This document shows, one piece after another, positions 1 through 64,000 of a stretch of 64,000 nucleotides of DNA; position 1 is the stretch's first letter; every line of letters begins with the position of its first letter. The stretch lies in NCBI GenBank assembly GCA_018268355.1, contig JAFDWR010000001.1, positions 955,858 to 1,019,857 on the forward strand, read 5' to 3'. Made by a program: the position numbers and the translations under genes. The DNA is from Armatimonadota bacterium (GTDB taxonomy: Bacteria; Armatimonadota; Fimbriimonadia; Fimbriimonadales; Fimbriimonadaceae). The notes below the pieces were generated by a model that was given only the letters and a program-made list of their open reading frames with translations, ran no database searches and was not told where the DNA came from.

Positions 1-911
1 CGGTCGACCTCTTTCCGGGCTTCGACCGAGAGTTGTGCCTCGTCGATCTTGGCGCGCAACTCGTCGAGGTCTTCCCCGCGGTCGTCATCTTCGCCCAGCT
101 CGCGCTGGATCGCCTTGAGCTGCTCGCGAAGGTAGTACTCGCGCTGGGACTTGCTCAGCTCGGTGCTGACTTCGTTTTGGACCTTGCTGGAAAGCTCAAG
201 CACCCGCACTTCGCGGCCGAGCATGCCGAGCAGCGCGCGGAGGCGATCTGGCACTTCGACGGTCTCAAGGACCTCCTGCTTGTCGGTGAGCGGCAGGTTC
301 GTGTGGGCAGCCACGAGGTCGGCCATCACGTTGATCTCCTGCACCGCCTGGGTCAGCGAGCGGAGTTCGTCGGGCAAGTTGGTGGAAAGTCGAACCGCCT
401 GGTCAAAAAGGGCGGCAATGGACCGGCGGAGCGCCTCGATCTCCTCGGGGTCCAGCGAGTCCAAGCTAGGCTCCTCGAGGACCTCAACGCGGGCCCGCAG
501 GAACGGCTCTTCCTGGAGTCGCTCGACAATGCGGAAGCGAGAAATGCCCTGGACGATGAGGCGGACGGTGTCGGGGAGCTTAACGAGCGTGCGAATGATG
601 ACCGCGCAGCCGACTTCATAAACGTCTTCAAAGGTGGGGTGCTCGTCACTCGCTCGCTTCTGGGCAATGACGCCGATGACGCGGTTGTCTCCGACGACGC
701 TCGCATCGACGAGCTGGATTCCCGATTCGCGGGTGACGTTCAGCGGCGCGATGAGCATGGGAAACACCACGCTGTCGCGGAGGGGCATGATGTTCAGCTC
801 TTCGGGGATCGTCGGCTTTTGCTCTTCGAGCTCGTCCTTTCCTTCCGAGTCGCGCACCAGCTCTTCAAGCTCGCTGAGCTGCTCTTCGATCGGCAATCGC
901 ATCCCTTCCAT
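1..911 (-). CDS. lon: ATP-dependent protease Lon, N-terminal part (cut by window edge)
   Basis: Cytoplasmic AAA+ serine protease that degrades misfolded and regulatory proteins. Only the first 303 codons are visible. The LON substrate-binding domain starts near residue 37 with the typical core NIMPLRDSVVFPMLIAPL, and the helical region near residue 265 reads QREYYLREQLKAIQRELGED, the family hallmark. The ATPase and Ser-Lys protease domains lie beyond base 1. The start is fixed by an AGGAGG at 922-927, ten bases upstream, and the ATG shares one base with the hsp20 stop (TGATG), so translation is probably coupled. The order MFS-hsp20-lon on one strand joins a holdase chaperone to a protease, a sensible quality-control unit. 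Confidence 0.97.
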   Translation of the reverse strand, partial: MEGMRLPIEEQLSELEELVRDSEGKDELEEQKPTIPEELNIMPLRDSVVFPMLIAPLNVTRESGIQLVDASVVGDNRVIGVIAQKRASDEHPTFEDVYEVGCAVIIRTLVKLPDTVRLIVQGISRFRIVERLQEEPFLRARVEVLEEPSLDSLDPEEIEALRRSIAALFDQAVRLSTNLPDELRSLTQAVQEINVMADLVAAHTNLPLTDKQEVLETVEVPDRLRALLGMLGREVRVLELSSKVQNEVSTELSKSQREYYLREQLKAIQRELGEDDDRGEDLDELRAKIDEAQLSVEARKEVD

Positions 912-1366
912 CAGTTCATCGCCTCCTGGGAATTGGGGCGAATCTGAACCCGGTGGTCGTTTCGGGGGATGCTCACAAGGAGGATGCCGTTCCGAAGCTG
1001 CGCGCGGATTTCGTCGGTTTGGATGCTGACACTGGGCAATTTGATCTCTCGGCGGAAGTCACCGGTGGGAATCTCGAGTTGGTGATAGCGAGCCTCGGAG
1101 TCCCCGGCGTGACCGTCGCTTAATTTGACGCCGCGAACGACCAAACTGTGCGATTCGGGCTGAAAGGAAAGGGCGACATCTTCGCTACGAACGCCGGCGA
1201 GTTCAATCCGGATCAGAAGTCGGTGGGGCTCTTCGAGGACGTCCACGCGGGGTTCCCAGTGGCTGCCGCTGGCCAGGCTCGGGCGAACGCGAGCCAGCTC
1301 ATCGGAGATCCGGGAGAGCTCCTGGCCTAACTGAAAAAACCACTCGTCCGCATCGCGGCGCGCCAT
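911..1366 (-). CDS. Small heat shock protein, Hsp20/alpha-crystallin family
   Basis: ATP-independent holdase of 151 residues, the usual length. An N-terminal arm (1-45) precedes an alpha-crystallin domain running from about WEPRVDVLEEPHRLLIRIEL to the C-terminal strand RNGILLVSIPRN, which holds the family G-x-L motif (GILLVSIP). A longer open frame upstream overlaps the MFS gene out of frame and is rejected; MARRDADEWFF is the natural start, 5 bases after the MFS stop. It ends in a TGATG overlap with lon, so chaperone and protease are likely made together. No heat-shock (CIRCE) element was seen. Confidence 0.93.
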   Translation of the reverse strand: MARRDADEWFFQLGQELSRISDELARVRPSLASGSHWEPRVDVLEEPHRLLIRIELAGVRSEDVALSFQPESHSLVVRGVKLSDGHAGDSEARYHQLEIPTGDFRREIKLPSVSIQTDEIRAQLRNGILLVSIPRNDHRVQIRPNSQEAMN

Positions 1367-1371
1367 AGGCC

Positions 1372-2643
1372 TTAGTCTACCGCTGGCCTGGGGTCGTCCT
1401 CTGCACTTTTCAGGATCGGCAGCTTCCAGACTGCGAGGGCGAGCGCGGCGATCATGATCACACCGCCAAGCCGGATTGCAGGGGCAAGGCCCACCCGCTC
1501 GGCCAGCTCGCCGAAGAACAGCACGCCAAACGGTCCGATCCCGCTGAGTGCCCAGATGTGCATGCTCACGACGCGGCCACGAAGCGCGTCGGTGCTGAGG
1601 GTCTGGAACAGCGTGTTGCAGGTGTTGAAGATCGTCACCGAGGCAAAGCCCAGGATTGCGAAGAGCGGGAAGGCGATCCAAAGCGACTTCGCGAAGCTGA
1701 GGCCAATCAATCCAAACGCAATGAAGCCAATCGCGGTGCAGATGAGAAGCCCCTTGATGCGGCGATGGCTGTTGGTGGTGAGGAGTACGAGCGCGCTGAG
1801 AGTCCCAACGCCGACCGAGAAGTAGGCCCAGAAGAAGTCCTTGCCGAGGTGGAGAAACTTCTCCGCGATAGCGGGGATCTGGGTGAGATAGAACAGCCCG
1901 AACACGGAGACCATGCACTCGAGGATGAAGAGCAGCTTGAGCGCGGGAGTGCGGAACGTGTAGCGCGCGCCTTCGAGGATGAGGTCAAGAATGGGGCCTG
2001 CCTCCTTGTTCGCCGACGTCAGGTCGCTGCGGATTGCCATCACCGCAAAGATGAGCGCGAAGAAGCTGAGTCCGTTCACCAGGTAGCAGGCTGAGGGGCC
2101 CATCGTCCGGAGCAGCATGCCGCCGATGACGGGGCCCAAGATCCGCGAAATGTTGAACGTCATCGCGTTCAGCGGGATCGCCGCGCCGAGGTCTTCGGGC
2201 GGGACAACGCGGCTGATGATCGACTGCCGAGTCGGCATTTCAATCGCGCTCACCGTGCCGAGGACGGCGGCGACGCCGACCAAAAGGCCATAGGTCGCGA
2301 TTCCGCGGAAGGCGGTGTAGGCCAGGAGCAGAGCCCCCGCCGCAAAGATCGCCTGAGTGGCAATGAGCACCTTTCGCTTGTCGAGGGTGTCGGTGAGGAC
2401 GCCCGCGATGGGACCGAGGATGGTCACCGGGATCATCTGGGCGAACGAGACCATTGCGAGGGCGCGTTCGGACCCGGTGAGCTGATAGACGTAGTAGCCC
2501 TGGGCGACGTTTTGAATCCAGCTCCCCATGAAGCTGAGGAACGCGCCGAACCAGAGGAGGCGAAAATCGGGGTGCCGAAAAGCACGAAGCGCTCCGGGAT
2601 TCTTCTCTCGGCCGATTGCGAGAGAGGAATCGGAGCGCGCCAT
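1372..2643 (-). CDS. MFS transporter, EntS-like (MFS_3) family
   Basis: Inner-membrane secondary transporter of 423 residues with about 12 hydrophobic segments. The N-terminus (FRHPDFRLLWFGAFLSFMGS, then WIQNVAQGYYVYQLTGS) is the typical opening of the MFS_3 group that includes enterobactin exporter EntS and many drug exporters. The cytoplasmic loop 2-3 motif is present as GPIAGVLTDTLDKRKVL. The substrate cannot be read from sequence. It lies 33 bases downstream of the small Cys-rich gene and 5 bases upstream of hsp20, so all four genes to lon are probably one operon. Confidence 0.85.
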   Translation of the reverse strand: MARSDSSLAIGREKNPGALRAFRHPDFRLLWFGAFLSFMGSWIQNVAQGYYVYQLTGSERALAMVSFAQMIPVTILGPIAGVLTDTLDKRKVLIATQAIFAAGALLLAYTAFRGIATYGLLVGVAAVLGTVSAIEMPTRQSIISRVVPPEDLGAAIPLNAMTFNISRILGPVIGGMLLRTMGPSACYLVNGLSFFALIFAVMAIRSDLTSANKEAGPILDLILEGARYTFRTPALKLLFILECMVSVFGLFYLTQIPAIAEKFLHLGKDFFWAYFSVGVGTLSALVLLTTNSHRRIKGLLICTAIGFIAFGLIGLSFAKSLWIAFPLFAILGFASVTIFNTCNTLFQTLSTDALRGRVVSMHIWALSGIGPFGVLFFGELAERVGLAPAIRLGGVIMIAALALAVWKLPILKSAEDDPRPAVD

Positions 2644-2676
2644 AACTTTATTGACGCCGCAAGGGAAAGGTTTGTC

Positions 2677-2886
2677 TCAGGCTGCGTCGTCGAACAGGTC
2701 GTCCATGATGCTGCGGGCCGGTTCTGCGTTCACGATGTCCCAGTTGTCACAGTCGAGCCGTCGGCAATGGATCATGCGTTGCACCGAGCCATTTTCCGTT
2801 TCGACGTCGGCGGTTTTTGCGAACCGGCAGTCGAGACATAGCTCGGGTTCGAGCAGTCGCACAATTTTGAGTTGACGTTTTGCCAT
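2677..2886 (-). CDS. Small Cys-rich hypothetical protein (69 aa)
   Basis: Unrecognised 69-residue protein. It has a CxxC (CLDC, residues 17-20) and two further cysteines in CRRLDC (41-46), a spacing that suggests a single four-Cys metal site, probably zinc. The C-terminus is acidic (DDLFDDAA). Start is ATG at 2886; it leads into the MFS gene 33 bases on, same strand. The regular ORF structure and position at the head of an operon argue for a real gene. Function unknown. Confidence 0.7.
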   Translation of the reverse strand: MAKRQLKIVRLLEPELCLDCRFAKTADVETENGSVQRMIHCRRLDCDNWDIVNAEPARSIMDDLFDDAA

Positions 2887-3097
2887 CCTTCGGCCTTCCC
2901 TTCTCGCCCCGCAGAATCCTTTGCTGGGCTTGCTTAAGAGAGTTTTCGGAGGGTGGCGGGGTGAGGTGTCACGGGAGGTTTACGGGGTTTTTGGGTCGCC
3001 CTGGTAGGTTCACCGGGGTGGGGCAAGGACGGACGAGACGATCCGGAAATTGCCACGAAAGCTGCGCTTGAGGGAGGGATGGCGCGGGGGCCAAGCA

Positions 3098-3171
3098 TGG
3101 CTGCCGGACTAGGATTCGAACCTAGACGTGCGGCACCAAAAACCGCTGTCCTGCCATTAGACGATCCGGCA
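3098..3171 (-). tRNA. tRNA-Gln (anticodon TTG)
   Basis: On the minus strand a complete cloverleaf can be folded: acceptor TGCCGGA/TCCGGCA, anticodon stem GCGGT/GCCGC around loop TTTTGGT (anticodon TTG), and T-arm CTAGG-TTCGAAT-CCTAG. Discriminator is G and CCA is encoded, so 74 nt in all. It reads CAA codons. Confidence 0.95.
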
Positions 3172-3208
3172 ACTTCCTCTATTGAACCCCAAGGGCCGGG
3201 CAAACGAC

Positions 3209-3240
3209 AAGAGGTGCCCGGCGAGAACCGGGCACCTCTT
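3209..3240 (-). terminator. Hairpin terminator after the 3264-3707 gene
   Basis: Perfect 13-bp inverted repeat (AAGAGGTGCCCGG / CCGGGCACCTCTT) with a 6-base loop, just beyond the stop of the minus-strand gene ending at 3264. No long T-tract, so the strength is uncertain. It also separates that gene from tRNA-Gln. Confidence 0.7.
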
Positions 3241-3263
3241 GGATTCAACTCGATCCGGTTGCC

Positions 3264-3695
3264 TTACTTCGAGAAGACGATGCTGATGTTCATCGGGCCC
3301 TGGTTCTGGCTCGAAACCAGCTTGCCGCCCTTCATCTCGAGGGTGAGCGGGGTGCTCTGCTTCGAGGGCTTGCCGTTGGTGATCTTGGTGGTGAGGATCA
3401 CCTTGGTGCCCTTCACGACGTAGGTGCCGCTGGCATCCATGTTCTGGCCGCCGGGCATTCCCGATCCCTTCACGGTGAAGGTCTTGTCGCCCTTCAGGTT
3501 CAGCATGAGGCGAGCCTTGGCGAGCATTTGCTTGGCCATTTCCATCTGCTGCTTCTGCTCCGCATTCTTCGGTGCGGGCATCTTCGAGAGATCAGCCGAG
3601 ATCTTCCCGGTCCAGTTGCCAACCACGCTGGGCTGGGCGAAGCTCGAGGCGGTCACGGCGATCAATAGGGCACCGCAGAGGGCGCGAGTGTTCAA
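3264..3695 (-). CDS. Secreted hypothetical protein, lipocalin-like fragment
   Basis: Unrecognised secreted protein of about 143-147 residues. The N-terminus LNTRALCGALLIAVTASSFA is a clear signal peptide with likely cleavage after FAQ. The mature part begins VVGNWTGKI and contains a Lys/Gln/Met-rich helix (about 47-65) followed by beta strands, including SGTYVVKGTKVILTTKITNG, which resembles the small lipocalin-like domains that report added weight to TxG strands. Start choice: the open frame extends to a TTG at 3707, but GTG at 3701 and ATG at 3698 lie just below a CATAAT hexamer, so one of these is preferred; exact start is uncertain by four codons. A hairpin terminator follows. Confidence 0.7.
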   Translation of the reverse strand: MNTRALCGALLIAVTASSFAQPSVVGNWTGKISADLSKMPAPKNAEQKQQMEMAKQMLAKARLMLNLKGDKTFTVKGSGMPGGQNMDASGTYVVKGTKVILTTKITNGKPSKQSTPLTLEMKGGKLVSSQNQGPMNISIVFSK

Positions 3696-3785
3696 CATCA
3701 CGCCCAATTATGCAACGTTTTCATCAAAACTGGCTCCAAACGGGACCTCTTGCCCGTCAGGATTGGTACTCTTATTGGTGGCGAA

Positions 3786-4157
3786 ATGATTCGGATTGTG
3801 GGGCTTAACCGAAACGAGAACCCGATGCAGGAATTCCTCCTGCTGCAAAACCAGGGTTCGCTACGGCAGAACATCCGCGGACTTGCGGTGGTTGCCGAGG
3901 CCTCAATTGACGATGGTGCGCACGCCAACGGCGTCCACCTCTTCGCCGAGAGCGAGCTGATCCCCGCAGGATGCTTCATCCTCCTTCGAACCGGCGTCGG
4001 TATCCCGCGCTGGACGAAGACGAAGGACGGCCAGCTGATCTACAACGCCTACATCGGCCGCGACGAGTCGCTCTGGATCAACATCTCGGGTCCGATCCAC
4101 GTTCTCACCCCTCAGCACACCTGGGTCGAGCGCAAAGAGCACGTCACTGTCGTCTAA
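3786..4157 (+). CDS. Hypothetical protein, possible lamin-tail-like beta domain (123 aa)
   Basis: Cytoplasmic-looking protein of 123 residues with no signal peptide. The opening IRIVGLNRNENPMQEFLLLQ, then NQGSLRQNIRGLAVV, and later VHLFAESELIPAGCFILLRTG resemble the LTD (lamin-tail) beta-sandwich pattern, where an N-x-N-P-x-x-E-F-x-x-L-x-N opening strand is common. This family assignment is an inference. ATG at 3786 was chosen over an upstream TTG at 3750 because homology-like text begins there. Its stop overlaps the pth stop by three bases, tail to tail. Confidence 0.65.
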   Translation: MIRIVGLNRNENPMQEFLLLQNQGSLRQNIRGLAVVAEASIDDGAHANGVHLFAESELIPAGCFILLRTGVGIPRWTKTKDGQLIYNAYIGRDESLWINISGPIHVLTPQHTWVERKEHVTVV

Positions 4158-4762
4158 AGCGTCTTGTTCCAGGCATCGACCTCTTCGAGGGCTCGATTCC
4201 ATTCCCCCGCTAGGATTCTCGACACCGCCCGTTCGGCGGCGACCAAAGCCTTGTCCACCAAGGCGCGGTCCGCGGGGTTCATCCGACCGAGGACGTGTTC
4301 CACCGTCGCATCGTCGCTGCGGCCAATCCCAATCTTCAGGCGTGGATACTCGGTGGTTCCGAGCGAGTTGATCAGCGACCGGTGACCGTTGTGGCCACCA
4401 TGACTCCCGTCCGCACGAAGGCGAAGCCGCGCCAGAGGTAGGTCGAGGTCGTCGGCAATGACGAGGATGCGCGCTGGCTTCACGCCGTGCCGACGAGCAA
4501 GCGGCGCAACCGATTGGCCGCTCAGGTTCATGTAGGTGAGCGGCTTGGCGAGGAGCACCTGCACGCCGTCGATGAGCCCCGAGCCGACCATCGCGCGGTC
4601 CTGCCCCTTGTTCACCGTGATCGAATTCGCCTTCGCGAGGTGGTCGATGAGGTCAAAACCCACGTTGTGACGGGTGCCACGATATTCAGCCCCGGGGTTG
4701 CCGAGGCCGACGATCATCCACTCGATGGGAAGGCTAGGCGTGGCTGGCTTTTTGCGAAACAT
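4154..4762 (-). CDS. pth: Peptidyl-tRNA hydrolase
   Basis: Releases tRNA from stalled peptidyl-tRNA so it can be reused; essential in most bacteria. Motifs are clear: IVGLGNPGAEYRGTRHNVGF carries the catalytic His region, KPLTYMNLSG binds the tRNA, and DDLDLPLARLRLRADGSHGG followed by NGHRSLINSLGT is the family signature. About 202 residues from ATG 4762; an ATG at 4801 gives 13 more residues. Either start lies inside the 3' end of uppP, so translation is coupled to it. Last gene of the comEB-to-pth operon. Confidence 0.97.
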   Translation of the reverse strand: MFRKKPATPSLPIEWMIVGLGNPGAEYRGTRHNVGFDLIDHLAKANSITVNKGQDRAMVGSGLIDGVQVLLAKPLTYMNLSGQSVAPLARRHGVKPARILVIADDLDLPLARLRLRADGSHGGHNGHRSLINSLGTTEYPRLKIGIGRSDDATVEHVLGRMNPADRALVDKALVAAERAVSRILAGEWNRALEEVDAWNKTL

Positions 4763-5618
4763 GAGCGGCAGCGGTTGCTGGCTTTTTGTCGGCGCCCGCA
4801 TCGGCAGGGATCCGTCCCGAACTCACCAAGAAGATGATGATGGCACCGAGGACGATTCGGTACAGCACGAACGGGGCGATGCCGCGCTTCTTCAGGAAGT
4901 TCATGAAGAACGCAATCGCGGCGTATCCGACGACGGCAGAAACGACGGTGGCGACCAGCGTGGGCGTGAGCATCGCGCCGGTCAGGTTTTTGCGCTCCTT
5001 ATAGAGCTCAAAGAGTCCGGAACCAAGGATGCTCGGGAAGCTGAGGAGGAAGCTGAACCGCGCTGCGCTCGACCGGTCAAAGCCTGCCCAAAGCGCGCCG
5101 GAGATTGTGCTGCCGCTGCGGCTCATGCCGGGAATGAGCGCGAGCGCCTGCCACAGACCAACGATGATGCCGTCCTTGGGCTGAACGTCGTCCACCTTGC
5201 GCTTGCCTTGGGCGAGTCGCTCGCTGAGGAACATGACGATGCCGAGGATGATGAGGGCCGCGCCAACGATGTACAGCGAGCGGAAGGTGGTCTCGATCTT
5301 GTCCTTGAGGGCAAGACCGAGGACGATGATTGGGATCGTGCCATAGAACACCGCCCACCCAAGCTTGGCATCAGGGTTGTCCTTTTCTTTGCCCAGGATC
5401 GACTTGGCCCACGCCGAAATCCCGCGCCGAAGGTCGTCGAAGAAGTAGACCGTGACCGCGAGCAGCGTCCCGAGCTGGATGACCGCGGTGAAGGCGGTTC
5501 CCGGGTCCGACCAACCCATGATCGACGGCAGGATGCGCAGATGCGCACTGCTCGACACGGGGATGAATTCGGTGAGGCCTTGCACGATGCCGTACAGGAT
5601 GGCGTGGATCAGTTCCAT
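4734..5618 (-). CDS. uppP: Undecaprenyl-diphosphatase (BacA/UppP)
   Basis: Integral membrane phosphatase that turns undecaprenyl diphosphate into the monophosphate carrier for cell-wall and glycan synthesis, also giving bacitracin resistance. The N-terminal signature GIVQGLTEFIPVSSSAHL includes the (E/Q)xxxE-type acidic residues, and PGMSRSGSTISGALWAGFDR is the second family motif with the catalytic Arg. 294 residues with about eight membrane spans, slightly longer than usual because of an Ala/Lys-rich tail that overlaps pth. Its ATG lies 10 bases inside wecB. The context with WecA-type priming enzyme and WecB fits carrier recycling. Confidence 0.97.
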   Translation of the reverse strand: MELIHAILYGIVQGLTEFIPVSSSAHLRILPSIMGWSDPGTAFTAVIQLGTLLAVTVYFFDDLRRGISAWAKSILGKEKDNPDAKLGWAVFYGTIPIIVLGLALKDKIETTFRSLYIVGAALIILGIVMFLSERLAQGKRKVDDVQPKDGIIVGLWQALALIPGMSRSGSTISGALWAGFDRSSAARFSFLLSFPSILGSGLFELYKERKNLTGAMLTPTLVATVVSAVVGYAAIAFFMNFLKKRGIAPFVLYRIVLGAIIIFLVSSGRIPADAGADKKPATAAAHVSQKASHA

Positions 5619-6742
5619 GGGGATTCGTGGGGGGAGTCAATGCCGAGCGACTTGAGGAGCAGGTAGCGAATCCGCGCCGAAGCCCTACCGTCGCCATAGG
5701 GGCTGACCGCATTAGCCATCGCGTGATAGGCGGTTTCGTTGGCGAGCAACTCGGTGCCCTCGGCGACAATGTGCTCTTCGTCGGTGCCGACGAGCTTCGC
5801 GGTCCCGGCGGTGACGCCTTCGGGGCGTTCAGTGGTCTCGCGAAGAACGAGCACGGGGATGCCGAACGCGGGTGCTTCCTCTTGGACGCCGCCGGAGTCG
5901 CTCAGGATGAGCGAGGCCCGCTTCATCAGCTTGACGAAAGCCTCGTAGTCGGGCGGCTCAATGAGGTCAATTCGGTCGTGGCCGCTGAGTACTTCGCCGA
6001 GCGTCGCGCGGACGGAGGGGTTGGCGTGTTGGGCGACGACGAGCCGAACGTCGGGGAACGCTTCGACGATTCGCCGTGCGGCGCGCGCGATCCGTCGCTG
6101 GGGCTCGCCCCAGTTCTCGCGTCGGTGGGTGGTGAGGAGCACAACTCGACCGGGCCAGTCGCCATACCAATCTGCGGTGGATTGCGCTTCCATGAACCGG
6201 ACGGCGTCAATCCCGGTGTTGCCGGTGACGGTGACCGTGTCGGCGGGTTTGCCTTCTCGAATCAGGTTGTCGGCCGCCCACGCGGTGGGGGCGAAGTGCC
6301 ACTCGGCGACGAGCCCGGCTGCGCGGCGGTTGAACTCTTCGGGGAACGGGTTGTGAATCGTGTCGGTCCGGAGGCCAGCCTCGACGTGGCCAAAGGGAAT
6401 CTGGCGATAGAAGGCGGCGAGGGCGGCGGCAAAGGTGGTCGTGGTGTCGCCTTGGGCAAGGATGGCCTGGGGCGAGTGCTCGGCGATCGCCTGGTCCAGC
6501 CCTTCGAGCGCGCGGGCGGTCACCTGGGCCAGGGTTTGGCCGTGCTGCATGATCGCAAGGTCGCGGTCGGGCTTGAGGCCGAACGCACCGAGAGCACTCG
6601 CGAGCATCTCGCGATGCTGACCGGTGGAAACGAGAAGCGTCGTGACGAGGTCGGGGAATCGCCTCAGCTCCAGCACGACCGGCGCGACCTTGATCGCCTC
6701 GGGTCGCGTGCCAACCACGAGGATCACAACCGGCCTAGGCAC
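5609..6742 (-). CDS. wecB: UDP-N-acetylglucosamine 2-epimerase, non-hydrolysing
   Basis: Interconverts UDP-GlcNAc and UDP-ManNAc in the cytoplasm for surface glycans. 377 residues, the normal length. Signatures are VVGTRPEAIKVAPVVLEL at the N-terminus, QGDTTTTFAAALAAFY, GHVEAGLRT, and DSGGVQEEAPAFGIPVL near residue 285, all hallmarks of the GT-B fold epimerase. Starts with GTG at 6742, overlapping the end of the upstream transferase gene by 8 bases. Between tagO/wecA and uppP, it suggests that ManNAc-type sugars are attached to an undecaprenyl-linked polymer. Confidence 0.96.
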   Translation of the reverse strand: MPRPVVILVVGTRPEAIKVAPVVLELRRFPDLVTTLLVSTGQHREMLASALGAFGLKPDRDLAIMQHGQTLAQVTARALEGLDQAIAEHSPQAILAQGDTTTTFAAALAAFYRQIPFGHVEAGLRTDTIHNPFPEEFNRRAAGLVAEWHFAPTAWAADNLIREGKPADTVTVTGNTGIDAVRFMEAQSTADWYGDWPGRVVLLTTHRRENWGEPQRRIARAARRIVEAFPDVRLVVAQHANPSVRATLGEVLSGHDRIDLIEPPDYEAFVKLMKRASLILSDSGGVQEEAPAFGIPVLVLRETTERPEGVTAGTAKLVGTDEEHIVAEGTELLANETAYHAMANAVSPYGDGRASARIRYLLLKSLGIDSPHESPWN

Positions 6743-7778
6743 GCGATTTCACCAAGAAGATGAAGAGTCCGCAGAGCGCAGCGGCGGCGATATAGAGCAC
6801 GAAGACCGTCTGGCGCTGGGATAGGCCCTTGCCAAGGAGCGTGTGGTGCAAGTGCCGCTTGTCGGCTTGGGTGATCGGCTGGCGAGCGATGAGTCGCCGG
6901 GTGATGACGAAGAAGGCGTCGAAGATCGGGACGCCGAAGACGAGGATCGGCACCACGAGTGAGATCGCGGCGACCGTCTTCACCGCGCCGATGATGCTGA
7001 GACAAGCCAGTGTGAACCCGAGGATGTAGGCACCGCCGGTGCCCATGATGATCTTCGCGGGGTTGTAGTTGTGCTTCAGGAACCCGAGCGATGCACCCGC
7101 CACTGCCGCGCCGAGGATGGCCGCGCGGGGCTGGGCACCGACCACGGCAACGATGACGAGGGTCGCGGCGGAGATCGTCGCAATGCCCGCCGCGAGGCCG
7201 TCAACGCCGTCGATGGTGTCCATCGTCTTCGTGACGATGAAGATGTAGATCGCGGTGATGAGGATCGCGGCCCACGGGGCAAAGGCGACGTAGCTCGGCG
7301 GCTCGCTGAGCGGGATGCCGAGCGACTTGATTTGGATTGTGCCCGAGGTGAGCCCGGTGAAGAACTGGATTCCGACGCCAGCGAGAAGCAGGACGAGGAG
7401 CTGGATCTTGGCCGAGAACTGGTAGAGGTCATCGAGCGCGCCTACGACGACGAGCACCGCGCCGATCAGCAAGATGCCAATGAGATACGGCGGGAACGGC
7501 TGCTTCGGCGAAGCAAAGGGCATCACGGCGAGCAACGCAACCGCCATGCCGGCGTAGATCGCGAGTCCGCCCCATCGCGGGAGCGGCTCCTTGTGGATGC
7601 GTCGATCGTCGCGCTTGGGGTCGTCGACCGCGCCCTTATCGATGGCGAGGCGTCGCACCCAAGGCGTGAGAATCCAGCTCACCGCCAAGGCGACGAGTCC
7701 GGCCAGAAGGGGAGCACGGAAGCCACTCAGAACCTTCGACTGAGCGGTAACGGCGGCGATCAAAGCGTCAAAATCCAT
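6735..7778 (-). CDS. wecA: Undecaprenyl-phosphate GlcNAc-1-phosphate transferase (WecA/TagO, MraY family)
   Basis: Polytopic membrane enzyme that transfers GlcNAc-1-phosphate from UDP-GlcNAc to undecaprenyl phosphate, the first step of O-antigen, enterobacterial-common-antigen or teichoic-acid type polymers. Motifs: VDDPKRDDRRIHKEPLPRWG (substrate loop), VGALDDLYQFSAKIQ (DD pair), KTMDTIDGVDGLAAG (the NxxNxxDGxDGL-type motif, here D-T-I-D), and HHTLLGKGLSQRQ (C-terminal His loop). 347 residues with about eleven membrane spans. ATG 7778 sits two bases below the comEB stop. The polymer type cannot be decided here. Confidence 0.93.
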   Translation of the reverse strand: MDFDALIAAVTAQSKVLSGFRAPLLAGLVALAVSWILTPWVRRLAIDKGAVDDPKRDDRRIHKEPLPRWGGLAIYAGMAVALLAVMPFASPKQPFPPYLIGILLIGAVLVVVGALDDLYQFSAKIQLLVLLLAGVGIQFFTGLTSGTIQIKSLGIPLSEPPSYVAFAPWAAILITAIYIFIVTKTMDTIDGVDGLAAGIATISAATLVIVAVVGAQPRAAILGAAVAGASLGFLKHNYNPAKIIMGTGGAYILGFTLACLSIIGAVKTVAAISLVVPILVFGVPIFDAFFVITRRLIARQPITQADKRHLHHTLLGKGLSQRQTVFVLYIAAAALCGLFIFLVKSRA

Positions 7779-7780
7779 CC

Positions 7781-8269
7781 CTAGGCCTTAACTTCCCCAC
7801 CAAGATCAACAGGCTCCAAACCCTCGCCGTTCCATCTCAGGACTTCCATTTCGCTGAACCGGAAGAGCTCTTTGCTGAACTCGTCCGGATAGTCTCCTTC
7901 ATAAATGACGCGGCGGATGCCTGCGTTGATGATCATTTTCGCGCAGTTGTTGCAAGGCTGGCAGGTGACGTACATCGTCGCCCCTTCACAGCTCACCCCA
8001 ACCTGGGCGGCCTGGAGCAAGGCGTTCTGCTCGGCATGGAGTGCGCGGATGCAATGGCCTGCCCGCATACAGCCAAGCGGCCAATCGTGATCGGGGCCCC
8101 CTTCGGGGCAGTGCGGCAAGCCGCGCGGTGCGCCGTTGTAACCGGTGGCAATCACCCGCTTGTCACGGACAATCACCGAACCCACCGACCGGCGTGGGCA
8201 GGTCGCCCGCGACTTTACTAGGTGAGCGATCTGCATGAAGTAAGAATCCCAACTCGGCCGGTCCAACAT
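7781..8269 (-). CDS. comEB: dCMP deaminase (ComEB-like)
   Basis: Cytoplasmic zinc enzyme converting dCMP to dUMP for thymidylate synthesis. The zinc site is complete: HAEQNALLQAA gives the His and catalytic Glu, and CQPCNNCAK gives the two Cys ligands. The N-terminal VKSRATCPRRSVGSVIVRD and GYNGAPRGLPHC are typical of ComEB/dCMP deaminases. 162 residues. A CATAAT hexamer lies ten bases before the ATG. First gene of a five-gene minus-strand operon ending in pth, divergent from the M14 peptidase with 38 bases between the starts. Confidence 0.95.
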   Translation of the reverse strand: MLDRPSWDSYFMQIAHLVKSRATCPRRSVGSVIVRDKRVIATGYNGAPRGLPHCPEGGPDHDWPLGCMRAGHCIRALHAEQNALLQAAQVGVSCEGATMYVTCQPCNNCAKMIINAGIRRVIYEGDYPDEFSKELFRFSEMEVLRWNGEGLEPVDLGGEVKA

Positions 8270-8307
8270 GCGCCCTTGAATTATGCCGAACGGTGTATGC
8301 TCCGCGC

Positions 8308-10041
8308 ATGCCGAAACCGGCTTATGACCGCTACTATCGCTTCGATGAACTGACCCAGCTCCTGCACGACTTTGCCCGCGAATTCCCGCGCTATGTCGAG
8401 CTGTCGAGCATCGGCAAAAGCTATGAGGGCAGGGACATCTGGCTCGTCACCATCACCGATTTTGAGACTGGCCCCGCGAGGAACAAGCCCGCCTTTTGGT
8501 GCGACGGCAACATCCACGCCTCCGAGGTGAGCGCTTCGACGACGGTGATCAAGCTCATCGACCTTCTCACCGTCAACGCCACGAACTCCGCCTACATGGC
8601 CGCGAAGGGCGAGGTCATCGACATTGCCAACCTCCTCAAGACGCGGGCGTTCTACCTCGTGCCGCGACTCTGCCCCGACGGCGCGGAATGGTCGCTGGAA
8701 ACGCCACCGCGCGTCGTCCGCTCGTCGGTGCGACCCTATCCGTTTGAGGACGAAGACCCCGAGGGCCTCGAGCGAATGGACATGGATGGCGACGGCCGCA
8801 TCCTGCAGATTCGCATCCCCGACCCCGACGGTGCATGGAAGGAATGCCAAGAGGAACCTCGACTCCTGGTCCGCCGCAAGCCGGCGGAGGGACCGGGCAA
8901 GTGCTATCGCCTCATTCCCGAGGGCATCTTCCACCACTGGGACGGCCTGACGATGCGCGGTAAGCGCGTGCAACAGGGCCTCGACATGAACCGCAACTTC
9001 CCGAGCGCATGGCGACCGGAGCAAGAGCAAGTCGGCGCGGGCCCGTTCCCCACCAGCGAGCCGGAGATCAGGGCTGCAGTGAGCGCGATCTGCGAGCGCC
9101 CGAACATCTGCGGCGCGATCACCTATCACACCTTTAGCGGCGTCCATCTTCGACCGCCAAGCCGGTACGCCGACGACGACCTTGCGCCCGAAGACCTTTG
9201 GACATTCAAGGCCCTTGGCGATGTCGGCGAAGCGATGACCGGCTATCCCGCGATCTCGAACTACCACGAGTTTCGCTACCACCCGAAGGAGGTCATCACC
9301 GGCGTCTTCGACGACTGGATGTTTGAGCACCGCGGCGTGTATGCCTGGACGACCGAGATTTGGTCGCCCCAGCGCCAAGCGGGCATCACCGACTACAAGT
9401 ACATCGATTGGTTCCGCGATCACCCGGTGGAGCACGACATCATGCTCCTGAAGTGGTCGGACGAGAAGCTGGATGGCAAGGGCTACGTCGATTGGAAGCC
9501 GTTCAACCACCCGCAGCTCGGCGAGGTGGAGATCGGAGGATGGGATTCGCACTATGCGTTCCGAAACCCGCCGCCCCAGTTCCTCGAGTCCGAGATCACC
9601 CCGCTCGCAGAATGGGCGATGTGGCAAGCGAGCTGTTCGCCGCTCCTCGCGGTCCATGCCGAGCAGATTGAGCGCCTCGGCGATGGTCATGCGCGCATTC
9701 GGCTTGCGGTGCGCAATGTGGGCTGGTTGCCGACCTCGGTGACCCGACACGCGGCAACCAAAAAGCTGTGTCCCGGCGTTGTCGCGCAGATTGCCCGAGA
9801 GGGCGATGAACACGGCACCATGCGGCCGGAGTGGCTGGTCAGCGGTGCGCTACGCACCGAAACCAAGCAGCTGCGGGGGCGAAACTTGCTTCCATCGTCC
9901 GGATTTGGGTGGCAGATGGACGGCGGCGACGACCTCGAGCTCTTTGAGTGGGTGGTCGAGGCCAAGGGTCACTACACGATCACGGTCAGCCACGATCGCG
10001 CCGGTCGCATTGAGCGCACGTTCGACCTCTCAGGCCACTGA
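8308..10041 (+). CDS. M14-family zinc carboxypeptidase
   Basis: Zinc metallopeptidase of about 577 residues with no obvious signal peptide. The zinc motif HxxE is in GNIHASEVSAS near residue 71-74; the substrate-binding region DMNRNFPSAWRPEQEQVG carries the N-R pair typical of M14 enzymes; a third ligand His is likely in ITYHTFSG; the catalytic Glu is in AWTTEIWSP. After residue 440 a beta-rich C-terminal domain follows. An acidic DMDGDGRI stretch near residue 155 may bind calcium. The ATG at 8308 is preferred over GTG 8293 because a TATGCT hexamer lies exactly six bases before it. Divergent from comEB; its 3' end overlaps the next gene by 12 bases, tail to tail. Confidence 0.88.
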   Translation: MPKPAYDRYYRFDELTQLLHDFAREFPRYVELSSIGKSYEGRDIWLVTITDFETGPARNKPAFWCDGNIHASEVSASTTVIKLIDLLTVNATNSAYMAAKGEVIDIANLLKTRAFYLVPRLCPDGAEWSLETPPRVVRSSVRPYPFEDEDPEGLERMDMDGDGRILQIRIPDPDGAWKECQEEPRLLVRRKPAEGPGKCYRLIPEGIFHHWDGLTMRGKRVQQGLDMNRNFPSAWRPEQEQVGAGPFPTSEPEIRAAVSAICERPNICGAITYHTFSGVHLRPPSRYADDDLAPEDLWTFKALGDVGEAMTGYPAISNYHEFRYHPKEVITGVFDDWMFEHRGVYAWTTEIWSPQRQAGITDYKYIDWFRDHPVEHDIMLLKWSDEKLDGKGYVDWKPFNHPQLGEVEIGGWDSHYAFRNPPPQFLESEITPLAEWAMWQASCSPLLAVHAEQIERLGDGHARIRLAVRNVGWLPTSVTRHAATKKLCPGVVAQIAREGDEHGTMRPEWLVSGALRTETKQLRGRNLLPSSGFGWQMDGGDDLELFEWVVEAKGHYTITVSHDRAGRIERTFDLSGH

Positions 10042-10950
10042 GAAGTCGAGCTGGGCGAGGATTCGCGTCGCTTCGCTTTCGATCTTCTTCACATCGTAAA
10101 GAGGATCGAGCTCGCGGCGCTGGGCATAGACCATCGCGAAGTCGTCCATCCGTCCCACGCGGAGATAGAAGTCCTGGAGCTGGGCAAGCCCCGAACGCGC
10201 GGCACCGTATTGCTGGAGCGAGAGCGCGTTCAGAACGCCCTGCTTGAGCAGGATTTCGCCTTCCTCTTGCTTCAGTTGGAGCAAGTTCCGGGCGTAGCGA
10301 ATCGGAGCGAGGGCAAGGAAGTTGATCGCGAGGATGTTCGGCAATTCGTCGACCAGGTCTCGATAAAGCTCCGTTGATCGCTCCACTTCTCCCGACGTGA
10401 AGGCGGTTTCTGCGCGCAAGAACTCAAGCACCTGAAGGTCGGCGAGGCAGCGTCCTTCGCGTTTGAGGTCAGCCTCCAAAAGGCATTTCTGAGCAAACTT
10501 GGCATCGCCCATGAGATTGGCGAGCGACCCTTTTCGAATCCAGTGGCGGAACCGCTCCGCCTCGGTGCCGACCTCCAAAATGGGGTCAGCGAATCGGGCA
10601 TTATCCCGAGCGGTCTCTTGGAACCCGAGTCGGGTGTACACCCAGATCAGCAGCGACTGGCAATAAAGCGTCTCGATGGGAAGCTGGTGGTCGCTTGCGA
10701 TCTTCAGACCGAGCCGGGTCATCGAAAGCGCAACCGCAAGCTTGGCGTCGAGGGTCGCAAAGTAGCCGATGTTCCAGAGCCAGCGGGATTTTTCCGCGGG
10801 CTCCATGCGGTCGAGATGATGCGCGAACTCGTCGGCCTTGGAGGATGCTAACCGCAGATCGAGGGTCTCGATCCACGGCTCCAGGGAACCCCGCGAGTAC
10901 GGGGTAACCCATTCCGGACTTTCTCCAATCCTATACGATTCCCAAGTCAT
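10030..10950 (-). CDS. TPR-like helical repeat protein, function unknown
   Basis: 306-residue cytoplasmic protein, predicted almost all helical with no membrane segment. Helical pairs such as WLWNIGYFATLDAKLAVAL, LIWVYTRLGFQETARDNARF and SGEVERSTELYRDLVDELP have the spacing of degenerate tetratricopeptide repeats. No catalytic motif is visible. The C-terminus ARSGLAQLQDFYLRVGRMDD is the most TPR-like part. It stands alone between the peptidase (tail to tail) and lysS (74 bases away, same strand). It could be a protein-protein scaffold; nothing in the context names the partner. Confidence 0.7.
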   Translation of the reverse strand: MTWESYRIGESPEWVTPYSRGSLEPWIETLDLRLASSKADEFAHHLDRMEPAEKSRWLWNIGYFATLDAKLAVALSMTRLGLKIASDHQLPIETLYCQSLLIWVYTRLGFQETARDNARFADPILEVGTEAERFRHWIRKGSLANLMGDAKFAQKCLLEADLKREGRCLADLQVLEFLRAETAFTSGEVERSTELYRDLVDELPNILAINFLALAPIRYARNLLQLKQEEGEILLKQGVLNALSLQQYGAARSGLAQLQDFYLRVGRMDDFAMVYAQRRELDPLYDVKKIESEATRILAQLDFSVA

Positions 10951-11024
10951 GAATTTCAGTGATTCTGACGCGATTTAGTTGCGTTTTGCGTTGCGCGACC
11001 TTGCGGTGTTCGGGGCAAAATCGC

Positions 11025-12572
11025 TCACTCCGGCCTCATCGTCGGGAACATCAGAACCTCGCGAACGTGCTGGGAGCCGGTGAGGAGCATGGCGAGCCGA
11101 TCAATGCCGATGCCGCAGCCACCCGTGGGGGGCATGCCGCACTCCAGCGCGTAGAGGAAGTCCTCGTCGAGCGGGTGTGCCTCGTCGTCGCCCTTCGCGC
11201 GCTCGCCAAGTTGCTGCTCGAATCGTTCGCGTTGGTCGATCGGGTCGTTAATCTCGCTGAAGGCGTTGCAGATCTCTCGCCCCAAGACGTAGCCCTCAAA
11301 GCGCCGCGTCATCGACGGGTCGCCGGGGACCTTCTTCGCGAGGGGCGACGTCTCGATCGGATAGCCAACAACAAAGGTCGGCTCGATGAGGGTCGGCTCC
11401 ACGAAGACCTCCAGCAGCTTTTCGATCAGGCCGCCAAGGTTCCGCTCGGCCGACGCGTCGATGCGCTTGCCAGTCAACGGGTTGATGACCTCGCGGTCGC
11501 CGAGCGCTTTCTTCGCCGTTTCGAGAGTGGCGAGGTCGGCCTTGGTCACGCCCGACAGCCGCTCGATCTCGCTCAGCATGTCGATACGACGCCACGGCTT
11601 GCTGAAGTCGAGCACGAGTTCGCCTTCGGGGGCTTCTTCGCCCTCCATCAACCCGCGACCACCATTCGCACACACCACGACCGGGCTGCCATAGACCTCG
11701 ACCGCAACCGCGCGGAACAGGTCTTCCACGCGCTGCATGATGTCCTCCAGGTTGCTGTAAGCCTCATAGAACTCCAGCAACGTGAACTCGGGGTTGTGGC
11801 GGTTGCTCAGCCCCTCGTTGCGGAAGACTCGGCCCAACTCGTAGACGCGGTCGACGTCGCCGCAGATGATGCGCTTCAGATACAGCTCCAGCGAGATGCG
11901 CAGCTTCATCTTGAGCTCGTAGGCGTTGTAGAACGTCTCGAACGGCCGCGCGGCCGCGCCGCCCGCCTCCACCTGAAGCAGGGGCGTTTCGACCTCGAGG
12001 TAGCCCTGCGAGTCCATAAAGTTTCGCACCGCGCGGACGATCTTGGCGCGGTTCAGCAGCGACCGCCGCGAATCGGGGTTCGTGATGAGGTCGAGGTGGC
12101 GATGCCGATAGCGCTGGTCGACGTCGGAAAGGCCATAGAACGTTTGACCGTCCTTCTCCTTCCCGATCGGCAGCGATTGGAGCGACTTGCTCAGCACGAC
12201 GAGGCTCTTCACCATGATCGACTTTTCGCCGGTCTTGGTGATGAAGAGTTCGCCCGTGATGCCGACGATGTCGCCGATGTCGAGCAGGTTATAGAGCTCC
12301 CACTCGGTCTCGGTGAGCTCGTCCTTTCGGAAGTAGCCTTGGATCTTGGCGTCGCCATCGCTGAGGTGGGCAAACCCCGCCTTTCCCATCAGGCGGTAAC
12401 TGACCACGCGGCCCGGAAACTGCACCGTTTCGCCTTCTTTGAACCCGTCGAGCATCTGTTTTGCCGTGTGGGTTCGGGCAAATCGCTCTTGGGCAAAGGG
12501 GTCGGCCCCAAGTTCGCGCATTCGGGCGAGCTTGGCCAACCGGACGTCACGGATTTCCGTTTCTTGGCTCAT
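11025..12572 (-). CDS. lysS: Lysyl-tRNA synthetase, class II
   Basis: Charges tRNA-Lys. 515 residues, normal for the class II enzyme. An N-terminal OB-fold anticodon-binding domain (about 45-150, for example FAHLSDGDAKIQGYFRKDEL) precedes the catalytic core: motif 1 around IVRAVRNFMDSQGYLEVETP, motif 2 VFRNEGLSNRHNPEFTLLEF, and motif 3 GCGIGIDRLAMLLTGS. The end VREVLMFPTMRPE is also typical. ATG at 12572. Divergent from the DUF255 gene with 61 bases between the starts. No T-box was seen. Confidence 0.98.
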   Translation of the reverse strand: MSQETEIRDVRLAKLARMRELGADPFAQERFARTHTAKQMLDGFKEGETVQFPGRVVSYRLMGKAGFAHLSDGDAKIQGYFRKDELTETEWELYNLLDIGDIVGITGELFITKTGEKSIMVKSLVVLSKSLQSLPIGKEKDGQTFYGLSDVDQRYRHRHLDLITNPDSRRSLLNRAKIVRAVRNFMDSQGYLEVETPLLQVEAGGAAARPFETFYNAYELKMKLRISLELYLKRIICGDVDRVYELGRVFRNEGLSNRHNPEFTLLEFYEAYSNLEDIMQRVEDLFRAVAVEVYGSPVVVCANGGRGLMEGEEAPEGELVLDFSKPWRRIDMLSEIERLSGVTKADLATLETAKKALGDREVINPLTGKRIDASAERNLGGLIEKLLEVFVEPTLIEPTFVVGYPIETSPLAKKVPGDPSMTRRFEGYVLGREICNAFSEINDPIDQRERFEQQLGERAKGDDEAHPLDEDFLYALECGMPPTGGCGIGIDRLAMLLTGSQHVREVLMFPTMRPE

Positions 12573-12633
12573 GGGAGGCTGGTAGGGTACCCCAGGGGGT
12601 GACCTGAGGCCCTTTGAGGGTTTACTCGAACCA

Positions 12634-14628
12634 ATGCCGAACCGCCTCGCGAGCGAAGCCTCCCTCTACCTTCGACAGCATGCCCACAATCCGGTGGACT
12701 GGTTCCCGTGGGGACCCGAGGCCTTCGAGAAGGCAAAGGCAGAAGACAAGCCGATCTTCCTCAGCGTTGGCTATTCCAGCTGCCACTGGTGCCACGTCAT
12801 GGAGCGCGAGTCGTTTGAGAACGAGAACGTCGCCCAGATCCTCAACGAGAAGTTCATTTCGATCAAGGTGGACCGCGAGGAGCGCCCCGACATCGACGAC
12901 ACCTACATGACGGCGGTGCAGCTTTACTCCGGGCGCGGTGGCTGGCCGATGTCGGTCTTCCTCACCCCCGACGGCGATCCCTTCTTTGCAGGCACCTACT
13001 TCCCGCCCCAAAATCGCGGAAGGTTTCCAAGTTTTCGCTCGATTCTTATGCAAATCGACTCGGTCTGGCGCGATCGGCGCGAAGAGGCCCTCGAGGTCGC
13101 GAGCACGATGGCCGACCAGGTGAAGAAGCATCTTGCCCAGCCTGCGCCGCCGTCTGACCTCACACTGGGGCCAACCTTTTTTGAATCCACCGCGCGCCGA
13201 ATCCTGGAGCGGCTAAACCCCGATCACGGCGGCTTTGGCGGCGCACCCGCGTTTCCGCCCCACTCCACGCTCGACCTCCTGCTCAGCCTTGCCACCGACG
13301 AAGAGCTCGATGCCGACCTGCGCGAGGCCGCCCTCGGTGCGGTGCTGTTCACGATGGAGAAGATGGCGCTCGGCGGCATCCACGACCACGTCGTGGGGGG
13401 ATTCCACCGTTACTCCACCGATGCGGAATGGCACCTTCCCCACTTTGAGAAGATGCTCTATGACAACGGGCTGCACCTGAGCCTCTATGCCCGCGTCGCC
13501 GAGCTCCTCCGCGATGCCGACCCGCGCCTCTCGGCGTTCTTTGGCCGGATCGCGACGGGAATCGTGCGGTGGCTGGAAGAGGAGATGCGCTCGCCCGAGG
13601 GCCTTTACTATTCCGCACTCGATGCCGATGCGAACGGCGAAGAGGGCCTCACCTACACCTGGACGATGCCCGAGGTGCGGAACTTGCTCGGCGACAACGC
13701 CGACGCCTTCCTCGAGGCCTATGGCTTTGCGATGGCGGGCAACTTCGACGACGAGGCGACCGGCGAGCGCACCGGCCAGAACGTCCTCCACCTTGAATCT
13801 GACCCCGGCGATGCCTTTGACGGCTCGCTTGCAGTGCTGCGCGAGGCGCGAAAGTTGAAGCCCCAACCCGTGCGCGACGACAAATGCCTCGTGAGCTGGA
13901 ACTCGCTCGCGATCATCGGCCTTGTTCATGCCGGGCGCATTGACCTCGCGACCCGGGCCGCCGACTTCATCCTCCAGGGCGAGCGGCTCCACGGGCGGCT
14001 GCCCCACCAGTTTGTTGAGGGGATGCCGATGGGCGATGCCTTCCTCGACGGCGTGGCAGGTTTTGCGCTTGCGCTGCGGGTGCTCGGCACGTTCGACGCG
14101 CGCTACCAAGCCGAATCGGCTCGCCTCGCGGCGACCCTCCTGCCCCGCTTTGGCGATTCGATGGGTGGCGGATTCTTCCTCACTCCGGTGGATGGCGAGG
14201 TCGTCCTCGGCCGGTCGAAGCCGATCTTCGACACCCCAATTCCTTCGCCCACGAGCATGGCCCTCAGGCTTCTGGGCGGTCAATCCCAGTTCGCGCCGCT
14301 GATCGGATGGATGGCGGCGGCACCGGAAGGCACCGCCGCGATGATCGCCGCGGCCCACGAGATCGTGCGGTGGTCGTCGGCCACGAACGAGGTCTGGGTG
14401 GATGTTGGCCTTCGCCGCGAAGGCGACGACGTGGTTTGGACCCTGCCCGAAGGCTGGACCGTGAAGTTGGACAGCCTCCGCATTGAGGCCCTCGACGGCA
14501 CCGCCTTCGCGACGCCCAGTGAGGAGCCGAGGGATGGCAGCCGCTTCACCGCCCCCGGGCCATGCCGAGTCGCGTTCATGGCTTGCTCGGAGAGCGAGTG
14601 CTTGCCGCTGCGGACAGTGGTGGTTTAG
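12634..14628 (+). CDS. YyaL/Spermatogenesis-associated-20 family protein (thioredoxin-like plus glycosidase-like)
   Basis: 664-residue cytoplasmic protein. The N-terminal DUF255 domain begins [20 protein letters not shown] and carries the invariant [14 protein letters not shown], a thioredoxin-like CxxC. From residue 185 onward an (alpha/alpha)6-barrel-like region contains [20 protein letters not shown] and [12 protein letters not shown], features of the family. The biochemical role is poorly established; it is widely conserved and thought redox-linked. No SD is visible; a TTTACT hexamer lies seven bases before the ATG, suggesting a leaderless mRNA. The stop overlaps the Pycsar-like gene by four bases, tail to tail. 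A 665-residue open frame on the opposite strand is a codon-bias shadow. Confidence 0.92.
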
Positions 14629-15260
14629 AACAGGCCGCGGATCGTCAGCGCGGAAAGTCCGACCACAGTGATCGCCATCGCCGCCATGAGGAGCTGGACC
14701 GAGAACGAGACCATGCGGTACTTGTCCCGGGCGACGCGGGCATTCTTGTAAAGCTGGTCGCAGAGCTGATCGAAGATGTCGCGCTCCTTGTCCAGCGAGT
14801 TGATCGCGCGGCGCTGAAGCTGGTCGATGCTGCGGATGTTGGCGACGTGGCCAAAGTAAAGCAGGGTGTCGTCGCTCGGATCGACATTCACTGCCGGTCG
14901 GAAGGTGAGCCAGCTCGATTTGGCAGAGGAGCTGACGAGCATGCGCGGGACGAAGGCGAGCAGCGACGCGAGCGCGCTGCCGAGCAAGAAGAGCGAGACG
15001 ATGAGCAGCAGAATCACCACGCCGGTCGGTGATTTGGCCGCAACCGCGTCCATCGTCGACTTCGTGGTGAAGGTGAGCATGAGTCCGGAGACGAACAGCA
15101 GTGCTCCCGCCTTGAAATCGGCATGGCGAACCGCTGCGAGGTTGCCCCGATAGATGTCGCTCGCCCATCCGAGGATGTTCGCGCGGGCATCGGGGGTTAG
15201 CCGGTCCCAATCGTGAAAGGCGGAATCAATCACCGCCACGCCGTCGTCGTACTCGTGCAT
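14625..15260 (-). CDS. Orphan Pycsar-type effector membrane protein (PycTM/DUF5706)
   Basis: 211 residues with three hydrophobic segments (about 51-65, 81-105, 184-205). The family pattern is unusually complete: a helix ending in [18 protein letters not shown], a central [12 protein letters not shown], then [20 protein letters not shown] before the last membrane segment. These match the PycTM domain of Pycsar anti-phage effectors, which damage the inner membrane when cCMP or cUMP is sensed. No pyrimidine cyclase gene lies next to it, and no separate nucleotide-binding domain is visible, so either it is an orphan or has another job. Its promoter is good: TTGCAA (15292-15297), 17-base spacer, TACAGT (15269-15274), eight bases before ATG. 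Confidence 0.75.
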
Positions 15261-15268
15261 TCGGCCTT

Positions 15269-15297
15269 ACTGTAGCCAACTTGTGCTCTTTTTGCAA
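15269..15297 (-). promoter_or_regulatory. Sigma-70-like promoter of the PycTM gene
   Basis: Minus strand: -35 TTGCAA, 17-base spacer, -10 TACAGT. Transcription would begin one or two bases before the ATG at 15260, leaving essentially no 5' leader. Confidence 0.65.
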
Positions 15298-15303
15298 GTC
15301 TAA

Positions 15304-16443
15304 TCAGGCTTGGACCGGCTCCCACGACGCCTTCCTCGACGCTATCGCCACGAACAGGACCGCAAAACCTAGCAGAATCGCCGACGGCAAGAGTGCCTGC
15401 GACAGGCCTTGGCCGCGCCAGGTCATCGCATCGAGCGCATTCACCGCCCAGGTCGACGGAAGAGCCTTGCCAACCGTCTGCACCCATTCGGGGAACAGGA
15501 AGCTCGGGAACCACGCCCCGCCGACCATGTTCAGGAACAGCACGATGAACACGCTGAGCCCACGGCTCTGGGGTTCGGTGCGGCCGAGCGACGAGATCAG
15601 CAGTCCCAGCCCCGCGCTCATCAGTCCGCTGCAAACGATGGTCAAACCAAGGCCGAGCACCGAACCCTGGAGCGGGATCTTGAACGCGAAGACGCCGAAG
15701 ATGAGCACCGCCGTCATCACGAACATCGCGATCACTGCGCCGCTGATCCAGCGTCCGAGCAGGAACCAAATCGGGTTGAACGGCGCGCTGCGCAGCCGCT
15801 TTCCGAAGCCGCGTTGGCGTTCGCGGATCAGGCCCATCGCGAGCTCGATGCTGCCGAAGAGGATGCCCTGAACCGCCATGCCGGCGAAGGCATGGGCCAT
15901 CGTCACTTGGCGGTCGGTGAGGCCAGTTTTGGCGACCGGCGTGCTCTCGATCTGGATGGGGCCGGGGTAGTCGGACATCGGCTTGTTTAGCACCGCGCTC
16001 ACCGCCGATTGGATCACCGGTCCGCGGTAGATGCCCGCCTCGGTCGACTTCGACGGGTCGAAGAGGAAGTTCAGGCTCGCTTTTTCGCCCCCCATCATGC
16101 CGCCCATCGCCTTTGCGCCGAAGCCCTTGGGCACCACGACGCCGAAGCTCGCCTTGCCGCTGGCGATCCTTTCCTTGGCCTCGCTTTCGGTCACCCGCTC
16201 GGGGGCGAGCGACTTCCCTTCTTTGAGTCGGTCGAACAGCCGCTGGCTTTCCGGCGAGTTGTCTTGGTCGACAAAGAGGAGGGCGGTCGCCTTCTTGGAT
16301 CCACCGCCGCCGACGCCGCCAAAGATGACGGCGAGGAACGAGGCAATCGCGATCGGGACCATCAGCGAGATGATCACCGCGCGTCGATCGGAGAGATAGA
16401 CCTTGAGGTCTTTTTGAACGATGTTGAGCAGTCTGCGGAGCAT
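15304..16443 (-). CDS. ABC-2 type exporter, permease subunit
   Basis: 379-residue membrane protein. One N-terminal span (VIISLMVPIAIASFLAVIFG) precedes a large extracytoplasmic domain (about 50-180) and five further spans in the C-terminal half, the DrrB/YhfA-type ABC-2 layout. GSIELAMGLIRERQRGFGKR and LRSAPFNPIWFLLGRWISGA are the coupling region next to the ATPase. Starts four bases after the ATPase gene, so the two form one transporter. Substrate unknown; related systems export drugs, lipids or extend to gliding machinery. Confidence 0.88.
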   Translation of the reverse strand: MLRRLLNIVQKDLKVYLSDRRAVIISLMVPIAIASFLAVIFGGVGGGGSKKATALLFVDQDNSPESQRLFDRLKEGKSLAPERVTESEAKERIASGKASFGVVVPKGFGAKAMGGMMGGEKASLNFLFDPSKSTEAGIYRGPVIQSAVSAVLNKPMSDYPGPIQIESTPVAKTGLTDRQVTMAHAFAGMAVQGILFGSIELAMGLIRERQRGFGKRLRSAPFNPIWFLLGRWISGAVIAMFVMTAVLIFGVFAFKIPLQGSVLGLGLTIVCSGLMSAGLGLLISSLGRTEPQSRGLSVFIVLFLNMVGGAWFPSFLFPEWVQTVGKALPSTWAVNALDAMTWRGQGLSQALLPSAILLGFAVLFVAIASRKASWEPVQA

Positions 16444-16447
16444 CGTC

Positions 16448-17326
16448 TTAGTCCCTCAGCTCCCGACCGGTGAGGTTGAGAAAGGCTTGTTCGAGGGTCG
16501 CGCCAGAGGTCTGGACTGCGGTGACCGTCGCGCCTTTTTGGGCGAGGTCGTTGAGCAAGGCGGCGAGGCTGGGACCGAGGTCAGGGAGTTCGAAGTCCCT
16601 TTCGGCGGCGCCCTCGTAGGGTGGGTCGAAGCTGATCTTCACCCTCCGCTCGCCACGGGCGAGTTCGAGGATCTTGCTTGGTGGCCCTTGGACGATCACC
16701 TTACCGTGATCCATGATCACGATGTCGTCGCAGAGCCGCTCGACCTCCTCCATGTAGTGCGAGGTGTAAATCAGGGTCATCCCCTCGCGGCAGAGGCCTT
16801 CGATCGCGTCGAATAGGGCATTTCGACTCTGGGGGTCGACGCCGACGGTGGGTTCGTCGAGCACGAGCAGCGCGGGCCGGTGGAGGATGGCAGCGGCGAG
16901 GTTGGCCCGTCGCTTCATGCCTCCGCTGTAGGTTCGGACCACCTGGTCCTTCTTGTCGATGAGACCGACGATCTGGAGTGCCCAGTCGATGCGGGATTTC
17001 AGCTCGGCCGGATTGAGGTCATACAGCGAGCCGAAGAATCGCAGGTTGTCCGCGCAGCTTAGCTCCATGATCAGGGCGACCTCTTGGGGCAAGTAGCCGA
17101 TGTCCTTTCTCAGGGCGTGGGTTTCGGGCGAGATTTGTGCGCCGTTGAGGACGATCTGACCGCTGTCGGCGTGGAGCGCGCCGCAGATCATCGAGATCGT
17201 GGTCGTCTTCCCTGCGCCGTTCGGCCCGAGGAGCCCGAGCTTTCCACCCTTCGGGACGCTGAAAGAGACGCCATTGACCGCCTGGAACGATCCGAAGGAC
17301 TTGTTGAGACCGGAGACTTCGAGCAC
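16448..17326 (-). CDS. ABC transporter ATP-binding protein
   Basis: 292-residue cytoplasmic ATPase. Walker A GPNGAGKTT, signature TYSGGMKRR, Walker B LLVLDEPTVGVDP and the H-loop TSHYMEE are all intact. The GGMKRR signature and GVDP D-loop place it with the DrrA/CcmA-like ABC-2 exporter ATPases. A C-terminal extension of about 60 residues follows, common in this group. Starts with GTG at 17326; TAGACT lies exactly six bases before it, so this operon is probably transcribed without a leader. Confidence 0.93.
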   Translation of the reverse strand: MLEVSGLNKSFGSFQAVNGVSFSVPKGGKLGLLGPNGAGKTTTISMICGALHADSGQIVLNGAQISPETHALRKDIGYLPQEVALIMELSCADNLRFFGSLYDLNPAELKSRIDWALQIVGLIDKKDQVVRTYSGGMKRRANLAAAILHRPALLVLDEPTVGVDPQSRNALFDAIEGLCREGMTLIYTSHYMEEVERLCDDIVIMDHGKVIVQGPPSKILELARGERRVKISFDPPYEGAAERDFELPDLGPSLAALLNDLAQKGATVTAVQTSGATLEQAFLNLTGRELRD

Positions 17327-17382
17327 GGGGAGAGTCTAGGTGATTTGGTGGGGTTGGGTGGGCCTTTCGGCGGGGGGCAGTC

Positions 17383-17570
17383 ACGCCGCGCCCGCCCGAG
17401 CTGTCCCCGAGTTGGTCCGATGAGAAATGGCGTGCTTGGGGGCAGGAACGCCGCGCCCGCCCGAGCTGTCCCCGAGTTGGTCCGATGAGAAAAGGCGTGC
17501 TATGGGGCAATTACCTCGCGCCCTCCCGAGCCACTCCCTCACCTCGCTGCGCTCGGCTCCGCCCGGGCGC
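17383..17570. repeat. 65-bp tandem repeat, two full units plus a degenerate third
   Basis: Unit 1 (17383-17447) and unit 2 (17448-17512) share GCCGCGCCCGCCCGAG, CTGTCCCCGAGTTGG and TCCGATGAGAAA in the same register, with few changes. A third copy begins at 17513 and runs into hairpin repeat A after about 20 bases. No spacer structure, so this is not a CRISPR array. It fills the 433-base gap between the ABC operon and the small membrane genes, where no credible ORF is seen. Confidence 0.85.
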
Positions 17571-17571
17571 G
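17517..17571 (-). repeat. Hairpin repeat copy A
   Basis: Minus-strand copy of the dispersed repeat: arms CGCGCCC and GGGCGCG enclose the common core, read as CGGGCGGAGCCGAGCGCAGC and then GAGGGAGTGGCTCGGG. See the repeat-family finding. Confidence 0.75.
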
Positions 17572-17646
17572 TGGCCGAACCTCCGCCATCTCCGGGAGTT
17601 CAATTTCGCAGCAGAGTCAACACGGAATCGTTGGTCGGTGCGGCCG

Positions 17647-17703
17647 CCCTGCCTCCGGGCGGAGGAGCGCAGCGACGAGGGTTTGGCCCGGGCGGAGGCA
17701 GGG
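17647..17703 (+). repeat. Hairpin repeat copy B
   Basis: Arms CCCTGCCTCCG and CGGAGGCAGGG pair perfectly over 11 bases; the core contains GGCGGAGGAGCGCAGCGACG and AGGGTTTGGCCCGGGCGG. This copy is identical to copy C over its full length, about 1 kb away. Confidence 0.85.
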
Positions 17704-17759
17704 GGACGCAAAAAGTCAATTCAAACCCTCGCCCTTCGTGCATGGTCGATCACTGGAGG

Positions 17760-18083
17760 TTACGGGTAAGCTGGCGCGGACGTTGACTCAAGCGTCGGCG
17801 TTGGCGAAGTGGGCTCGGGCTCCGGCGTAAAAATCGACATGCCCAACCAGAAGACGCACAGAAGGACCAGGTTGACGATCGCGAAAAGATATTGCTTCCT
17901 TCGGCACCAGACGAAGATTAATGCTAAATAGAGGAACACGAAAGGAGAGCCCACGAAAGCAAAAGAGACCATTGCTCCGTCGTCCTCACTAACCACGCAC
18001 CCTAACGGACAGCACCAGATGAGCACGTTGAGGAACAGGTACCAAACGTCGGCATCCTGCAGGCGTTGGGTGTACCTTTTCAC
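17760..18083 (-). CDS. Small membrane protein, Cys-rich (107 aa), unknown
   Basis: Unrecognised protein with three or four hydrophobic segments, including VWYLFLNVLIWCCPLGCVV, VGSPFVFLYLALIFVW and LFAIVNLVLLCVFWLGMSIF, and a short Pro/Thr/Ser-rich tail. A longer open frame exists upstream, but the GTG at 18083 is chosen: GGAGGG lies seven bases before it and it overlaps the preceding stop as GTGA, giving coupled translation with the 145-residue gene. Together with that gene it sits between identical hairpin repeats B and C, a small cassette of unknown role. Confidence 0.65.
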   Translation of the reverse strand: MKRYTQRLQDADVWYLFLNVLIWCCPLGCVVSEDDGAMVSFAFVGSPFVFLYLALIFVWCRRKQYLFAIVNLVLLCVFWLGMSIFTPEPEPTSPTPTLESTSAPAYP

Positions 18084-18517
18084 GCTGGATCCCTCCGCCT
18101 CGACTTCGCCAGAACAAGGGCCAGGTAGGCGGCCGGGACGAGGGCAATTAGGACATAGATTGCAACAATTGTGACCTGCGAGAGCGCTAGCGTTGAGAAA
18201 AAGAGCATCCTGAGAACCAACACAACCCATCCGCCAGAGATGGCGTAGCAGGCCGCTCGCTGGAGCCTTCGCTCCTCACCCGGCAGCACGTCGTCGACGG
18301 TCGCCAGATTCAGCACTCCAAACAGCGTGAACGGGACCACGACGAGCAAGTACCCGACGACAAGCGATGAGCTGATCGCGTTTAAGACCGTCAGCACCCA
18401 GGCATTCACCAAATCCACCTTCATGAAACCGACGAACCCCAAGGTGAGGAGGAACCAGAGCACGGCCAATGCCCTGGACCGCTTTCTGAGCCATCGGATC
18501 TGCTTTTCAATCGCCAT
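18080..18517 (-). CDS. Small membrane protein with four predicted spans (145 aa), unknown
   Basis: Unrecognised inner-membrane protein. A basic N-terminus (EKQIRWLRKRSRALAVLW) leads into four hydrophobic segments around residues 15-35, 45-70, 88-108 and 115-135. A charged stretch DDVLPGEERRLQRAA lies between spans two and three. Start ATG 18517 has GGGAGG nearby and a TAGAAT hexamer 18 bases upstream. Coupled to the next gene by a GTGA overlap. No similarity could be named; the pair may form a two-component membrane complex. Confidence 0.65.
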   Translation of the reverse strand: MAIEKQIRWLRKRSRALAVLWFLLTLGFVGFMKVDLVNAWVLTVLNAISSSLVVGYLLVVVPFTLFGVLNLATVDDVLPGEERRLQRAACYAISGGWVVLVLRMLFFSTLALSQVTIVAIYVLIALVPAAYLALVLAKSRRRDPA

Positions 18518-18650
18518 TCGACGCCTCCCTGCTGGATTCTAAACCGTTGCCCTCGTCCGCCGGCCATGCACCTCTGACCAGTTTGCCCCCTTTGGGCTTT
18601 CCATGCAAAGAGCCGTCCGAGGTCGCCGGTATGTCATGCCCGGCGAGCGC

Positions 18651-18711
18651 CCCCCTGCCTCCGGGCGGAGGAGCGCAGCGACGAGGGTTTGGCCCGGGCG
18701 GAGGCAGGGGG
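18651..18711 (+). repeat. Hairpin repeat copy C
   Basis: Arms CCCCCTGCCTCCG and CGGAGGCAGGGGG pair over 13 bases. Core identical to copy B. It lies immediately upstream of the integrase remnant and may mark the point where the rest of that gene was lost. Confidence 0.85.
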
Positions 18712-18720
18712 CCTGCTTAA

Positions 18721-18900
18721 ACCGAGAACCAGTCGCTGACTCACCCTCCGGGGTTCGAAGCAGGCGTGGATATTCGGACGGCTGCCGAGGTGATGGGGCA
18801 TTCGCCGCGAATGCTGACGGAGATCTACGCTCGGAGTGGTCGAGAGCGGAAGAAGGCTGCAGGGGCCAAACTGAAGACCACCCGCCAGGGCGAAATGTAG
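18721..18900 (+). pseudogene. Tyrosine recombinase (integrase) C-terminal remnant
   Basis: An open stretch from just after a TAA (18718-18720) to TAG 18898-18900 encodes about 59 residues, of which FEAGVDIRTAAEVMGHSPRM then LTEIYARSGRERKKA match the end of phage-type integrases: the second catalytic His box (LGHss-like, here MGHSP) and the catalytic Tyr (TEIYARS). The upstream R-box, Lys and HxLRHT region are missing, and there is no start codon, so this is a fragment. It ends 18 bases from the 3' end of tRNA-Ala, the classic integration position. Confidence 0.72.
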
Positions 18901-18918
18901 CAGATTTGGAGCAGATTT

Positions 18919-18994
18919 TGGTGGAGATAAGGGGGCTCGAACCCCTGACCTCTTCCATGCCATGGAAGCGCTCTCCCAGCTGAGCTATATCCCC
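18919..18994 (-). tRNA. tRNA-Ala (anticodon GGC)
   Basis: Cloverleaf on the minus strand: acceptor GGGGATA with TATCTCC, which contains the G3-U70 pair that identifies tRNA-Ala; anticodon stem CTTCC/GGAAG around ATGGCAT; T-arm with TTCGAGC. CCA is encoded. 76 nt. An integrase remnant abuts its 3' end. Confidence 0.96.
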
Positions 18995-19053
18995 ACACGC
19001 TAGGTCCCATCATTTAACCCCGCCGCGAAAGCGAAGTCAAGTCCCCATCCCCG

Positions 19054-19059
19054 TATAAT
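19054..19059 (+). promoter_or_regulatory. Perfect -10 hexamer six bases before the 905-aa gene
   Basis: TATAAT followed by six bases and the ATG at 19066. No good -35 at 17 bases. The position implies transcription starting at or next to the A of ATG. Confidence 0.6.
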
Positions 19060-19065
19060 CGAGGG

Positions 19066-21783
19066 ATGCGCGGCCCGATTGCCCTCGTCCTTGCTGCCAC
19101 CGCTGCCCTCGGACTGGCCCAAGTGACCCCGAACGAGAAGGCGTTGCTCGCAAACTCCCTCTTCCTTGGCAATCTCGAGCTCCGAGACCTCAACTACAGC
19201 CGGATCGTCTTCCCCGACCTTGCGTCGATGCCGCTGGTGAAGCTGGGCCTCGAACAGCCGATCGAGGCGTCGAATGCGCTCATGGCGATCCACGCCAAGG
19301 GCGGCACCGGGGGCATCGCCTCGCTTCTTCGCCGGGCCGAAACCGACGTCCTCCAAGATCCCGTTCGCGCTCTGCCTGCCGCTCCCGCCGATCCGCCCGA
19401 TGGCGAGATCGGACTCTTCCCTGCTCCGGTTCGAACCCCGATTCTGCGACTGGCCCGGGCGATCAACCGGTGCAACGAGCGGGTCCGCGCGGCAACCGCA
19501 AAGCTCACCGCCGAAGAGCGTCGCGAGCTGATCGAGTCGCTTCCCCTCCTCGCGACCGAAGAGCCGTCGATCAAGTTTTCGTTCACCACGCGGCGTTCGG
19601 TCCAACGCGACCGCGTTATCGGCCTTCTTCGCCGGGTCGACCTCGTCGAAATCCGGCGCGCCGCCGAGGCCCTTGCGGTGGATGTCGAAGAGGTCATTCC
19701 CGACCTGCGCGAGGCAGCGCGTCAAGATCTCAAGTTCACCGCCAAGGGTAAGTGCGGCGGAATCGTGGTCGAGGCCTCCGGCACCGGTGATGACCGCCAC
19801 GACGCCTCCGACGCCATGCTCACTCTCGATCTCGGCGGCAACGATACTTACACGGGACGCGTTGGCACCGGCGTCGGCTATACCGGCGTGCTGGTCGACA
19901 TTTCCGGCGACGACACCTATCGCATGCCCGACCTCAGCCTCGGCGCGGGCATCCTCGGCGTTGGCCTGGCCTATGACCTCGGCGGAGCGAACGATTTTCG
20001 CGGTAAGTCGCTGACCCAGGGCTGCGGACTCGCGGGTGTCGGCGTGCTGATGGTCCAAGGCGACGCGAACGACCACTATGAGGCAACCTCGCTCGCCCAA
20101 GGCTATGGCGAATGGGGGATCGGCATCCTCCTTGATACCGAAGGCAACGACGACTACAATGTCGCCTTCCAAGGTCAAGGTGCGGCGCGTACCGATGGCC
20201 TCGGCTGGCTCATCGACCGCGCGGGTGACGATGTGTATAAGTCTGGTGGATTAATCCTAAATTCACCGCTCTTTGCCGACTACCACTATTCCAATGCCCA
20301 GGGCTATGCCAGCGGCTACCGCGAGGATGATGGCGGGGTCGGCGGCGGGGTGGGACTGCTCACCGATCTCGGCGGCGACGACCACTACCTCGCCGAAACC
20401 TATGCCCAAGCCGCGAGCTATTGGTATTCGGTCGGCTCGCTTTATGATGCGGCGGGGAACGATGTCTATAGCGGCGCGCACTATGTCCAGGCGAGCGCGA
20501 TGCACGCGACCTCGACCTACCTCTTCGACCTCAGCGGAAACGACACCTTCACGACCAAGGTGGGCGCGTGCCAGGCGATCGGCCACGATTACGGCGTTGC
20601 CTTCCTTCTCGACCGCAAGGGTAACGACCTCTACATGAGCCAAGACGGCCGTCCGGGTATCGGCACCGCGAATGGCCTCGGGGTCTTCCTCGATGCCCAA
20701 GGGGACGACCGCTATCTCGGCTTTGGCGGGGTCGGCAACCCGTCACGAGGCACGTCGAGCTTTGGCGTTTTTGCCGACTCGGGCGGATCGGACCGGTTCG
20801 CCGACACCTTCCTGGATCGATTTGGCATGGTCACCGGCTCGGTGGGCATGGCGTGGCACGGCGGTCCGGCAGCCGCGGTCGAAGACGGTAAGGAACCGCC
20901 CGCGCCGCTCCCGACGCCGACGCCTGGCTCGCTCGTCGCACCTTCCGAATCCGAGATGGCTCGGATCTATGCGGCGGCATCCCAATGGCGGGTCGGCACC
21001 GCGGTGACCCAGGTCGACAGCGCGCTGAACCAGCTCATCGCGATTGGCGCGCCCGCCGTTCGCTGGATGATCGACCATCGGCTCGCGGGAGCAGATCGGC
21101 TCCAGCTCCGGGCGTTTTATGCGGTGGTGCGCGCGGTTGGCCCCGCGGCCAAGAGCCAGATCGTCGACGCGGTCGCCTCGCCCGACCCGAAGGTCGCGAT
21201 CAACGCGCTGAAGATCTGCTCTGAGCTCGCGATTACCGAGGCGGGGCCCGCAATTCCCGGCTGCCTGAAGCGGCCCGAACTCAAGGGATTCGCAATCCGC
21301 GCGGCCGGTCCGACCCAGGCGCGCGAGGCAATCAACGACCTGCTGCTGCTTTGCGGCAGCGACAACCGCATTGATGCCGTCGCCGCGCTCGTCTCGCTCA
21401 ACTCGATCCCCGGAGAAGAAGGCATCCCGACCGCCCAAGCCCTGCTCAGCTCAGACGAAGCGCCGATGCGCCGAGCGGCTGCCCTTTATCTCGCCCGGCG
21501 ACCGGATGCTCTGTTGAAGCTCGCGCCGACGCTGCTCCAGAGTTCCGATGAGCGAGTGGCGCGTGGCGGTGTTCAGGCGCTCTCGCTGGCAGGTACTCCC
21601 GCCACCCTTGGCGTCATCGCGGGACTGTTCAACGGCGAAAAGCGGCCTGGGATGCTCGTCGAGGCGATGGTCGCCTTGAATGGCCGCGTTCCCGAGGAAA
21701 TCCGCTATCTGGTGGGCAACTTGCGCAACCATCCCGACCCCCGCGTCGCGACCGTTGCGGCAAGGCTCGATTTTGGACGCTAA
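19066..21783 (+). CDS. Secreted G-[ND]-D-x-Y repeat protein with C-terminal HEAT-like domain (905 aa)
   Basis: Signal peptide RGPIALVLAATAALGLAQ, then a helical N-terminal domain (to about 250). From about residue 258 to 600, twelve copies of a motif such as DLGGNDTY, DISGDDTY, DTEGNDDY, DRAGDDVY, DLGGDDHY, DAAGNDVY, DLSGNDTF and DAQGDDRY recur every 20-40 residues, each followed by a Gly-rich, Ala/Gln-rich strand. This suggests a beta-helix or solenoid with Asp/Asn ladders that could bind calcium. Residues about 630-905 form repeated helical pairs of HEAT/PBS-lyase type. No catalytic site is recognised. Exported, probably adhesive or structural; this is inference. Confidence 0.85.
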   Translation: MRGPIALVLAATAALGLAQVTPNEKALLANSLFLGNLELRDLNYSRIVFPDLASMPLVKLGLEQPIEASNALMAIHAKGGTGGIASLLRRAETDVLQDPVRALPAAPADPPDGEIGLFPAPVRTPILRLARAINRCNERVRAATAKLTAEERRELIESLPLLATEEPSIKFSFTTRRSVQRDRVIGLLRRVDLVEIRRAAEALAVDVEEVIPDLREAARQDLKFTAKGKCGGIVVEASGTGDDRHDASDAMLTLDLGGNDTYTGRVGTGVGYTGVLVDISGDDTYRMPDLSLGAGILGVGLAYDLGGANDFRGKSLTQGCGLAGVGVLMVQGDANDHYEATSLAQGYGEWGIGILLDTEGNDDYNVAFQGQGAARTDGLGWLIDRAGDDVYKSGGLILNSPLFADYHYSNAQGYASGYREDDGGVGGGVGLLTDLGGDDHYLAETYAQAASYWYSVGSLYDAAGNDVYSGAHYVQASAMHATSTYLFDLSGNDTFTTKVGACQAIGHDYGVAFLLDRKGNDLYMSQDGRPGIGTANGLGVFLDAQGDDRYLGFGGVGNPSRGTSSFGVFADSGGSDRFADTFLDRFGMVTGSVGMAWHGGPAAAVEDGKEPPAPLPTPTPGSLVAPSESEMARIYAAASQWRVGTAVTQVDSALNQLIAIGAPAVRWMIDHRLAGADRLQLRAFYAVVRAVGPAAKSQIVDAVASPDPKVAINALKICSELAITEAGPAIPGCLKRPELKGFAIRAAGPTQAREAINDLLLLCGSDNRIDAVAALVSLNSIPGEEGIPTAQALLSSDEAPMRRAAALYLARRPDALLKLAPTLLQSSDERVARGGVQALSLAGTPATLGVIAGLFNGEKRPGMLVEAMVALNGRVPEEIRYLVGNLRNHPDPRVATVAARLDFGR

Positions 21784-21828
21784 GTCGGCTAACGAAACCG
21801 CCCCTCACTTGCGTCCTAACGGTCAGAA

Positions 21829-22644
21829 ATGGAAGGTGTAGTCGCTCTCTTTGTGATGGTGTTTGGCGCGGTCATTATTGGCATCGCCTTCCTCCTTACG
21901 ATGTACAAGACCATCGACGGCGAGTTCAGTCCGTTGCAAGGCGGGGTGACGATGGCCTCGCTGCTGTTTATGCTCGCGTTGATGGCGAAGCCGCCCCACC
22001 CAGTTCTTCCTGCGGTGATCCTCGTCGTGGTGATCAGCGCGATGGTGCTCTTCCCTTTTGCGGTCGAGCGGATGGATGCCGCCGACCTGCGGGAGTGGGA
22101 CCACGGGCGGCTGGAGCGCTACTACGAGACGATCGAGGGGATGCCGTCGAACTGGTCGGCCCGGTTTGAATTCGCGAAGGCGATTCACAGCATGGGCCTG
22201 GTCCACCACGCGATCGCGGTCACCGATGCGACGCTCACTCGGCTCGGCGACGTCGTTGACGAGGGTTCTGGGCGGTCGCTGCGCTATGCCTTTCGTGAGG
22301 AAGAAAACTGCTCCCGGAAGTGGAAGCGGACGGCAGGTTCGGTCCCCCTGATCACGACGCAGATGCGGTGTAGCCAGTGTGGGCATCAGAACCAGCTTTC
22401 CGCGATCCACTGCGAAAAGTGCGGCGCGCGCTACATCCTTCACCTATCCGCGAAGGGCGATACGAAGAAGAAGGTTGCCGGTCGACTGCTGATGGCCGAA
22501 GCCCTGATCGCCCTCACCATCGTGCTCGCCTCGGCGGGCGGGCTGATCGACAACAACCTCGTGCGGACAATTGCCTTCTTGGGCGGGTTCTCCGCCCTCG
22601 CCGGCATCCTCTACTGGCTGTTCCGCCCGCGAACCTTGCAGTAA
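21829..22644 (+). CDS. Membrane protein with cytoplasmic zinc ribbon (271 aa)
   Basis: Three N-terminal hydrophobic segments (about 4-24, 38-52, 60-78), a helical soluble domain (85-180) and a four-Cys zinc ribbon CSQCGHQNQLSAIHCEKCG (about 184-202), then two C-terminal membrane spans (ALIALTIVLASAGGLI and IAFLGGFSALAGILYWLF). The zinc ribbon resembles the double-Cys knuckles of DUF-type membrane proteins; no enzyme motif is seen. ATG at 21829. Its stop lies three bases from the MetH stop, tail to tail. Confidence 0.75.
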   Translation: MEGVVALFVMVFGAVIIGIAFLLTMYKTIDGEFSPLQGGVTMASLLFMLALMAKPPHPVLPAVILVVVISAMVLFPFAVERMDAADLREWDHGRLERYYETIEGMPSNWSARFEFAKAIHSMGLVHHAIAVTDATLTRLGDVVDEGSGRSLRYAFREEENCSRKWKRTAGSVPLITTQMRCSQCGHQNQLSAIHCEKCGARYILHLSAKGDTKKKVAGRLLMAEALIALTIVLASAGGLIDNNLVRTIAFLGGFSALAGILYWLFRPRTLQ

Positions 22645-22647
22645 GCC

Positions 22648-24381
22648 TTAACGGATGTTGAAGTACTTGGCTTCGGGGTGATGGACGATGATCGCGCTCG
22701 TGCTCTGCTCGGGGACGAGCATGAACTCTTCGCTGAGCGTGATGCCAATCTCCTCGGGCTCGAGCAGCCGGAACAGCTGGGCCTGATCTTCGAGGTTGGG
22801 ACAGGCCGGATAGCCGAATGAATAGCGCGCACCGTGATACTTCGCGCTAAAGAGGAGTCGTCGATCCTCGGGCTCTTGGTCGTCGATGCCAAGCTCCGTT
22901 CGAATCTGCTTGTGCCAGTACTCGGCGAGCGCCTCGGCGGTCTCGACGCCCATGCCGTGGACATAGAGGTACTGCTGGAAGTCGCCGTTCGCAAAGAGTT
23001 CCTTCTCGAGCTTGCTGACTTCTTCGCCAACGGTGACGATGTGGAAGCCGACGGTGTCAGGGCCGTGCTCGCGGGCCACTTCGATCGGTCGGAAGAAGTC
23101 GCTGAGGCACTGGCGGCGCAGGTCGCGCTGGCGCGGGAATCGGAACCGCTCGCGTTCGGTCTCTCCGTCTTCGGCAAAGATGATGAGGTCGTTTCCGTCG
23201 CTCGCGCACGGGAAGTAGCCCCACTTCACCTTCGGCTGGAGCACGGTGGCAAGCTCGCGTTGCATCGTTTGGAAGATCGGCTCCACCTCGTCAGCGAGCC
23301 ACTGATTGAACTCGGCGTTGGTCGATCCTTCCGGCCGTCGGAACTGCCATTGGCCACGGAAGAGCGCGATGGGATTGATGAATTTGTACAACTCGAAGAG
23401 GTCAAACTTGGTGAATTTCCTCGCGCCATAGAAAGGAAGCGGAGGGACCTCTTGGACGGGTTCGACGTCGCTGCGGACGCCGCTGAAGACATAAAGCTCG
23501 GGATCGACCACGCCGACGCGGTGGCTACGGACGCGCGGCGTCTCGGTGTAGGCCTCTTCGTCGAATTCACGGCCGGTGTCGTTGACCGGGGCCTGGTCGA
23601 GGACCGCGGTGGCCGCCTTGCCTGCGTCCTCACCACAAAGCTCGCCCATCAGCCTGAGGCCCTCAAAAGCATCTTGGGCATAAAACACGCGCCCATCGTA
23701 GATCTCCCGCAAATCCTCTTCGACATAGCCCCGCGTGAGCGCGGCACCGCCGAGGATGACCGGGAAGTGGCTGAGGTTGCGCTCGTTCATCTCGAGCAGG
23801 TTGTCGCGCATGATGAGCGTGCTCTTCACGAGCAGGCCGGAAAGCCCGATGACCTGGCACTTTCGCTTCTGCGCTTCGTCGAGGATCGTGTTCACCGGCT
23901 GCTTGATGCCGATGTTCTCCACGCGATAGCCATTGTTGCTCAGGATGATGTCGACGAGGTTCTTGCCGATGTCGTGGACGTCGCCCGCGACGGTAGCGAG
24001 GAGGATCGAGCCCTTCTCCGAGCCTTCGACCTTCTCCATCATCGGCTCGAGGTAGCGCACGGCGGCCTTCATGACCTCCGCGCTTTGGAGCACGAACGGG
24101 AGCTGCATCTTGCCTGCGCCGAAGAGTTCGCCAACGGTCTTCATCCCATCAAGCAGGATGTCGTTGATGATCTGGAGCGGGGTGTACGTCTGGAGGGCAT
24201 CTTCAAGGTGCGTCTCCAGGCTCTTTTTCACGCCATCAACGATGTGCTTCTTGAGCCGATCTTCAGGTCCAAGTCCCTCGAAGGGATCGGCCGAGGTGTT
24301 GGTGGCCTTGACGTTCTCAAACTTCGCCATGAGGGCGATGAGTGGATCGTAGGTACAGGTTCGTTCGTCGGTCCCAGACAT
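22648..24381 (-). CDS. metH: Methionine synthase, cobalamin-binding and activation half (split MetH)
   Basis: 577 residues covering only the C-terminal half of MetH. The four-helix cap (THLEDALQTYTPLQIINDIL) and B12-binding Rossmann domain with TVAGDVHDIGKNLVDIIL (the DxHxxG motif whose His ligates cobalt) come first; the AdoMet-activation domain follows, ending with GARYSFGYPACPNLEDQ and HHPEAKYFNIR. The homocysteine and methyl-folate modules are absent, and no open frame for them is seen upstream, so they must be encoded elsewhere. ATG 24381. No cobalamin riboswitch is visible in the 70 bases before it, which hold the terminator of the upstream gene. Confidence 0.92.
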   Translation of the reverse strand: MSGTDERTCTYDPLIALMAKFENVKATNTSADPFEGLGPEDRLKKHIVDGVKKSLETHLEDALQTYTPLQIINDILLDGMKTVGELFGAGKMQLPFVLQSAEVMKAAVRYLEPMMEKVEGSEKGSILLATVAGDVHDIGKNLVDIILSNNGYRVENIGIKQPVNTILDEAQKRKCQVIGLSGLLVKSTLIMRDNLLEMNERNLSHFPVILGGAALTRGYVEEDLREIYDGRVFYAQDAFEGLRLMGELCGEDAGKAATAVLDQAPVNDTGREFDEEAYTETPRVRSHRVGVVDPELYVFSGVRSDVEPVQEVPPLPFYGARKFTKFDLFELYKFINPIALFRGQWQFRRPEGSTNAEFNQWLADEVEPIFQTMQRELATVLQPKVKWGYFPCASDGNDLIIFAEDGETERERFRFPRQRDLRRQCLSDFFRPIEVAREHGPDTVGFHIVTVGEEVSKLEKELFANGDFQQYLYVHGMGVETAEALAEYWHKQIRTELGIDDQEPEDRRLLFSAKYHGARYSFGYPACPNLEDQAQLFRLLEPEEIGITLSEEFMLVPEQSTSAIIVHHPEAKYFNIR

Positions 24382-24389
24382 AAGCGCTT

Positions 24390-24430
24390 ACTCGAAAGGA
24401 TACCGTTCCATTGTCGGTATCCCTTCGAGT
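24390..24430 (-). terminator. Terminator between glutathione peroxidase and metH
   Basis: 16-bp inverted repeat (ACTCGAAGGGATACCG and its complement, one mismatch) around a 9-base loop, after the minus-strand gpx stop at 24453. It separates gpx from metH transcription. Confidence 0.8.
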
Positions 24431-24452
24431 TGAACTTAGACTGCGCTCTGGC

Positions 24453-25016
24453 TTAGCGATCGTTAAGCGCGTTTTGGATTGCCTTTTCCAATTCTTCGGC
24501 TTCGGGCTTCACGCGCGGCGAGAACCGCTCCTTCAGCTTGCCATCCTTGCCGACGAGGAACTTGGCGAAGTTCCATTCGATGTCGTTCTTCTTCTCCGAC
24601 TTCGCGATGAGCCATTGGTAGAGCGGGTGGGTGCCGTCGCCCTTCACCACGATCTTGCTGAACATCGGGAAGGTGACGCCATAGTTCATCGAGCAGAACT
24701 GCTTGATCTCGGCGTTGCTGCCCGGCTCTTGACCGGCGAACTCGTTCGCGGGGAATCCGAGGATGACAAAGCCCTTGTCCTTGTACTTCTTGTACAGCTT
24801 CTCGAGGCCCTCGTACTGGGGCGTGAGGCCGCACTTGCTCGCCACGTTGACAACGAGGATGACCTTGCCCTTGTACTTGTCGAGCTTGACCTCGCGGCCG
24901 TCGATGTCCTTCACCTGGAACCCGAAGAGGGTCTCGGGAAGGGCGCTCAGGTTACCGACGCCACTGGTGTAGGTCGCGACGCCAAACATCGCGAGAATGC
25001 TTTGCCAGAACTTCAT
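24453..25016 (-). CDS. Glutathione peroxidase family protein (Cys type)
   Basis: 187 residues. NVASKCGLTPQYEGLEKLY is the active-site motif with Cys (TGC codon) in place of selenocysteine; GFPANEFAGQEPGSNAEI gives the catalytic Gln region, and NDIEWNFAKFLVGKDG carries the Trp and Asn. Such Cys enzymes usually use thioredoxin and act on lipid or hydrogen peroxides. The N-terminus KFWQSILAMFGVATYTSG is hydrophobic and may be an export signal. ATG 25016 is preferred to a longer frame that overlaps the dipeptidase. Lies 13 bases after the PepV-like gene, so they may be co-transcribed. Confidence 0.93.
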   Translation of the reverse strand: MKFWQSILAMFGVATYTSGVGNLSALPETLFGFQVKDIDGREVKLDKYKGKVILVVNVASKCGLTPQYEGLEKLYKKYKDKGFVILGFPANEFAGQEPGSNAEIKQFCSMNYGVTFPMFSKIVVKGDGTHPLYQWLIAKSEKKNDIEWNFAKFLVGKDGKLKERFSPRVKPEAEELEKAIQNALNDR

Positions 25017-25029
25017 AGTGGTTCCTACG

Positions 25030-26430
25030 TTACTCCGTCGGCATCGTCGCGAGACGATAGAACAAGTGGGCATAGATCTTCGCCGCGCGGTGGAGCGAGG
25101 TGATCGCGACGCGCTCGTCGGTTTCGTGAGCGAGTCCGTCGCCGTCCCACGAGGTGCCGATGCTCACGCAGTTCGGGATCGCGCGGGCATAGGTTCCGCC
25201 GCCCATCACGCCGGGTGCGCGGACATCGCCCGTCTCCGCCGTGTAGACCTCACAGACCGCCTTGACCAGCGGGTGCTCAAGCGGGAAGTAAAGCGGCTTG
25301 GAATCGCGGTCCACGCGGACCTCAAAGTCGCCGTGGAGGGTCTTCAGGTAGTTCTGGCAAAGGCTGAGCAGGTGCTCACCGGTCCAGGTGACGCAGTAGC
25401 GGATATTGAAAAGCATCTGCAGTCGTCCGCCTTCCACCCAGACGATGCCGAGGTTGCTCGTCAGGTCCTTGCTGACCTCGTCCTGACCCGCGATGCCGAT
25501 GCCGGCGCCGCTCGAGTGGCAGGAAAGCAGCAGCTCTTCATAGGCTTCTCGCACCGTGAACGGCGCGATTTCGACCATGAAGCGGAACGCACGGGTCGCC
25601 GCATTGTCGCCCATGAAGGGCGTTGAACCGTGGGCGGCCTTGCCGCGGGTGGTGATGTGGAGCAGGTCGCCTTCGAAGTGGGCTTCCACGTTCGCATCCC
25701 ACTTTCCTCGGACCTTTTCTTCAACCTCGGCGCGGACGGAAGCCGCGACCTTCACCGTGGCCTTGCACGAGTCGATGACGATGTTCGGGCGCTGACCGCC
25801 CTCCATCGAGACCAGCTCCATGTCGCCCTTCGGCAAGCTGCGCGAGACCACGAAGTCGGCGATGCCCTTTTCGGCGTGATAAAGCGGCCAACCGCTGTCG
25901 GGAGCGACGCCAAAGGTCGGCGCTTCTTCGGTCTCCATGTAGCGGGCAACGCAGCCAAAGCCGGACTCTTCGTCACAGCCAAAGGCGATGCGGAGGCGGC
26001 AGGCGATGTCGGGAACCACTTCCTTGATCGCGCGCATGGCATAGAACGCGGCCATCGTCGGGCCCTTGTCGTCGGTTGCGCCGCGCGAATAGATGTAGCC
26101 GTTGTCGATCTCTGCGCCGAAGGGCGGGTACTTCCAACCCGGACCGACGGGGACCACGTCGAGGTGGCCGAGGGACATCACGAGCCGGTCGCCGGTTCCA
26201 AATTCAGCGTAGCCGAGGTGACCTTCAAGGTCGGTGGTCTTCATTCCCCACTGCTGGGCCTTGTCGAGGACGAAGTCGAGCGCGGCGCGGTTCTCTGCCC
26301 CATAGGGTGCATTGGGCAGGGCCTCAGATTCGATCGAAGCAAAGCGGAGAACGGTTCGGGTGTCTTCCACGAGCTCGGCTTCATGAGCTTCGAGCCATTG
26401 GTGGAGGGCGGCAACCACGGGATCAGCCAT
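25030..26430 (-). CDS. M20-family dipeptidase (PepV/Sapep type)
   Basis: 466-residue cytoplasmic dinuclear-zinc dipeptidase. SLGHLDVVPVGPGWKYPPFG gives the first zinc His and Asp; RGATDDKGPTMAAFYAM gives the bridging Asp; FGCDEESGFGC carries the catalytic and ligand Glu. An inserted lid domain (about 180-350) and the terminal MGGGTYARAIPNCVSIG with the last ligand region are typical of PepV. It trims dipeptides, including beta-Ala or D-residue ones in the family. A 27-residue extension of the open frame is rejected: TACGCT lies seven bases before the ATG 26430, indicating a leaderless start there. Confidence 0.93.
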   Translation of the reverse strand: MADPVVAALHQWLEAHEAELVEDTRTVLRFASIESEALPNAPYGAENRAALDFVLDKAQQWGMKTTDLEGHLGYAEFGTGDRLVMSLGHLDVVPVGPGWKYPPFGAEIDNGYIYSRGATDDKGPTMAAFYAMRAIKEVVPDIACRLRIAFGCDEESGFGCVARYMETEEAPTFGVAPDSGWPLYHAEKGIADFVVSRSLPKGDMELVSMEGGQRPNIVIDSCKATVKVAASVRAEVEEKVRGKWDANVEAHFEGDLLHITTRGKAAHGSTPFMGDNAATRAFRFMVEIAPFTVREAYEELLLSCHSSGAGIGIAGQDEVSKDLTSNLGIVWVEGGRLQMLFNIRYCVTWTGEHLLSLCQNYLKTLHGDFEVRVDRDSKPLYFPLEHPLVKAVCEVYTAETGDVRAPGVMGGGTYARAIPNCVSIGTSWDGDGLAHETDERVAITSLHRAAKIYAHLFYRLATMPTE

Positions 26431-26577
26431 GGTGCTGAGCGTACCTTGGCGAAACAAGGCGAAAAAGGGCGACGGCCATTGGTCGGGCGGCTTTTGGAGA
26501 CCTCCGGACACGTCGCCACCCTTGCTATGCCACGTCGGGGGCGGTGCGGCCCTGGTAATTTCGCCAGTCCCGCGTGA

Positions 26578-27024
26578 TTACAGGGCGGCCCGGACTTCGG
26601 CGGCGTGGCCGGCGGGCTTCACTTTTCGCCAGATATGGGTCACGACGCCCTTTTCATCAAGCAGGAACGTCGTTCGCTCAACGCCCATGTACTTCTTGCC
26701 ATACATCGACTTCTCGACCCACACGCCGCAGGCTTGGCAGAGCTGGGTTTCGGTATCGGCGAGCAGCGGAAACTTGAGGCCGAACTTGTCGGCGAACTTG
26801 CGGTGCGACTTCACGGGGTCGGGCGAAACGCCGATGACAACTGCGCCCTCGATCTCGGGCAAGGCGGCGTTGAACTCGCAGGCTTCGACCGTGCAGCCGC
26901 TCGTGTCGTCCTTCGGATAGAAGTAAACGACCACCTTTTGGCCGAGGAACTCTTGGTTCGTCCGCGTTTGGCCGTCTTGGTCGCTGAGTTCAAAGTTGGG
27001 AAAGGCTTGTCCGGCGTCGATCAT
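26578..27024 (-). CDS. bcp: Peroxiredoxin, BCP/PrxQ type
   Basis: 148-residue thiol peroxidase. YPKDDTSGCTVEACEFNAAL holds the peroxidatic Cys44 and resolving Cys49, the atypical two-Cys PrxQ arrangement; an extra pair lies in LCQACG. The catalytic Thr and Arg (VERTTFLLD) are present. It reduces hydrogen and organic peroxides with thioredoxin. ATG 27024 lies eight bases after the CBS-gene stop, and a GGAAAGGG SD fits, so both are one transcript. With gpx nearby, the region is a peroxide-defence cluster. Confidence 0.95.
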   Translation of the reverse strand: MIDAGQAFPNFELSDQDGQTRTNQEFLGQKVVVYFYPKDDTSGCTVEACEFNAALPEIEGAVVIGVSPDPVKSHRKFADKFGLKFPLLADTETQLCQACGVWVEKSMYGKKYMGVERTTFLLDEKGVVTHIWRKVKPAGHAAEVRAAL

Positions 27025-27032
27025 GCCCTTTC

Positions 27033-27431
27033 CTACCCTTTTTCTTCCGCGTCCATCAGCATCGCCTGCATGAGGTCCATGCGCATCACCACGCCGATCA
27101 GCCGCTCTTCGTCGACCACCGGGAGCAAAGTCAGGCCGCTGCTCAGCATGAGGTGAAAGGCGTCGCCAAGCTCCATGTCAGGCTGGGCAGTGGTGGGTTC
27201 GACGCTCGCATAGGCAAGAGCGGGGTCCATCGAAAGACTCGTGATCGAACCCTTTTGCACTGCGCCCTGACAGATGTCGCCTTCGGTGATGACGCCGAGC
27301 GGCCGCGCGAACTCGTCGGTGATGACGAGGGCCGGGAACTGATAGATGTCCATCTTGTCCACCGCATCGCGGACGGTGCTGCTCGCCGTCAGGGTTGGAA
27401 TGTGGGCATGGAGAACCTCGCGCAGGGTCAT
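27033..27431 (-). CDS. CBS-domain protein (132 aa)
   Basis: Two consecutive CBS motifs: residues about 8-66 (IPTLTASSTVRDAVDKMDIY and LGVITEGDICQGA) and 75-130 (AQPDMELGDAFHLMLSSGLT and LIGVVMRMDLMQAML). Such stand-alone pairs form a Bateman module that binds adenine nucleotides and regulates a partner. The open frame extends far upstream over the phosphorylase gene and is rejected; ATG 27431 opens the first CBS repeat. Upstream of bcp in one operon and divergent from the phosphorylase, with 42 bases between the starts. Confidence 0.85.
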   Translation of the reverse strand: MTLREVLHAHIPTLTASSTVRDAVDKMDIYQFPALVITDEFARPLGVITEGDICQGAVQKGSITSLSMDPALAYASVEPTTAQPDMELGDAFHLMLSSGLTLLPVVDEERLIGVVMRMDLMQAMLMDAEEKG

Positions 27432-27473
27432 GTTTCGCCCAAGATACCCGCCGAGAAGGGATACACTTTTTTC

Positions 27474-28205
27474 ATGCGACTCAAGGTCGGGATCATTGGC
27501 GGCACCGGCATCGGCGAACGCCTCCTTGCGGAGGGCGGAAAAACCCTCGTCGTGCCCACGCCCGAAGGCATGGCCAAGGGCAAGCTGGTGAACTTTGGCG
27601 GGACCGACGTCTTCTTGCTCGGCCGCCATGCGGCAGGCCACAAGGTGCCACCTCACAAGGTGAACTACCGCGCGATGACCCTCGCGATGAAGCAGCTTGG
27701 GATCACCAACGTGCTGTCCACCGCGGCGGTCGGCAGCCTGCGCGAAGACTGGAACACGGGCACCTTCGTCGCGTGCAGCGACTTCTTCGACTTCTCGTTC
27801 CGAAACCCGACCCTTTTTGACCGCGAGGTCGTCCACACCGACTTTTCCCACCCGTTCGGCGAGCGCGGTCGTGCGGCTCTGCTCGGTGCGGGTTCAACCC
27901 TCGGCTACACCGTCCACCCGAAGGGCATCTATCTCATCGGCAACGGCCCACGCTATGAAACGCCGGAGGAGATCCAGCTTTATCGTCGGTTGGGTGCTGA
28001 GCTGGTCGGCATGACCGCCACCACCGAGGCGATCCTCATGCGCGAAGCGGGCATCGACTACGCCTGTCTTGCCGTTGTCACCAACCTTGCGGCGGGGATT
28101 TCGCCGACGCCACTCAACCACGAAGAGGTGGCCGACGCGATGAAACTCCACGGCGAACAAGCAGTGGAGATCCTTCGGCTCGCCGTCAAAACCCTAGCCT
28201 CGTGA
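27474..28205 (+). CDS. mtnP: MTA/purine nucleoside phosphorylase (MtnP-like)
   Basis: 243-residue enzyme of the PNP/MTAP family that splits methylthioadenosine or purine nucleosides with phosphate. Motifs: VGIIGGTGIGERLL at the N-terminus, GRHAAGHKVPPHKVNYRAM (phosphate and ribose site), LSTAAVGSLRED, GPRYETPEEIQLYRRLGAEL and VGMTATTEAILMREAGIDYA. MTAP proper prefers VGMT at this point, so MTA phosphorylase is favoured. Start 27474 is fixed by TACACT six bases before it. Its last codons overlap the next gene as GTGA. Confidence 0.92.
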   Translation: MRLKVGIIGGTGIGERLLAEGGKTLVVPTPEGMAKGKLVNFGGTDVFLLGRHAAGHKVPPHKVNYRAMTLAMKQLGITNVLSTAAVGSLREDWNTGTFVACSDFFDFSFRNPTLFDREVVHTDFSHPFGERGRAALLGAGSTLGYTVHPKGIYLIGNGPRYETPEEIQLYRRLGAELVGMTATTEAILMREAGIDYACLAVVTNLAAGISPTPLNHEEVADAMKLHGEQAVEILRLAVKTLAS

Positions 28206-29077
28206 GCCTCTCCCCGCGCACCTTTTCCCTCTTTCTCGCCACCCGACACGGGCTGGGTGGCCGCTCGCTGATTCGAATCCTGGTGCGCAACGAGCTGAAT
28301 TCCGTCTCGCCCGAAGACTTTCTCAAGCTCGACCCGAGCGTTTGGCGCGAGGAGTACCGGCTGACCAAGAAGGCGGTGGACCACCTCAGCCTCCCCTTTG
28401 AGGAGGAATGGACGGCGGTGGAGGCCTTCGAACGGCAACTTTCCGCCCACGGGGTTCGGCTCGTCACCGCGAACGATGCCGCCTACCCGTCGGTGGTCGA
28501 GACGATGGACCCCGATCCGCCGAGCGTGCTCTATATGTACGGCAACGAGCAGCTCCTGCAGCGGAAGACGTTCACCGTGATGGCATCGCGAGGTTCGCTT
28601 CCCGCCGACCTCCGCGAGATCGAGACCCTCGCCGAGCAAGGCGTGCTCCAGGGCGAGGTGCTCGTCACCGGCCACGACCGCCCCGAGTACCAGCGTGCGG
28701 CAGTGGTGCCGCTGCGTTGGGGTTCGCCGCGGATCCTCGTGCTCGACCGCGGGCTTTATGAAGTGCTCGGCCCCGACCTGCGCCAAGAGGCCTTTCGCGC
28801 CGCGCGGCTCTGGAGGTACGAATTCGACCCTTCAACCGACCTCGTCGTGAGCCCGTTCCACCCGACCCTGCCGTTCATGGGGTTGAACAATCAGGTTCGC
28901 GACCGGCTCATTGCTTGCCTCGCCCACCGGCTGGACTTTGTCCACCTGAACGAGGGCGGCGTGATGGAACGGCTTGTCCGGCTTGCGCTGAAGGCTGGCC
29001 GCCCCGTGCGGGTGAGCGACCGGCTGGTTTCCGCGCGGCGATGGGTGGAAGCAGGCGCGACGCGGATTGATCCCTGA
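28202..29077 (+). CDS. Divergent DprA/Smf-like protein
   Basis: 291 residues. The N-terminal half has a helical region then LVTANDAAYPSVVETMDPDP and PSVLYMYGNEQLL, the standard lead-in of DprA (YP..l....dPP.vLy..Gn). The C-terminal FMGLNNQVRDRLIACLAHRL, then LVRLALKAGRPVRV, matches the end of the Rossmann domain. In between, the classical GxRxxS and vSGlA.GID glycine loops are replaced by VMASRGSLPADLREI and LVTGHDRPEY, so single-strand DNA binding may be altered. GTG start overlaps the mtnP stop (GTGA), so translation is coupled. Called DprA-like rather than DprA because of the lost loops. Confidence 0.68.
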   Translation: MSLSPRTFSLFLATRHGLGGRSLIRILVRNELNSVSPEDFLKLDPSVWREEYRLTKKAVDHLSLPFEEEWTAVEAFERQLSAHGVRLVTANDAAYPSVVETMDPDPPSVLYMYGNEQLLQRKTFTVMASRGSLPADLREIETLAEQGVLQGEVLVTGHDRPEYQRAAVVPLRWGSPRILVLDRGLYEVLGPDLRQEAFRAARLWRYEFDPSTDLVVSPFHPTLPFMGLNNQVRDRLIACLAHRLDFVHLNEGGVMERLVRLALKAGRPVRVSDRLVSARRWVEAGATRIDP

Positions 29078-29102
29078 ACCTCGTGTCATAATGACGGGGC
29101 GC

Positions 29103-29195
29103 GGAGTGGTGTCCGAGTGGTCGAAGGAGCGCGACTGGAAATCGCGTACTCGGTGATAAGCCGGGTCGTGGGTTCGAATCCCACCCACTCCGCCA
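29103..29195 (+). tRNA. tRNA-Ser (anticodon GGA)
   Basis: Type II tRNA with a long variable arm. Acceptor GGAGTGG/CCACTCC, anticodon stem CGCGA/TCGCG around CTGGAAA, variable arm TACTCGGTGATAAGCCGGGT, T-arm with TTCGAAT, discriminator G, encoded CCA. 93 nt. A CATAAT lies ten bases upstream as a possible -10. Confidence 0.96.
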
Positions 29196-29314
29196 GCTTT
29201 CCCCTTCTTTTCTAGCTGCTGAGCCGCTTCTCTTCAGGCTCAAAAGGAACCTACTTGCTAACCACAGCACATTGGGGCACACACAAGCCCGCCCGGAACG
29301 TTTAGAGAGGGGGA

Positions 29315-29391
29315 TGGTAGCAGCGGACGGACTCGAACCGTCGACCTAACGGGTATGAACCGTTTGCTCTAACCAACTGAGCTACGCTGCC
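29315..29391 (-). tRNA. tRNA-Met (anticodon CAT), elongator type
   Basis: Cloverleaf on the minus strand: GGCAGCG pairs with CGCTGCT (a G-U at the first pair), D-arm GCTCAGTTGGTTAGAGC, anticodon stem AACGG/CCGTT around TTCATAC, T-arm with TTCGAGT, encoded CCA. 77 nt. No initiator features (no C1-A72 mismatch or GGG/CCC anticodon stem). A lysidine-modified tRNA-Ile2 is the alternative. Confidence 0.9.
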
Positions 29392-29445
29392 ACGCGACAG
29401 AGACAAGAGGATACCACGCCTTGATCCGTGTATTCTAGAACTTCC

Positions 29446-31608
29446 ATGAGTTTGAGCCTCCTTGTCCTCCTCTATGCCTTCCAAGACACCGACGCGGTCA
29501 AGCGGCTTGACGGATTCGCGCGCGACCGATCGGTGGGCCAAATCCGCGCGCTCTATGGCCCGGAGGTCAAGGCGCTCAAGCGCGACCCGATGACGGTCAT
29601 GGAGACCAACGGGGCCTATGAAGTGGGTTCACGCGGCTGGCGGGCCCTTCCCCTGAGCTTTCAAGGCAAGAACTACGTCGTCTTCAGCACGCCGCTCACG
29701 AGCGAGGACATCGGCGAAAGGCTTTTCCAGCTCGAAGGTGGCAAGCTCGCCCGCTACCTCGATGAGCGCGACGGGTTCGGCTGGAAGCTCAAGCGGCACC
29801 AGTTTGACCTGCGGTTCGACGTCCCCAAGCGGGGCGTGAAGGCGACCGACGAGCTTTCCCTCGACGGCGGGGCCTCGCGCGGACCGCTCATCCTTCGCTT
29901 CTCGCCCGCCTACAAGGTTTCGTCGATCAAGTCGGGCGCGCAAACGGTGGACTTCGTCCAGGCGGGCGGCATCGTTGTCGTCACCGGCGCAACCAAGGAC
30001 ACCAAGAGCCTCACCATCGACTATTCCGGGACCGTGAACCTGCCGAACTACGCTGGGTCGATCACCAACACCTATGCGATGCTCACCAACGACTATTGGT
30101 ATCCGATGGTCGCTCGGCAGCCGGTTCCTTATGACCTCACCGTCCATGCCCCGAAGAAGTGGGTCGTCGCCGCCCAGGGCGAGCTGGTGGATAAGAAGGA
30201 AGAGGGCGATCTCCAAGCCTGGAAGTACCGGATGGACCTCCCGTGCGTGTTTTATAGTGTCAGCGCGGGCGCGTTCAAGTACTTCGAGGTCCCGGTCAAC
30301 AAGCGCATCTACCGCATGTGGACGATGCGGCTCACCGAGGCCGACGCCAAGCTCCAAGCGGAGTACTACTCGGCGATCATCCAGTTTTATCACGACACCT
30401 TTGCGCCCTACCCGTTCTCGGGCTACGGCGTGGTGGATCAGCCGAACTACGGCGGCGGCATGCTCGAGGCCTACAGCTTCAACACCGCCCAAGAGGGCAT
30501 CATGCCCACCGAGGAGCCCCACGAGCCCGCCCACACCTGGTGGGGCGGCATCATCAACAACGACTACCTCACCTCGTTCTGGAACGAGAGCTTTGCCGTT
30601 TACTGCGAGGACTTCTTCGCCCGCAATGTCCCGATCGGCAACCGTGAGGAGCGCCAGATGGCCTTCATCGCGACCCCGCAGGTGAATGGCGACTACTTCG
30701 CGGCCCCGCTCAACGATGCACCCGCCGACATCGGCGGAGCCGCTTCGACGCTGGGCTATGGCAAGGGCGCCTACGTGCTCCAGATGCTCGAGAACGAGAT
30801 CGGCACCAAGCGCATGATCGCGGCGACGCGCGGCTGGATCAAGGCATCGAAGCCAGATGAAATCGGCACCTGGGAAGGCTTTGAGAAGGCGGTTGGCGCG
30901 GATAAGAAGGTGTTCTTTGATGAGTGGGTGCGCCGTCCGGGCTATGCGAACTTCAAGGTGACCGACGTGAAGTACGAATCCGGTGCGGTGATCGGCAAGG
31001 TCGAGTTCCAAGGCGACGTCTATCACCTGCCGATCGAGGTGGCGATGGTCTATCCGGGTGGAAAGGTCAGCTACGCGAAGGTGAACACGGCCGAAAAGGT
31101 GACCACGTTCAAGCTCGCGAGCTCGTCGAAGCCGCAGGTCGTCTCGTTTGACCCCTGGAATCGGATTGTCCGAAAGATTGAGCGCGAAGAGATCCCGGTC
31201 ACCGCAACCGACATGCTGCGGCGATACCGCGCTTTTGGCGATACGCCCGCCTATCCGGGTCAGCGCGTGCGACCGGTGAGCGACCTCCCCGCCAATCCCG
31301 ACCGCTGTCTTCTTGTCGGTGACCCCGAAAAGTGGCCAAAGCTCAAGGAGCTTTGCGAAAACGCGGGCTTCAAGGTGAAAGATGGCATCCTGACCTATCG
31401 CGGCAGCACGTTTGACCTCAAAAAGTCGACCGCGCTCGCCATGATTTCCCTTGATGGGGATGCAGGAACGGTCGGCGTGATGCTGGGTCAAGCGCGCCGT
31501 GCTCCGAACCTGGGAAGGGCTCAGATTGGGGTCGCCGACGACATCGGTCGATTCCTTCGAGGAGAAACAAGGCCGAAAACTTCGGGGCCGAACACTTTTC
31601 GTCTGTAA
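29446..31608 (+). CDS. M1-like metallopeptidase, secreted (720 aa)
   Basis: Short signal peptide SLSLLVLLYAF. An N-terminal beta domain (about 30-260) is followed by the gluzincin core: NYGGGMLEAYSFNT stands where M1 enzymes have GAMEN, and HEPAHTWWG at 359-363 is the HExxH zinc motif, with the third ligand Glu381 in WNESFA. The spacing is H-x17-E, one residue shorter than in classical M1 aminopeptidases. C-terminal beta domain (about 510-600) and a tail (620-720) follow. It probably cleaves peptides outside the cytoplasm. ATG 29446 opens the signal peptide. Confidence 0.85.
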   Translation: MSLSLLVLLYAFQDTDAVKRLDGFARDRSVGQIRALYGPEVKALKRDPMTVMETNGAYEVGSRGWRALPLSFQGKNYVVFSTPLTSEDIGERLFQLEGGKLARYLDERDGFGWKLKRHQFDLRFDVPKRGVKATDELSLDGGASRGPLILRFSPAYKVSSIKSGAQTVDFVQAGGIVVVTGATKDTKSLTIDYSGTVNLPNYAGSITNTYAMLTNDYWYPMVARQPVPYDLTVHAPKKWVVAAQGELVDKKEEGDLQAWKYRMDLPCVFYSVSAGAFKYFEVPVNKRIYRMWTMRLTEADAKLQAEYYSAIIQFYHDTFAPYPFSGYGVVDQPNYGGGMLEAYSFNTAQEGIMPTEEPHEPAHTWWGGIINNDYLTSFWNESFAVYCEDFFARNVPIGNREERQMAFIATPQVNGDYFAAPLNDAPADIGGAASTLGYGKGAYVLQMLENEIGTKRMIAATRGWIKASKPDEIGTWEGFEKAVGADKKVFFDEWVRRPGYANFKVTDVKYESGAVIGKVEFQGDVYHLPIEVAMVYPGGKVSYAKVNTAEKVTTFKLASSSKPQVVSFDPWNRIVRKIEREEIPVTATDMLRRYRAFGDTPAYPGQRVRPVSDLPANPDRCLLVGDPEKWPKLKELCENAGFKVKDGILTYRGSTFDLKKSTALAMISLDGDAGTVGVMLGQARRAPNLGRAQIGVADDIGRFLRGETRPKTSGPNTFRL

Positions 31609-31615
31609 ATGCCCA

Positions 31616-31644
31616 TTGACGGTTAGAATTGAATCAGGTAGGAT
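31616..31644 (+). promoter_or_regulatory. Sigma-70-like promoter of the response regulator
   Basis: TTGACG (31616-31621), 17-base spacer, TAGGAT (31639-31644). A start near 31651 leaves a 30-base leader with AGGAG at 31670, a normal SD for the ATG at 31681. This gene is therefore led, unlike many neighbours. Confidence 0.7.
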
Positions 31645-31680
31645 GACCTACACTTGAGGCGAGGGCCTTAGGAGAACCGA

Positions 31681-32082
31681 ATGCCGACAAAGATTGTGGT
31701 TTGCGACGACGAGCGACATATCGTCCGACTGATCCAGGTGAACCTGGAGAAAGAGGGATACAACGTAGTCACTGCTTTTGACGGGAAGGAAGGCCTTGAA
31801 CTGATCAAGGCTGAGAAGCCCGACCTGGTTGTTCTCGACGTCATGATGCCGTACATGGACGGCTTTGAGGTCCTCAAGAACCTCCGACGCGAGTCCCAGA
31901 CCGAGAACCTTCCGGTCATCATGCTCACCGCAAAGGCGCAGGATAAGGACGTTTTCGAGGGCTATCACTACGGTGCGGACATGTACCTCACCAAGCCGTT
32001 CAATCCGAAGGAGCTTGTCAGCTTCGTCAAGCGAATTCTCGGCGGCAGCGGCGACAGCGGCCCCAAGCGCTACGAACTTTAA
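31681..32082 (+). CDS. Single-domain response regulator (CheY-like, 133 aa)
   Basis: A stand-alone receiver domain: acidic pair D9-D10 (VVCDDERHI), phosphoacceptor D53 (LVVLDVMMPYMDG), Thr in IMLTAKAQ and Lys in YLTKPFNPKEL. No output domain, only a short SGDSGPKRYEL tail. It would act by protein-protein contact in chemotaxis-like, sporulation-like or cell-cycle control. No histidine kinase is adjacent. Good sigma-70 promoter and SD. Confidence 0.94.
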   Translation: MPTKIVVCDDERHIVRLIQVNLEKEGYNVVTAFDGKEGLELIKAEKPDLVVLDVMMPYMDGFEVLKNLRRESQTENLPVIMLTAKAQDKDVFEGYHYGADMYLTKPFNPKELVSFVKRILGGSGDSGPKRYEL

Positions 32083-32163
32083 TCTCAGCTCCTGAGGCAA
32101 ACCTTTTGAATCGGGTCAAGTGGTCTCCACTTGGCCCGATTTGCTATTTTGAGTGATCAAGGA

Positions 32164-32715
32164 ATGAAGTTCTTCACCCCTAAGTACAGTCGAGGACCCG
32201 CCCGCCGAGGACAGCTTGAACGGGTTCACGCAAAGTACGCACAGCACCTTGAGAGGCTGAAAGGTGTGCTGCCAGGGCGAGTGCTTAAGCTCGCCGAACT
32301 CCCTGGATTGGATGACGCTCTCATCGCCAGGGTGGATCACGACCGTGAGCAAAGATGCCTTCGTCTAACCCTACGCGGCGGCGACTATCAACTGGGCTAT
32401 TACAACCTTGTGTTGACCTACGAGGACGCGGAGCTTCTTCCTGAGCACGACCTTGTCCTAACGCGACTTGCTCGTGGCACGGAGTCTCATCGAATCCACG
32501 GTGGCGATCTTCTCTACCACGAAGTCGATGCCGAGAAAGACGGGAGAATCCAGCATCGGCTCCTCTTCGCAACGAACTCTTGGATATTGCCAGACTCCGA
32601 TGATCGGCTCTGGTTCTCGATCACTTGCCGGAGACTAAAATGGCGAAGGGAGCCGAGGCGTTCGCGTCGGCTCCCTTCGATGGCGGACCGCTATCCCAAC
32701 GGCCCCCAGTTTTAG
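32164..32715 (+). CDS. DUF4085-like hypothetical protein (183 aa)
   Basis: Cytoplasmic protein opening MKFFTPKYSRG, with a charged helix (residues 13-45) and beta strands such as CLRLTLRGGDYQLGYYNLVL and YHEVDAEKDGRIQHRLLF. The opening and strand order recall DUF4085 proteins; this is tentative. ATG 32164 has AAGGA immediately before it; a longer frame to 32131 is possible. The last 25 codons run through the secDF terminator hairpin, and the C-terminal sequence (RREPRRSRRLPS) is low-complexity, so the stop at 32713-32715 may belong to an extended, recently lengthened tail. Confidence 0.6.
   Translation: MKFFTPKYSRGPARRGQLERVHAKYAQHLERLKGVLPGRVLKLAELPGLDDALIARVDHDREQRCLRLTLRGGDYQLGYYNLVLTYEDAELLPEHDLVLTRLARGTESHRIHGGDLLYHEVDAEKDGRIQHRLLFATNSWILPDSDDRLWFSITCRRLKWRREPRRSRRLPSMADRYPNGPQF
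32644..32679 (-). terminator. Terminator of secDF, embedded in the opposing gene
   Basis: Perfect 13-bp stem CGAAGGGAGCCGA/TCGGCTCCCTTCG with a 10-base loop, followed on the minus strand by CCATTTTAG. It lies about 40 bases past the secDF stop and inside the 3' end of the DUF4085-like gene. Confidence 0.8.
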
Positions 32716-32720
32716 ACCCC

Positions 32721-35333
32721 TTACAGCAGGTCGTCGGTGTCGCGAGGCTTGGCCGCCTCGTTGGCTCGGCGGCGGACTTGGCCGTACTTCTTCGCCTTGT
32801 CGGCAACCGGGTCGGCCGGCTTCTCGGCAGGCGCAACGCGCGGTCGCGGCGTCGGCGGCACATAGGCCTCCGCGGCAGCCTTGCGGGTGGCGGTGAAGAC
32901 CGACTCGTGCTCGGCCTGCGCGATGGCGAGGCCAACCAGCGTCCTTGCTTCGCCCTTCTTCTTGCCGATCGCGAGATCCCACAGGTAGAGGATCGGCGAG
33001 GCGTTATAGATCGAGCTATACGTTCCCGAAAGGATGCCAACCAGCATCGTGAGGACGAAGAACTTGAGGTCCGGCGTGGCAGTGCCCGCGAAGAAGATGA
33101 TCGCGAGCGTGATGATCACCGTCATCGAGGTGTTGATCGAACGAGCGAACGATCGCGAGATCGAACGGTTGATCAGGTGCTCGAAGTTTTCGCCCGCCAG
33201 CGGGTGGCGAAGGTTCTCGCGAACACGGTCGAAGATGACAATCGTGTCGTGGACCGAGAAGCCGATGATCGTGAGCATCGCGGTGATCGACAGCGCGCTG
33301 ACTTCCCAACCGACAAGGTAGCCCACGATGGCAGCGACGCCGATGACGACAAGGACGTCGTGGACCAGGGCAAGAATCGCCGAGGCACCAAACCGCAGTC
33401 CCGCCACGAGGTTGCCGAGGCTAAGGCCGAAGCGGAAGGCGAGGAAGATGACGATGAGGGCACACGAGATGACCACGCCGAGAATCGCGTTGTAGAGCGT
33501 CTCTTGCTGGACCGTCGGACCGATTTCCGTGAAGCCCTTGAGGTCTTCGGCGGAGAGGCCAGTGATCGGCTGCATGATCTTGCCAACCTCTGGCTGCGAA
33601 ACCGTCACGCCCTTCTCGTTCTTAAGAATCTTCGTGTTCGGAAGCGTAAGGTAGGCGATCTTGCCGTTGGCCTGGCTGGTGCCAAACTTCACGTTCGCGC
33701 CCTTGATTCCGGCACCTTCGAGCTTCGAAGCAAGCGAAGCACCCGTGACCGAGGCATCCTTCGCCGCATAGGTGAGCTCGTAGCCACCGCTGAACTCAAC
33801 GTTCGGCTTGATGCCGCCGAGACCGATGAAGATCAGGCCGGGGATGATGGTGAGAAGCGAGATCATGAACCATCGCTTCGACTTTTGGACAACCGGGAGC
33901 GGGTTGGTGTCGGCTTCCTTCTCGAAGCGCTCACCAAACCAGTTGCGCTCGACCGCGAACAGCTTCGGGTTCGAGACAAGGCCCGAACCAACGAAGAAGG
34001 CGATCAGCATTCGCGTGATCGTGACGGCGGTGAAGAGCGAGATGCCCACACCGATGATCAGGGTCGTCGCGAAGCCCTTGACCGGACCCGTACCCAGATA
34101 AAGCAGGGTAAGCGAGGTCAGGATCGTACAAGCATTGGAGTCGATGATCGCGGGGAGTGCGCGCGAGAAGCCCAAACCGAGGGCCTTTCGCAGCTCCTTG
34201 CCGTGCGACATCTCTTCTTTGAATCGCTCAAAGATTAGGATGTTGGCGTCGACTGCCATACCCACGGAGAGGATGAAGCCGGCAATCGCCGCGAGCGAGA
34301 AGGTGGCTCCGATGAGCTTGAGAACGGTGATGCTAAACAGGATGTAGAGCAGCAGCGCGATCAAGGCGAGGAAGCCAGGGAAAGCGTAGTAGACGACGAG
34401 GAACAGGGCGATGATTCCGAAGGAGATCATGCCCGCCATCACCATCTTGTCGTAAGCGGTTGCGCCGATTGTCGGGTCGACCGACTCGAGGCTTTCGAGT
34501 TTGAGTTCGGCGGGGAGGGCGCCGCTGTTGAGGAGGTCAACGAAGCTGCGGACCCACTTGGCGTCGAAGGTGCCTTGGATCACGGCTTCGGTCGAGAGCG
34601 TCGTGCCTTCGACAACCGAGGCGTAGCTGAGAACTCGGCCATCGAGCACCACCGCTATATTGCCTTGCGGGTTGGCGCGGCTCCACTTCTCCATCTTTCG
34701 CGCGCCTTCGCTCGAGAAGAGCATCAGGGGTCGCGCGCCGCTTTCGAGGCTGATCACTGCCTTTTGGAGGTCGGTTCCCTCAAGGATCAGCTCGCCATCA
34801 ACCTTGTTCTTTTCCCACGAGGCGATGATCTCGGCGTACTTCGGGTTGCGGTTGCCCTTCTCGTCGGTGAAGGTGATGCGCTCGCCGGTTGCTCGTCGAA
34901 CAAACTCGACGCCGGGATCGCCGGAGTTCTTGTTGTCCTCGATATCGTAAATGCCGTAAGGAGTGCGCGGGCCCTTGGTGTTGCGGGTGCCAAAGAATCG
35001 AATCTTTGCGCTCGTCCCGAGGACTCGCTTGGCCTCTTCCGTGTTGGTGAATCCGGGCAGTTCGATGATGAACTGGTCCTCGCCCTTCGCGGCAACGTTG
35101 GCTTCGATTGCGCCGAAGCTACCTTGCGATCGTCGCTCAAGGATCTTGAGCGTGTTCGCGCGGATCGCTGCCTTCTCGGCGACCTGGTTCGGCTGAAGCT
35201 GCATGGAGTAGACCAAGCGCACGCCGCCCTTGACGTCGAGACCGAAGTTCGTCTTTCGCTGGATGAAGCCCCAGATCGAAAGGCCGGTCATGGCAAGAAT
35301 GAGAAAAAGGAAGAGATAGCTACGTTGTCGCAA
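32721..35333 (-). CDS. secDF: Fused protein-export membrane protein SecDF
   Basis: 870-residue fusion. SecD half (1-490): LDVKGGVRLVYSM near residue 34, the large P1 domain, and LLNSGALPAELKLESLESVD with VGMAVDANILIFERFKEEM in the membrane part (the proton-relay Asp lies in the D-A-N motif). SecF half (from about 505): NVEFSGGYELTYA and TIIGFSVHDTIVIFDRVREN. It uses the proton gradient to pull secreted proteins through SecYEG. Starts with TTG 35333, supported by AGGAGG nine bases upstream; TATAAT lies at 35363-35368. A basic Pro-rich tail of about 80 residues (PPTPRPRVAPAEKP) is unusual and cytoplasmic. Confidence 0.97.
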   Translation of the reverse strand: MRQRSYLFLFLILAMTGLSIWGFIQRKTNFGLDVKGGVRLVYSMQLQPNQVAEKAAIRANTLKILERRSQGSFGAIEANVAAKGEDQFIIELPGFTNTEEAKRVLGTSAKIRFFGTRNTKGPRTPYGIYDIEDNKNSGDPGVEFVRRATGERITFTDEKGNRNPKYAEIIASWEKNKVDGELILEGTDLQKAVISLESGARPLMLFSSEGARKMEKWSRANPQGNIAVVLDGRVLSYASVVEGTTLSTEAVIQGTFDAKWVRSFVDLLNSGALPAELKLESLESVDPTIGATAYDKMVMAGMISFGIIALFLVVYYAFPGFLALIALLLYILFSITVLKLIGATFSLAAIAGFILSVGMAVDANILIFERFKEEMSHGKELRKALGLGFSRALPAIIDSNACTILTSLTLLYLGTGPVKGFATTLIIGVGISLFTAVTITRMLIAFFVGSGLVSNPKLFAVERNWFGERFEKEADTNPLPVVQKSKRWFMISLLTIIPGLIFIGLGGIKPNVEFSGGYELTYAAKDASVTGASLASKLEGAGIKGANVKFGTSQANGKIAYLTLPNTKILKNEKGVTVSQPEVGKIMQPITGLSAEDLKGFTEIGPTVQQETLYNAILGVVISCALIVIFLAFRFGLSLGNLVAGLRFGASAILALVHDVLVVIGVAAIVGYLVGWEVSALSITAMLTIIGFSVHDTIVIFDRVRENLRHPLAGENFEHLINRSISRSFARSINTSMTVIITLAIIFFAGTATPDLKFFVLTMLVGILSGTYSSIYNASPILYLWDLAIGKKKGEARTLVGLAIAQAEHESVFTATRKAAAEAYVPPTPRPRVAPAEKPADPVADKAKKYGQVRRRANEAAKPRDTDDLL

Positions 35334-35362
35334 CGAGGTTTGCCTCCTGTGGCAGGGCTCCG

Positions 35363-35368
35363 ATTATA
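35363..35368 (-). promoter_or_regulatory. -10 hexamer upstream of secDF
   Basis: TATAAT on the minus strand, 29 bases before the TTG start, leaving a leader with AGGAGG. No convincing -35 at the usual spacing. Confidence 0.55.
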
Positions 35369-35378
35369 CCGGCCCGGC

Positions 35379-36359
35379 CTATTCTCTTGCCCAAAACATC
35401 GGACCAGCGGGTTCGGAGATGACCGCCGCGCGCAGGGTTTCCACCGCTTTGCGCAGGCCCTCACGGGTTGACATCAGTCCGTCCTCGTGTTCGATGCTTA
35501 GCACGCCGTCGTAGCCAAAGGTGCGCAAGGTCGAAACAAAGTCCTTCCACCATTCAACCGAGTGGCCGTAGCCCACCGAGCGGAACACCCATGACCGCGC
35601 CCCGATGTCGCCATATGACTTCGTGTCCAGGTTGCCGTTTCGGCCGGAGTTCTGGGGGTCGATGCGGGTGTCCTTGGCATGGACGTGGTGGACCGCACCA
35701 TTTTCCAGCAGCTCGCGGACGGCGGCGATGGGATCGATGCCCTGCCACCAAAGGTGGGAAGGGTCAAAGTTCGCGCTGATCCACTCGCCATTCTTCACGC
35801 CCTTTCGCAGCCTTAGAAGGGTGTCGTTCGAGTAGCAAACGAATCCGGGGTGCATCTCGATGCAGAAGTGGACCTTGTGTTTGGCGAGGTGGGCGGCTTG
35901 CTCTTCCCAATAGGGCAGTACGACCTGCGACCACTGCCAGTCGAGGATGTCGCGGAACTCGTCCGGCCAGGCACAGGTGACCCAGTTCGGGTTCTTGGCT
36001 TCGGGGCCATCGCCGGGGCAACCGCTGAAACCGTTGACCTTGTGGACGCCGAGTGCCGCGCTGAGCTCGACCGCCTTCACGAAGGCATCGTGGTGGGCCT
36101 TGGCGATCTCGCGGTTGGGATGGATCGGGTTGCCATGGACCGAGATCGCGCTGAGCTCGAGTCCACGCTTCGAAAGCTGGGCAAGAAGGGCGTCGCGGGC
36201 TTCGCTGCTTGAGAGCAGGTGGTCGACGTCGAGGTGAGAACTGCCAGGATAGGCTCCGGCGCCGATTTCGACAGCTTGGATGCCCTCTTCTTGCACTATA
36301 TCAAGCGCCGCTTCGAGGGGCTTGTCGCCAAAGAGGGCGAGGAAAAGTCCGATCTTCAT
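35379..36359 (-). CDS. Sugar phosphate isomerase/epimerase (TIM barrel, AP-endonuclease-2 superfamily)
   Basis: 326-residue cytoplasmic TIM-barrel protein. KIGLFLALFGDKPLEAALDI opens the barrel; metal ligands are probable in CIEMHPGFVCY (Glu), NFDPSHLWWQGID (Asp, His), HHVHAKDTRID (His) and SIEHEDGLMS (Glu), the conserved set of this family. It likely isomerises or epimerises a keto sugar; substrate unknown. It starts a minus-strand pair on its own, 21 bases after the J-like gene's stop and 45 bases before secDF, so they may be co-transcribed. Confidence 0.88.
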   Translation of the reverse strand: MKIGLFLALFGDKPLEAALDIVQEEGIQAVEIGAGAYPGSSHLDVDHLLSSSEARDALLAQLSKRGLELSAISVHGNPIHPNREIAKAHHDAFVKAVELSAALGVHKVNGFSGCPGDGPEAKNPNWVTCAWPDEFRDILDWQWSQVVLPYWEEQAAHLAKHKVHFCIEMHPGFVCYSNDTLLRLRKGVKNGEWISANFDPSHLWWQGIDPIAAVRELLENGAVHHVHAKDTRIDPQNSGRNGNLDTKSYGDIGARSWVFRSVGYGHSVEWWKDFVSTLRTFGYDGVLSIEHEDGLMSTREGLRKAVETLRAAVISEPAGPMFWARE

Positions 36360-36380
36360 GCCAGGCGCTAGTTTACGCCG

Positions 36381-36800
36381 CTAGTCGATTTCGAGTGATC
36401 CGAAGCGCTTCTCGGTCGAGTCGAATTTTGCGGAGAGGACGCCGTAAGCCCAGTGAATCTGCTTCTGGATTTCGGCCGCCTTGATCGCCTCGACCGACCC
36501 GGGAGGGAAATTAGCGGGCGCGGCGCGCTCGTTGAGCACCTCAAACGCCTTTCGGATCTGGCTGAAGTTGGCGCTCGGGGCGACCCCGAGGATGAGCCGT
36601 GCGCGGTCTTCTCGAATCTGAGGGAGCGCAACCTGATCGGCGGTCGTGGACGGCGTCGACTGGCTGGGGACGGGCGGGACGGCGGTCATCGCGGCGTCCA
36701 GCTCGGCGTACGCGCTGTCGGACTCCCTGCCCGAGATGCGGTCCCACTCGCGGTTGACGTAGCCGCGAAGGATGTTATAGGCGCGTCGACCGGTGCTCAC
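36381..36800 (-). CDS. J-domain-like protein without HPD (139 aa)
   Basis: N-terminal helical part (TGRRAYNILRGYVNREWDRI), an Ala/Pro/Ser linker, then a C-terminal module RLILGVAPSANFSQIRKAFE and IQKQIHWAYGVLS that follows the DnaJ helix pattern (LGV....s...IrkaYe.l...). The HPD tripeptide that contacts DnaK is absent, so it cannot be a classical co-chaperone; Armatimonadota and Cyanobacteria have similar J-like modules. The frame extends to TTG 36809, but a TAAATT hexamer overlaps that codon and sits seven bases before GTG 36800, which is chosen. Divergent from the acyl-CoA dehydrogenase. Confidence 0.68.
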   Translation of the reverse strand: MSTGRRAYNILRGYVNREWDRISGRESDSAYAELDAAMTAVPPVPSQSTPSTTADQVALPQIREDRARLILGVAPSANFSQIRKAFEVLNERAAPANFPPGSVEAIKAAEIQKQIHWAYGVLSAKFDSTEKRFGSLEID

Positions 36801-36902
36801 GACGTCCAATTTACCCCGAGCCCCGGCCTTCGCCCCGCCGTTGGGCCTAGTCCCGCGGCTTCTGTGCCGACTCCGGGAGTCTCCAGTCGGTAGAATCTAG
36901 GC

Positions 36903-38096
36903 ATGGACTTCCGTCTCACCGCAGAGCACGAACTCATCCGCGAATCCTCGTACAAATTTGGCCAACAAGAGATCCTCCCGGGCCTTCGCGAACGAGATCG
37001 AGCCGCCCAATCCGACCGAACGATGCTGGACAAGATGGCGGCGGGTGGGATCATGGGTCTCGCGATTCCGGAGAAGTACAACGGAAGCGGCACCGACTAC
37101 ATTTCCCTCGGCATCGCCTGCGAAGAGCTGGAACGAGCCGACACGAGTGCGCGCGTCGTTATGAGCGTCCACAGCGGCCTCCACTGCATGACCCTCCTCC
37201 AATGGGGCACCGAAGAGCAGCGACAGCGATGGCTCCCCGACCTCGCCACCGGTAAGCGCGTCGGCGCCTTTGGCCTCACCGAGCCGAACGCCGGCAGCGA
37301 TGCCGCCAGCCTGAAGACCACCGCCCGCAAGGATGGCGACAGCTACATCATCAACGGCCAAAAGACGTGGATCTCGCTCGCTGACTACGCCGACCAGTTC
37401 CTCGTCATCACCCGCCTCGCGGAAACGAGCGCGAAGGCCCCCTTTGCCGCCTTCATCGTCGACCGCAACACGCCCGGGTTCAGCTCGCGCGCCCTCCATG
37501 GCAAGCTCGGCGTTCGGGCCGGCAACACGGGCGAGATCTTCTTTGAAGACATGCGCGTCCCTGCCGATTGCATGATCGGCGAAGAAGGCGACGGCTTCAA
37601 GGTTGCGATGTCCGCGCTGGACCACGGTCGATACACCGTTGCCGCGGGTGCAGTCGGCATCATCACCGCTTGCCTTGATGCGAGCGTGAAGTATGCCAAC
37701 GAGCGATCGGTCCAGGGCGAAGTGATCGGCAAGAAGCAGCTGGTGCAGCAGATGATCGCCTCGATGGTCCAGGGTCGCGACATCGGCCGACTTCTCTACT
37801 ACCAAGTCGGTTGGTTGAAGAACGAAGGCCTTCGCCACACTCGCGAGTGCTCAATGGCGAAGTGGACGAACTGCGCAGCAGCGTTTGACGCGGCCAACAA
37901 GGCGGTCGAGATCCACGGCGCGTATGGCTTCTGCGACGAATTCCCGGTGGAGCGATACTTCCGCAACTCGCGCGGCGCGATGATCTACGAAGGCACCCAC
38001 GAAATCCACACGATCGTCCAGGCCGAATATGAGCTGGGTTACCGCGTGGACCGACCGCTGGCCCACACGCTGCCCACCTATCCGTTCGAAGTTTGA
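36903..38096 (+). CDS. Acyl-CoA dehydrogenase
   Basis: 397-residue flavoenzyme that makes trans-2-enoyl-CoA. FGLTEPNAGSDAASLKTTARKD is the first family signature; the catalytic Glu is in IYEGTHEIHTIVQAEYELGY, and QLVQQMIASMVQGRDIGRLLY the FAD/interface helix. Length and motifs fit the short/medium-chain or butyryl-CoA group; chain specificity cannot be set. TAGAAT lies exactly six bases before the ATG. The stop overlaps the next ATG (TGATG), so a small membrane protein is co-translated. Confidence 0.95.
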   Translation: MDFRLTAEHELIRESSYKFGQQEILPGLRERDRAAQSDRTMLDKMAAGGIMGLAIPEKYNGSGTDYISLGIACEELERADTSARVVMSVHSGLHCMTLLQWGTEEQRQRWLPDLATGKRVGAFGLTEPNAGSDAASLKTTARKDGDSYIINGQKTWISLADYADQFLVITRLAETSAKAPFAAFIVDRNTPGFSSRALHGKLGVRAGNTGEIFFEDMRVPADCMIGEEGDGFKVAMSALDHGRYTVAAGAVGIITACLDASVKYANERSVQGEVIGKKQLVQQMIASMVQGRDIGRLLYYQVGWLKNEGLRHTRECSMAKWTNCAAAFDAANKAVEIHGAYGFCDEFPVERYFRNSRGAMIYEGTHEIHTIVQAEYELGYRVDRPLAHTLPTYPFEV

Positions 38097-38521
38097 TGGT
38101 CTCCGAAGTCAAAGATATTTCGATCATCGTGGCGGGGATCATTGCCGTTCTCGGCTTCCTCGCCACGGCGACCGAATACTTTCGACGCGGTCGCCAAGAA
38201 CGTGCCCAGCACTTCCTGGAGCTTCGACGGCGGTTCCTTGAGACCCCGGAGTTCAAGATTCTGCTCAACAAGCTGCAGACCAACGATCCGACGATCGCCC
38301 AGGACAACATTCAGGAGCGGCGCAACTTGGTCGGCTTCCTTGAAGAGGTCGCGCTGCTCTACGAAGCCAAGCTGCTCACCCGGCAAGTCGCCCACTACAT
38401 GTTCGGCTACTACGTCCGGCTGGTGGCCCAAAGCAAGCATTTCTGGGTTGGACTTGACCCCGAGAGCTCCTACTGGACCGTGTTTTGGCGTTTTGCGAAA
38501 GAACTTGAAGTCGCAAATTAG
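38096..38521 (+). CDS. Single-span membrane protein (141 aa), unknown
   Basis: One N-terminal membrane anchor (DISIIVAGIIAVLGFLATAT) followed by a helical cytoplasmic region with FRRGRQERAQHFLELRRRFL and EERRNLVGFLEEVALLY-like text, typical of DUF4760-type anchored proteins. No catalytic residues visible. Translation is coupled to the acyl-CoA dehydrogenase by a TGATG overlap, so it may tether or regulate that enzyme, but this is only positional inference. Confidence 0.7.
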   Translation: MVSEVKDISIIVAGIIAVLGFLATATEYFRRGRQERAQHFLELRRRFLETPEFKILLNKLQTNDPTIAQDNIQERRNLVGFLEEVALLYEAKLLTRQVAHYMFGYYVRLVAQSKHFWVGLDPESSYWTVFWRFAKELEVAN

Positions 38522-38543
38522 CCGCTTGTGCTAAGGTCAATTC

Positions 38544-41015
38544 GTGTTAACACGAGCCCTTATCTCACTCCTAGGGCCGTCGATGGCTCTCAACCTCGAC
38601 CCAGTTGATCCTCTTCGCCAGGAGGGCTATATCCGCCCGCCAAAGGAGATTGAGGAGGCGGTTCTTGCTCCCTGGACCAAGAATGTCTCGGTTGGAAACA
38701 TCAGCCCCGACGGCACTAAGTTCATCATCCAAGAGCGCGAGTCCCTCGTCCCGATTGAGGCGATGGGCAAGCCCTATGTCAACCTCGCGGGCATCCAGAT
38801 CGACATCAAGGCGCACCGTGCGCGGTCGCTGACCACTCGCTTCTCGACCGGCCTGATCATCGCGCCCGTTGGTCCCGGAACGAGGCTCGGCGTGAAGCTG
38901 CCAAAGGGTGTGCGGGTTTCCTCGCCGACCTGGACGCCGAAGGGCGATGGCATCATCTTTATGGCCCACTTCGACGACAAGTCGCTCCTCTATTGGGCCG
39001 ATCCGAAGACGGGCAACTGTCGCCCGGTGACGAGCCGTCCGCTCATGCCGACGCTGGAGACCGGGTTCTCGTGGCTCGCTGACGGTGAGCGCGTGGTCCT
39101 CACGCTCCGACCGAGCAAGGCGACCCCGCCCGCGCTGCCGAACGTGGCCGACACGCCTGAGGTCCGCGTCAGCGACAGCAAGCCGAACCGGATTCGCACC
39201 TTCCCCAGCCTGCTTTCGAGCCCAAGCGACTCGAAGCTGCTCGACTATTACGCCACCACCCAGCTCGCGATTGTGAGCCTGAACGGCAAGGTCCAAGAAA
39301 TCGGCGCTCCTGCGCGGTGGGACGCGGTTTCCGCGGCGGGCGACGGTAAGTCGTTCCGCGTGACCCGGCTTGAGCAGCCTTGGAGCTACCTCGTTCCCGC
39401 TTCCAACTTCCCTAACGTCGATATCCTCATCGATGCGGACGGCAAGCAGCTCGCCGAGATTGGCAAGAACCCGCTCCGCCTTGGCGACGATCCGCCTGCC
39501 CCGACGCCAGGTCCGGGTGCGGGTCGGTTCCGACCGGGCGGCGCGAATGCGGGGCCTGATGCTCCGGTGGACACCAGCAAGCGCAGCCTCGCCTGGCGCG
39601 GCGGCGAACTCACGTTCTATCAAGTGGGTCCCGAGATCAAGGGCGCGGACGGCAAGACGACCCGCAAGGACCGCTATTGCCGCTGGAAGGCTCCTTATGG
39701 CGATAAGGACGTCGAGACGATCTGGGAGACCGACGGACGCATTTCGAGCGTCACATATGGCCCGAATGCGCAGTGGCTCTTTGTTGCGGGCACGTTCGAC
39801 AGCAAGAACAAGACGATCCTTGTCGACCTTGCCAACGGTGGAAAGTCGACCGACGTTCTCACCCCCGGCATGACCGACCCCGGTCAGCTGGTCACGAAGG
39901 CCGACCCTTCGGGTGGCGTGAACATCCGCGTTTCCAAGGACATGAAGTTCGTGTACCTCTCGGGTACGAAGCGTGGCGCGGACCGTGAGGCCCCCAAGAA
40001 CTGGATCGACAAGATGGAGCTTGGCAGCGGCAAGCGCGAGCGCCTCTTTGAAGGTGGCGGCGTGCAGGCCGAGTCGCCGACCCTTATTGACGACGAGGGC
40101 ACGATGATCCTTGTCCAGCGACAGTCGGCGAGCACGGTGCCCCAGACGTTCTTGCGCAAGGCGGGATCGCCCGAGTACCAGATCACCGCGAACCAGGACT
40201 ACCTACCCGACCTCACTCAGGCTCGGCGCGAGCGGATTCAAATCACGCGCGTGGATGGCATCAAGTTCTGGGCGACGGTCACCCTTCCGCGCGATTATAA
40301 GGGCGGAAAGATGCCGGCGTTCTTCTGGTTCTATCCGAACGAGTATGACGATCAGGCCGCCTATAACCGGTCGATCGCCCTCGCCAACGCGCCGCGGACG
40401 ACCTTCCAGACCGTGACCTCGCAGAACAAGGTGATCCTTCTTCGCGCGGGATATGCGGTGGTGGAGCCGGATTGTCCGATCATCGGCCCGATCAGCAAGG
40501 TGAACGACACCTACGTTCCCCAGCTGCGAAACAACCTTGCGGCGACGATTGATGCCCTCGACAAGGCGGGCTACATCGACCGCGAACGACTCGGCATTGG
40601 CGGTCACAGCTACGGTGCGTTTAGCACCCTGAACGCGCTCGTCCACACCCCCTTCTTCAAGGCGGGCATCGCGGGCGACGGCTGCTACCTGCGACCTCTG
40701 ACTCCGTTTGGATTCCAGAGCGAGCAGCGCCAGCTTTGGGAAGGCCGCGAGGTCTACCTGAACATGTCGCCGTTGCTGTATGCCGACCAGATCAACGCCG
40801 CCGTCCTGCTTTATCACGGGCAAGACGACCAGAACGTGGGCACCGCACCGATCAACTCGATCCGGATGTTCAACGCGCTGGAGGCGCTGGGCAAGACCTC
40901 GGCGTTCTACATGTATCCGTATGAGGACCACGGCCAGGCCGCCAAGGAGACGATCCTTGACCAGTGGGCCCGGTTTGTGGCGTTCCTCGACAAGTATGTG
41001 AAGGGCGCGAAGTAA
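38544..41015 (+). CDS. S9-family (prolyl oligopeptidase-like) serine peptidase, secreted
   Basis: 823 residues. A weak export signal (LTRALISLLGPSMALNL) precedes a beta-propeller-like region (about 50-560) and an alpha/beta-hydrolase domain (about 570-823). The triad is visible: Ser689 in GIGGHSYGAFST (G-x-S-x-G), Asp761 in LYHGQDDQNVG, His796 in YPYEDHGQAAK. A Pro/Gly-rich insert near residue 320 is unusual. It probably releases short peptides. GTG 38544 is chosen because TAAGGT stands exactly six bases before it and the frame then includes the signal. A strong terminator follows. Confidence 0.9.
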   Translation: MLTRALISLLGPSMALNLDPVDPLRQEGYIRPPKEIEEAVLAPWTKNVSVGNISPDGTKFIIQERESLVPIEAMGKPYVNLAGIQIDIKAHRARSLTTRFSTGLIIAPVGPGTRLGVKLPKGVRVSSPTWTPKGDGIIFMAHFDDKSLLYWADPKTGNCRPVTSRPLMPTLETGFSWLADGERVVLTLRPSKATPPALPNVADTPEVRVSDSKPNRIRTFPSLLSSPSDSKLLDYYATTQLAIVSLNGKVQEIGAPARWDAVSAAGDGKSFRVTRLEQPWSYLVPASNFPNVDILIDADGKQLAEIGKNPLRLGDDPPAPTPGPGAGRFRPGGANAGPDAPVDTSKRSLAWRGGELTFYQVGPEIKGADGKTTRKDRYCRWKAPYGDKDVETIWETDGRISSVTYGPNAQWLFVAGTFDSKNKTILVDLANGGKSTDVLTPGMTDPGQLVTKADPSGGVNIRVSKDMKFVYLSGTKRGADREAPKNWIDKMELGSGKRERLFEGGGVQAESPTLIDDEGTMILVQRQSASTVPQTFLRKAGSPEYQITANQDYLPDLTQARRERIQITRVDGIKFWATVTLPRDYKGGKMPAFFWFYPNEYDDQAAYNRSIALANAPRTTFQTVTSQNKVILLRAGYAVVEPDCPIIGPISKVNDTYVPQLRNNLAATIDALDKAGYIDRERLGIGGHSYGAFSTLNALVHTPFFKAGIAGDGCYLRPLTPFGFQSEQRQLWEGREVYLNMSPLLYADQINAAVLLYHGQDDQNVGTAPINSIRMFNALEALGKTSAFYMYPYEDHGQAAKETILDQWARFVAFLDKYVKGAK

Positions 41016-41029
41016 GTCGCTCCCTGGGT

Positions 41030-41068
41030 CCCCTCCTCGCCTTCGGCGAGGAGGGGCCTTCTTTTTTT
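41030..41068 (+). terminator. Strong rho-independent terminator after the S9 peptidase
   Basis: 12-bp GC-rich stem CCCCTCCTCGCC/GGCGAGGAGGGG with TTC loop and a run of seven Ts. Confidence 0.95.
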
Positions 41069-41097
41069 GGGTTTTGGGGGTGGAGGGCAGATGACTT

Positions 41098-41160
41098 GTC
41101 GCCGACCTTGCCCGGGGCCTCTCCCTCGTCGCCTTCGGCTCCTCCGCCCCGGTCGGCGAC
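41098..41160 (-). repeat. Hairpin repeat copy D (inverted)
   Basis: Minus-strand copy with arms GTCGCCGACC/GGTCGGCGAC, core GGGGCGGAGGAGCCGAAGGC then GACGAGGGA. The core is identical over 29 bases to copy F on the other side of the nuclease-like gene, in opposite orientation. Confidence 0.8.
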
Positions 41161-41182
41161 TTGGGCATCGCCTGCCGGACCA

Positions 41183-41235
41183 GCCGCCCGAGGCGGGCGA
41201 GCGAAGCGAGCGGGTGTGGCCTCGGGGAGGGCGGC
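41183..41235 (+). repeat. Hairpin repeat copy E
   Basis: Arms GCCGCCC/GGGCGGC; the core is more divergent (GCGAGCGAAGCGAGCGGG, then GTGTGGCCTCGGGG). It is followed at 41241-41256 by GGCCTATACTGACTCA, which recurs after copy F. Confidence 0.7.
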
Positions 41236-41268
41236 GACAAGGCCTATACTGACTCAGAGGAAGAGCAA

Positions 41269-41799
41269 ATGGACAAGCTGTTGCAACTTGCCGAACTGAT
41301 ACACGAGCGCAACTTGTTGGAGGAGCGCATCTCGGAAATCACCAGCCGACCAGCCTCGATAGGGCATCTCGGCGAGTTCATCGCAAGCTCAATCTTCGGA
41401 GTGCGGCTCGCTGAAAACGCGAACCACAAGAGTATTGACGGCTGGTTCGAGAGCGGGCCGCTTCAAGGCCGTTCCGTGAACATCAAGTGGTATGCCAAGC
41501 ACGAAGGCATTTTGGACATGTGTGTGGATTCAGGACCAGACTTCTATCTTGTTCTGGCCGGTCCGCGCCACCCTGCAACTAGAGCAGTTGGCCCCCGTCC
41601 TTGGCTTATTGAGCACGTCTTTCTGATGGAAGACTCGGCTCTGCGTGGGCTGCTTTCTTCAAAGATTGGCATCGCGACCAGCGTTCGACGGGATATCTGG
41701 ACGCGATGCGAGATCTTTCCGAACCCGAATCCCGAACTTTGCGAGCTCTCGGCGTCACAGGTGAGTGCGCTGAATCTCTTCGGAGTGCGTCGCCCTTAG
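41269..41799 (+). CDS. DUF6998-like protein, probable PD-(D/E)xK nuclease fold (176 aa)
   Basis: Cytoplasmic protein opening with LAELIHERNLLEERI and RPASIGHLGEFIAS. Glu36 (HLGEF), Asp57 (KSIDGWF) and Lys73 (VNIKWYAK) have the order and spacing of a PD-(D/E)xK active site, with N-x-K in place of E-x-K. LVLAGPRHP and IGIATSVRRDIWTRCEIFP are the conserved ends of the DUF6998 family as I recall it. Codon use is less GC-biased than neighbours. ATG 41269 is preferred to a frame running into repeats. TATACT in the flanking repeat (41246-41251) may be its -10. It sits between repeat pairs D/E and F. Confidence 0.7.
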   Translation: MDKLLQLAELIHERNLLEERISEITSRPASIGHLGEFIASSIFGVRLAENANHKSIDGWFESGPLQGRSVNIKWYAKHEGILDMCVDSGPDFYLVLAGPRHPATRAVGPRPWLIEHVFLMEDSALRGLLSSKIGIATSVRRDIWTRCEIFPNPNPELCELSASQVSALNLFGVRRP

Positions 41800-41841
41800 C
41801 ATCGTGCCTTCAGGCCCTCATCTGACAGCTGATATGGCCCG

Positions 41842-41907
41842 GGTCGCCGCCCGGGGGCGGAGGAGCCGAAGGCGACGAGGGATTGGCCTCGGGCGCGGGC
41901 GGCGACC
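41842..41907 (+). repeat. Hairpin repeat copy F
   Basis: Arms GGTCGCCGCCCG/CGGGCGGCGACC pair over 12 bases; core with GGGGCGGAGGAGCCGAAGGC and GACGAGGGATTGGCCTCGGG. Followed at 41910-41925 by GGCCTATACTGACTCA, the same 16 bases found after copy E. A partial right arm recurs at about 41951-41961. Confidence 0.85.
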
Positions 41908-42080
41908 CTGGCCTATACTGACTCAAATCACGCACCGCCCAGGGACAGGCGCGGGCGGCGACAATCCCCAAAAATCCAAGTCATCAACCGTTCATGTTGC
42001 GTTCACGGGAACCCAGAGAGAGGGGGCGTAGAACCAAAAGCAAGGAACTCCCAACCAACCGGAGTCCAGGAACAAAACTC

Positions 42081-42641
42081 ATGATCACCACCACTCTCTC
42101 GTTCGTTCTCGCTACCCTGACGACCGCTGGTCCGCAGGACGCCATGATGTCGCCCAAGAACCCGATGGTCGGCGGCGCCCCGATGATGGAAATGAAGAAC
42201 ATCGTCGAGAACGCAGTCAACTCGCCCGACCACACAACCCTCGTCGCCGCGGTCAAGGCCGCGGGACTCGTCGACGCCTTGATGGGCAAGGGCCCCTTCA
42301 CCGTCTTCGCACCGACGAACGCCGCCTTCTCGATGCTTCCCGCGGGGACGGTCGACAAGCTCCTCATGGACGACATGAAGCCGACCCTCACCAAGATCCT
42401 CACCTACCACGTCGTTCCCGGAACGATGACCTACGACTCGATCTCGAAGGCGATCAAGAAGGGCAACGGCAGCGCGAAGCTGAAGACCCTCAGCGGCGGA
42501 TGGCTCTGGGCGAGCTGGAACGGCCCGCGCAACATCGTCCTGAAGGACGAAATGGGCGGCTGGGCGAACATCTCGACCTACGACGTGATGCAGAAGAACG
42601 GCGTGATCCACGTCATCGACCGCGTCCTGATGCCGAAGTAA
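42081..42641 (+). CDS. Secreted fasciclin (FAS1) domain protein
   Basis: 186 residues. A short signal peptide (ITTTLSFVLATLTTAG) and a Met-rich linker (DAMMSPKNPMVGGAPMMEMK) precede one FAS1 domain: NIVENAVNSPDHTTLVAAVK, the H1 motif GPFTVFAPTNAAFSMLP, YHVVPGTMTYDSI, and the H2 end KNGVIHVIDRVLMPK. Such exported domains mediate adhesion or matrix contacts. ATG 42081 opens the signal; upstream frame is rejected. A long hairpin terminator follows. Confidence 0.93.
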   Translation: MITTTLSFVLATLTTAGPQDAMMSPKNPMVGGAPMMEMKNIVENAVNSPDHTTLVAAVKAAGLVDALMGKGPFTVFAPTNAAFSMLPAGTVDKLLMDDMKPTLTKILTYHVVPGTMTYDSISKAIKKGNGSAKLKTLSGGWLWASWNGPRNIVLKDEMGGWANISTYDVMQKNGVIHVIDRVLMPK

Positions 42642-42644
42642 GCG

Positions 42645-42691
42645 TTTCTGCGGGGCTAGGGGAGGGTCCGCCCTCCCCGGCCCTGCAGAAA
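42645..42691 (+). terminator. Terminator after the fasciclin gene
   Basis: Long imperfect stem: TTTCTGC, GGGGAGGG pair with CCCTCCCC and GCAGAAA around TCCG. Begins four bases after the stop. The next 238 bases to 42930 are AT-richer and contain nothing recognisable. Confidence 0.85.
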
Positions 42692-42930
42692 CTCACCCTC
42701 CAGGCATGGTAAATCTATCGTCCACCAAACGAGTCATAGATTAACTTGGCGAGGACTGGAGAAAAATAACAACTCAGCCGAAAGAGATAACCCGTACCAA
42801 CGAACGCCATGAATCCTCACAATCACCGTAGACCTCAGGGCTGTTTCTCCTCGCACCTGACTAAATCATACCTGCGACTAAGTTCGAATGCGTTCAACAT
42901 GTAACGATCTCAAAAGGTAGGCGGTTCCAG

Positions 42931-44781
42931 CTAGGGCGATCCATCGACATCATATGATGAATCATAGTCTTGGATTTCGTATCGTCGAGCAGTGGCTTCT
43001 ATGCGATCAAGCTCCTGGCGAACCTCTTCATCAGTAGCATACACAGACTCCTGACAATTATCACACCAATAAATAGCTCCGTCGTTCGATGAAAAAAGCT
43101 TGCAAGAACTGCCGCAAGCCGAACAGGGCTTCCCCGGCTCTTCGGTGTCTCCAAGGTACTCAATTGACATATCCAAGAAGTCAGTGGGACGCACCACAAA
43201 TTTCTCGCTCTGAACTTCGTCTACAATATCCTGTGGCCAAAGTCTTGTAATGAGATTCTTCGTACACAAATCCATCGAAAGCCTTACTCGGGCAATTCTT
43301 AACATCATCCTAGGTATTGAAGCAAGGCATGCGCGCTCCGCGAGTAGTCCGAGGTCCTCAGAGTGGAGGATTATCGGATTGCTAACCTTAAAGGACCTCC
43401 CGTCAAAGCGTTGAAAAAGCTCCTTAGCTCGTTGAGTGGCGAATTCATAGCACGGAGCCCAAGTCATTATGTCGTCCATCATGACTACACACGGAACTAC
43501 GTATTTTACACCTTTGAGTCGAAACTCCTCTTTCCTAGCGGCGATAAATTCCAAGTGATTGGCACACTGAATGAAGCCTTGGGGATCACCGTCACTCCCT
43601 ACTATGTATTTTCTGTTTATCTCATCAGCCAATACTTGCGGATCAGTTGTATAGATAGCAGAGTATCCCATAGGGGCAGATTTGAACTCGAAAACGACAG
43701 CAACCTCGCCTTCAACATAGAACCCGTCCGCTGTCTCACCAAGGAGCGATTTTGGAGCCATCCAAGCGTTTTGTCGCCCTCGCGCACGACACGTTGCTGT
43801 CAGTATTGTGTTGCAATACTCCTCAAACACCCCTCCCATTTCGCCCGTGAAAGCCCCAATTCTCTTCGCCTGAGCCGTGGCGTTGGTGAGGTTCCATAGT
43901 GTCCGCGCTGCTTTGGCCGCGAGGTAATCGAGATCTAGGCAAATCACCACACCCTGCCAATAGGCAAGGGGCCGATTTGCAATCATGGAAAGGTTAGCAA
44001 ATTGTTCTTCTGAACTTAGGTGTGACTCAGACAGGTCCAGGACCATGTTTTCTAGAATAAAGTCTCCAACGGCCTTTGGTGCGCGAACTATGCCCATCAG
44101 ATACGAGAATCCAATCCCTGTTCCTACGTTGGATTCAACCAATCTTGGACCGTGGTTCCTGAAATGAAGCCAGAGGGCATTCAGGGCTGTTTGCAATTGA
44201 ACATGTGTGAACCCGTACCGCTCGTAGAACACTTCGTGCAGGGAGAGTCGGTCCATGAGGCGAGTAAGGAGATATCCTTTGACCGAGAAGTCTTCCAGGC
44301 TTCGAGTGGACATTCGATAGCCTCGTCTCATCGATATCTCAAGGTTCGGCAACCACAAGGGATCAGAACTTTTGAGCTCGCGCACGGATGGCGACAGCGC
44401 CTGTTCGGAGTGTAATAAGAGTGTGCCGATATTGTGTCCGACTTGATCATCCTCAAGCACTGAATTGGTTCCGCTACAACCATGCGTCAAGATCAGCCAA
44501 ATCACCAAGCGAAAGTGGTGGGGTGTAAATATTGTCAGGCGCAGCTGAGTTGGATTGGTTACGGGCGATCCTGCAGTGTAATGTGAGATGAGAGGCGTAA
44601 AGCATCGAAGCTGAAAGTCTTCATCATCTGCCCCGCCGGTTTCTAGTGCGACGTTCATTCTGGCCAGAAAAGGCAGCACAGATATTCGTGAAATGTTTTG
44701 CGCAATTTCGGTCAGGTCCGAAGCTGACAGTTGGGCGATCCCTAGCAACTCTGGCGACAGATAGACCGAGGCGTTCTGCAT
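42931..44781 (-). CDS. Low-GC 616-aa protein with PD-(D/E)xK-like centre and C-terminal zinc ribbon
   Basis: Unrecognised cytoplasmic protein. A helical N-terminal region (1-300) is followed by GGVFEEYCNTIL (Glu320/321), TADGFYVEGEVAVVFEFKSA with Asp352 and E365-x-K367, the pattern of a PD-(D/E)xK nuclease core. The C-terminus has a zinc ribbon CSACGSSC (553-560) and CDNC (573-576), then an acidic tail DYDSSYDVDGSP. Base composition is near 50% GC, clearly below its neighbours, and it lies next to tRNA-Asn, so recent transfer is likely. No partner methylase, helicase or reverse transcriptase is adjacent. A stand-alone defence nuclease is possible; function is not proven. Confidence 0.72.
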   Translation of the reverse strand: MQNASVYLSPELLGIAQLSASDLTEIAQNISRISVLPFLARMNVALETGGADDEDFQLRCFTPLISHYTAGSPVTNPTQLRLTIFTPHHFRLVIWLILTHGCSGTNSVLEDDQVGHNIGTLLLHSEQALSPSVRELKSSDPLWLPNLEISMRRGYRMSTRSLEDFSVKGYLLTRLMDRLSLHEVFYERYGFTHVQLQTALNALWLHFRNHGPRLVESNVGTGIGFSYLMGIVRAPKAVGDFILENMVLDLSESHLSSEEQFANLSMIANRPLAYWQGVVICLDLDYLAAKAARTLWNLTNATAQAKRIGAFTGEMGGVFEEYCNTILTATCRARGRQNAWMAPKSLLGETADGFYVEGEVAVVFEFKSAPMGYSAIYTTDPQVLADEINRKYIVGSDGDPQGFIQCANHLEFIAARKEEFRLKGVKYVVPCVVMMDDIMTWAPCYEFATQRAKELFQRFDGRSFKVSNPIILHSEDLGLLAERACLASIPRMMLRIARVRLSMDLCTKNLITRLWPQDIVDEVQSEKFVVRPTDFLDMSIEYLGDTEEPGKPCSACGSSCKLFSSNDGAIYWCDNCQESVYATDEEVRQELDRIEATARRYEIQDYDSSYDVDGSP

Positions 44782-44974
44782 TTCTTCGATTGTGCCTCGC
44801 CAGAGGTGGCGCTCCTGTGTTGAGACCTCAAGGGTCCGATGATTCGACCCGACTTGCTTGCCTCAGGCTCCAATCTCTAACCCCCGTGTCCGAGGTACCG
44901 AGGCTCAAAATTGCAGGGCCAAGATATGCGGAGGTTTCGAATTTGCGTGCCCCAGACGGGGTTGTTTACCCCCC

Positions 44975-44998
44975 AAAAAGCCCCCTGAGGGGCGTTTT
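44975..44998 (-). terminator. Terminator of tRNA-Asn
   Basis: On the minus strand GCCCC-TCAG-GGGGC is followed by TTTTT, 14 bases after the tRNA-Asn 3' end. Good rho-independent shape. Confidence 0.85.
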
Positions 44999-45011
44999 GA
45001 ACCTGAATTCG

Positions 45012-45086
45012 TGGCTGCCGCACTAGGATTCGAACCTAGGACCCGCTGATTAACAGTCAGCTGCTCTACCGCTGAGCTATGCGGCA
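45012..45086 (-). tRNA. tRNA-Asn (anticodon GTT)
   Basis: Minus strand: acceptor TGCCGCA/TGCGGCA, anticodon stem GCTGA/TCAGC around CTGTTAA, T-arm CCTAGG-TTCGAAT, discriminator G, encoded CCA; 75 nt. The low-GC nuclease-like gene lies downstream of its 3' end. Confidence 0.96.
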
Positions 45087-45165
45087 ACGTTCTTCCGTTG
45101 ACTATACCTATCGGACGATTCCAATGCAAGCCCCAGGCCCCTGGGGCCCAGTTTCGACCACGAAC

Positions 45166-45185
45166 GGGGGATAACTTGCGGATAA
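45166..45185 (-). promoter_or_regulatory. Two DnaA-box-like sites upstream of the DnaA-like gene
   Basis: Minus strand TTATCCGCA (45177-45185, one change from TTATCCACA) and TTATCCCCC (45166-45174, two changes), 11 bases apart and so on the same helix face. Two sites alone do not make an origin. Confidence 0.4.
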
Positions 45186-45291
45186 CAAAAGGATTTCGAA
45201 AATATCCAAACATGGCGATTTCAAGCGAAACTCGAAGAAAATCGATGCCCGTTGAACCCAAAGAACGCCGCAGAATGACGCTGGACCCTCC

Positions 45292-45320
45292 TTGACCACG
45301 GTTCTTAACCGGGGGACAAT
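45292..45320 (+). promoter_or_regulatory. Sigma-70-like promoter of the DnaA-like gene
   Basis: TTGACC, 17-base spacer, GACAAT (45315-45320). Start would be near 45327, a 14-base leader without a clear SD. Confidence 0.6.
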
Positions 45321-45340
45321 TCCAAAGCGTTCCGATCTCC

Positions 45341-46372
45341 ATGCAATCTCTAGTGCCCGTCCAAGCCAAAATCTCTCCGGTCCCAGAGGCCGGGAGTCGC
45401 GGCTACAACAGGCTCTCCCAGGTCCTCGCGACCGACGAAAACGTGCAGTTCGGTTCGTTCGCCCCACTCCCGAGCAATGTCTCGGCGGCGGAGGCGGCCC
45501 TACTCTTTGCCTGTGGCATGGAGCAGTTCGTCGCCATCGTCGGGCCCTCGGGTTGGGGCAAATCCCATCTCGTTCGAGCGGCAAGGACCCGGCTCTCGCT
45601 CGAAGCCGGTCCCACACCGACCCTCACCTCCGCGCTCGATTTCATCGCCGCGCCTGGTCGCTTTGACCTCACCGCTCCCCTGCTCCTCGACAACGTCCAG
45701 GATGCAATGAAGCTCACCCGGTCTCGGCTCCGCCTCCGACTCGCCCTCGAGCGACGAGTTCGCGGTGGTCGGCCAACCTTCCTCGCTTTCACCTCACCGA
45801 TGGGCGCAACCTGGCTGAAGAGCCACCTGCCCAGCGCGTCGGATTGGACCCTTGCCACCATCCGCGAGCCCAAGAACGACGAGCGATTCATCCTGGTCAA
45901 CCACCTCGCCCGCGCCTATTCGATGGAGATTGGCAGCGGCCTCGCGGGGATGATCGCAACCACGATCTCGGGCAACGGGCGAACCCTGCGCGGCGTCCTC
46001 CAAAGGCTGAGCATGTACGGCTCAGGCTGGCAAGGCTCCACGGCCACCATCCGCGCGCTCGGCATCCTCAACTCGTTCTTTGCCGATAGCCCTACGTGGG
46101 ACCTGGTCCAAATGGCGATCGACGCCGAGACCAGCCGCGACCTCACTACCTACACGCTCCTTCGCGTGGCCCAGCTTCCGGAAGACCTCGTCGCCCAGCG
46201 CCTCGGCAGCAATCCCGGCGCGATTTATCGCACAACCCAGTCGGTGGCGCGGCGATTGGCGACCTCTCCCGATGCCCAGCGTCAGCTCGATTTGTATCTA
46301 GATCGGCTGAACGACTCGATGCTTTCCCAACAAACCCGTATTCTTATCGGCGACGGGCGGCCCAGAAATTGA
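45341..46372 (+). CDS. DnaA/Hda-like AAA+ ATPase
   Basis: 343 residues. QFGSFAPLPSNVSAAEAALL is the DnaA-type entry strand; GPSGWGKSHLVRAA is the Walker A, with Ser in place of the usual Thr; APLLLDNVQDAM is a weak Walker B; NGRTLRGVLQRLSMYG is the sensor-2 region of DnaA/Hda. The C-terminus (RVAQLPEDLVAQRLGSNPGA, then IYRTTQSVARRLATS) looks like a reduced DnaA domain IV. The N-terminal DnaA domain I is missing. It could be an initiator regulator like Hda or DiaA-linked. It overlaps the GGDEF gene by TTGA and sits 150 bases from DnaA-box-like sites. Confidence 0.68.
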   Translation: MQSLVPVQAKISPVPEAGSRGYNRLSQVLATDENVQFGSFAPLPSNVSAAEAALLFACGMEQFVAIVGPSGWGKSHLVRAARTRLSLEAGPTPTLTSALDFIAAPGRFDLTAPLLLDNVQDAMKLTRSRLRLRLALERRVRGGRPTFLAFTSPMGATWLKSHLPSASDWTLATIREPKNDERFILVNHLARAYSMEIGSGLAGMIATTISGNGRTLRGVLQRLSMYGSGWQGSTATIRALGILNSFFADSPTWDLVQMAIDAETSRDLTTYTLLRVAQLPEDLVAQRLGSNPGAIYRTTQSVARRLATSPDAQRQLDLYLDRLNDSMLSQQTRILIGDGRPRN

Positions 46373-47637
46373 TACAACTGGAGCTTGTGCCAAACCACGA
46401 CTCGCCGACGAGCGCGGAGCTAAGGTCGCTGGAGTCTATGCCTCTGATGCCCATCTGGGCTGACCCCAACCATTGGGTCGGCTCGGCAAGGCTATTGCTC
46501 CAAGGTCACGGCCTTCGCGCGCTCGCGGTGGTGGAGAATGGCCTCTTCCAAGGCATCGTGCGCGAGCATGTCCTCGCCAAGGCGGGCGAGCGCGAACTCG
46601 TCGGTGATTTCATCGAGCCACTTCCCTTTTCGGTCCATCCCCGACAGTCGCCGCGCCAGGTGGCCCAAGAATTTGTTGATCGCGACCTCGACGTGGCTCC
46701 GGTGATCAAGGACGGCAAGTTCCTCGGCCTCCTCACCTCCAACATGCTCCTTCGCGAGCTGGGCCGGTCGTATGACCCCCATACCGGCCTTTCCTGGAGC
46801 GACTACCTGCGGCAATGGGGCACGGAGCAGCTTCGCCTTGGCAACGAGCTGACCATCCTCTTCATCGACCTTGATGACTTCAAGCAATACAACACGCGCT
46901 ATGGCCACATCGTTGGCGATAAGGTCCTGCGTAGCGTGGCGACCTTCCTCGGCTCGATGATCGACCCCGAGAACGACGTTCTCGTCCGCTATGGCGGCGA
47001 CGAGTTTGCCATCGGCACGATCCGAACGCGCGAGATTGCCGACGAACTTGCGGAAGACCTCGTGGCGGGCGCGAGCTCGGTGAGGATCAACGAGTCGGTC
47101 GATCCCATCCAGTTCACGGTCGGCGTGTTCGGCGGCAAGCGCCGCGGCGAGCGCGACAACGTCCACTTTGCGGCGACGCTCGACAACCTGATCAACCTCG
47201 CCAGTCGGGACGCGCTGGAGCGAAAAGCCCGCAAGAAGCGAGCACAGGCTGGCTCTGAGGAGTCGGCGGCCACCCCACGGACGGTCAAGCAGCCGAGCGC
47301 GTTCTCGATCCTCTCCGCCGAAGTCGAAGACCTTCGCGACGGATCGCGCGCCACGGTGAGCATCTCGTTTGGCGACAAGGTGATCTCGGGAAGCAAGTCG
47401 ATCGGCGACGAACGGCCGATCCTCGCGGTCGCAGAGGCCGCCCAAAGGGCGCTCGCGCTGAGCTTTAACCACCCGGTTGTCATCAACGACGTCATGCTGT
47501 TCGAATCGAACGAGGGCCGCCAGGTCCGCGTGATCGGCTCCTCGCTGGGCCGTCCGTGCGAGGCACTTGTCCGCGTTCAGGGCGACCCCTATTTCGCGGT
47601 CGCCGAAGCCACCCTGCAGCTCCACTTGAGCCAATAA
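46369..47637 (+). CDS. CBS-pair diguanylate cyclase with unknown C-terminal domain
   Basis: About 422 residues from a TTG that overlaps the previous stop (TTGA); ATG 46438 is the alternative. Two CBS motifs (about 25-130: HGLRALAVVENGLFQGIVRE and VAPVIKDGKFLGLLTSNM) sense a nucleotide; the GGDEF domain (about 140-270) is complete with FIDLDDFKQYN, GDKVL and RYGGDEFAIG, so it should make cyclic di-GMP. After a Lys/Arg/Ala linker, residues about 305-422 form a beta-alpha module (ATVSISFGDKVISGSKSIGD, ILAVAEAAQRALAL) of unknown type that resembles small ligand-binding or dsRNA-binding folds. Coupled to a DnaA-like gene. Confidence 0.85.
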   Translation: MIQLELVPNHDSPTSAELRSLESMPLMPIWADPNHWVGSARLLLQGHGLRALAVVENGLFQGIVREHVLAKAGERELVGDFIEPLPFSVHPRQSPRQVAQEFVDRDLDVAPVIKDGKFLGLLTSNMLLRELGRSYDPHTGLSWSDYLRQWGTEQLRLGNELTILFIDLDDFKQYNTRYGHIVGDKVLRSVATFLGSMIDPENDVLVRYGGDEFAIGTIRTREIADELAEDLVAGASSVRINESVDPIQFTVGVFGGKRRGERDNVHFAATLDNLINLASRDALERKARKKRAQAGSEESAATPRTVKQPSAFSILSAEVEDLRDGSRATVSISFGDKVISGSKSIGDERPILAVAEAAQRALALSFNHPVVINDVMLFESNEGRQVRVIGSSLGRPCEALVRVQGDPYFAVAEATLQLHLSQ

Positions 47638-47641
47638 ACAA

Positions 47642-47672
47642 ATCGGCCCCGGCAAGTGCTGCCGAGGCCGAT
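47642..47672. terminator. Bidirectional terminator between convergent genes
   Basis: ATCGGCC-CCGGCA and TGCCG-AGGCCGAT form a stem across 31 bases between the stops of the GGDEF gene and the 470-aa gene; TTT follows on the plus strand. Confidence 0.8.
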
Positions 47673-47693
47673 CGTGTTTCCCTGTGCCTGAGC

Positions 47694-49106
47694 TTAGGGG
47701 TTGGTGACCGTCATCTGGGCGAGGTCGACGCCGCAGTTCCACGAGCGAGGCAAGACGCCCAGCACGTCGAAGAAGTCGATTCGCATTCGCACCGCGTTAC
47801 CCGGGCCAATGAAGCCCGCGAGAGGCAGGACGCCGCCGTAGGTCATGTCCACCGTTTGCATCGTTGTGGTTGCGGGTCGAGCGTCGACCTGAACCCACGT
47901 GTTCGTCGCAAAGTGGAAGAAGGAGGTTCGCATCGTGAGCGGGCCTGCCGTCGCGATGGTCGCCGTTCGTGCACTGATCGACGTGATGTTCGTGTTTCCG
48001 ACGATGCCGTCGTATTGGAAGCCAATCAGAGGCGAGTTTCGGGGGCCGGCAAAGAAGGGTCCGCCGGTGAACACGTTGTTGTCGTTCGGGAACAGGATCG
48101 AGGTCAGCGTTCCGCTGAGCGTCGGACCAATATAGGTCGCGAATCCAGTCGGGAACGCGTTCGCGGTCGTTCCGGTCGACGAGACCTTCAGGACGCACAG
48201 GTGGTCGGCCTTGTTCGCCTCGAAGACGTCAATCTCGTTCTCCTTGTAGTTGCCATCTCGCGGATCCCAGTCGTACCAGAACTGATCGAGGCTCGAACCC
48301 ACGCTGGGCTCGCCGGCCGCGTTGTAGACGTTCTCAACACCGAGCCAGAACGCGCCTTCACCCTGCAGATTGCTCGCGTCGCGGAACTGCTGGGCCATGT
48401 AGAAGCTGGTTTGGGTCGGGGTCACGCCGGCCTGGGCGATCGAGATCTCCACCTTGCTCGCGGCATTCACGGGAACGCTCTGGTTCCAGATGACGCCGAA
48501 GTCGGCGAACTCGTCATAGAAGTCTCCGACGGCCGCTGCGATGGGGTTGTAGTTGCGATACATCCGCCATCGAATCAAGAAGTTGCCAAACGTGGGCAGG
48601 TTGTATTGGAAACCAAAGGTGAGCTTGTTGAGCGGCTTGTTGACGCCGGCGGTCGAGATATTGATGTCGTCGAGGCTGCTGGGGTCATCTTCAACGTAGC
48701 CGTAACCCGAACCCGCATCCGCGCTGTAAACCACCTGGTCGGCGGTCGGTGCGTTGGCGGTGCCGCCGCCCGAGGTCGTTCCCCGAGCTCCCGGAGCGAG
48801 GGCTCGGAAGGGGTTGTCGCCGCGATATCGGGTCGCGTTGAGGATCTTCTCGAAGGGCGAGGTGAGGGCCTGGGCGATTCGCTGCCGCTCCGTCATGATC
48901 TTCTTCGCAAAGATCGGGGTGATGCGGTAGGGCAATCGAAGACCAGAGATGTCTCGCCACGTACCGTCGGGGTTCTTCACCTTTCCGAAGGCCACGGTGA
49001 CATAGCCGTCTGGGATGAATGTATCAGGGGCTGCCGCAGCGATCTGGGGGGCGATGAGCGCCAGTCCAGCCGTGACGGCAAGGAGTGCAGTTCGAAGGGG
49101 TCGCAT
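47694..49106 (-). CDS. Secreted hypothetical protein (470 aa)
   Basis: Signal peptide RPLRTALLAVTAGLALIA cleaved after AAAA. The mature protein is Gly/Ala/Thr/Asn-rich and mostly beta: AGSGYGYVEDDPSSLDDINI, GNFLIRWRMYRNYNP, FWLGVENVYNAAGEPS and TSFFHFATNTWVQVDARPAT. No anchor, no PEP-CTERM motif. The pattern resembles exported Armatimonadota or Planctomycete beta-sandwich proteins that lack an assigned role. SD AGGA before ATG 49106. Function unknown. Confidence 0.7.
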   Translation of the reverse strand: MRPLRTALLAVTAGLALIAPQIAAAAPDTFIPDGYVTVAFGKVKNPDGTWRDISGLRLPYRITPIFAKKIMTERQRIAQALTSPFEKILNATRYRGDNPFRALAPGARGTTSGGGTANAPTADQVVYSADAGSGYGYVEDDPSSLDDINISTAGVNKPLNKLTFGFQYNLPTFGNFLIRWRMYRNYNPIAAAVGDFYDEFADFGVIWNQSVPVNAASKVEISIAQAGVTPTQTSFYMAQQFRDASNLQGEGAFWLGVENVYNAAGEPSVGSSLDQFWYDWDPRDGNYKENEIDVFEANKADHLCVLKVSSTGTTANAFPTGFATYIGPTLSGTLTSILFPNDNNVFTGGPFFAGPRNSPLIGFQYDGIVGNTNITSISARTATIATAGPLTMRTSFFHFATNTWVQVDARPATTTMQTVDMTYGGVLPLAGFIGPGNAVRMRIDFFDVLGVLPRSWNCGVDLAQMTVTNP

Positions 49107-49268
49107 ATTGGATAATTCCTGCCTGTCCCTTACAGTGTAAGCACGATTTGGCCACTCGGGACGGGCAATTTGACGAAATTGCTGGGATTCTGTTCCAGGT
49201 TTTCTCTCGTGGAACTTAGCGTTCTTTGTTAGCTTTTCGCCGCTTCCCCGTAACCTTGCTAGGTCGGC

Positions 49269-50120
49269 CTAAGGGTTGGGTCCAACCTTCTCGACAAACT
49301 CTTGAAGGCACTCACCGATAGGACGGTGCCAGCCTGGGCCGATCCATTCGGCGAACTTTTCCGTTGCAAGGGCCGAAAAGGCCGGTCGCTGGGCCGGGGT
49401 AGGCCAATCTTCGGTCCGAATCGCCGCGACATGAACTTCGGAGGTCGGATCCCACCGGTTTGCCCAGGCAACGCAAGCCTCTTGGGCAAAGTCTCGCCAC
49501 GACATCACTTCGGGGCCTGCGGCATGGAAGACGCCTGAAGCGGTGGTGAGGCAAAGGCGAGCAATTGCGGTGGCGACATCGGGGGCATAGCTCGGGGTGC
49601 CCTTCTGGTCGGCAACCACGCGCAGATCCTTGCCGACGCGCCAAGCGCGCAAAATCGACCGAGGAAAACAAGCCCCCGCTGGACCAAAAAGCCAAGCGGT
49701 CCGCACGATTATCGCGTCGGGGCGCGCTGACAGCAGGGCCTGCTCACCCGCGAGCTTGCTGCGGCCATACTCGCCGAGGGGCGCGGTGGGGGCGTCCTCT
49801 GGATACGGCGCCGATGCCTGACCGTCAAAGACGAAGTCGGTCGAAACGTGAACGATCCGCGACTTCGGAAAAGCCTCGCCGATCCAAGCGGGTGCGACCG
49901 CGTTCACCTGGTGGGCGAGTTCCGGTTCCGATTCGGCGCGGTCGACCGCGGTGTAGGCGGCGGCGTTGATCACCCAGTCGGCATCCGGCTCAATCGAAGC
50001 CAAATCGGGGTTGGTCAGGTCGACCCTTGACCGGGGGTAGAGCACGATCTCATGGCCAGAAAACGCGCTGACCAGGCACCGGCCCAACATCCCTTCCGGC
50101 CCAAAGATCGCGACCTTCAT
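49269..50120 (-). CDS. rfbD: dTDP-4-dehydrorhamnose reductase
   Basis: 283-residue SDR enzyme making dTDP-L-rhamnose from the 4-keto sugar with [19 protein letters not shown] is the nucleotide loop (GxxGxxG), [20 protein letters not shown] is the strongly conserved family stretch, [19 protein letters not shown] and [16 protein letters not shown] hold the catalytic Thr/Ser-Tyr-xxx-Lys. The other rhamnose genes are not adjacent. ATG overlaps the YjbQ stop (ATGA), so they are co-translated. Confidence 0.95.
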
Positions 50121-50527
50121 TCGCCGATCGCCTTAAGCAAAACGCGTTTGCGGCGCTGTCCGTCGAATTCGGCGTAAAACACCTGCTGCCAAGGGCCAAG
50201 GTCGAGCCGCCCGGCGGTGATGGGCAGGATCACCTGGTGGTGCATGATGAGGTTCTTCAGGTGGGCCTCGCCGTTATCCTCGCCCGTTGCATGGTGGCGA
50301 TAGTTCTTCCGCGGCGCAAGGCCGTTGAGCCACTCCTTGATGTCCTCGATCAGGCCATATTCCAGGTCGTTAACGTAGACCGCCGCCGTGATGTGGAGGG
50401 CAGTGACCAGGATGAAACCCTCTTGAATCCCTGAGGCGCGGACGGCGCGGGCGACCTCGTCGGTGATGCAGACAAACTCTTCCCTTTCGCTTGTCTCAAA
50501 CCAGAGCGTTTCTGTGTGCGACTTCAC
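50117..50527 (-). CDS. yjbQ: YjbQ family protein (UPF0047, putative thiamin-phosphate-synthase-like)
   Basis: 136-residue protein of the widespread YjbQ family. [40 protein letters not shown] and [17 protein letters not shown] are the conserved blocks; the His residues probably bind a metal. The cellular role is unproven; a weak secondary thiamin-phosphate synthase activity has been reported for the family. The GTG at 50527 is chosen: CATACT lies exactly six bases before it. It overlaps rfbD by four bases. Confidence 0.9.
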
Positions 50528-50586
50528 GCGAACAGTATGCCCGGGACTGCGTCGATTGGGCCCTGTTAATCGTCCGTAAGTCAACC

Positions 50587-51843
50587 ATGCTTGTAGCCCT
50601 TCTTTTCGCCTGGACCCAGCAAGGTGTCACGCCGACTCAGGTGGCCCCTGCTCAGCCGAATCCGCTCGTGATTCCGCCGATCTTCGCCGAGCCAAAGCGC
50701 ATGGCCCTCACCCCGATCATCGACGGGAAGCTTGACCCCGAAGAGTGGGACGAGCTGATCTCCGCAGGCGGCATGACCGGCTACCTGCAGTGGGAGCCGG
50801 GCAAGCTCCACGTTGCCGGGCGCATCCCTGCGGGCATGGACCTCGTGGTCAGCATGGATCAGAAGTCGGACGGGTGGCTCGTTGGCAATGACAACGTTGA
50901 GTTTCGGTTCAAGATGGTCGGCGGACGTCCGACCCTCGTCGCCCGTGACCTCGACGCGACCCGGAAGGAAGGACCGACCTTCATCGAGAATCCCGGCTTC
51001 AACGCCTCGAGCTCGATCGCCGCTTCCGCCGACGGCACCTTCATTGAAGCAACCCTCGTTGACCCCGGCACCGACTCGCTGATCGTCACCGGCAACAGCA
51101 AGCCGTCGTTCCGGCTCGATGTCGTCCCTTCCGAGTCGCCGAACCTCGACGCCTTTCTCCCGCGGACCTTGGCCCGCGTGGAATACGTCTTCAATCGCTC
51201 CACCGCCCTGCCGGCGGGGCTCGTTTGGAATTCGGACGGCTATGGCCGCGTCGCCCTCCCGGGAGACCGTCTGCGGGTCAAGTACGGCTTCCGGGGCACC
51301 GACCAGCTTGCGGTGAAGCGAATCCAGCTTCGCGGCGAGGGCTGGCTGCGCGATTCGGTCAACCTCGTGGAGAAGCCGTTCCCGATGTTCACGGAGAAGA
51401 AGCGAACCGGAGTGGACTTCGATTCCGCGGTGGACGCGCGTTCGAATGAGGGTTGGGGCGTGCTCCGCGCCACCCTTCAGTTTGCCAATGGCCCCGACGC
51501 CATTCTCCAGAACTCGGTCCGCGTGGCCCCTCTGGTCGACCTTGAGCTTGTCCCGAACGAGATCAAGGCCCAGAGCGAGCCCCACGTCCGGAAGATGGCG
51601 TTCTACATCCGGTCGAACTCACCGCGAATGCTGCGCGGCTCGTTCCAGGTGGCTTTGCCCGCAAACTTCGAAGCCAAGACCGGCTATGAGGGCGACTTCA
51701 CGATTGGCACCTCGCGGGGCAGCGCGCGCCGCGTGATCGGCTTTGTTGTTCCCAAGGAAGGAAGCGGCACCTATCCGATCAAGTTCACGATCTTTGTGGG
51801 ACCGAAGAAGTTCGAGGTCACTCGATACTTCACGGTTTTCTAA
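50587..51843 (+). CDS. Secreted CBM9/DOMON-like protein (418 aa)
   Basis: Signal-like N-terminus ([17 protein letters not shown]) and a Pro-rich linker, then [19 protein letters not shown], the typical opening of CBM9-like sugar-binding domains (IDG.ld..W). [20 protein letters not shown] and [11 protein letters not shown] follow. From about 200 a second beta region of unknown type runs to the end. No catalytic site seen. Start ATG 50587 lies at the end of a TAAGTC; SD absent. Tail-to-tail overlap of 14 bases with the GT9 gene. Confidence 0.72.
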
Positions 51844-53005
51844 GGTCTTCGACGGCGGAAAGAACCGCCTCTGGCTTCACGCCCAGAATGCACTCCATGC
51901 CTTCGCACCCCGTGGTGCGGTGGCATGGAACGCAGGGCAACTTCTCGGTCAGGCTGATGCTGGTTCGACCGTAAGGCTCCCACTGATATCCGATGATCCC
52001 CGGCATGAGCGTCACGCTTGGGCGACCGAGCGCGGCGGCGAGGTGACCGGCAATCGTGTCGAGCGTGATGACCACGTCCGCAAGCGAAATCGTCGCGACA
52101 TACTCGCGCCAGGACAGCGCGTCACAAAGGTCTAGTGGCCCCTCGATCCCTTCCAATAGCCGCTGGTTGAGCTCCTTCTGCTCCGCGCCCGCACCGGTCA
52201 GGACCACTCGGTAACCCGCCGCAAGTAGGCTCTTCATCGCGGTTTGCCAGCCATCCTCGGTCCAGTTCTTGAACTCATCGGTCGCGCCGGTATGGAGCAC
52301 GGCGAGCTTTTCAAACGGGCCGATCTTCTCTCTGACTTCGTTCAGGTCTTCTTCGGCGGGGGCGGGAATCGAGGTCTTCATCAACCCCCGATGGTCGGCC
52401 TTCACGCCAAGAACTTCGATGAGTTGGAAGAACCGCTCGGTGACATGGACCAGGGATTCGTCCATCCCGCGCGGATGGGTCAGAAAGGGTCCCGATCCGC
52501 CGGTGGTGAACCCGATCCGAACTGGAATTCGGCACTTTCGAAGGAATTGGGCAAAGTTTCCGGGGTTAAAGCGAAGGTCGACGACCGCGTCGTAACCCTT
52601 TGCCTTGATCTCGCGGAGGGCGCTTTTTCGGGTCTCGAAATGGCGCTTGAGCTTCTCCTTGCGACTGAGCGAGCTGCGGTTCAAGAGAACGTGGTCAAAG
52701 ACGTGGACGGCTGAAACATCTGCGTGCCCTGCAAGGACGGACCGGGACCAACTTCCGGTCAAGATGCCAATCTCGAGGTCGGGAAACTGAGCCCGCAGGG
52801 CGGGAAAGATCGCGGTCGTCATCACGAGGTCGCCGAGGTGTCCCGCGTTCGCGATGAGGAGCTTTTTGACCGGCGGAACCGGGAAGTTCCGCTTCATTCC
52901 GAGGGTCAGGATTCGCGCGAAACCGTCGAAAGCCTTCATCGCCAGGCGCTTCTTTGCCTTCGGGATGCGATAGCCTTCGAAAAGAAACGGCAACTTTGAA
53001 TCCAT
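51830..53005 (-). CDS. Glycosyltransferase family 9 (heptosyltransferase-like)
   Basis: 391 residues, GT-B fold. KKLLIANAGHLGDLVMTTAI near residue 45 is the N-terminal signature (usual R..GDVil..P), VVLTGAGAEQKELNQRLLEG the donor domain, and ISLADVVITLDTIAGHLAAA then LGRPSVTLMPG the conserved donor-binding block (usual SD.GP.HlA). It transfers a sugar, classically heptose, to a surface glycan. With rfbD nearby, it fits an exopolysaccharide or lipopolysaccharide role. A short basic N-terminus may contact the membrane. Confidence 0.88.
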   Translation of the reverse strand: MDSKLPFLFEGYRIPKAKKRLAMKAFDGFARILTLGMKRNFPVPPVKKLLIANAGHLGDLVMTTAIFPALRAQFPDLEIGILTGSWSRSVLAGHADVSAVHVFDHVLLNRSSLSRKEKLKRHFETRKSALREIKAKGYDAVVDLRFNPGNFAQFLRKCRIPVRIGFTTGGSGPFLTHPRGMDESLVHVTERFFQLIEVLGVKADHRGLMKTSIPAPAEEDLNEVREKIGPFEKLAVLHTGATDEFKNWTEDGWQTAMKSLLAAGYRVVLTGAGAEQKELNQRLLEGIEGPLDLCDALSWREYVATISLADVVITLDTIAGHLAAALGRPSVTLMPGIIGYQWEPYGRTSISLTEKLPCVPCHRTTGCEGMECILGVKPEAVLSAVEDLRKP

Positions 53006-53063
53006 CTCGAAGCATTATTGGCGAAGTCAGGTCGGAATTGCCGATTCAGTAAACTCTGTGCAC

Positions 53064-53849
53064 ATGAGAAAGTCGGTCACTGCGCCCTCGCTGGTGGAGA
53101 TGAAAGCTCGGAACGAGAAGATCGTGTTCGTCACCGCCTACGACGTCGGCGCGGCTCGCCTTGCCGATGAAGCCGGCGTCGATGCGATCCTCGTGGGCGA
53201 CTCGCTCGGCAATGTGATTGTCGGTGATCCCACCACGCTTGGCGTTTCGCTCGCCATGATGGAGCACCACATTCGATGCGTTCGCAACGGTGCTTCTCGG
53301 CCGCTGATCGTGGGCGATTTGCCCTTCGGCAGCTATGGCGCGTCAGTTGAGCAAGGCGTTGAGAGCGGCTTTCGACTGATGAAGGCGGGAGCGGGGGCGG
53401 TTAAGCTGGAAGGCGACTATCCCGAGGTAGTGAAGGCCCTCGTCAAAGCGGGCATTCCGACGATGGGACACATCGGGTTCACGCCGCAATCGGTTCACAA
53501 GTTTGGCGGCTTCCGGGTCCAGGGTCGGGGTGAAGGCGGTGCCGAACAGGTCGAAATGGCCTTGCGGCTCCAGGATGCAGGTGCGTTTTCGATCGTGCTT
53601 GAACTCATGCCGAGCGACCTTGCCCAACAGATTTCAGAAAGGCTTACGATTCCGACGATTGGAATCGGCGCAGGTCCGGGTTGCGACGGTCAGGTCCAGG
53701 TTTGGCACGACCTGCTTGGCCTTGATCCGCAACCGAGAAAGCATGCCAAACGGTACGCAGAAGTTGGCTCGATCATCCGCGACGCCTTGACACAATACGT
53801 CGAAGAGACGAGGCAGGGCACCTTCCCCACCGGAGATCAGTCCTTTTGA
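53064..53849 (+). CDS. panB: 3-methyl-2-oxobutanoate hydroxymethyltransferase
   Basis: First enzyme of pantothenate (coenzyme A) synthesis; adds a hydroxymethyl group from methylene-folate. 261 residues. VTAYDVGAARLADEAGVDAI, LVGDSLGNVIVG (metal Asp), DLPFGSYGAS, AVKLEGDYPEVV and MGHIGFTPQSVHKFGGFRVQ are the family motifs, and IPTIGIGAGPGCDGQVQVWH the last. ATG 53064 with TAAACT eight bases upstream; GTG 53058 is possible. Overlaps panC by TTGA. Confidence 0.96.
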   Translation: MRKSVTAPSLVEMKARNEKIVFVTAYDVGAARLADEAGVDAILVGDSLGNVIVGDPTTLGVSLAMMEHHIRCVRNGASRPLIVGDLPFGSYGASVEQGVESGFRLMKAGAGAVKLEGDYPEVVKALVKAGIPTMGHIGFTPQSVHKFGGFRVQGRGEGGAEQVEMALRLQDAGAFSIVLELMPSDLAQQISERLTIPTIGIGAGPGCDGQVQVWHDLLGLDPQPRKHAKRYAEVGSIIRDALTQYVEETRQGTFPTGDQSF

Positions 53850-54676
53850 AAATCATTCATCACCGCGACGAGCTACCGCGCTATGAAAATCTCACCCTAG
53901 CGCTGGTACCCACGATGGGCGCGCTTCATGAGGGCCACCTCGATCTCATGCGTCTTGCCAAGCGATCGGCGGATAAGGTGATCGTCAGCTTGTTCGTCAA
54001 TCCAACCCAGTTTGGCCCTGCGGAAGACTTCGCTAAGTATCCAAGGCAGTTGGAGTGGGACGCGGAGATGGCACAGTCGGTCGGGGTTGACTACCTCTAT
54101 GTGCCTGACGCAAAGGAAGTTTATCCGCGAGAAAGCACGCGACTTGAAGTCCCCGAAGTAACGACGCACTATGAAGGTGCTGTGCGACCCGGCCACTTCG
54201 CAGGAGTTGCGATAATTGTGGCAAAATTGCTCCTTAGTATTCGTCCGCAGGTGGCGATCTTCGGACAGAAGGACCTTCAACAATGTGCCGTTATTCAGCG
54301 CCTTGTTGAGGACCTTTGTATCCCGGTGGACCTCACGTTTGCATCCACGACGCGCGAATCTGATGGCCTAGCGATGTCGAGCAGGAATCAATACCTATCG
54401 GAGGATGAGCGAAAGACTGCGCCGAAGATCTATCAGGAACTGCAGCGCGCTCAAGAGGCACTTTCTGCGACTTCAACGCCTGAACAGGTTCAGACCGCTC
54501 TCAATGTCGGAAGAGAAAATCTAGAATCAGCGGGATTCAAGGTGGACTACTTTGACCTCATTGACCGCAACAATTTTGCTCCGACCGACAAAATAGGCAA
54601 CACATGTGCACTAGTAGTGGCGGCTCGTTTAGGATCGACACGTTTGATCGATAACGTGATCTTTACAACGGTTTAG
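53846..54676 (+). CDS. panC: Pantothenate synthetase
   Basis: Joins pantoate and beta-alanine with ATP. 276 residues. VPTMGALHEGHLDLMRLAK has the HIGH-type site (HEGH), LFVNPTQFGPAEDFAKYPR, GHFAGVAIIVAKLL, FGQKDLQQCAVIQRLVEDLC, and LAMSSRNQYLSEDER the KMSKS-like loop. TTG start in a TTGA overlap with panB, so translation is coupled. The 3' end is slightly less GC-rich than panB. The next gene's promoter lies across its stop. Confidence 0.96.
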   Translation: MKIIHHRDELPRYENLTLALVPTMGALHEGHLDLMRLAKRSADKVIVSLFVNPTQFGPAEDFAKYPRQLEWDAEMAQSVGVDYLYVPDAKEVYPRESTRLEVPEVTTHYEGAVRPGHFAGVAIIVAKLLLSIRPQVAIFGQKDLQQCAVIQRLVEDLCIPVDLTFASTTRESDGLAMSSRNQYLSEDERKTAPKIYQELQRAQEALSATSTPEQVQTALNVGRENLESAGFKVDYFDLIDRNNFAPTDKIGNTCALVVAARLGSTRLIDNVIFTTV

Positions 54677-54691
54677 TCATCGGGTTATAAT
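54662..54691 (+). promoter_or_regulatory. Strong sigma-70 promoter of the 141-aa basic-protein gene
   Basis: TTTACA (54662-54667), 18-base spacer, perfect TATAAT (54686-54691). It overlaps the last codons of panC and leaves a leader of about 40 bases with AGGA before ATG 54740. Confidence 0.8.
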
Positions 54692-54739
54692 CCCTTCAGA
54701 GCCGACATCCTTGGCTCCACAATAGGAACATAAACCCAT

Positions 54740-55165
54740 ATGGCACGACGACCCAAAGGCGAAGGACGAAGCGTCCAGAGCGTTAAGAACTCGCTTAAGT
54801 TCAAGGCTACTCCCAAGGCAGGCCTTCTCTCCATCAAGATCGGCGTCAAGAAGTATTCCGTTCCCGTCGAGGCGCGAATGATCGCCAACGGTGACTTTCT
54901 TTTTCTTTCTTTCCCGGCGAGCAGCGAGCTTTATTCCGTCGCGAACGGTGCGATTGCTCCGCTGGCCGACAATGCCGACGCATCCGCCGCTTTTGAAGCC
55001 CTGAATCCGAAGCGACGACGACGATCGCGCGCCACCAAGCAGGTTGAAATTCCGAGCGAGCTCGAAGCTGCGCTCAAGAAGATCCCGAGCGGCTATCGCC
55101 TCGCGATCGGCCCCGACGGCGCTCCGCGAATCGTCAAGACTCGCGTCCGACGCGCCAAGAAGTAA
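54740..55165 (+). CDS. Small basic protein (141 aa), possible nucleic-acid binding
   Basis: Unrecognised protein, highly basic at both ends (ARRPKGEGRSVQSVKNSLK and TRVRRAKK; also PKRRRRSRATK near 90-100). The middle LLSIKIGVKKYSVPVEARMI and FLFLSFPASSELYSV form beta strands. Size and charge suggest DNA or RNA binding, or a ribosome- or nucleoid-associated role; this is inference. Best promoter in the window and a strong terminator suggest high expression as a single gene. Confidence 0.72.
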   Translation: MARRPKGEGRSVQSVKNSLKFKATPKAGLLSIKIGVKKYSVPVEARMIANGDFLFLSFPASSELYSVANGAIAPLADNADASAAFEALNPKRRRRSRATKQVEIPSELEAALKKIPSGYRLAIGPDGAPRIVKTRVRRAKK

Positions 55166-55181
55166 GTCTCTTCGACCCCTC

Positions 55182-55220
55182 AAAAAAGCCCTGCCGAGCC
55201 TGCGCTCGGCGGGGCTTTTT
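55182..55220. terminator. Bidirectional rho-independent terminator
   Basis: AAAAAAGCCCTGCCGAGC and GCTCGGCGGGGCTTTTT flank a short loop. Ends the 141-aa gene; T-tracts exist on both strands. Confidence 0.95.
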
Positions 55221-55239
55221 CAGTCAGAATAGAAGGGTC

Positions 55240-55314
55240 GCCGGATTAGCTCAGCGGTAGAGCACCCGCCTTGTAAGCGGACGGTCAGGGGTTCGATTCC
55301 CCTATCCGGCTCCA
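55240..55314 (+). tRNA. tRNA-Thr (anticodon TGT)
   Basis: Acceptor GCCGGAT/ATCCGGC, anticodon stem CCGCC/GGCGG-like around TTGTAAG (anticodon TGT), T-arm AGGGG-TTCGATT-CCCCT, discriminator T, encoded CCA; 75 nt. Reads ACA and related codons. Confidence 0.95.
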
Positions 55315-55329
55315 GAATCCCCAAGTTTC

Positions 55330-56133
55330 TTATGCTGTCGGCTCGGTGGGAGAAGACCACGCTCTCTTCCACCAGGCCGCAATCTTCGGCCCAAACTTCC
55401 GAAGCAGAATCCAACAGAACGTGAGCGGCAGAATCGCTTTCAACAAGAACGCAAAGAAGTCGATCACCGAACCCATCACCGCATAACCTGCATCGCGCAC
55501 CGAATGCTTGAGGGTCGCCATCGGGCTCGGCTTGTTCGCGGTCGAACCGTCGAACGGGTTTGTGTCCCAACCAGCCTTAAAGGCCATCACCTGGACCCTG
55601 GCTTCGCCATCCTGTGAAACGAGTTGCTTACGCTGCAAGGCCAACGCATCCGACTGGAGACCGACTTCGTGCAACTTGCTGATGAGGTAGAGCCGGTCCG
55701 AAGCACGGATGTTTCGCTGCGTCGGAAAGGCACTTTCCAGCCGCGATTTCAGCTCCACCAGTCGCCGCTGCTGATTGTCGATTGCGATCACTTCTGGCAT
55801 CAAGTCGACACGCTTCCGTGACTTGCCGACTGAAGTTCCGAGCCCTTCGACCTTGGCCAGAAAGGCCTCCAGCTGATTCGCGGAAACCTTGAACTGCCAA
55901 TAGGCATAGGGGCGGCCTTTTGCACTCACATTGCCTTTCGAGTTCAGCGTGGTCCCGCTCGCCCCACCCAACTCGGCGATCAGGCTCTTCTCAAATTGCC
56001 CAAAGTCCTTCACCTTGAGCGTGATGCTCGCGTTCTCGTAAGAAAGCGACTTTTCCGCGCTGGGACTGGTTTGCGAGAATGCCTGGCTCGTAACCAAGCA
56101 CGCGAGGGACGCGAAGAGGAGGTTCGGCTTCAT
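55330..56133 (-). CDS. DUF4349-like membrane-anchored secreted protein (267 aa)
   Basis: Signal peptide PNLLFASLACLVTSQAFS. A beta-alpha domain (about 30-100, ASITLKVKDFGQFEKSLIAE), then a coiled-coil region NQQRRLVELKSRLESAF to about 170, and a C-terminal membrane span (VIDFFAFLLKAILPLTFCWI) with a basic tail. This order matches DUF4349 proteins of unknown role. Gene faces the histidine kinase; about 110 bases lie between the starts. Medium confidence in the family. Confidence 0.75.
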   Translation of the reverse strand: MKPNLLFASLACLVTSQAFSQTSPSAEKSLSYENASITLKVKDFGQFEKSLIAELGGASGTTLNSKGNVSAKGRPYAYWQFKVSANQLEAFLAKVEGLGTSVGKSRKRVDLMPEVIAIDNQQRRLVELKSRLESAFPTQRNIRASDRLYLISKLHEVGLQSDALALQRKQLVSQDGEARVQVMAFKAGWDTNPFDGSTANKPSPMATLKHSVRDAGYAVMGSVIDFFAFLLKAILPLTFCWILLRKFGPKIAAWWKRAWSSPTEPTA

Positions 56134-56246
56134 CTTGAACCGGGCAACAACCTCATTAAGCCAACGGTTCCATCAAGACTTTGATCTTTTTTGAGACTCC
56201 TCCAAGGTCTGACCAAATCCGGCCACTCTGCCGACAATTCAACTTG

Positions 56247-57716
56247 ATGATGACGGTTTCGCGGGCGATGGTCCGCGACGTGTGGGACCTGTTCGACGTC
56301 TTTCCCGACCTCGAACAAGGCGGCATTGAGCAGTACATCGCTCGCGTGCTGAAGCGATGCTGCGCCTGGTTTGCCGCCAACTCGGCGAGCGCCTACCTTC
56401 GACGCCAGAGCACCGAACACTTCGACTTCGTCGCCGGGACCAACAGCCTCGGTGGAACCTCGTTCGCCGTCGGCGAAGGCATCGCGGGCATCGTCGCCGA
56501 ATCGGGCCAACCCGTCCTCGTTAACGACCCCGCCCAGCATCCCCTGCTCCGCAGCCACGGCATCCGTCGCCGCCAATCGATCGGCAGCGCGATCGTCCTT
56601 CCCTTCCTTGCGCCGAGCGGCGAATGCGTCGGCATCGTCAACCTCACGCGAAAGGCGGGCCAACCCGAATTCACCTCCGATGACCTCGAGCAGATGCAGT
56701 CGGTGGTCAAGATCATCTCGCTCGCGGTCGCCAATGCGCGCCTGATCGACGCCCTCCACCAGGCCCAGCGCAACCTCGACAGCCTTGTCCGCAATCTTCC
56801 CGTTGCCGTCATCGTCCTCGACAAGTCGGGCGCGGTCGTTGCCTCCAACCCCGCTGCACACCAGCTCTTTGTCAACTTCGAGACCCTCACGACGCAGTGG
56901 CCCAACCTCACCCAGGTCGTCCGGCGCGCCGCCGAAGAAGAGGGTCGTTTGCGCGTCGATGGCACTCGCGCGTTCTGGGTCCGCAGCCGCCGACTGGAAC
57001 TCGGCCAGATGTCGATCACGATCGAGGAGACCACCGAGCACGACCACGCGATGACCGAGATGAGCCGCCTCAGCCGCCTTGCTGAAATCGGCCAGATGTC
57101 GGCCGCCATCGCCCACGAAATCCGCAATCCGCTCACCGGCATCCGCGGCGCGGCCCAGCTGATTGCCTCCGACCCCGAGTCGGCGCCCGAACTCGGCGCG
57201 ATGATCGAAGAAGAGGTCGACAAGCTCAACGGCCTGTGCGAAGAGTTCCTTGACTTCTCCCGCCCACTCAGCCTGCGGCTCGGCGAGGCGAAGATGAGCG
57301 AGATCATCCAGCCGATCCTCGATCTCCATGCCAAGGACTTTTCCGATCGCGGGGTCAGCGTTTCACTGCAGATCTGCGACGACGAACCAACACTTACCTT
57401 GGACTCCTTGCGCGTCGAACAAGCGCTTCGCAACCTCGTGCGAAACGCCTTGCAGGCGAGCAAGCCAGGCGGACGGATCGAGATCACCGTCACGCCGGGC
57501 GAGGTGTCCGTGACTGACTTTGGCACTGGAATGACCGACGAACAGGTTCGAAAGCTCTTTATTCCGTTCTTCACCACGAAGGCGGACGGCACGGGACTGG
57601 GGCTCAGCACCACGCGCAAGATCGTGGACGCCCACCGAGCAACCATCGACGTCGTCTCTGCTCCGAACCAAGGTTCAACCTTTACGATCCGCTTTCCGGA
57701 GAGCAACGCGGCATGA
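56247..57716 (+). CDS. Sensor histidine kinase with GAF and PAS domains (NtrB-like)
   Basis: 489-residue soluble kinase. GAF domain (about 22-165, FAVGEGIAGIVAESGQPVLV), PAS domain (170-270, NLPVAVIVLDKSGAVVASNP), dimerisation box IAHEIRNPLTGIRGAAQLI with His290, N box LRNLVRNALQASKPGGRIE, G1 DFGTGM and G2 GTGLGLST. No membrane span, so it senses a cytoplasmic signal. ATG 56247 is chosen over TTG 56181 (GACAAT lies eight bases before). Its ATGA overlap with the next gene couples it to the NtrC-like regulator. Confidence 0.95.
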   Translation: MMTVSRAMVRDVWDLFDVFPDLEQGGIEQYIARVLKRCCAWFAANSASAYLRRQSTEHFDFVAGTNSLGGTSFAVGEGIAGIVAESGQPVLVNDPAQHPLLRSHGIRRRQSIGSAIVLPFLAPSGECVGIVNLTRKAGQPEFTSDDLEQMQSVVKIISLAVANARLIDALHQAQRNLDSLVRNLPVAVIVLDKSGAVVASNPAAHQLFVNFETLTTQWPNLTQVVRRAAEEEGRLRVDGTRAFWVRSRRLELGQMSITIEETTEHDHAMTEMSRLSRLAEIGQMSAAIAHEIRNPLTGIRGAAQLIASDPESAPELGAMIEEEVDKLNGLCEEFLDFSRPLSLRLGEAKMSEIIQPILDLHAKDFSDRGVSVSLQICDDEPTLTLDSLRVEQALRNLVRNALQASKPGGRIEITVTPGEVSVTDFGTGMTDEQVRKLFIPFFTTKADGTGLGLSTTRKIVDAHRATIDVVSAPNQGSTFTIRFPESNAA

Positions 57717-58900
57717 AAGAAAAGAAGAAACTCCTCATCGTTGACGACGAGCCGAACATTCGGCGAATCCTCCAGGTTGCCTTTGAGAAGGCGGGATACC
57801 TCGTCACCGTTGCCGCGGATGGATTTGAGGCCCAAAAGTGCCTGATCGAGGCCCCGTTTGACGTAGTTCTCACTGATGTGACGATGCCGGGCCTGACTGG
57901 CTACGAACTCCTGCGCCACGTGAAGGAGCGCCAGCCGTTCTGCGCAGTCGTCATCATGACCGCCTTCGGAACGATCCCCCAGGCCGTCCAGGCGATCCGC
58001 GACGGTGCCTATGAGTACGTTCCCAAGCCGTTCGACCTTGATCGGCTTAAGCGCATTGTCGGGGCTGCCGTTTCCGAAGCAGGTGGTTCGTCCGCGCCTT
58101 CCAAGCCGCGGTCGAAGTCGAAGTCCAGCGCGGGCAAGTCGCTCATCGCCGCCTCGCCGGCGATGCAAGAGATCCTCGCGACGATTGAACAGGTCGCCGA
58201 CTCCAAGGCCACCGTGCTCGTGACGGGCGAGAGCGGCGTCGGTAAAGAAGTCATTGCCCAATCGCTCCACTCGATGAGCTCGCGGGCGACCAACCCGTTT
58301 GTCGCGGTGAGCTGTGCGGCCCTGCCCGACACCCTGCTGGAAAGTGAGCTTTTTGGCTACGAAAAGGGCGCCTTCACGGGTGCGAATGGCAGCAAGATCG
58401 GCCGATTTGAACTCGCTGAAAAGGGGACGCTGTTCCTTGACGAGATTGGCGAGATTTCCATGCAGACCCAGGTCAAGATGCTCCGCGTGTTGCAGGAGCG
58501 CGAATTCGAGCGCCTTGGTTCGACGACGCCGACCAAGATTGACGTTCGGCTGGTCACCGCGACCAACCGCGACCTCAACCTCGCGGTCGAAGAGGGCATT
58601 TTCCGCCTCGACCTACTCTATCGACTCCAGGTCATCGAGATTCACATTCCGCCGCTCCGCGAGCGAAAGGAGGACATCATCCCCCTTGCCGAGCACTTCC
58701 TCGCGAAGTTCGGCGCGGACAACCAGCGCGACGCGTTGAAGGTCAGCGACGAAGCGATGAAGGTCATGCTCGACTATGCCTGGCCCGGCAACGTCCGCGA
58801 GCTCGAGAACGCGATGGAGCGGGCGACCGTCCTCACGCCGGACTCCGAACCTGAGCTTCTGGCCAAGGTCCTTCCGAAGCCGAGTTTGCGCGCCGCCTGA
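57713..58900 (+). CDS. Sigma-54 dependent response regulator lacking a C-terminal HTH
   Basis: 395 residues. Receiver domain with DD pair (IVDDEPNIRR), phospho-Asp55 (VLTDVTMPG) and Lys in YVPKPFDL; a Ser/Lys linker; AAA+ domain with Walker A GESGVGKEVIAQ, the GAFTGA loop (KGAFTGANG, which contacts sigma-54) and Walker B TLFLDEIGEI. The usual Fis-type DNA-binding helix-turn-helix is absent: the chain stops about 15 residues after the AAA+ domain (VLPKPSLRAA). It may act from solution or bind DNA via a partner, like FlhF/FleQ-type HTH-less activators. Paired with the kinase. Confidence 0.93.
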   Translation: MKEKKKLLIVDDEPNIRRILQVAFEKAGYLVTVAADGFEAQKCLIEAPFDVVLTDVTMPGLTGYELLRHVKERQPFCAVVIMTAFGTIPQAVQAIRDGAYEYVPKPFDLDRLKRIVGAAVSEAGGSSAPSKPRSKSKSSAGKSLIAASPAMQEILATIEQVADSKATVLVTGESGVGKEVIAQSLHSMSSRATNPFVAVSCAALPDTLLESELFGYEKGAFTGANGSKIGRFELAEKGTLFLDEIGEISMQTQVKMLRVLQEREFERLGSTTPTKIDVRLVTATNRDLNLAVEEGIFRLDLLYRLQVIEIHIPPLRERKEDIIPLAEHFLAKFGADNQRDALKVSDEAMKVMLDYAWPGNVRELENAMERATVLTPDSEPELLAKVLPKPSLRAA

Positions 58901-58914
58901 GTTGTGCGTAAACT
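58886..58914 (+). promoter_or_regulatory. Leaderless-type promoter of the beta-lactamase-like gene
   Basis: TTGCGC (58886-58891), 17-base spacer, TAAACT (58909-58914), then exactly six bases to the ATG 58921. It lies over the 3' end of the response regulator gene. Confidence 0.6.
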
Positions 58915-58920
58915 GGGGGC

Positions 58921-59847
58921 ATGGTCCTTACCGTTGCCGCCATCGTGCTCCAAGGCAAGCTGAGCCCTGCCGTCGCTGACCTAAAACGGCGAATGGACAA
59001 GTGGTGCTCGGAGTTCCAGGGCCGCGCCGGCTATTCGCTGTACGTCATCAAGTCGGGCGAGCGAATCAGCTTTCGCGGCGACGAACGCTTCCCCACCGCA
59101 TCGACGATCAAGACCGCGGTGATGATGTCGGCGATCCACGAGATTGATGAAGGTCGGCTGAAGTGGACCGACAAGCGCCCCGTGCCTCCGATGAACGGTC
59201 GACAGGCGAGCATGTGGTCGTATTGGTTCAAGGACGGCACCAAGCTCGACGTGGATGGCTGGGTGAACCTGATGATCACGGTCAGCGACAACACCGCGAC
59301 GATGGTCATGCGCGATTGGCTGACCTGTGGCACGGTGAACGCCCGCATGGAAGAGCTCGGCCTGAAAAACACCAAGGTGCTCGGCCTCTTTCCCCCCGAC
59401 CAGGTTGAAAATGTCCGTCTGCGCGGGCAGTTTGGGCTCGGCATGACGACCCCGAACGAGATGAATAGGCTCCTCGAGCTGATCTATCGTGGAAAGGCGG
59501 CGAGCCAGGCCGGGTGTGAGCGCGCGCTCCGGATTTTGAGCCACCAGTATTGGGATGATTGGATCGGTTCGTCGGCCCCACCCGATGTGAAGGTTTGTAG
59601 CAAGAGCGGCGCGATCAACCGCAGCCGGTCAGATACCGCGATTGTGTTCAGCGATAACCCCTATATCCTGACCCTGTATACCGATAGTCAGAAGGACCAG
59701 CGGTGGACGGGCGAGAACGAGGGCGACCGGCTGATGATCCGCGCTTCGCGCGAGGTCTGGAAGGCGTTGCACCCGCATCGGCCTTATACACCGCCTCCGG
59801 GATCGGACAAGTTCGCCCCGACCGGTGGTGGAGTCGAGGATTCGTAA
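58921..59847 (+). CDS. Class A beta-lactamase-like serine hydrolase
   Basis: 308 residues with a short hydrophobic start (VLTVAAIVLQGKLS), so export is uncertain. The catalytic set is present: Ser61-x-x-Lys64 (STIKT), Ser122-Asp-Asn124 (VSDNTA) and Lys228-Ser-Gly230 (CSKSGAINRS). The Glu166 omega-loop is not clear: the region after residue 150 reads LFPPDQVENVRLRGQFG. That favours a penicillin-recognising hydrolase of uncertain substrate rather than a proven antibiotic-resistance enzyme. A Pro/Gly-rich C-terminal tail (PYTPPPGSDKFAP) is unusual. Confidence 0.85.
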   Translation: MVLTVAAIVLQGKLSPAVADLKRRMDKWCSEFQGRAGYSLYVIKSGERISFRGDERFPTASTIKTAVMMSAIHEIDEGRLKWTDKRPVPPMNGRQASMWSYWFKDGTKLDVDGWVNLMITVSDNTATMVMRDWLTCGTVNARMEELGLKNTKVLGLFPPDQVENVRLRGQFGLGMTTPNEMNRLLELIYRGKAASQAGCERALRILSHQYWDDWIGSSAPPDVKVCSKSGAINRSRSDTAIVFSDNPYILTLYTDSQKDQRWTGENEGDRLMIRASREVWKALHPHRPYTPPPGSDKFAPTGGGVEDS

Positions 59848-60075
59848 GGGGCTTCTCAGGGCGAGCCTTGATGCCCTAGAATGAGCTGCTCAGGCCTGTT
59901 AGATAGGGGAAGCGTAGGCAGAACCTACTCTTGATGCAGCGCCGGGAGCTCTCGCCAGTTAAGCGATTACCGTCGGACATTGGCACCAGGTTCGCCTGGA
60001 AAGTTGAAAGAGGTTTTGCGGGCTTCGGGCTCCCACCTCGACGACTGCCAATTGTCCGGCCAATAAGGAACTGCC

Positions 60076-60801
60076 ATGTTTTCCCATGCTACGGTTTATG
60101 AAGGGTCCCAAAGGCTGCACTTTAACAATGGAAGGATCGTTGGGATTCTCCAACCCGGCCGCTACCGATTCTTTGGGACGAACCATCACTTCGTAGACGT
60201 GCCGATGACCGAACAGTTTACGGACGTCGCGGGTCAGGAAGTCTCGACTAGCGACGCCGGTACGTTCAGGGTCACCTTGTTCGTTGCCTGGAAGGTGATT
60301 GACCCGCGAAAGTGCTTTGAGAACAACCTCGTCAGCGTGTTGATGGGTGGGATGGATGATGATCACATCCGCCGAATGGCCAAGATCGTTATTCGAGACT
60401 GGTTCGCGGCACGGACCTTCTTGCAGGCCATCGAGGAGCGTGACGAGTTTGAGGAAGCCGTGAAAACCGATCTCGCATCGAGGTTTGCGGACAAGGGGAT
60501 CGCGATCGCCGAGGTCTTCATTCTCGACATGAACCCTGCGGGTGGCCTCAAGTCGGCAATGGCCGACCTCCTGAAGGTCGAGATTGAAGGCCGGGTTGCC
60601 CTTGCCCGCGCTCGGAATGAGGCCGCGACGATGCGAAGCCTGCTGAACACGGCGCGGCTTTGCCGCGAACATCCTGGGCTGATGGAGCTCCGGGTGCTTT
60701 CGAGCAATAGTCGTCCGCGGGTGACCTTCGTGGTGGGGTCCGGCGCGGGGACGGACGCGATTGGCGAAGTGGTTGAGGAAGAGACTCGCTCACCGGAGTA
60801 A
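60076..60801 (+). CDS. SPFH/band-7 domain protein (slipin-like)
   Basis: 241 residues without a clear membrane anchor. GRIVGILQPGRYRFFGTNHH, then VDVPMTEQFTDVAGQEVSTSD and VTLFVAWKVIDPRKCF, is the band-7 beta core; the helical second half (FLQAIEERDEFEEAVKTDLA) forms the oligomerising region. Normally membrane-attached scaffolds; here soluble or bound by other means. AAGGA six bases before ATG 60076. The 228 bases before it hold no recognisable gene. Followed closely by a small membrane-protein gene. Confidence 0.85.
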   Translation: MFSHATVYEGSQRLHFNNGRIVGILQPGRYRFFGTNHHFVDVPMTEQFTDVAGQEVSTSDAGTFRVTLFVAWKVIDPRKCFENNLVSVLMGGMDDDHIRRMAKIVIRDWFAARTFLQAIEERDEFEEAVKTDLASRFADKGIAIAEVFILDMNPAGGLKSAMADLLKVEIEGRVALARARNEAATMRSLLNTARLCREHPGLMELRVLSSNSRPRVTFVVGSGAGTDAIGEVVEEETRSPE

Positions 60802-60838
60802 GGGTGGCGTCGTAGAGTTTCTGGAGAGGAAACGAACG

Positions 60839-61150
60839 ATGTTTATGTCTGATCAAGAGCAAGCGAAGATTCTGTTGGAGGCCCGTGATAAGGGCTACAG
60901 CTGGAAGAACCCGGGACAGCTCCTCCAGGCCAGCCATCGGAAGATTCTCGCTTGTGTGGTCGTAACTCTGGCTGGCAGTGCTGCGCTCAAGCTGTGGATG
61001 TTCTTCTTCCTGTATTTGACGTTCTTCGCCGGAGTTGCCCTGTGCTACATCGTGTCTATGAACGCCCACTTTAAGACCTGGCCGTTCAGCAAGAGGATCA
61101 TCGACTGGGAGAAGGTCGAGCGTGCAGCGGCCGGCGAGGCCATTGACTAA
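60839..61150 (+). CDS. Small two-span membrane protein (103 aa)
   Basis: Unrecognised. Basic, Trp-containing N-terminus (ILLEARDKGYSWKNPGQLLQ), then two adjoining membrane segments (ILACVVVTLAGSAALKLWMF and FFLYLTFFAGVALCYIVSM) and a short cytoplasmic tail. ATG 60839 has GGAGAGGA five to twelve bases upstream. Just 37 bases after the SPFH gene; SPFH proteins often work with small membrane partners, so a complex is plausible but unproven. Confidence 0.65.
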   Translation: MFMSDQEQAKILLEARDKGYSWKNPGQLLQASHRKILACVVVTLAGSAALKLWMFFFLYLTFFAGVALCYIVSMNAHFKTWPFSKRIIDWEKVERAAAGEAID

Positions 61151-61156
61151 TCATCG

Positions 61157-61228
61157 ATGAGCGAGATCCCGGCCAGCGTCCGAGAGGAGATCATGCGCCG
61201 CCTTCGGCGTGAGAGTGCTAAGGGGTAA
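61157..61228 (+). CDS. Possible 23-aa ORF (SPASV-like fragment) before a hairpin
   Basis: SEIPASVREEIMRRLRRESA is a short helix-forming Arg/Glu peptide. The ATG starts six bases after the previous stop and the stop lies inside the hairpin at 61207-61241. It may be a leader or a remnant of a longer gene; low confidence as a real protein. Confidence 0.3.
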   Translation: MSEIPASVREEIMRRLRRESAKG

Positions 61229-61241
61229 GGCACTCTCACGC
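61207..61241. terminator. 12-bp hairpin between convergent genes
   Basis: GCGTGAGAGTGC/GCACTCTCACGC with an 11-base loop, between the plus-strand small genes and the minus-strand 97-aa gene. Probable bidirectional terminator; no strong T-tract. Confidence 0.65.
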
Positions 61242-61248
61242 TATCACT

Positions 61249-61542
61249 TTACTTTACAATAATGTCCGTTCTTCCGTTCGGGTAGCCTGGAGCCACGCCA
61301 GCGTGCAGTATTTTATCGATCTGGTACCGCCCATTTCCACCGCTGTATCGGATCTGGACCCATTCACCTTGCTGAACAGGTTGCTGCGTGATCAGGATCT
61401 GATCCGGGATGCCCAGGTCATTGTTAGGCTCGACGTTGTAAACGTACCGTCCAAAGGAGTCCTGTAATTCCTCTGGTTTCTGGGCTTTTCCGAAGAAAGT
61501 GATCACATGGACAGGCTTGGGAGTAGGTTCGGAGTTTTCCAT
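61249..61542 (-). CDS. Small accessory protein (97 aa), unknown
   Basis: Unrecognised cytoplasmic protein: a beta-rich chain VHVITFFGKAQKPEELQDSF, YVYNVEPNNDLGIPDQILIT, QPVQQGEWVQIRYSGGNGRY and APGYPNGRTDIIV. Base composition is lower in GC than its neighbours. Transcribed from a near-consensus promoter that puts the start codon at the very 5' end of the mRNA. It has no partner genes on its strand. A transferred small gene is likely; function unknown. Confidence 0.65.
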   Translation of the reverse strand: MENSEPTPKPVHVITFFGKAQKPEELQDSFGRYVYNVEPNNDLGIPDQILITQQPVQQGEWVQIRYSGGNGRYQIDKILHAGVAPGYPNGRTDIIVK

Positions 61543-61550
61543 AGAATTGC

Positions 61551-61579
61551 ATAGTATAGAGGTCTATTCAATTTGTCAA
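61551..61579 (-). promoter_or_regulatory. Near-consensus promoter with leaderless start
   Basis: Minus strand: perfect TTGACA (61574-61579), 17-base spacer, TACTAT (61551-61556), then eight bases to the ATG. The predicted start lies one or two bases before the start codon. Confidence 0.8.
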
Positions 61580-61743
61580 GCAATATTTAATAGTGTTTGG
61601 ATTCAGTTGGGCCGAAGTGACTGACCAGCTGGATGAGTTGATGCGTCGGTGGACGCCCGGCTGGGTCTCCGGCGAGCCAGGACGGCGAGCCTAGGGTGGG
61701 AAGGAGCGGCCACGATGGCCGCTCGGGCGGGTAAACCGATAAT

Positions 61744-62277
61744 ATGTCGCTGATTCGCTTCGAAGCAGTCCTCGCGCGCCCCCTGGAAGGTGGCGACTGG
61801 CTCTTCCTGCGGCTGCCCCAACCCGCCAGCGACCAGCTTCCCGCCCGCAGCATGTGCTCGGTCGAGGGCACTCTGCAGGGTCAGCCGGTGGCGACGACCC
61901 TCCTCCCCGACGGCGAAGGTGGGCATTGGATGAAGGTCGAGCCAGACCTCATTGGCTCGCTCGGCCTCGCAAAAGGGCAAACCGTCAGCCTCGAAATCTC
62001 CCCAGTGAAGGTCGAACCCGAACCCAAGGTCCCCGCCGAGATCGCCGCTGCCCTCGCCTCCGCTTCCCCCCTCGCCCAGGAGACCTGGGCGAGCATCACA
62101 CCGATGGCCCGGCGCGACTGGATCTTCTGGATCGTCTCCGCCAAGAAGGCCGAGACCCGCACCAAGCGACTCGAGGTCGCCCTCTCCAAGCTCTCTGCCG
62201 GCAACCGCCGCCCCTGCTGCTTCGACCGCACGGGGATGTATGACAAGAGCCTCAGCTGTCCCGTCGCCGAAGCCTGA
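61744..62277 (+). CDS. DUF1905/YdeI-like protein (177 aa)
   Basis: N-terminal DUF1905 beta-barrel (about 3-90, IRFEAVLARPLEGGDWLFLR and GGHWMKVEPDLIGSLGLAKG, with the conserved GxxxGxxV turn), then a YdeI/OmdA-type helical domain (VPAEIAAALASASPLAQETW, TPMARRDWIFWIVSAKKAET). YdeI-like proteins are cytoplasmic, and some protect against bacteriocins; the mechanism is unknown. ATG 61744 with TAAACC six bases before it. The last ten residues are Cys-containing (PCCFDRTG). Confidence 0.85.
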   Translation: MSLIRFEAVLARPLEGGDWLFLRLPQPASDQLPARSMCSVEGTLQGQPVATTLLPDGEGGHWMKVEPDLIGSLGLAKGQTVSLEISPVKVEPEPKVPAEIAAALASASPLAQETWASITPMARRDWIFWIVSAKKAETRTKRLEVALSKLSAGNRRPCCFDRTGMYDKSLSCPVAEA

Positions 62278-62327
62278 GAGGGGGCTCGCGCTTCCCCCGG
62301 CTTGAACGGGGTAAACCCCAAGCTCCC

Positions 62328-63644
62328 ATGCTCCTCATCGCCGTTGCAGGGCCCGTGGGGGCCGGAAAGAGCACCCTCCTGCTCGGCGTAGCCCAGGCGC
62401 TCATCGAAAAGGGTCAGAGTGTAGCGGGTTTTATCCAAGTCGCGGGGGAGCGGCAGCAGCCAGGACGGGGAGCCGACACCTACGACCTCGTCGAGATTCC
62501 CAGCCTGCAAAAGACGCCGTGGGCGGTCCGCGACGAGACCCTCTCCCCGCCCTACCGCTTCCTCCCGAGCGAGCGAAAGGTCCCGCCCGCCGAGGTCGTC
62601 ATCCTCGACGAGATCGGACGCGAGGAAATCGAAGGTCGGGGGCATTCAAGCCTGCTAGAAAGCGTCCGCTGCGAAGTTCTCATCCTCGGAGTGCGGGACA
62701 CCAACGTGAGCGCGGTGGAGGAGAGGCTTGGACGCCGGTTCGATCTCGTGATCCATCCCAACGACAAAGCCGCGAAGACCCGGCTCCTGCGGCTCGCGAT
62801 TGGACCGACCGATTGGGAGTCGATCGGACTCTTCGGCGCGGCCTCCGGCGGGGTCGAAGCCACCCTGGGGACCGGACTCCATGCCCTCCAGCTCCCCGGG
62901 CGGGGCCAACTGCTCTCCACGCTCCAAGCCATCGTCCTCACCGCCGCCGCCGAGGGCCTGCGCGAACCCGCCCGGGTGGGTTGGGTCAGCGTCGTCTCCG
63001 CGGGTCTCAAGGCCGCCCTGCCGAGCGGCTCAAAGGTGCGACCGATGGTCGCGATCGTGGTCCAAGGTGGCCTTTTCGCCCTCGCCATCCGGATGCTCGG
63101 GCTGACCCGCCTCGCGGCCTTCGTGGGCGGCTTCCTGGTCGGGGCATGGGCGATGGCCCAGGGCATCTTGCTCCAATGGCTTTTGGTCGGGAGCGCGCTC
63201 GGCCAGGCGGTCGACCCGCTTGCCCGGTGGATCGCAGACCGGCTTCACCTCGGTCACCTCTCAACGCTCTGGATTTTGGCGGGCCTGGTCCTCCTCGCGG
63301 GCGGGCTGACGGGGTTGATCGTCACCGCCTTTTGGTCTTCGCGCCAGAAGCGCCTGTCGATGCTGCGGACCCAAACCGCCCCGACGAAGACGGCGAGACC
63401 GTGGCTCGGACAGGTGGCATTTTTCCTCCCCACCTTGGTCGTGCTTAGCATCCTCGTCGCAACGGGATCGACCTGGGAGGCGGCAGGTTGGATCGCGCTG
63501 CGCGCAATAGGCATCAGCCTTGCGCTCGCCGCGATTCTCAGCCTGGTGCGAGTCGAAAAGTGCCTTGCTTGCCTCAGCCGGTACGGCTTCGACGGCCCCG
63601 CCCATGCACTGTCGGTTGCCCTTCGCCGACGCCAAGTCGGTTAA
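62328..63644 (+). CDS. Fusion of a DUF2478/THEP1-like NTPase with an ECF-S-like membrane domain
   Basis: 438 residues. N-terminal P-loop NTPase (1-160): Walker A AGPVGAGKSTLL, Walker B AEVVILDEIGRE, similar to nucleoside-triphosphatase THEP1/DUF2478. From about 175 a membrane half with five or six spans begins AIVLTAAAEGLREPARVGWV and AALPSGSKVRPMVAIVVQGG, then LIVTAFWSSRQKRLSMLRTQ between spans. That half resembles S-components of ECF transporters, which bind vitamins or metals. A nucleotide-driven uptake protein is possible, but no EcfA or EcfT is adjacent. Substrate unknown. Confidence 0.65.
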   Translation: MLLIAVAGPVGAGKSTLLLGVAQALIEKGQSVAGFIQVAGERQQPGRGADTYDLVEIPSLQKTPWAVRDETLSPPYRFLPSERKVPPAEVVILDEIGREEIEGRGHSSLLESVRCEVLILGVRDTNVSAVEERLGRRFDLVIHPNDKAAKTRLLRLAIGPTDWESIGLFGAASGGVEATLGTGLHALQLPGRGQLLSTLQAIVLTAAAEGLREPARVGWVSVVSAGLKAALPSGSKVRPMVAIVVQGGLFALAIRMLGLTRLAAFVGGFLVGAWAMAQGILLQWLLVGSALGQAVDPLARWIADRLHLGHLSTLWILAGLVLLAGGLTGLIVTAFWSSRQKRLSMLRTQTAPTKTARPWLGQVAFFLPTLVVLSILVATGSTWEAAGWIALRAIGISLALAAILSLVRVEKCLACLSRYGFDGPAHALSVALRRRQVG

Positions 63645-63698
63645 CACTCGAACAAACCGCAAACGGGCCAAAGAGATTGGCGTAGAAAGCCCTACCTT

Positions 63699-64000
63699 AT
63701 GGCGAATCTCACCTTTGACCTTGCCAACGACCTCAAGATTAACCGCCTCGGCTATGGCGCGATGCGCCTCACCGGCGAAGGGGTTTGGGGCGATCCCCCC
63801 GCCCATGTCGACCCGATTGCGATCCTGCGACGTGCGGTGGAGCTCGGTGCGAACTTCATCGACACCGCCGACGCCTACGGCCCCGCCACCAACGAGGACC
63901 AGATCCGCGAAGCCCTCTATCCCTACGACGGCATCGTCATCGCCACCAAGGGCGGCCTCGTTCGCCCCGGCCCGATGCAGTGGTCTCCGTGCGGTCGGCC
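63699..64000 (+). CDS. Aldo/keto reductase, N-terminal part (cut by window edge)
   Basis: The first 100 codons are visible. [20 protein letters not shown] is the AKR opening strand, and [20 protein letters not shown] holds the catalytic Asp and Tyr (D-T-A-D-A-Y). [19 protein letters not shown] has the catalytic Lys. NADPH-dependent carbonyl reductase; substrate unknown. The catalytic His and C-terminus lie beyond base 64000. Confidence 0.95.

What the first reader, a model, noticed from the sequence alone, without database searches (positions are those of the whole stretch)
41098..41925. Repeat-bracketed nuclease-like cassette with a promoter element in the repeat
The 176-aa PD-(D/E)xK-like gene lies between hairpin repeats: copies D and F are inverted to each other with a 29-base identical core, and E and F are direct copies, each followed by the same 16 bases GGCCTATACTGACTCA. 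That sequence contains TATACT, which could drive the gene from copy E. The structure looks like a gene carried or duplicated through the repeats, and a nuclease in such a place may be a defence or mobility module.
Basis: partly seen in the sequence, partly recalled or inferred. Interest (0 to 1): 0.75.

Follow-up and report, generated by a model that had tools for sequence, protein, structure and literature searches.

The report
Acquired nuclease-like gene among genome-wide hairpins
A small, probably horizontally acquired nuclease-like gene happens to sit between copies of a hairpin repeat that is scattered at 60 or more places in this genome, so the repeats are ordinary REP-like sequences and not evidence of a mobile gene cassette.

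Summary
The sequence observation is correct. D (41098-41160, inverted), E (about 41183-41238) and F (41843-41906) are hairpins. D and F share a 29-nt core. E and F are each followed by the same 16 nt, which occur nowhere else in the genome. The cassette interpretation does not hold. The hairpins belong to a dispersed family with at least 61 copies in the 2.7-Mb genome, often in -/+ pairs like D-E, with compensatory changes in the outer stem. Copies also bracket ordinary genes, so bracketing does not mark cargo. The 176-aa gene is real: homologs of 50% and 41% identity exist in a Brocadiaceae MAG and one family-level relative. E36, D57 and K73 are invariant in those three, but no fold or family match confirms a nuclease. 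Lower GC, patchy distribution and a defence-type neighbourhood in Brocadiaceae suggest an acquired defence-type gene. TATACT is not a feature of the repeat family; TATACTGA follows the hairpin at two independent loci, so a local promoter role is plausible. No same-genus genome is held and synteny is lost, so the empty-site test was not possible.

The parts
41098..41160 (-). Hairpin repeat copy D (R1 hit 41088-41165, 71.8 bits)
41183..41238 (+). Hairpin repeat copy E, divergent subfamily (R1 hit 41175-41248, 47.4 bits)
41241..41256 (+). Tail GGCCTATACTGACTCA after E; TATACT at 41245-41250 is a possible -10 box ending 18 nt before the start codon
41269..41799 (+). 176-aa PD-(D/E)xK-like protein, weak match to DUF6998 (PF22522)
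41843..41906 (+). Hairpin repeat copy F (R1 hit 41838-41916, 75.2 bits)
41910..41925 (+). Tail GGCCTATACTGACTCA after F; upstream of the fasciclin gene at 42081
41945..41962 (+). Extra copy of the 3' arm (ACAGGCGCGGGCGGCGAC) after F, remnant of a further repeat unit
38544..41015 (+). Upstream neighbour: S9-type peptidase, 823 aa
42081..42641 (+). Downstream neighbour: fasciclin-domain protein

Best explanation
Two unrelated things lie next to each other. (1) D, E and F are three members of a genome-wide family of about 60-nt hairpins (REP/BIME-like), which sit between genes, often as -/+ pairs, and whose stem arms change together. They most likely act as hairpins in DNA or RNA (spacers between transcription units, transcript ends) and spread and homogenise locally by duplication and template-switch or gene-conversion events. 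(2) The 176-aa gene is an acquired, patchily distributed, single-gene PD-(D/E)xK-like protein, probably a defence-type endonuclease or a decayed relative, that settled in this intergenic space. The shared 16-nt tail comes from a local duplication of the end of one hairpin with its downstream flank; it may have given the gene a -10 box (TATACT) and a leader of about 12 nt. Shown: the repeats, copy number, covariation, homologs, absence of the repeats at the homologs. Inferred: acquisition, nuclease activity, promoter use, mode of duplication.
For: At least 61 copies by covariance model in the own genome, 11 in one other genus, few or none in 35 other genomes. Eight of 9 outer-stem pairs have changes on both sides; covariation score 0.392 against 0.114 in shuffles and at most 0.074 in slid controls. 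13 pairs of copies lie under 400 nt apart against about 0.5 expected at random, 11 of them in -/+ orientation. Repeats bracket ordinary genes such as Fpg-type glycosylase, FHA protein, beta-lactamase-like proteins and epimerase. Gene homologs in Brocadiaceae L070 (50%) and G004 (41%) have no repeat hit. Gene found in 2 of 61 genomes of the close relatives, own genome included, and in 5 of 291 phylum genomes, 3 of them remote matches. GC about 55% against about 62% around it. L070 neighbours: Eco57I-type methylase, DUF488, DuOB, Abi_C, GmrSD.
Against: Structure model is poor (mean pLDDT 50.6), no solved-structure relative, and DUF6998 is below its cut-off, so the nuclease call rests on the motif pattern. 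Remote homologs in G176 and G053 do not keep K73 (by inspection). The acquisition claim rests on GC and distribution only. The 16-nt duplication around exactly this gene remains compatible with an insertion event.
Confidence: 0.72

Rival explanations
1. Repeat-mediated cassette: the segment between the two tails (gene plus hairpin F, 669 nt) integrated by homologous recombination at a pre-existing hairpin-tail, leaving direct repeats, and could be lost again the same way.
For: Direct copies of arm end plus 16-nt tail flank the gene and are unique in the genome; gene has lower GC and patchy distribution.
Against: Only 9+16 nt are shared and the spacer differs (2 against 3 nt); E's hairpin belongs to another subfamily; homologs lack the repeats; the segment holds no other gene that could move it; similar bracketing occurs at ordinary genes.
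Confidence: 0.15
2. Hairpin-promoter module: hairpin followed by TATACTGA is a recurrent regulatory unit that drives the gene next to it (nuclease-like gene, fasciclin gene, and the L119 gene).
For: Only 10 TATACTGA in the genome, 3 of them within 10 nt of the 3' arm of this hairpin, all pointing towards a gene; about 0.001-0.002 expected near 61 copies by my own estimate.
Against: Two of the three are copies of each other. Of the 50 copies listed, only E, F and L119 have TATACT near the arm and one has TATAAT; many others are followed by a TGCCCCATAGCACGC-type element. No -35 match.
Confidence: 0.3
3. The repeats are non-autonomous mobile elements moved by a RAYT-type transposase.
For: Dispersed and paired in inverted orientation, as REPs and BIMEs are (PMC2817692).
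Against: No Y1_Tnp (PF01797) in the own genome, 97.7% complete, while the control search found it in 5 of 14 genomes; the stem arms are not constant in sequence.
Confidence: 0.1

Closest known systems
REP/BIME palindromic repeats (GTAG- and CGTC-tagged families; PMC3733652, PMC2817692)
   Same: Short palindromes, many copies, between genes, often paired in opposite orientation; some families (CGTC) without a dedicated transposase.
   Different: Longer (about 60 nt against 20-40, stem plus inner hairpin), outer stem varies between copies with compensation, no constant GTAG or CGTC tag seen at the arm end, no RAYT found in the genome.
DUF6998 (PF22522)
   Same: Residues 31-97 match profile positions 26-83 (E 4.9e-5); the Brocadiaceae homolog matches as well (E 2e-5).
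   Different: Score below the curated cut-off; only about half the profile matched; function of the family unknown.
PD-(D/E)xK nucleases of defence islands
   Same: Helix with E36, then D57 and N71-x-K73 on predicted strands (low-confidence model); the Brocadiaceae copy sits with GmrSD, Abi_C, DUF488 and an Eco57I-type methylase.
   Different: N in place of D/E before xK; no confident fold; no PADLOC or PHROG match; no recognised partner gene in this window.

Membership tests
REP/BIME repeats | short palindrome, many dispersed copies | tested here: met
   at least 61 copies, hairpin with covariation
REP/BIME repeats | extragenic position | tested here: inconclusive
   copies lie between identifiable genes in the inspected clusters, but ORF calls were mechanical and the clusters were chosen for density
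REP/BIME repeats | paired units in opposite orientation | tested here: met
   11 of 13 close neighbours are -/+
REP/BIME repeats | GTAG or CGTC tag at one end | tested here: not met
   no such constant tag next to the arms in the 50 listed copies, by inspection
REP/BIME repeats | RAYT transposase in the genome (GTAG families) | tested here: not met
   no PF01797 match
DUF6998 | score above Pfam gathering cut-off | tested here: not met
   23.7 bits against 27
PD-(D/E)xK nuclease | conserved acidic and lysine active-site residues | tested here: inconclusive
   E36, D57, K73 invariant in three homologs, but the motif reads NxK and remote homologs lose K73
PD-(D/E)xK nuclease | restriction-endonuclease-like fold | tested here: inconclusive
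   AlphaFold2 mean pLDDT 50.6 with two sequences; no PDB sequence match
PD-(D/E)xK nuclease | nuclease activity | not testable with these tools
   needs an assay
mobile gene cassette | empty site in a relative | tested here: inconclusive
   no same-genus genome held; neighbours not syntenic in family-level relatives

The most novel reading that the evidence does not exclude
The hairpin family is an unnamed class of dispersed element whose stem is rewritten from copy to copy while staying self-complementary, with no REP transposase, and which sometimes carries a -10 box in its downstream flank so that a copy can switch on the gene next to it.
Probability: 0.15. Interest if true: 0.5.

Novelty: new member of a known kind. 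Interest (0 to 1): 0.25.

Why it matters
As a cassette it would have been a new small mobile defence unit; the tests do not support that. What remains is a REP-like family with strong stem covariation, and a small nuclease-like family that turns up in a defence-type neighbourhood in a Brocadiaceae genome. Both are useful for annotation; neither is very surprising.

Tried and rejected
Empty site through fasciclin and S9 orthologs: closest orthologs (66% and 51%) lie in different contexts. Viral, phage and plasmid origin of the gene: no match. Known RNA family at the locus: none. PADLOC, PHROGs, NCBIfam: none for the gene. RAYT transposase: none. PDB sequence search: only chance-level matches. 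Structure model too weak for a fold search, so none was run. General promoter signal from upstream hexamers in 152 kb: no clear -10 enrichment. Literature: nothing on DUF6998, and no paper that holds both 'Armatimonadetes' and 'repetitive extragenic palindromic', a guess at the lineage that was never verified.

Full report
Observation. D and F are inverted, 53 nt at 89%, with a 29-nt identical core. E and F are in the same orientation and each is followed by GGCCTATACTGACTCA, which is found nowhere else in the 2.7-Mb genome. The gene runs 41269-41799, 176 aa.

Repeats. DNA searches with D-E and with F returned about 20 dispersed matches each. Turned into one orientation and aligned, the copies share GGGCGGAG, an inner hairpin, CGAGGG, GGC and CGGGC between two outer arms. 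The arms differ between copies yet pair within each copy: 8 of 9 outer pairs have changes on both sides, covariation 0.392 against 0.114 shuffled and at most 0.074 when slid. The alignment was made by sequence, not fitted to the structure; but the copies are related, so the changes are not all independent events. A covariance model finds 61 copies in the own genome, 11 in one genus of the same family, 6 in three others and none in the remaining 32 genomes. Only part of the candidates was scored, so 61 is a lower bound. Thirteen pairs of neighbours lie closer than 400 nt, against about 0.5 expected at random, and 11 of them are -/+. D-E is one such pair.

Do repeats bracket cargo? Intervals between neighbouring copies hold ordinary genes: Fpg-type glycosylase, FHA protein, beta-lactamase-like proteins, epimerase, S41 peptidase. 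The regions inspected were chosen because copies are dense there, so this shows that such bracketing happens at ordinary genes, not how often it occurs genome-wide. Many copies are followed by a second element, TGCCCCATAGCACGC...GGGGACAGC; D and E lack it and F has at most a remnant.

Tail and promoter. Near copies share downstream flank more often than far ones (13.6% against 4.1% at score 16 or more); near copies do not share upstream flank. Part of this comes from the second element, which is a regular part of the family. The E/F tail fits a local duplication of an arm with its downstream flank. TATACTGA occurs 10 times in the genome, 3 times right behind this hairpin: E, F and a separate locus where an ATG follows within about 10 nt. 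So the promoter idea is plausible at these loci, but TATACT is absent from nearly all other copies and no -35 match exists.

Gene. Close homologs: Brocadiaceae MAG L070, 50%, and G004 in the same family, 41%. Among 291 genomes of the phylum only G004, the own genome and three remote matches score. Neither close homolog has the repeat nearby. E36, D57 and K73 are invariant in the three, while remote members in G176 and G053 change or lose K73 (by inspection). DUF6998 matches below its cut-off. The L070 copy lies between a short ORF that looks GIY-YIG-like by eye (no Pfam match) and a GmrSD protein, with Abi_C, DuOB, DUF488 and an Eco57I-type methylase upstream. This is a defence-type neighbourhood. 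In G004 it lies between an SDR-like and an aminotransferase-like gene (named by eye). GC of the gene is about 55% in a 62% context.

Limits. No same-genus genome was available, so the empty-site test stays open. The structure model was too weak to confirm the fold.

Noticed in passing
window 42700-45090: AT-richer stretch (GC 47-54% against about 62%) with a 616-aa ORF on the minus strand (42931-44781) that carries an EFK motif and a C-terminal zinc-ribbon-like part, next to a tRNA gene (45015-45086): looks like a small tRNA-side island; no significant family match.
   Followed up: partly
L106-L120, e.g. L107:7402-7476 and its 3' flank: A second conserved repeat element, TGCCCCATAGCACGC...TCGGGGACAGC, follows many copies of the hairpin, so the full repeat unit seems to be composite.
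   Followed up: partly
window 17502-18721: Three more copies of the hairpin family in the window; the copies at 17640 and 18646 have a near-identical core and stem.
   Followed up: no
L073, L074: Remote homologs of the gene lie beside a MoxR-type AAA ATPase gene (by eye) and do not keep the lysine of the putative active site.
   Followed up: no
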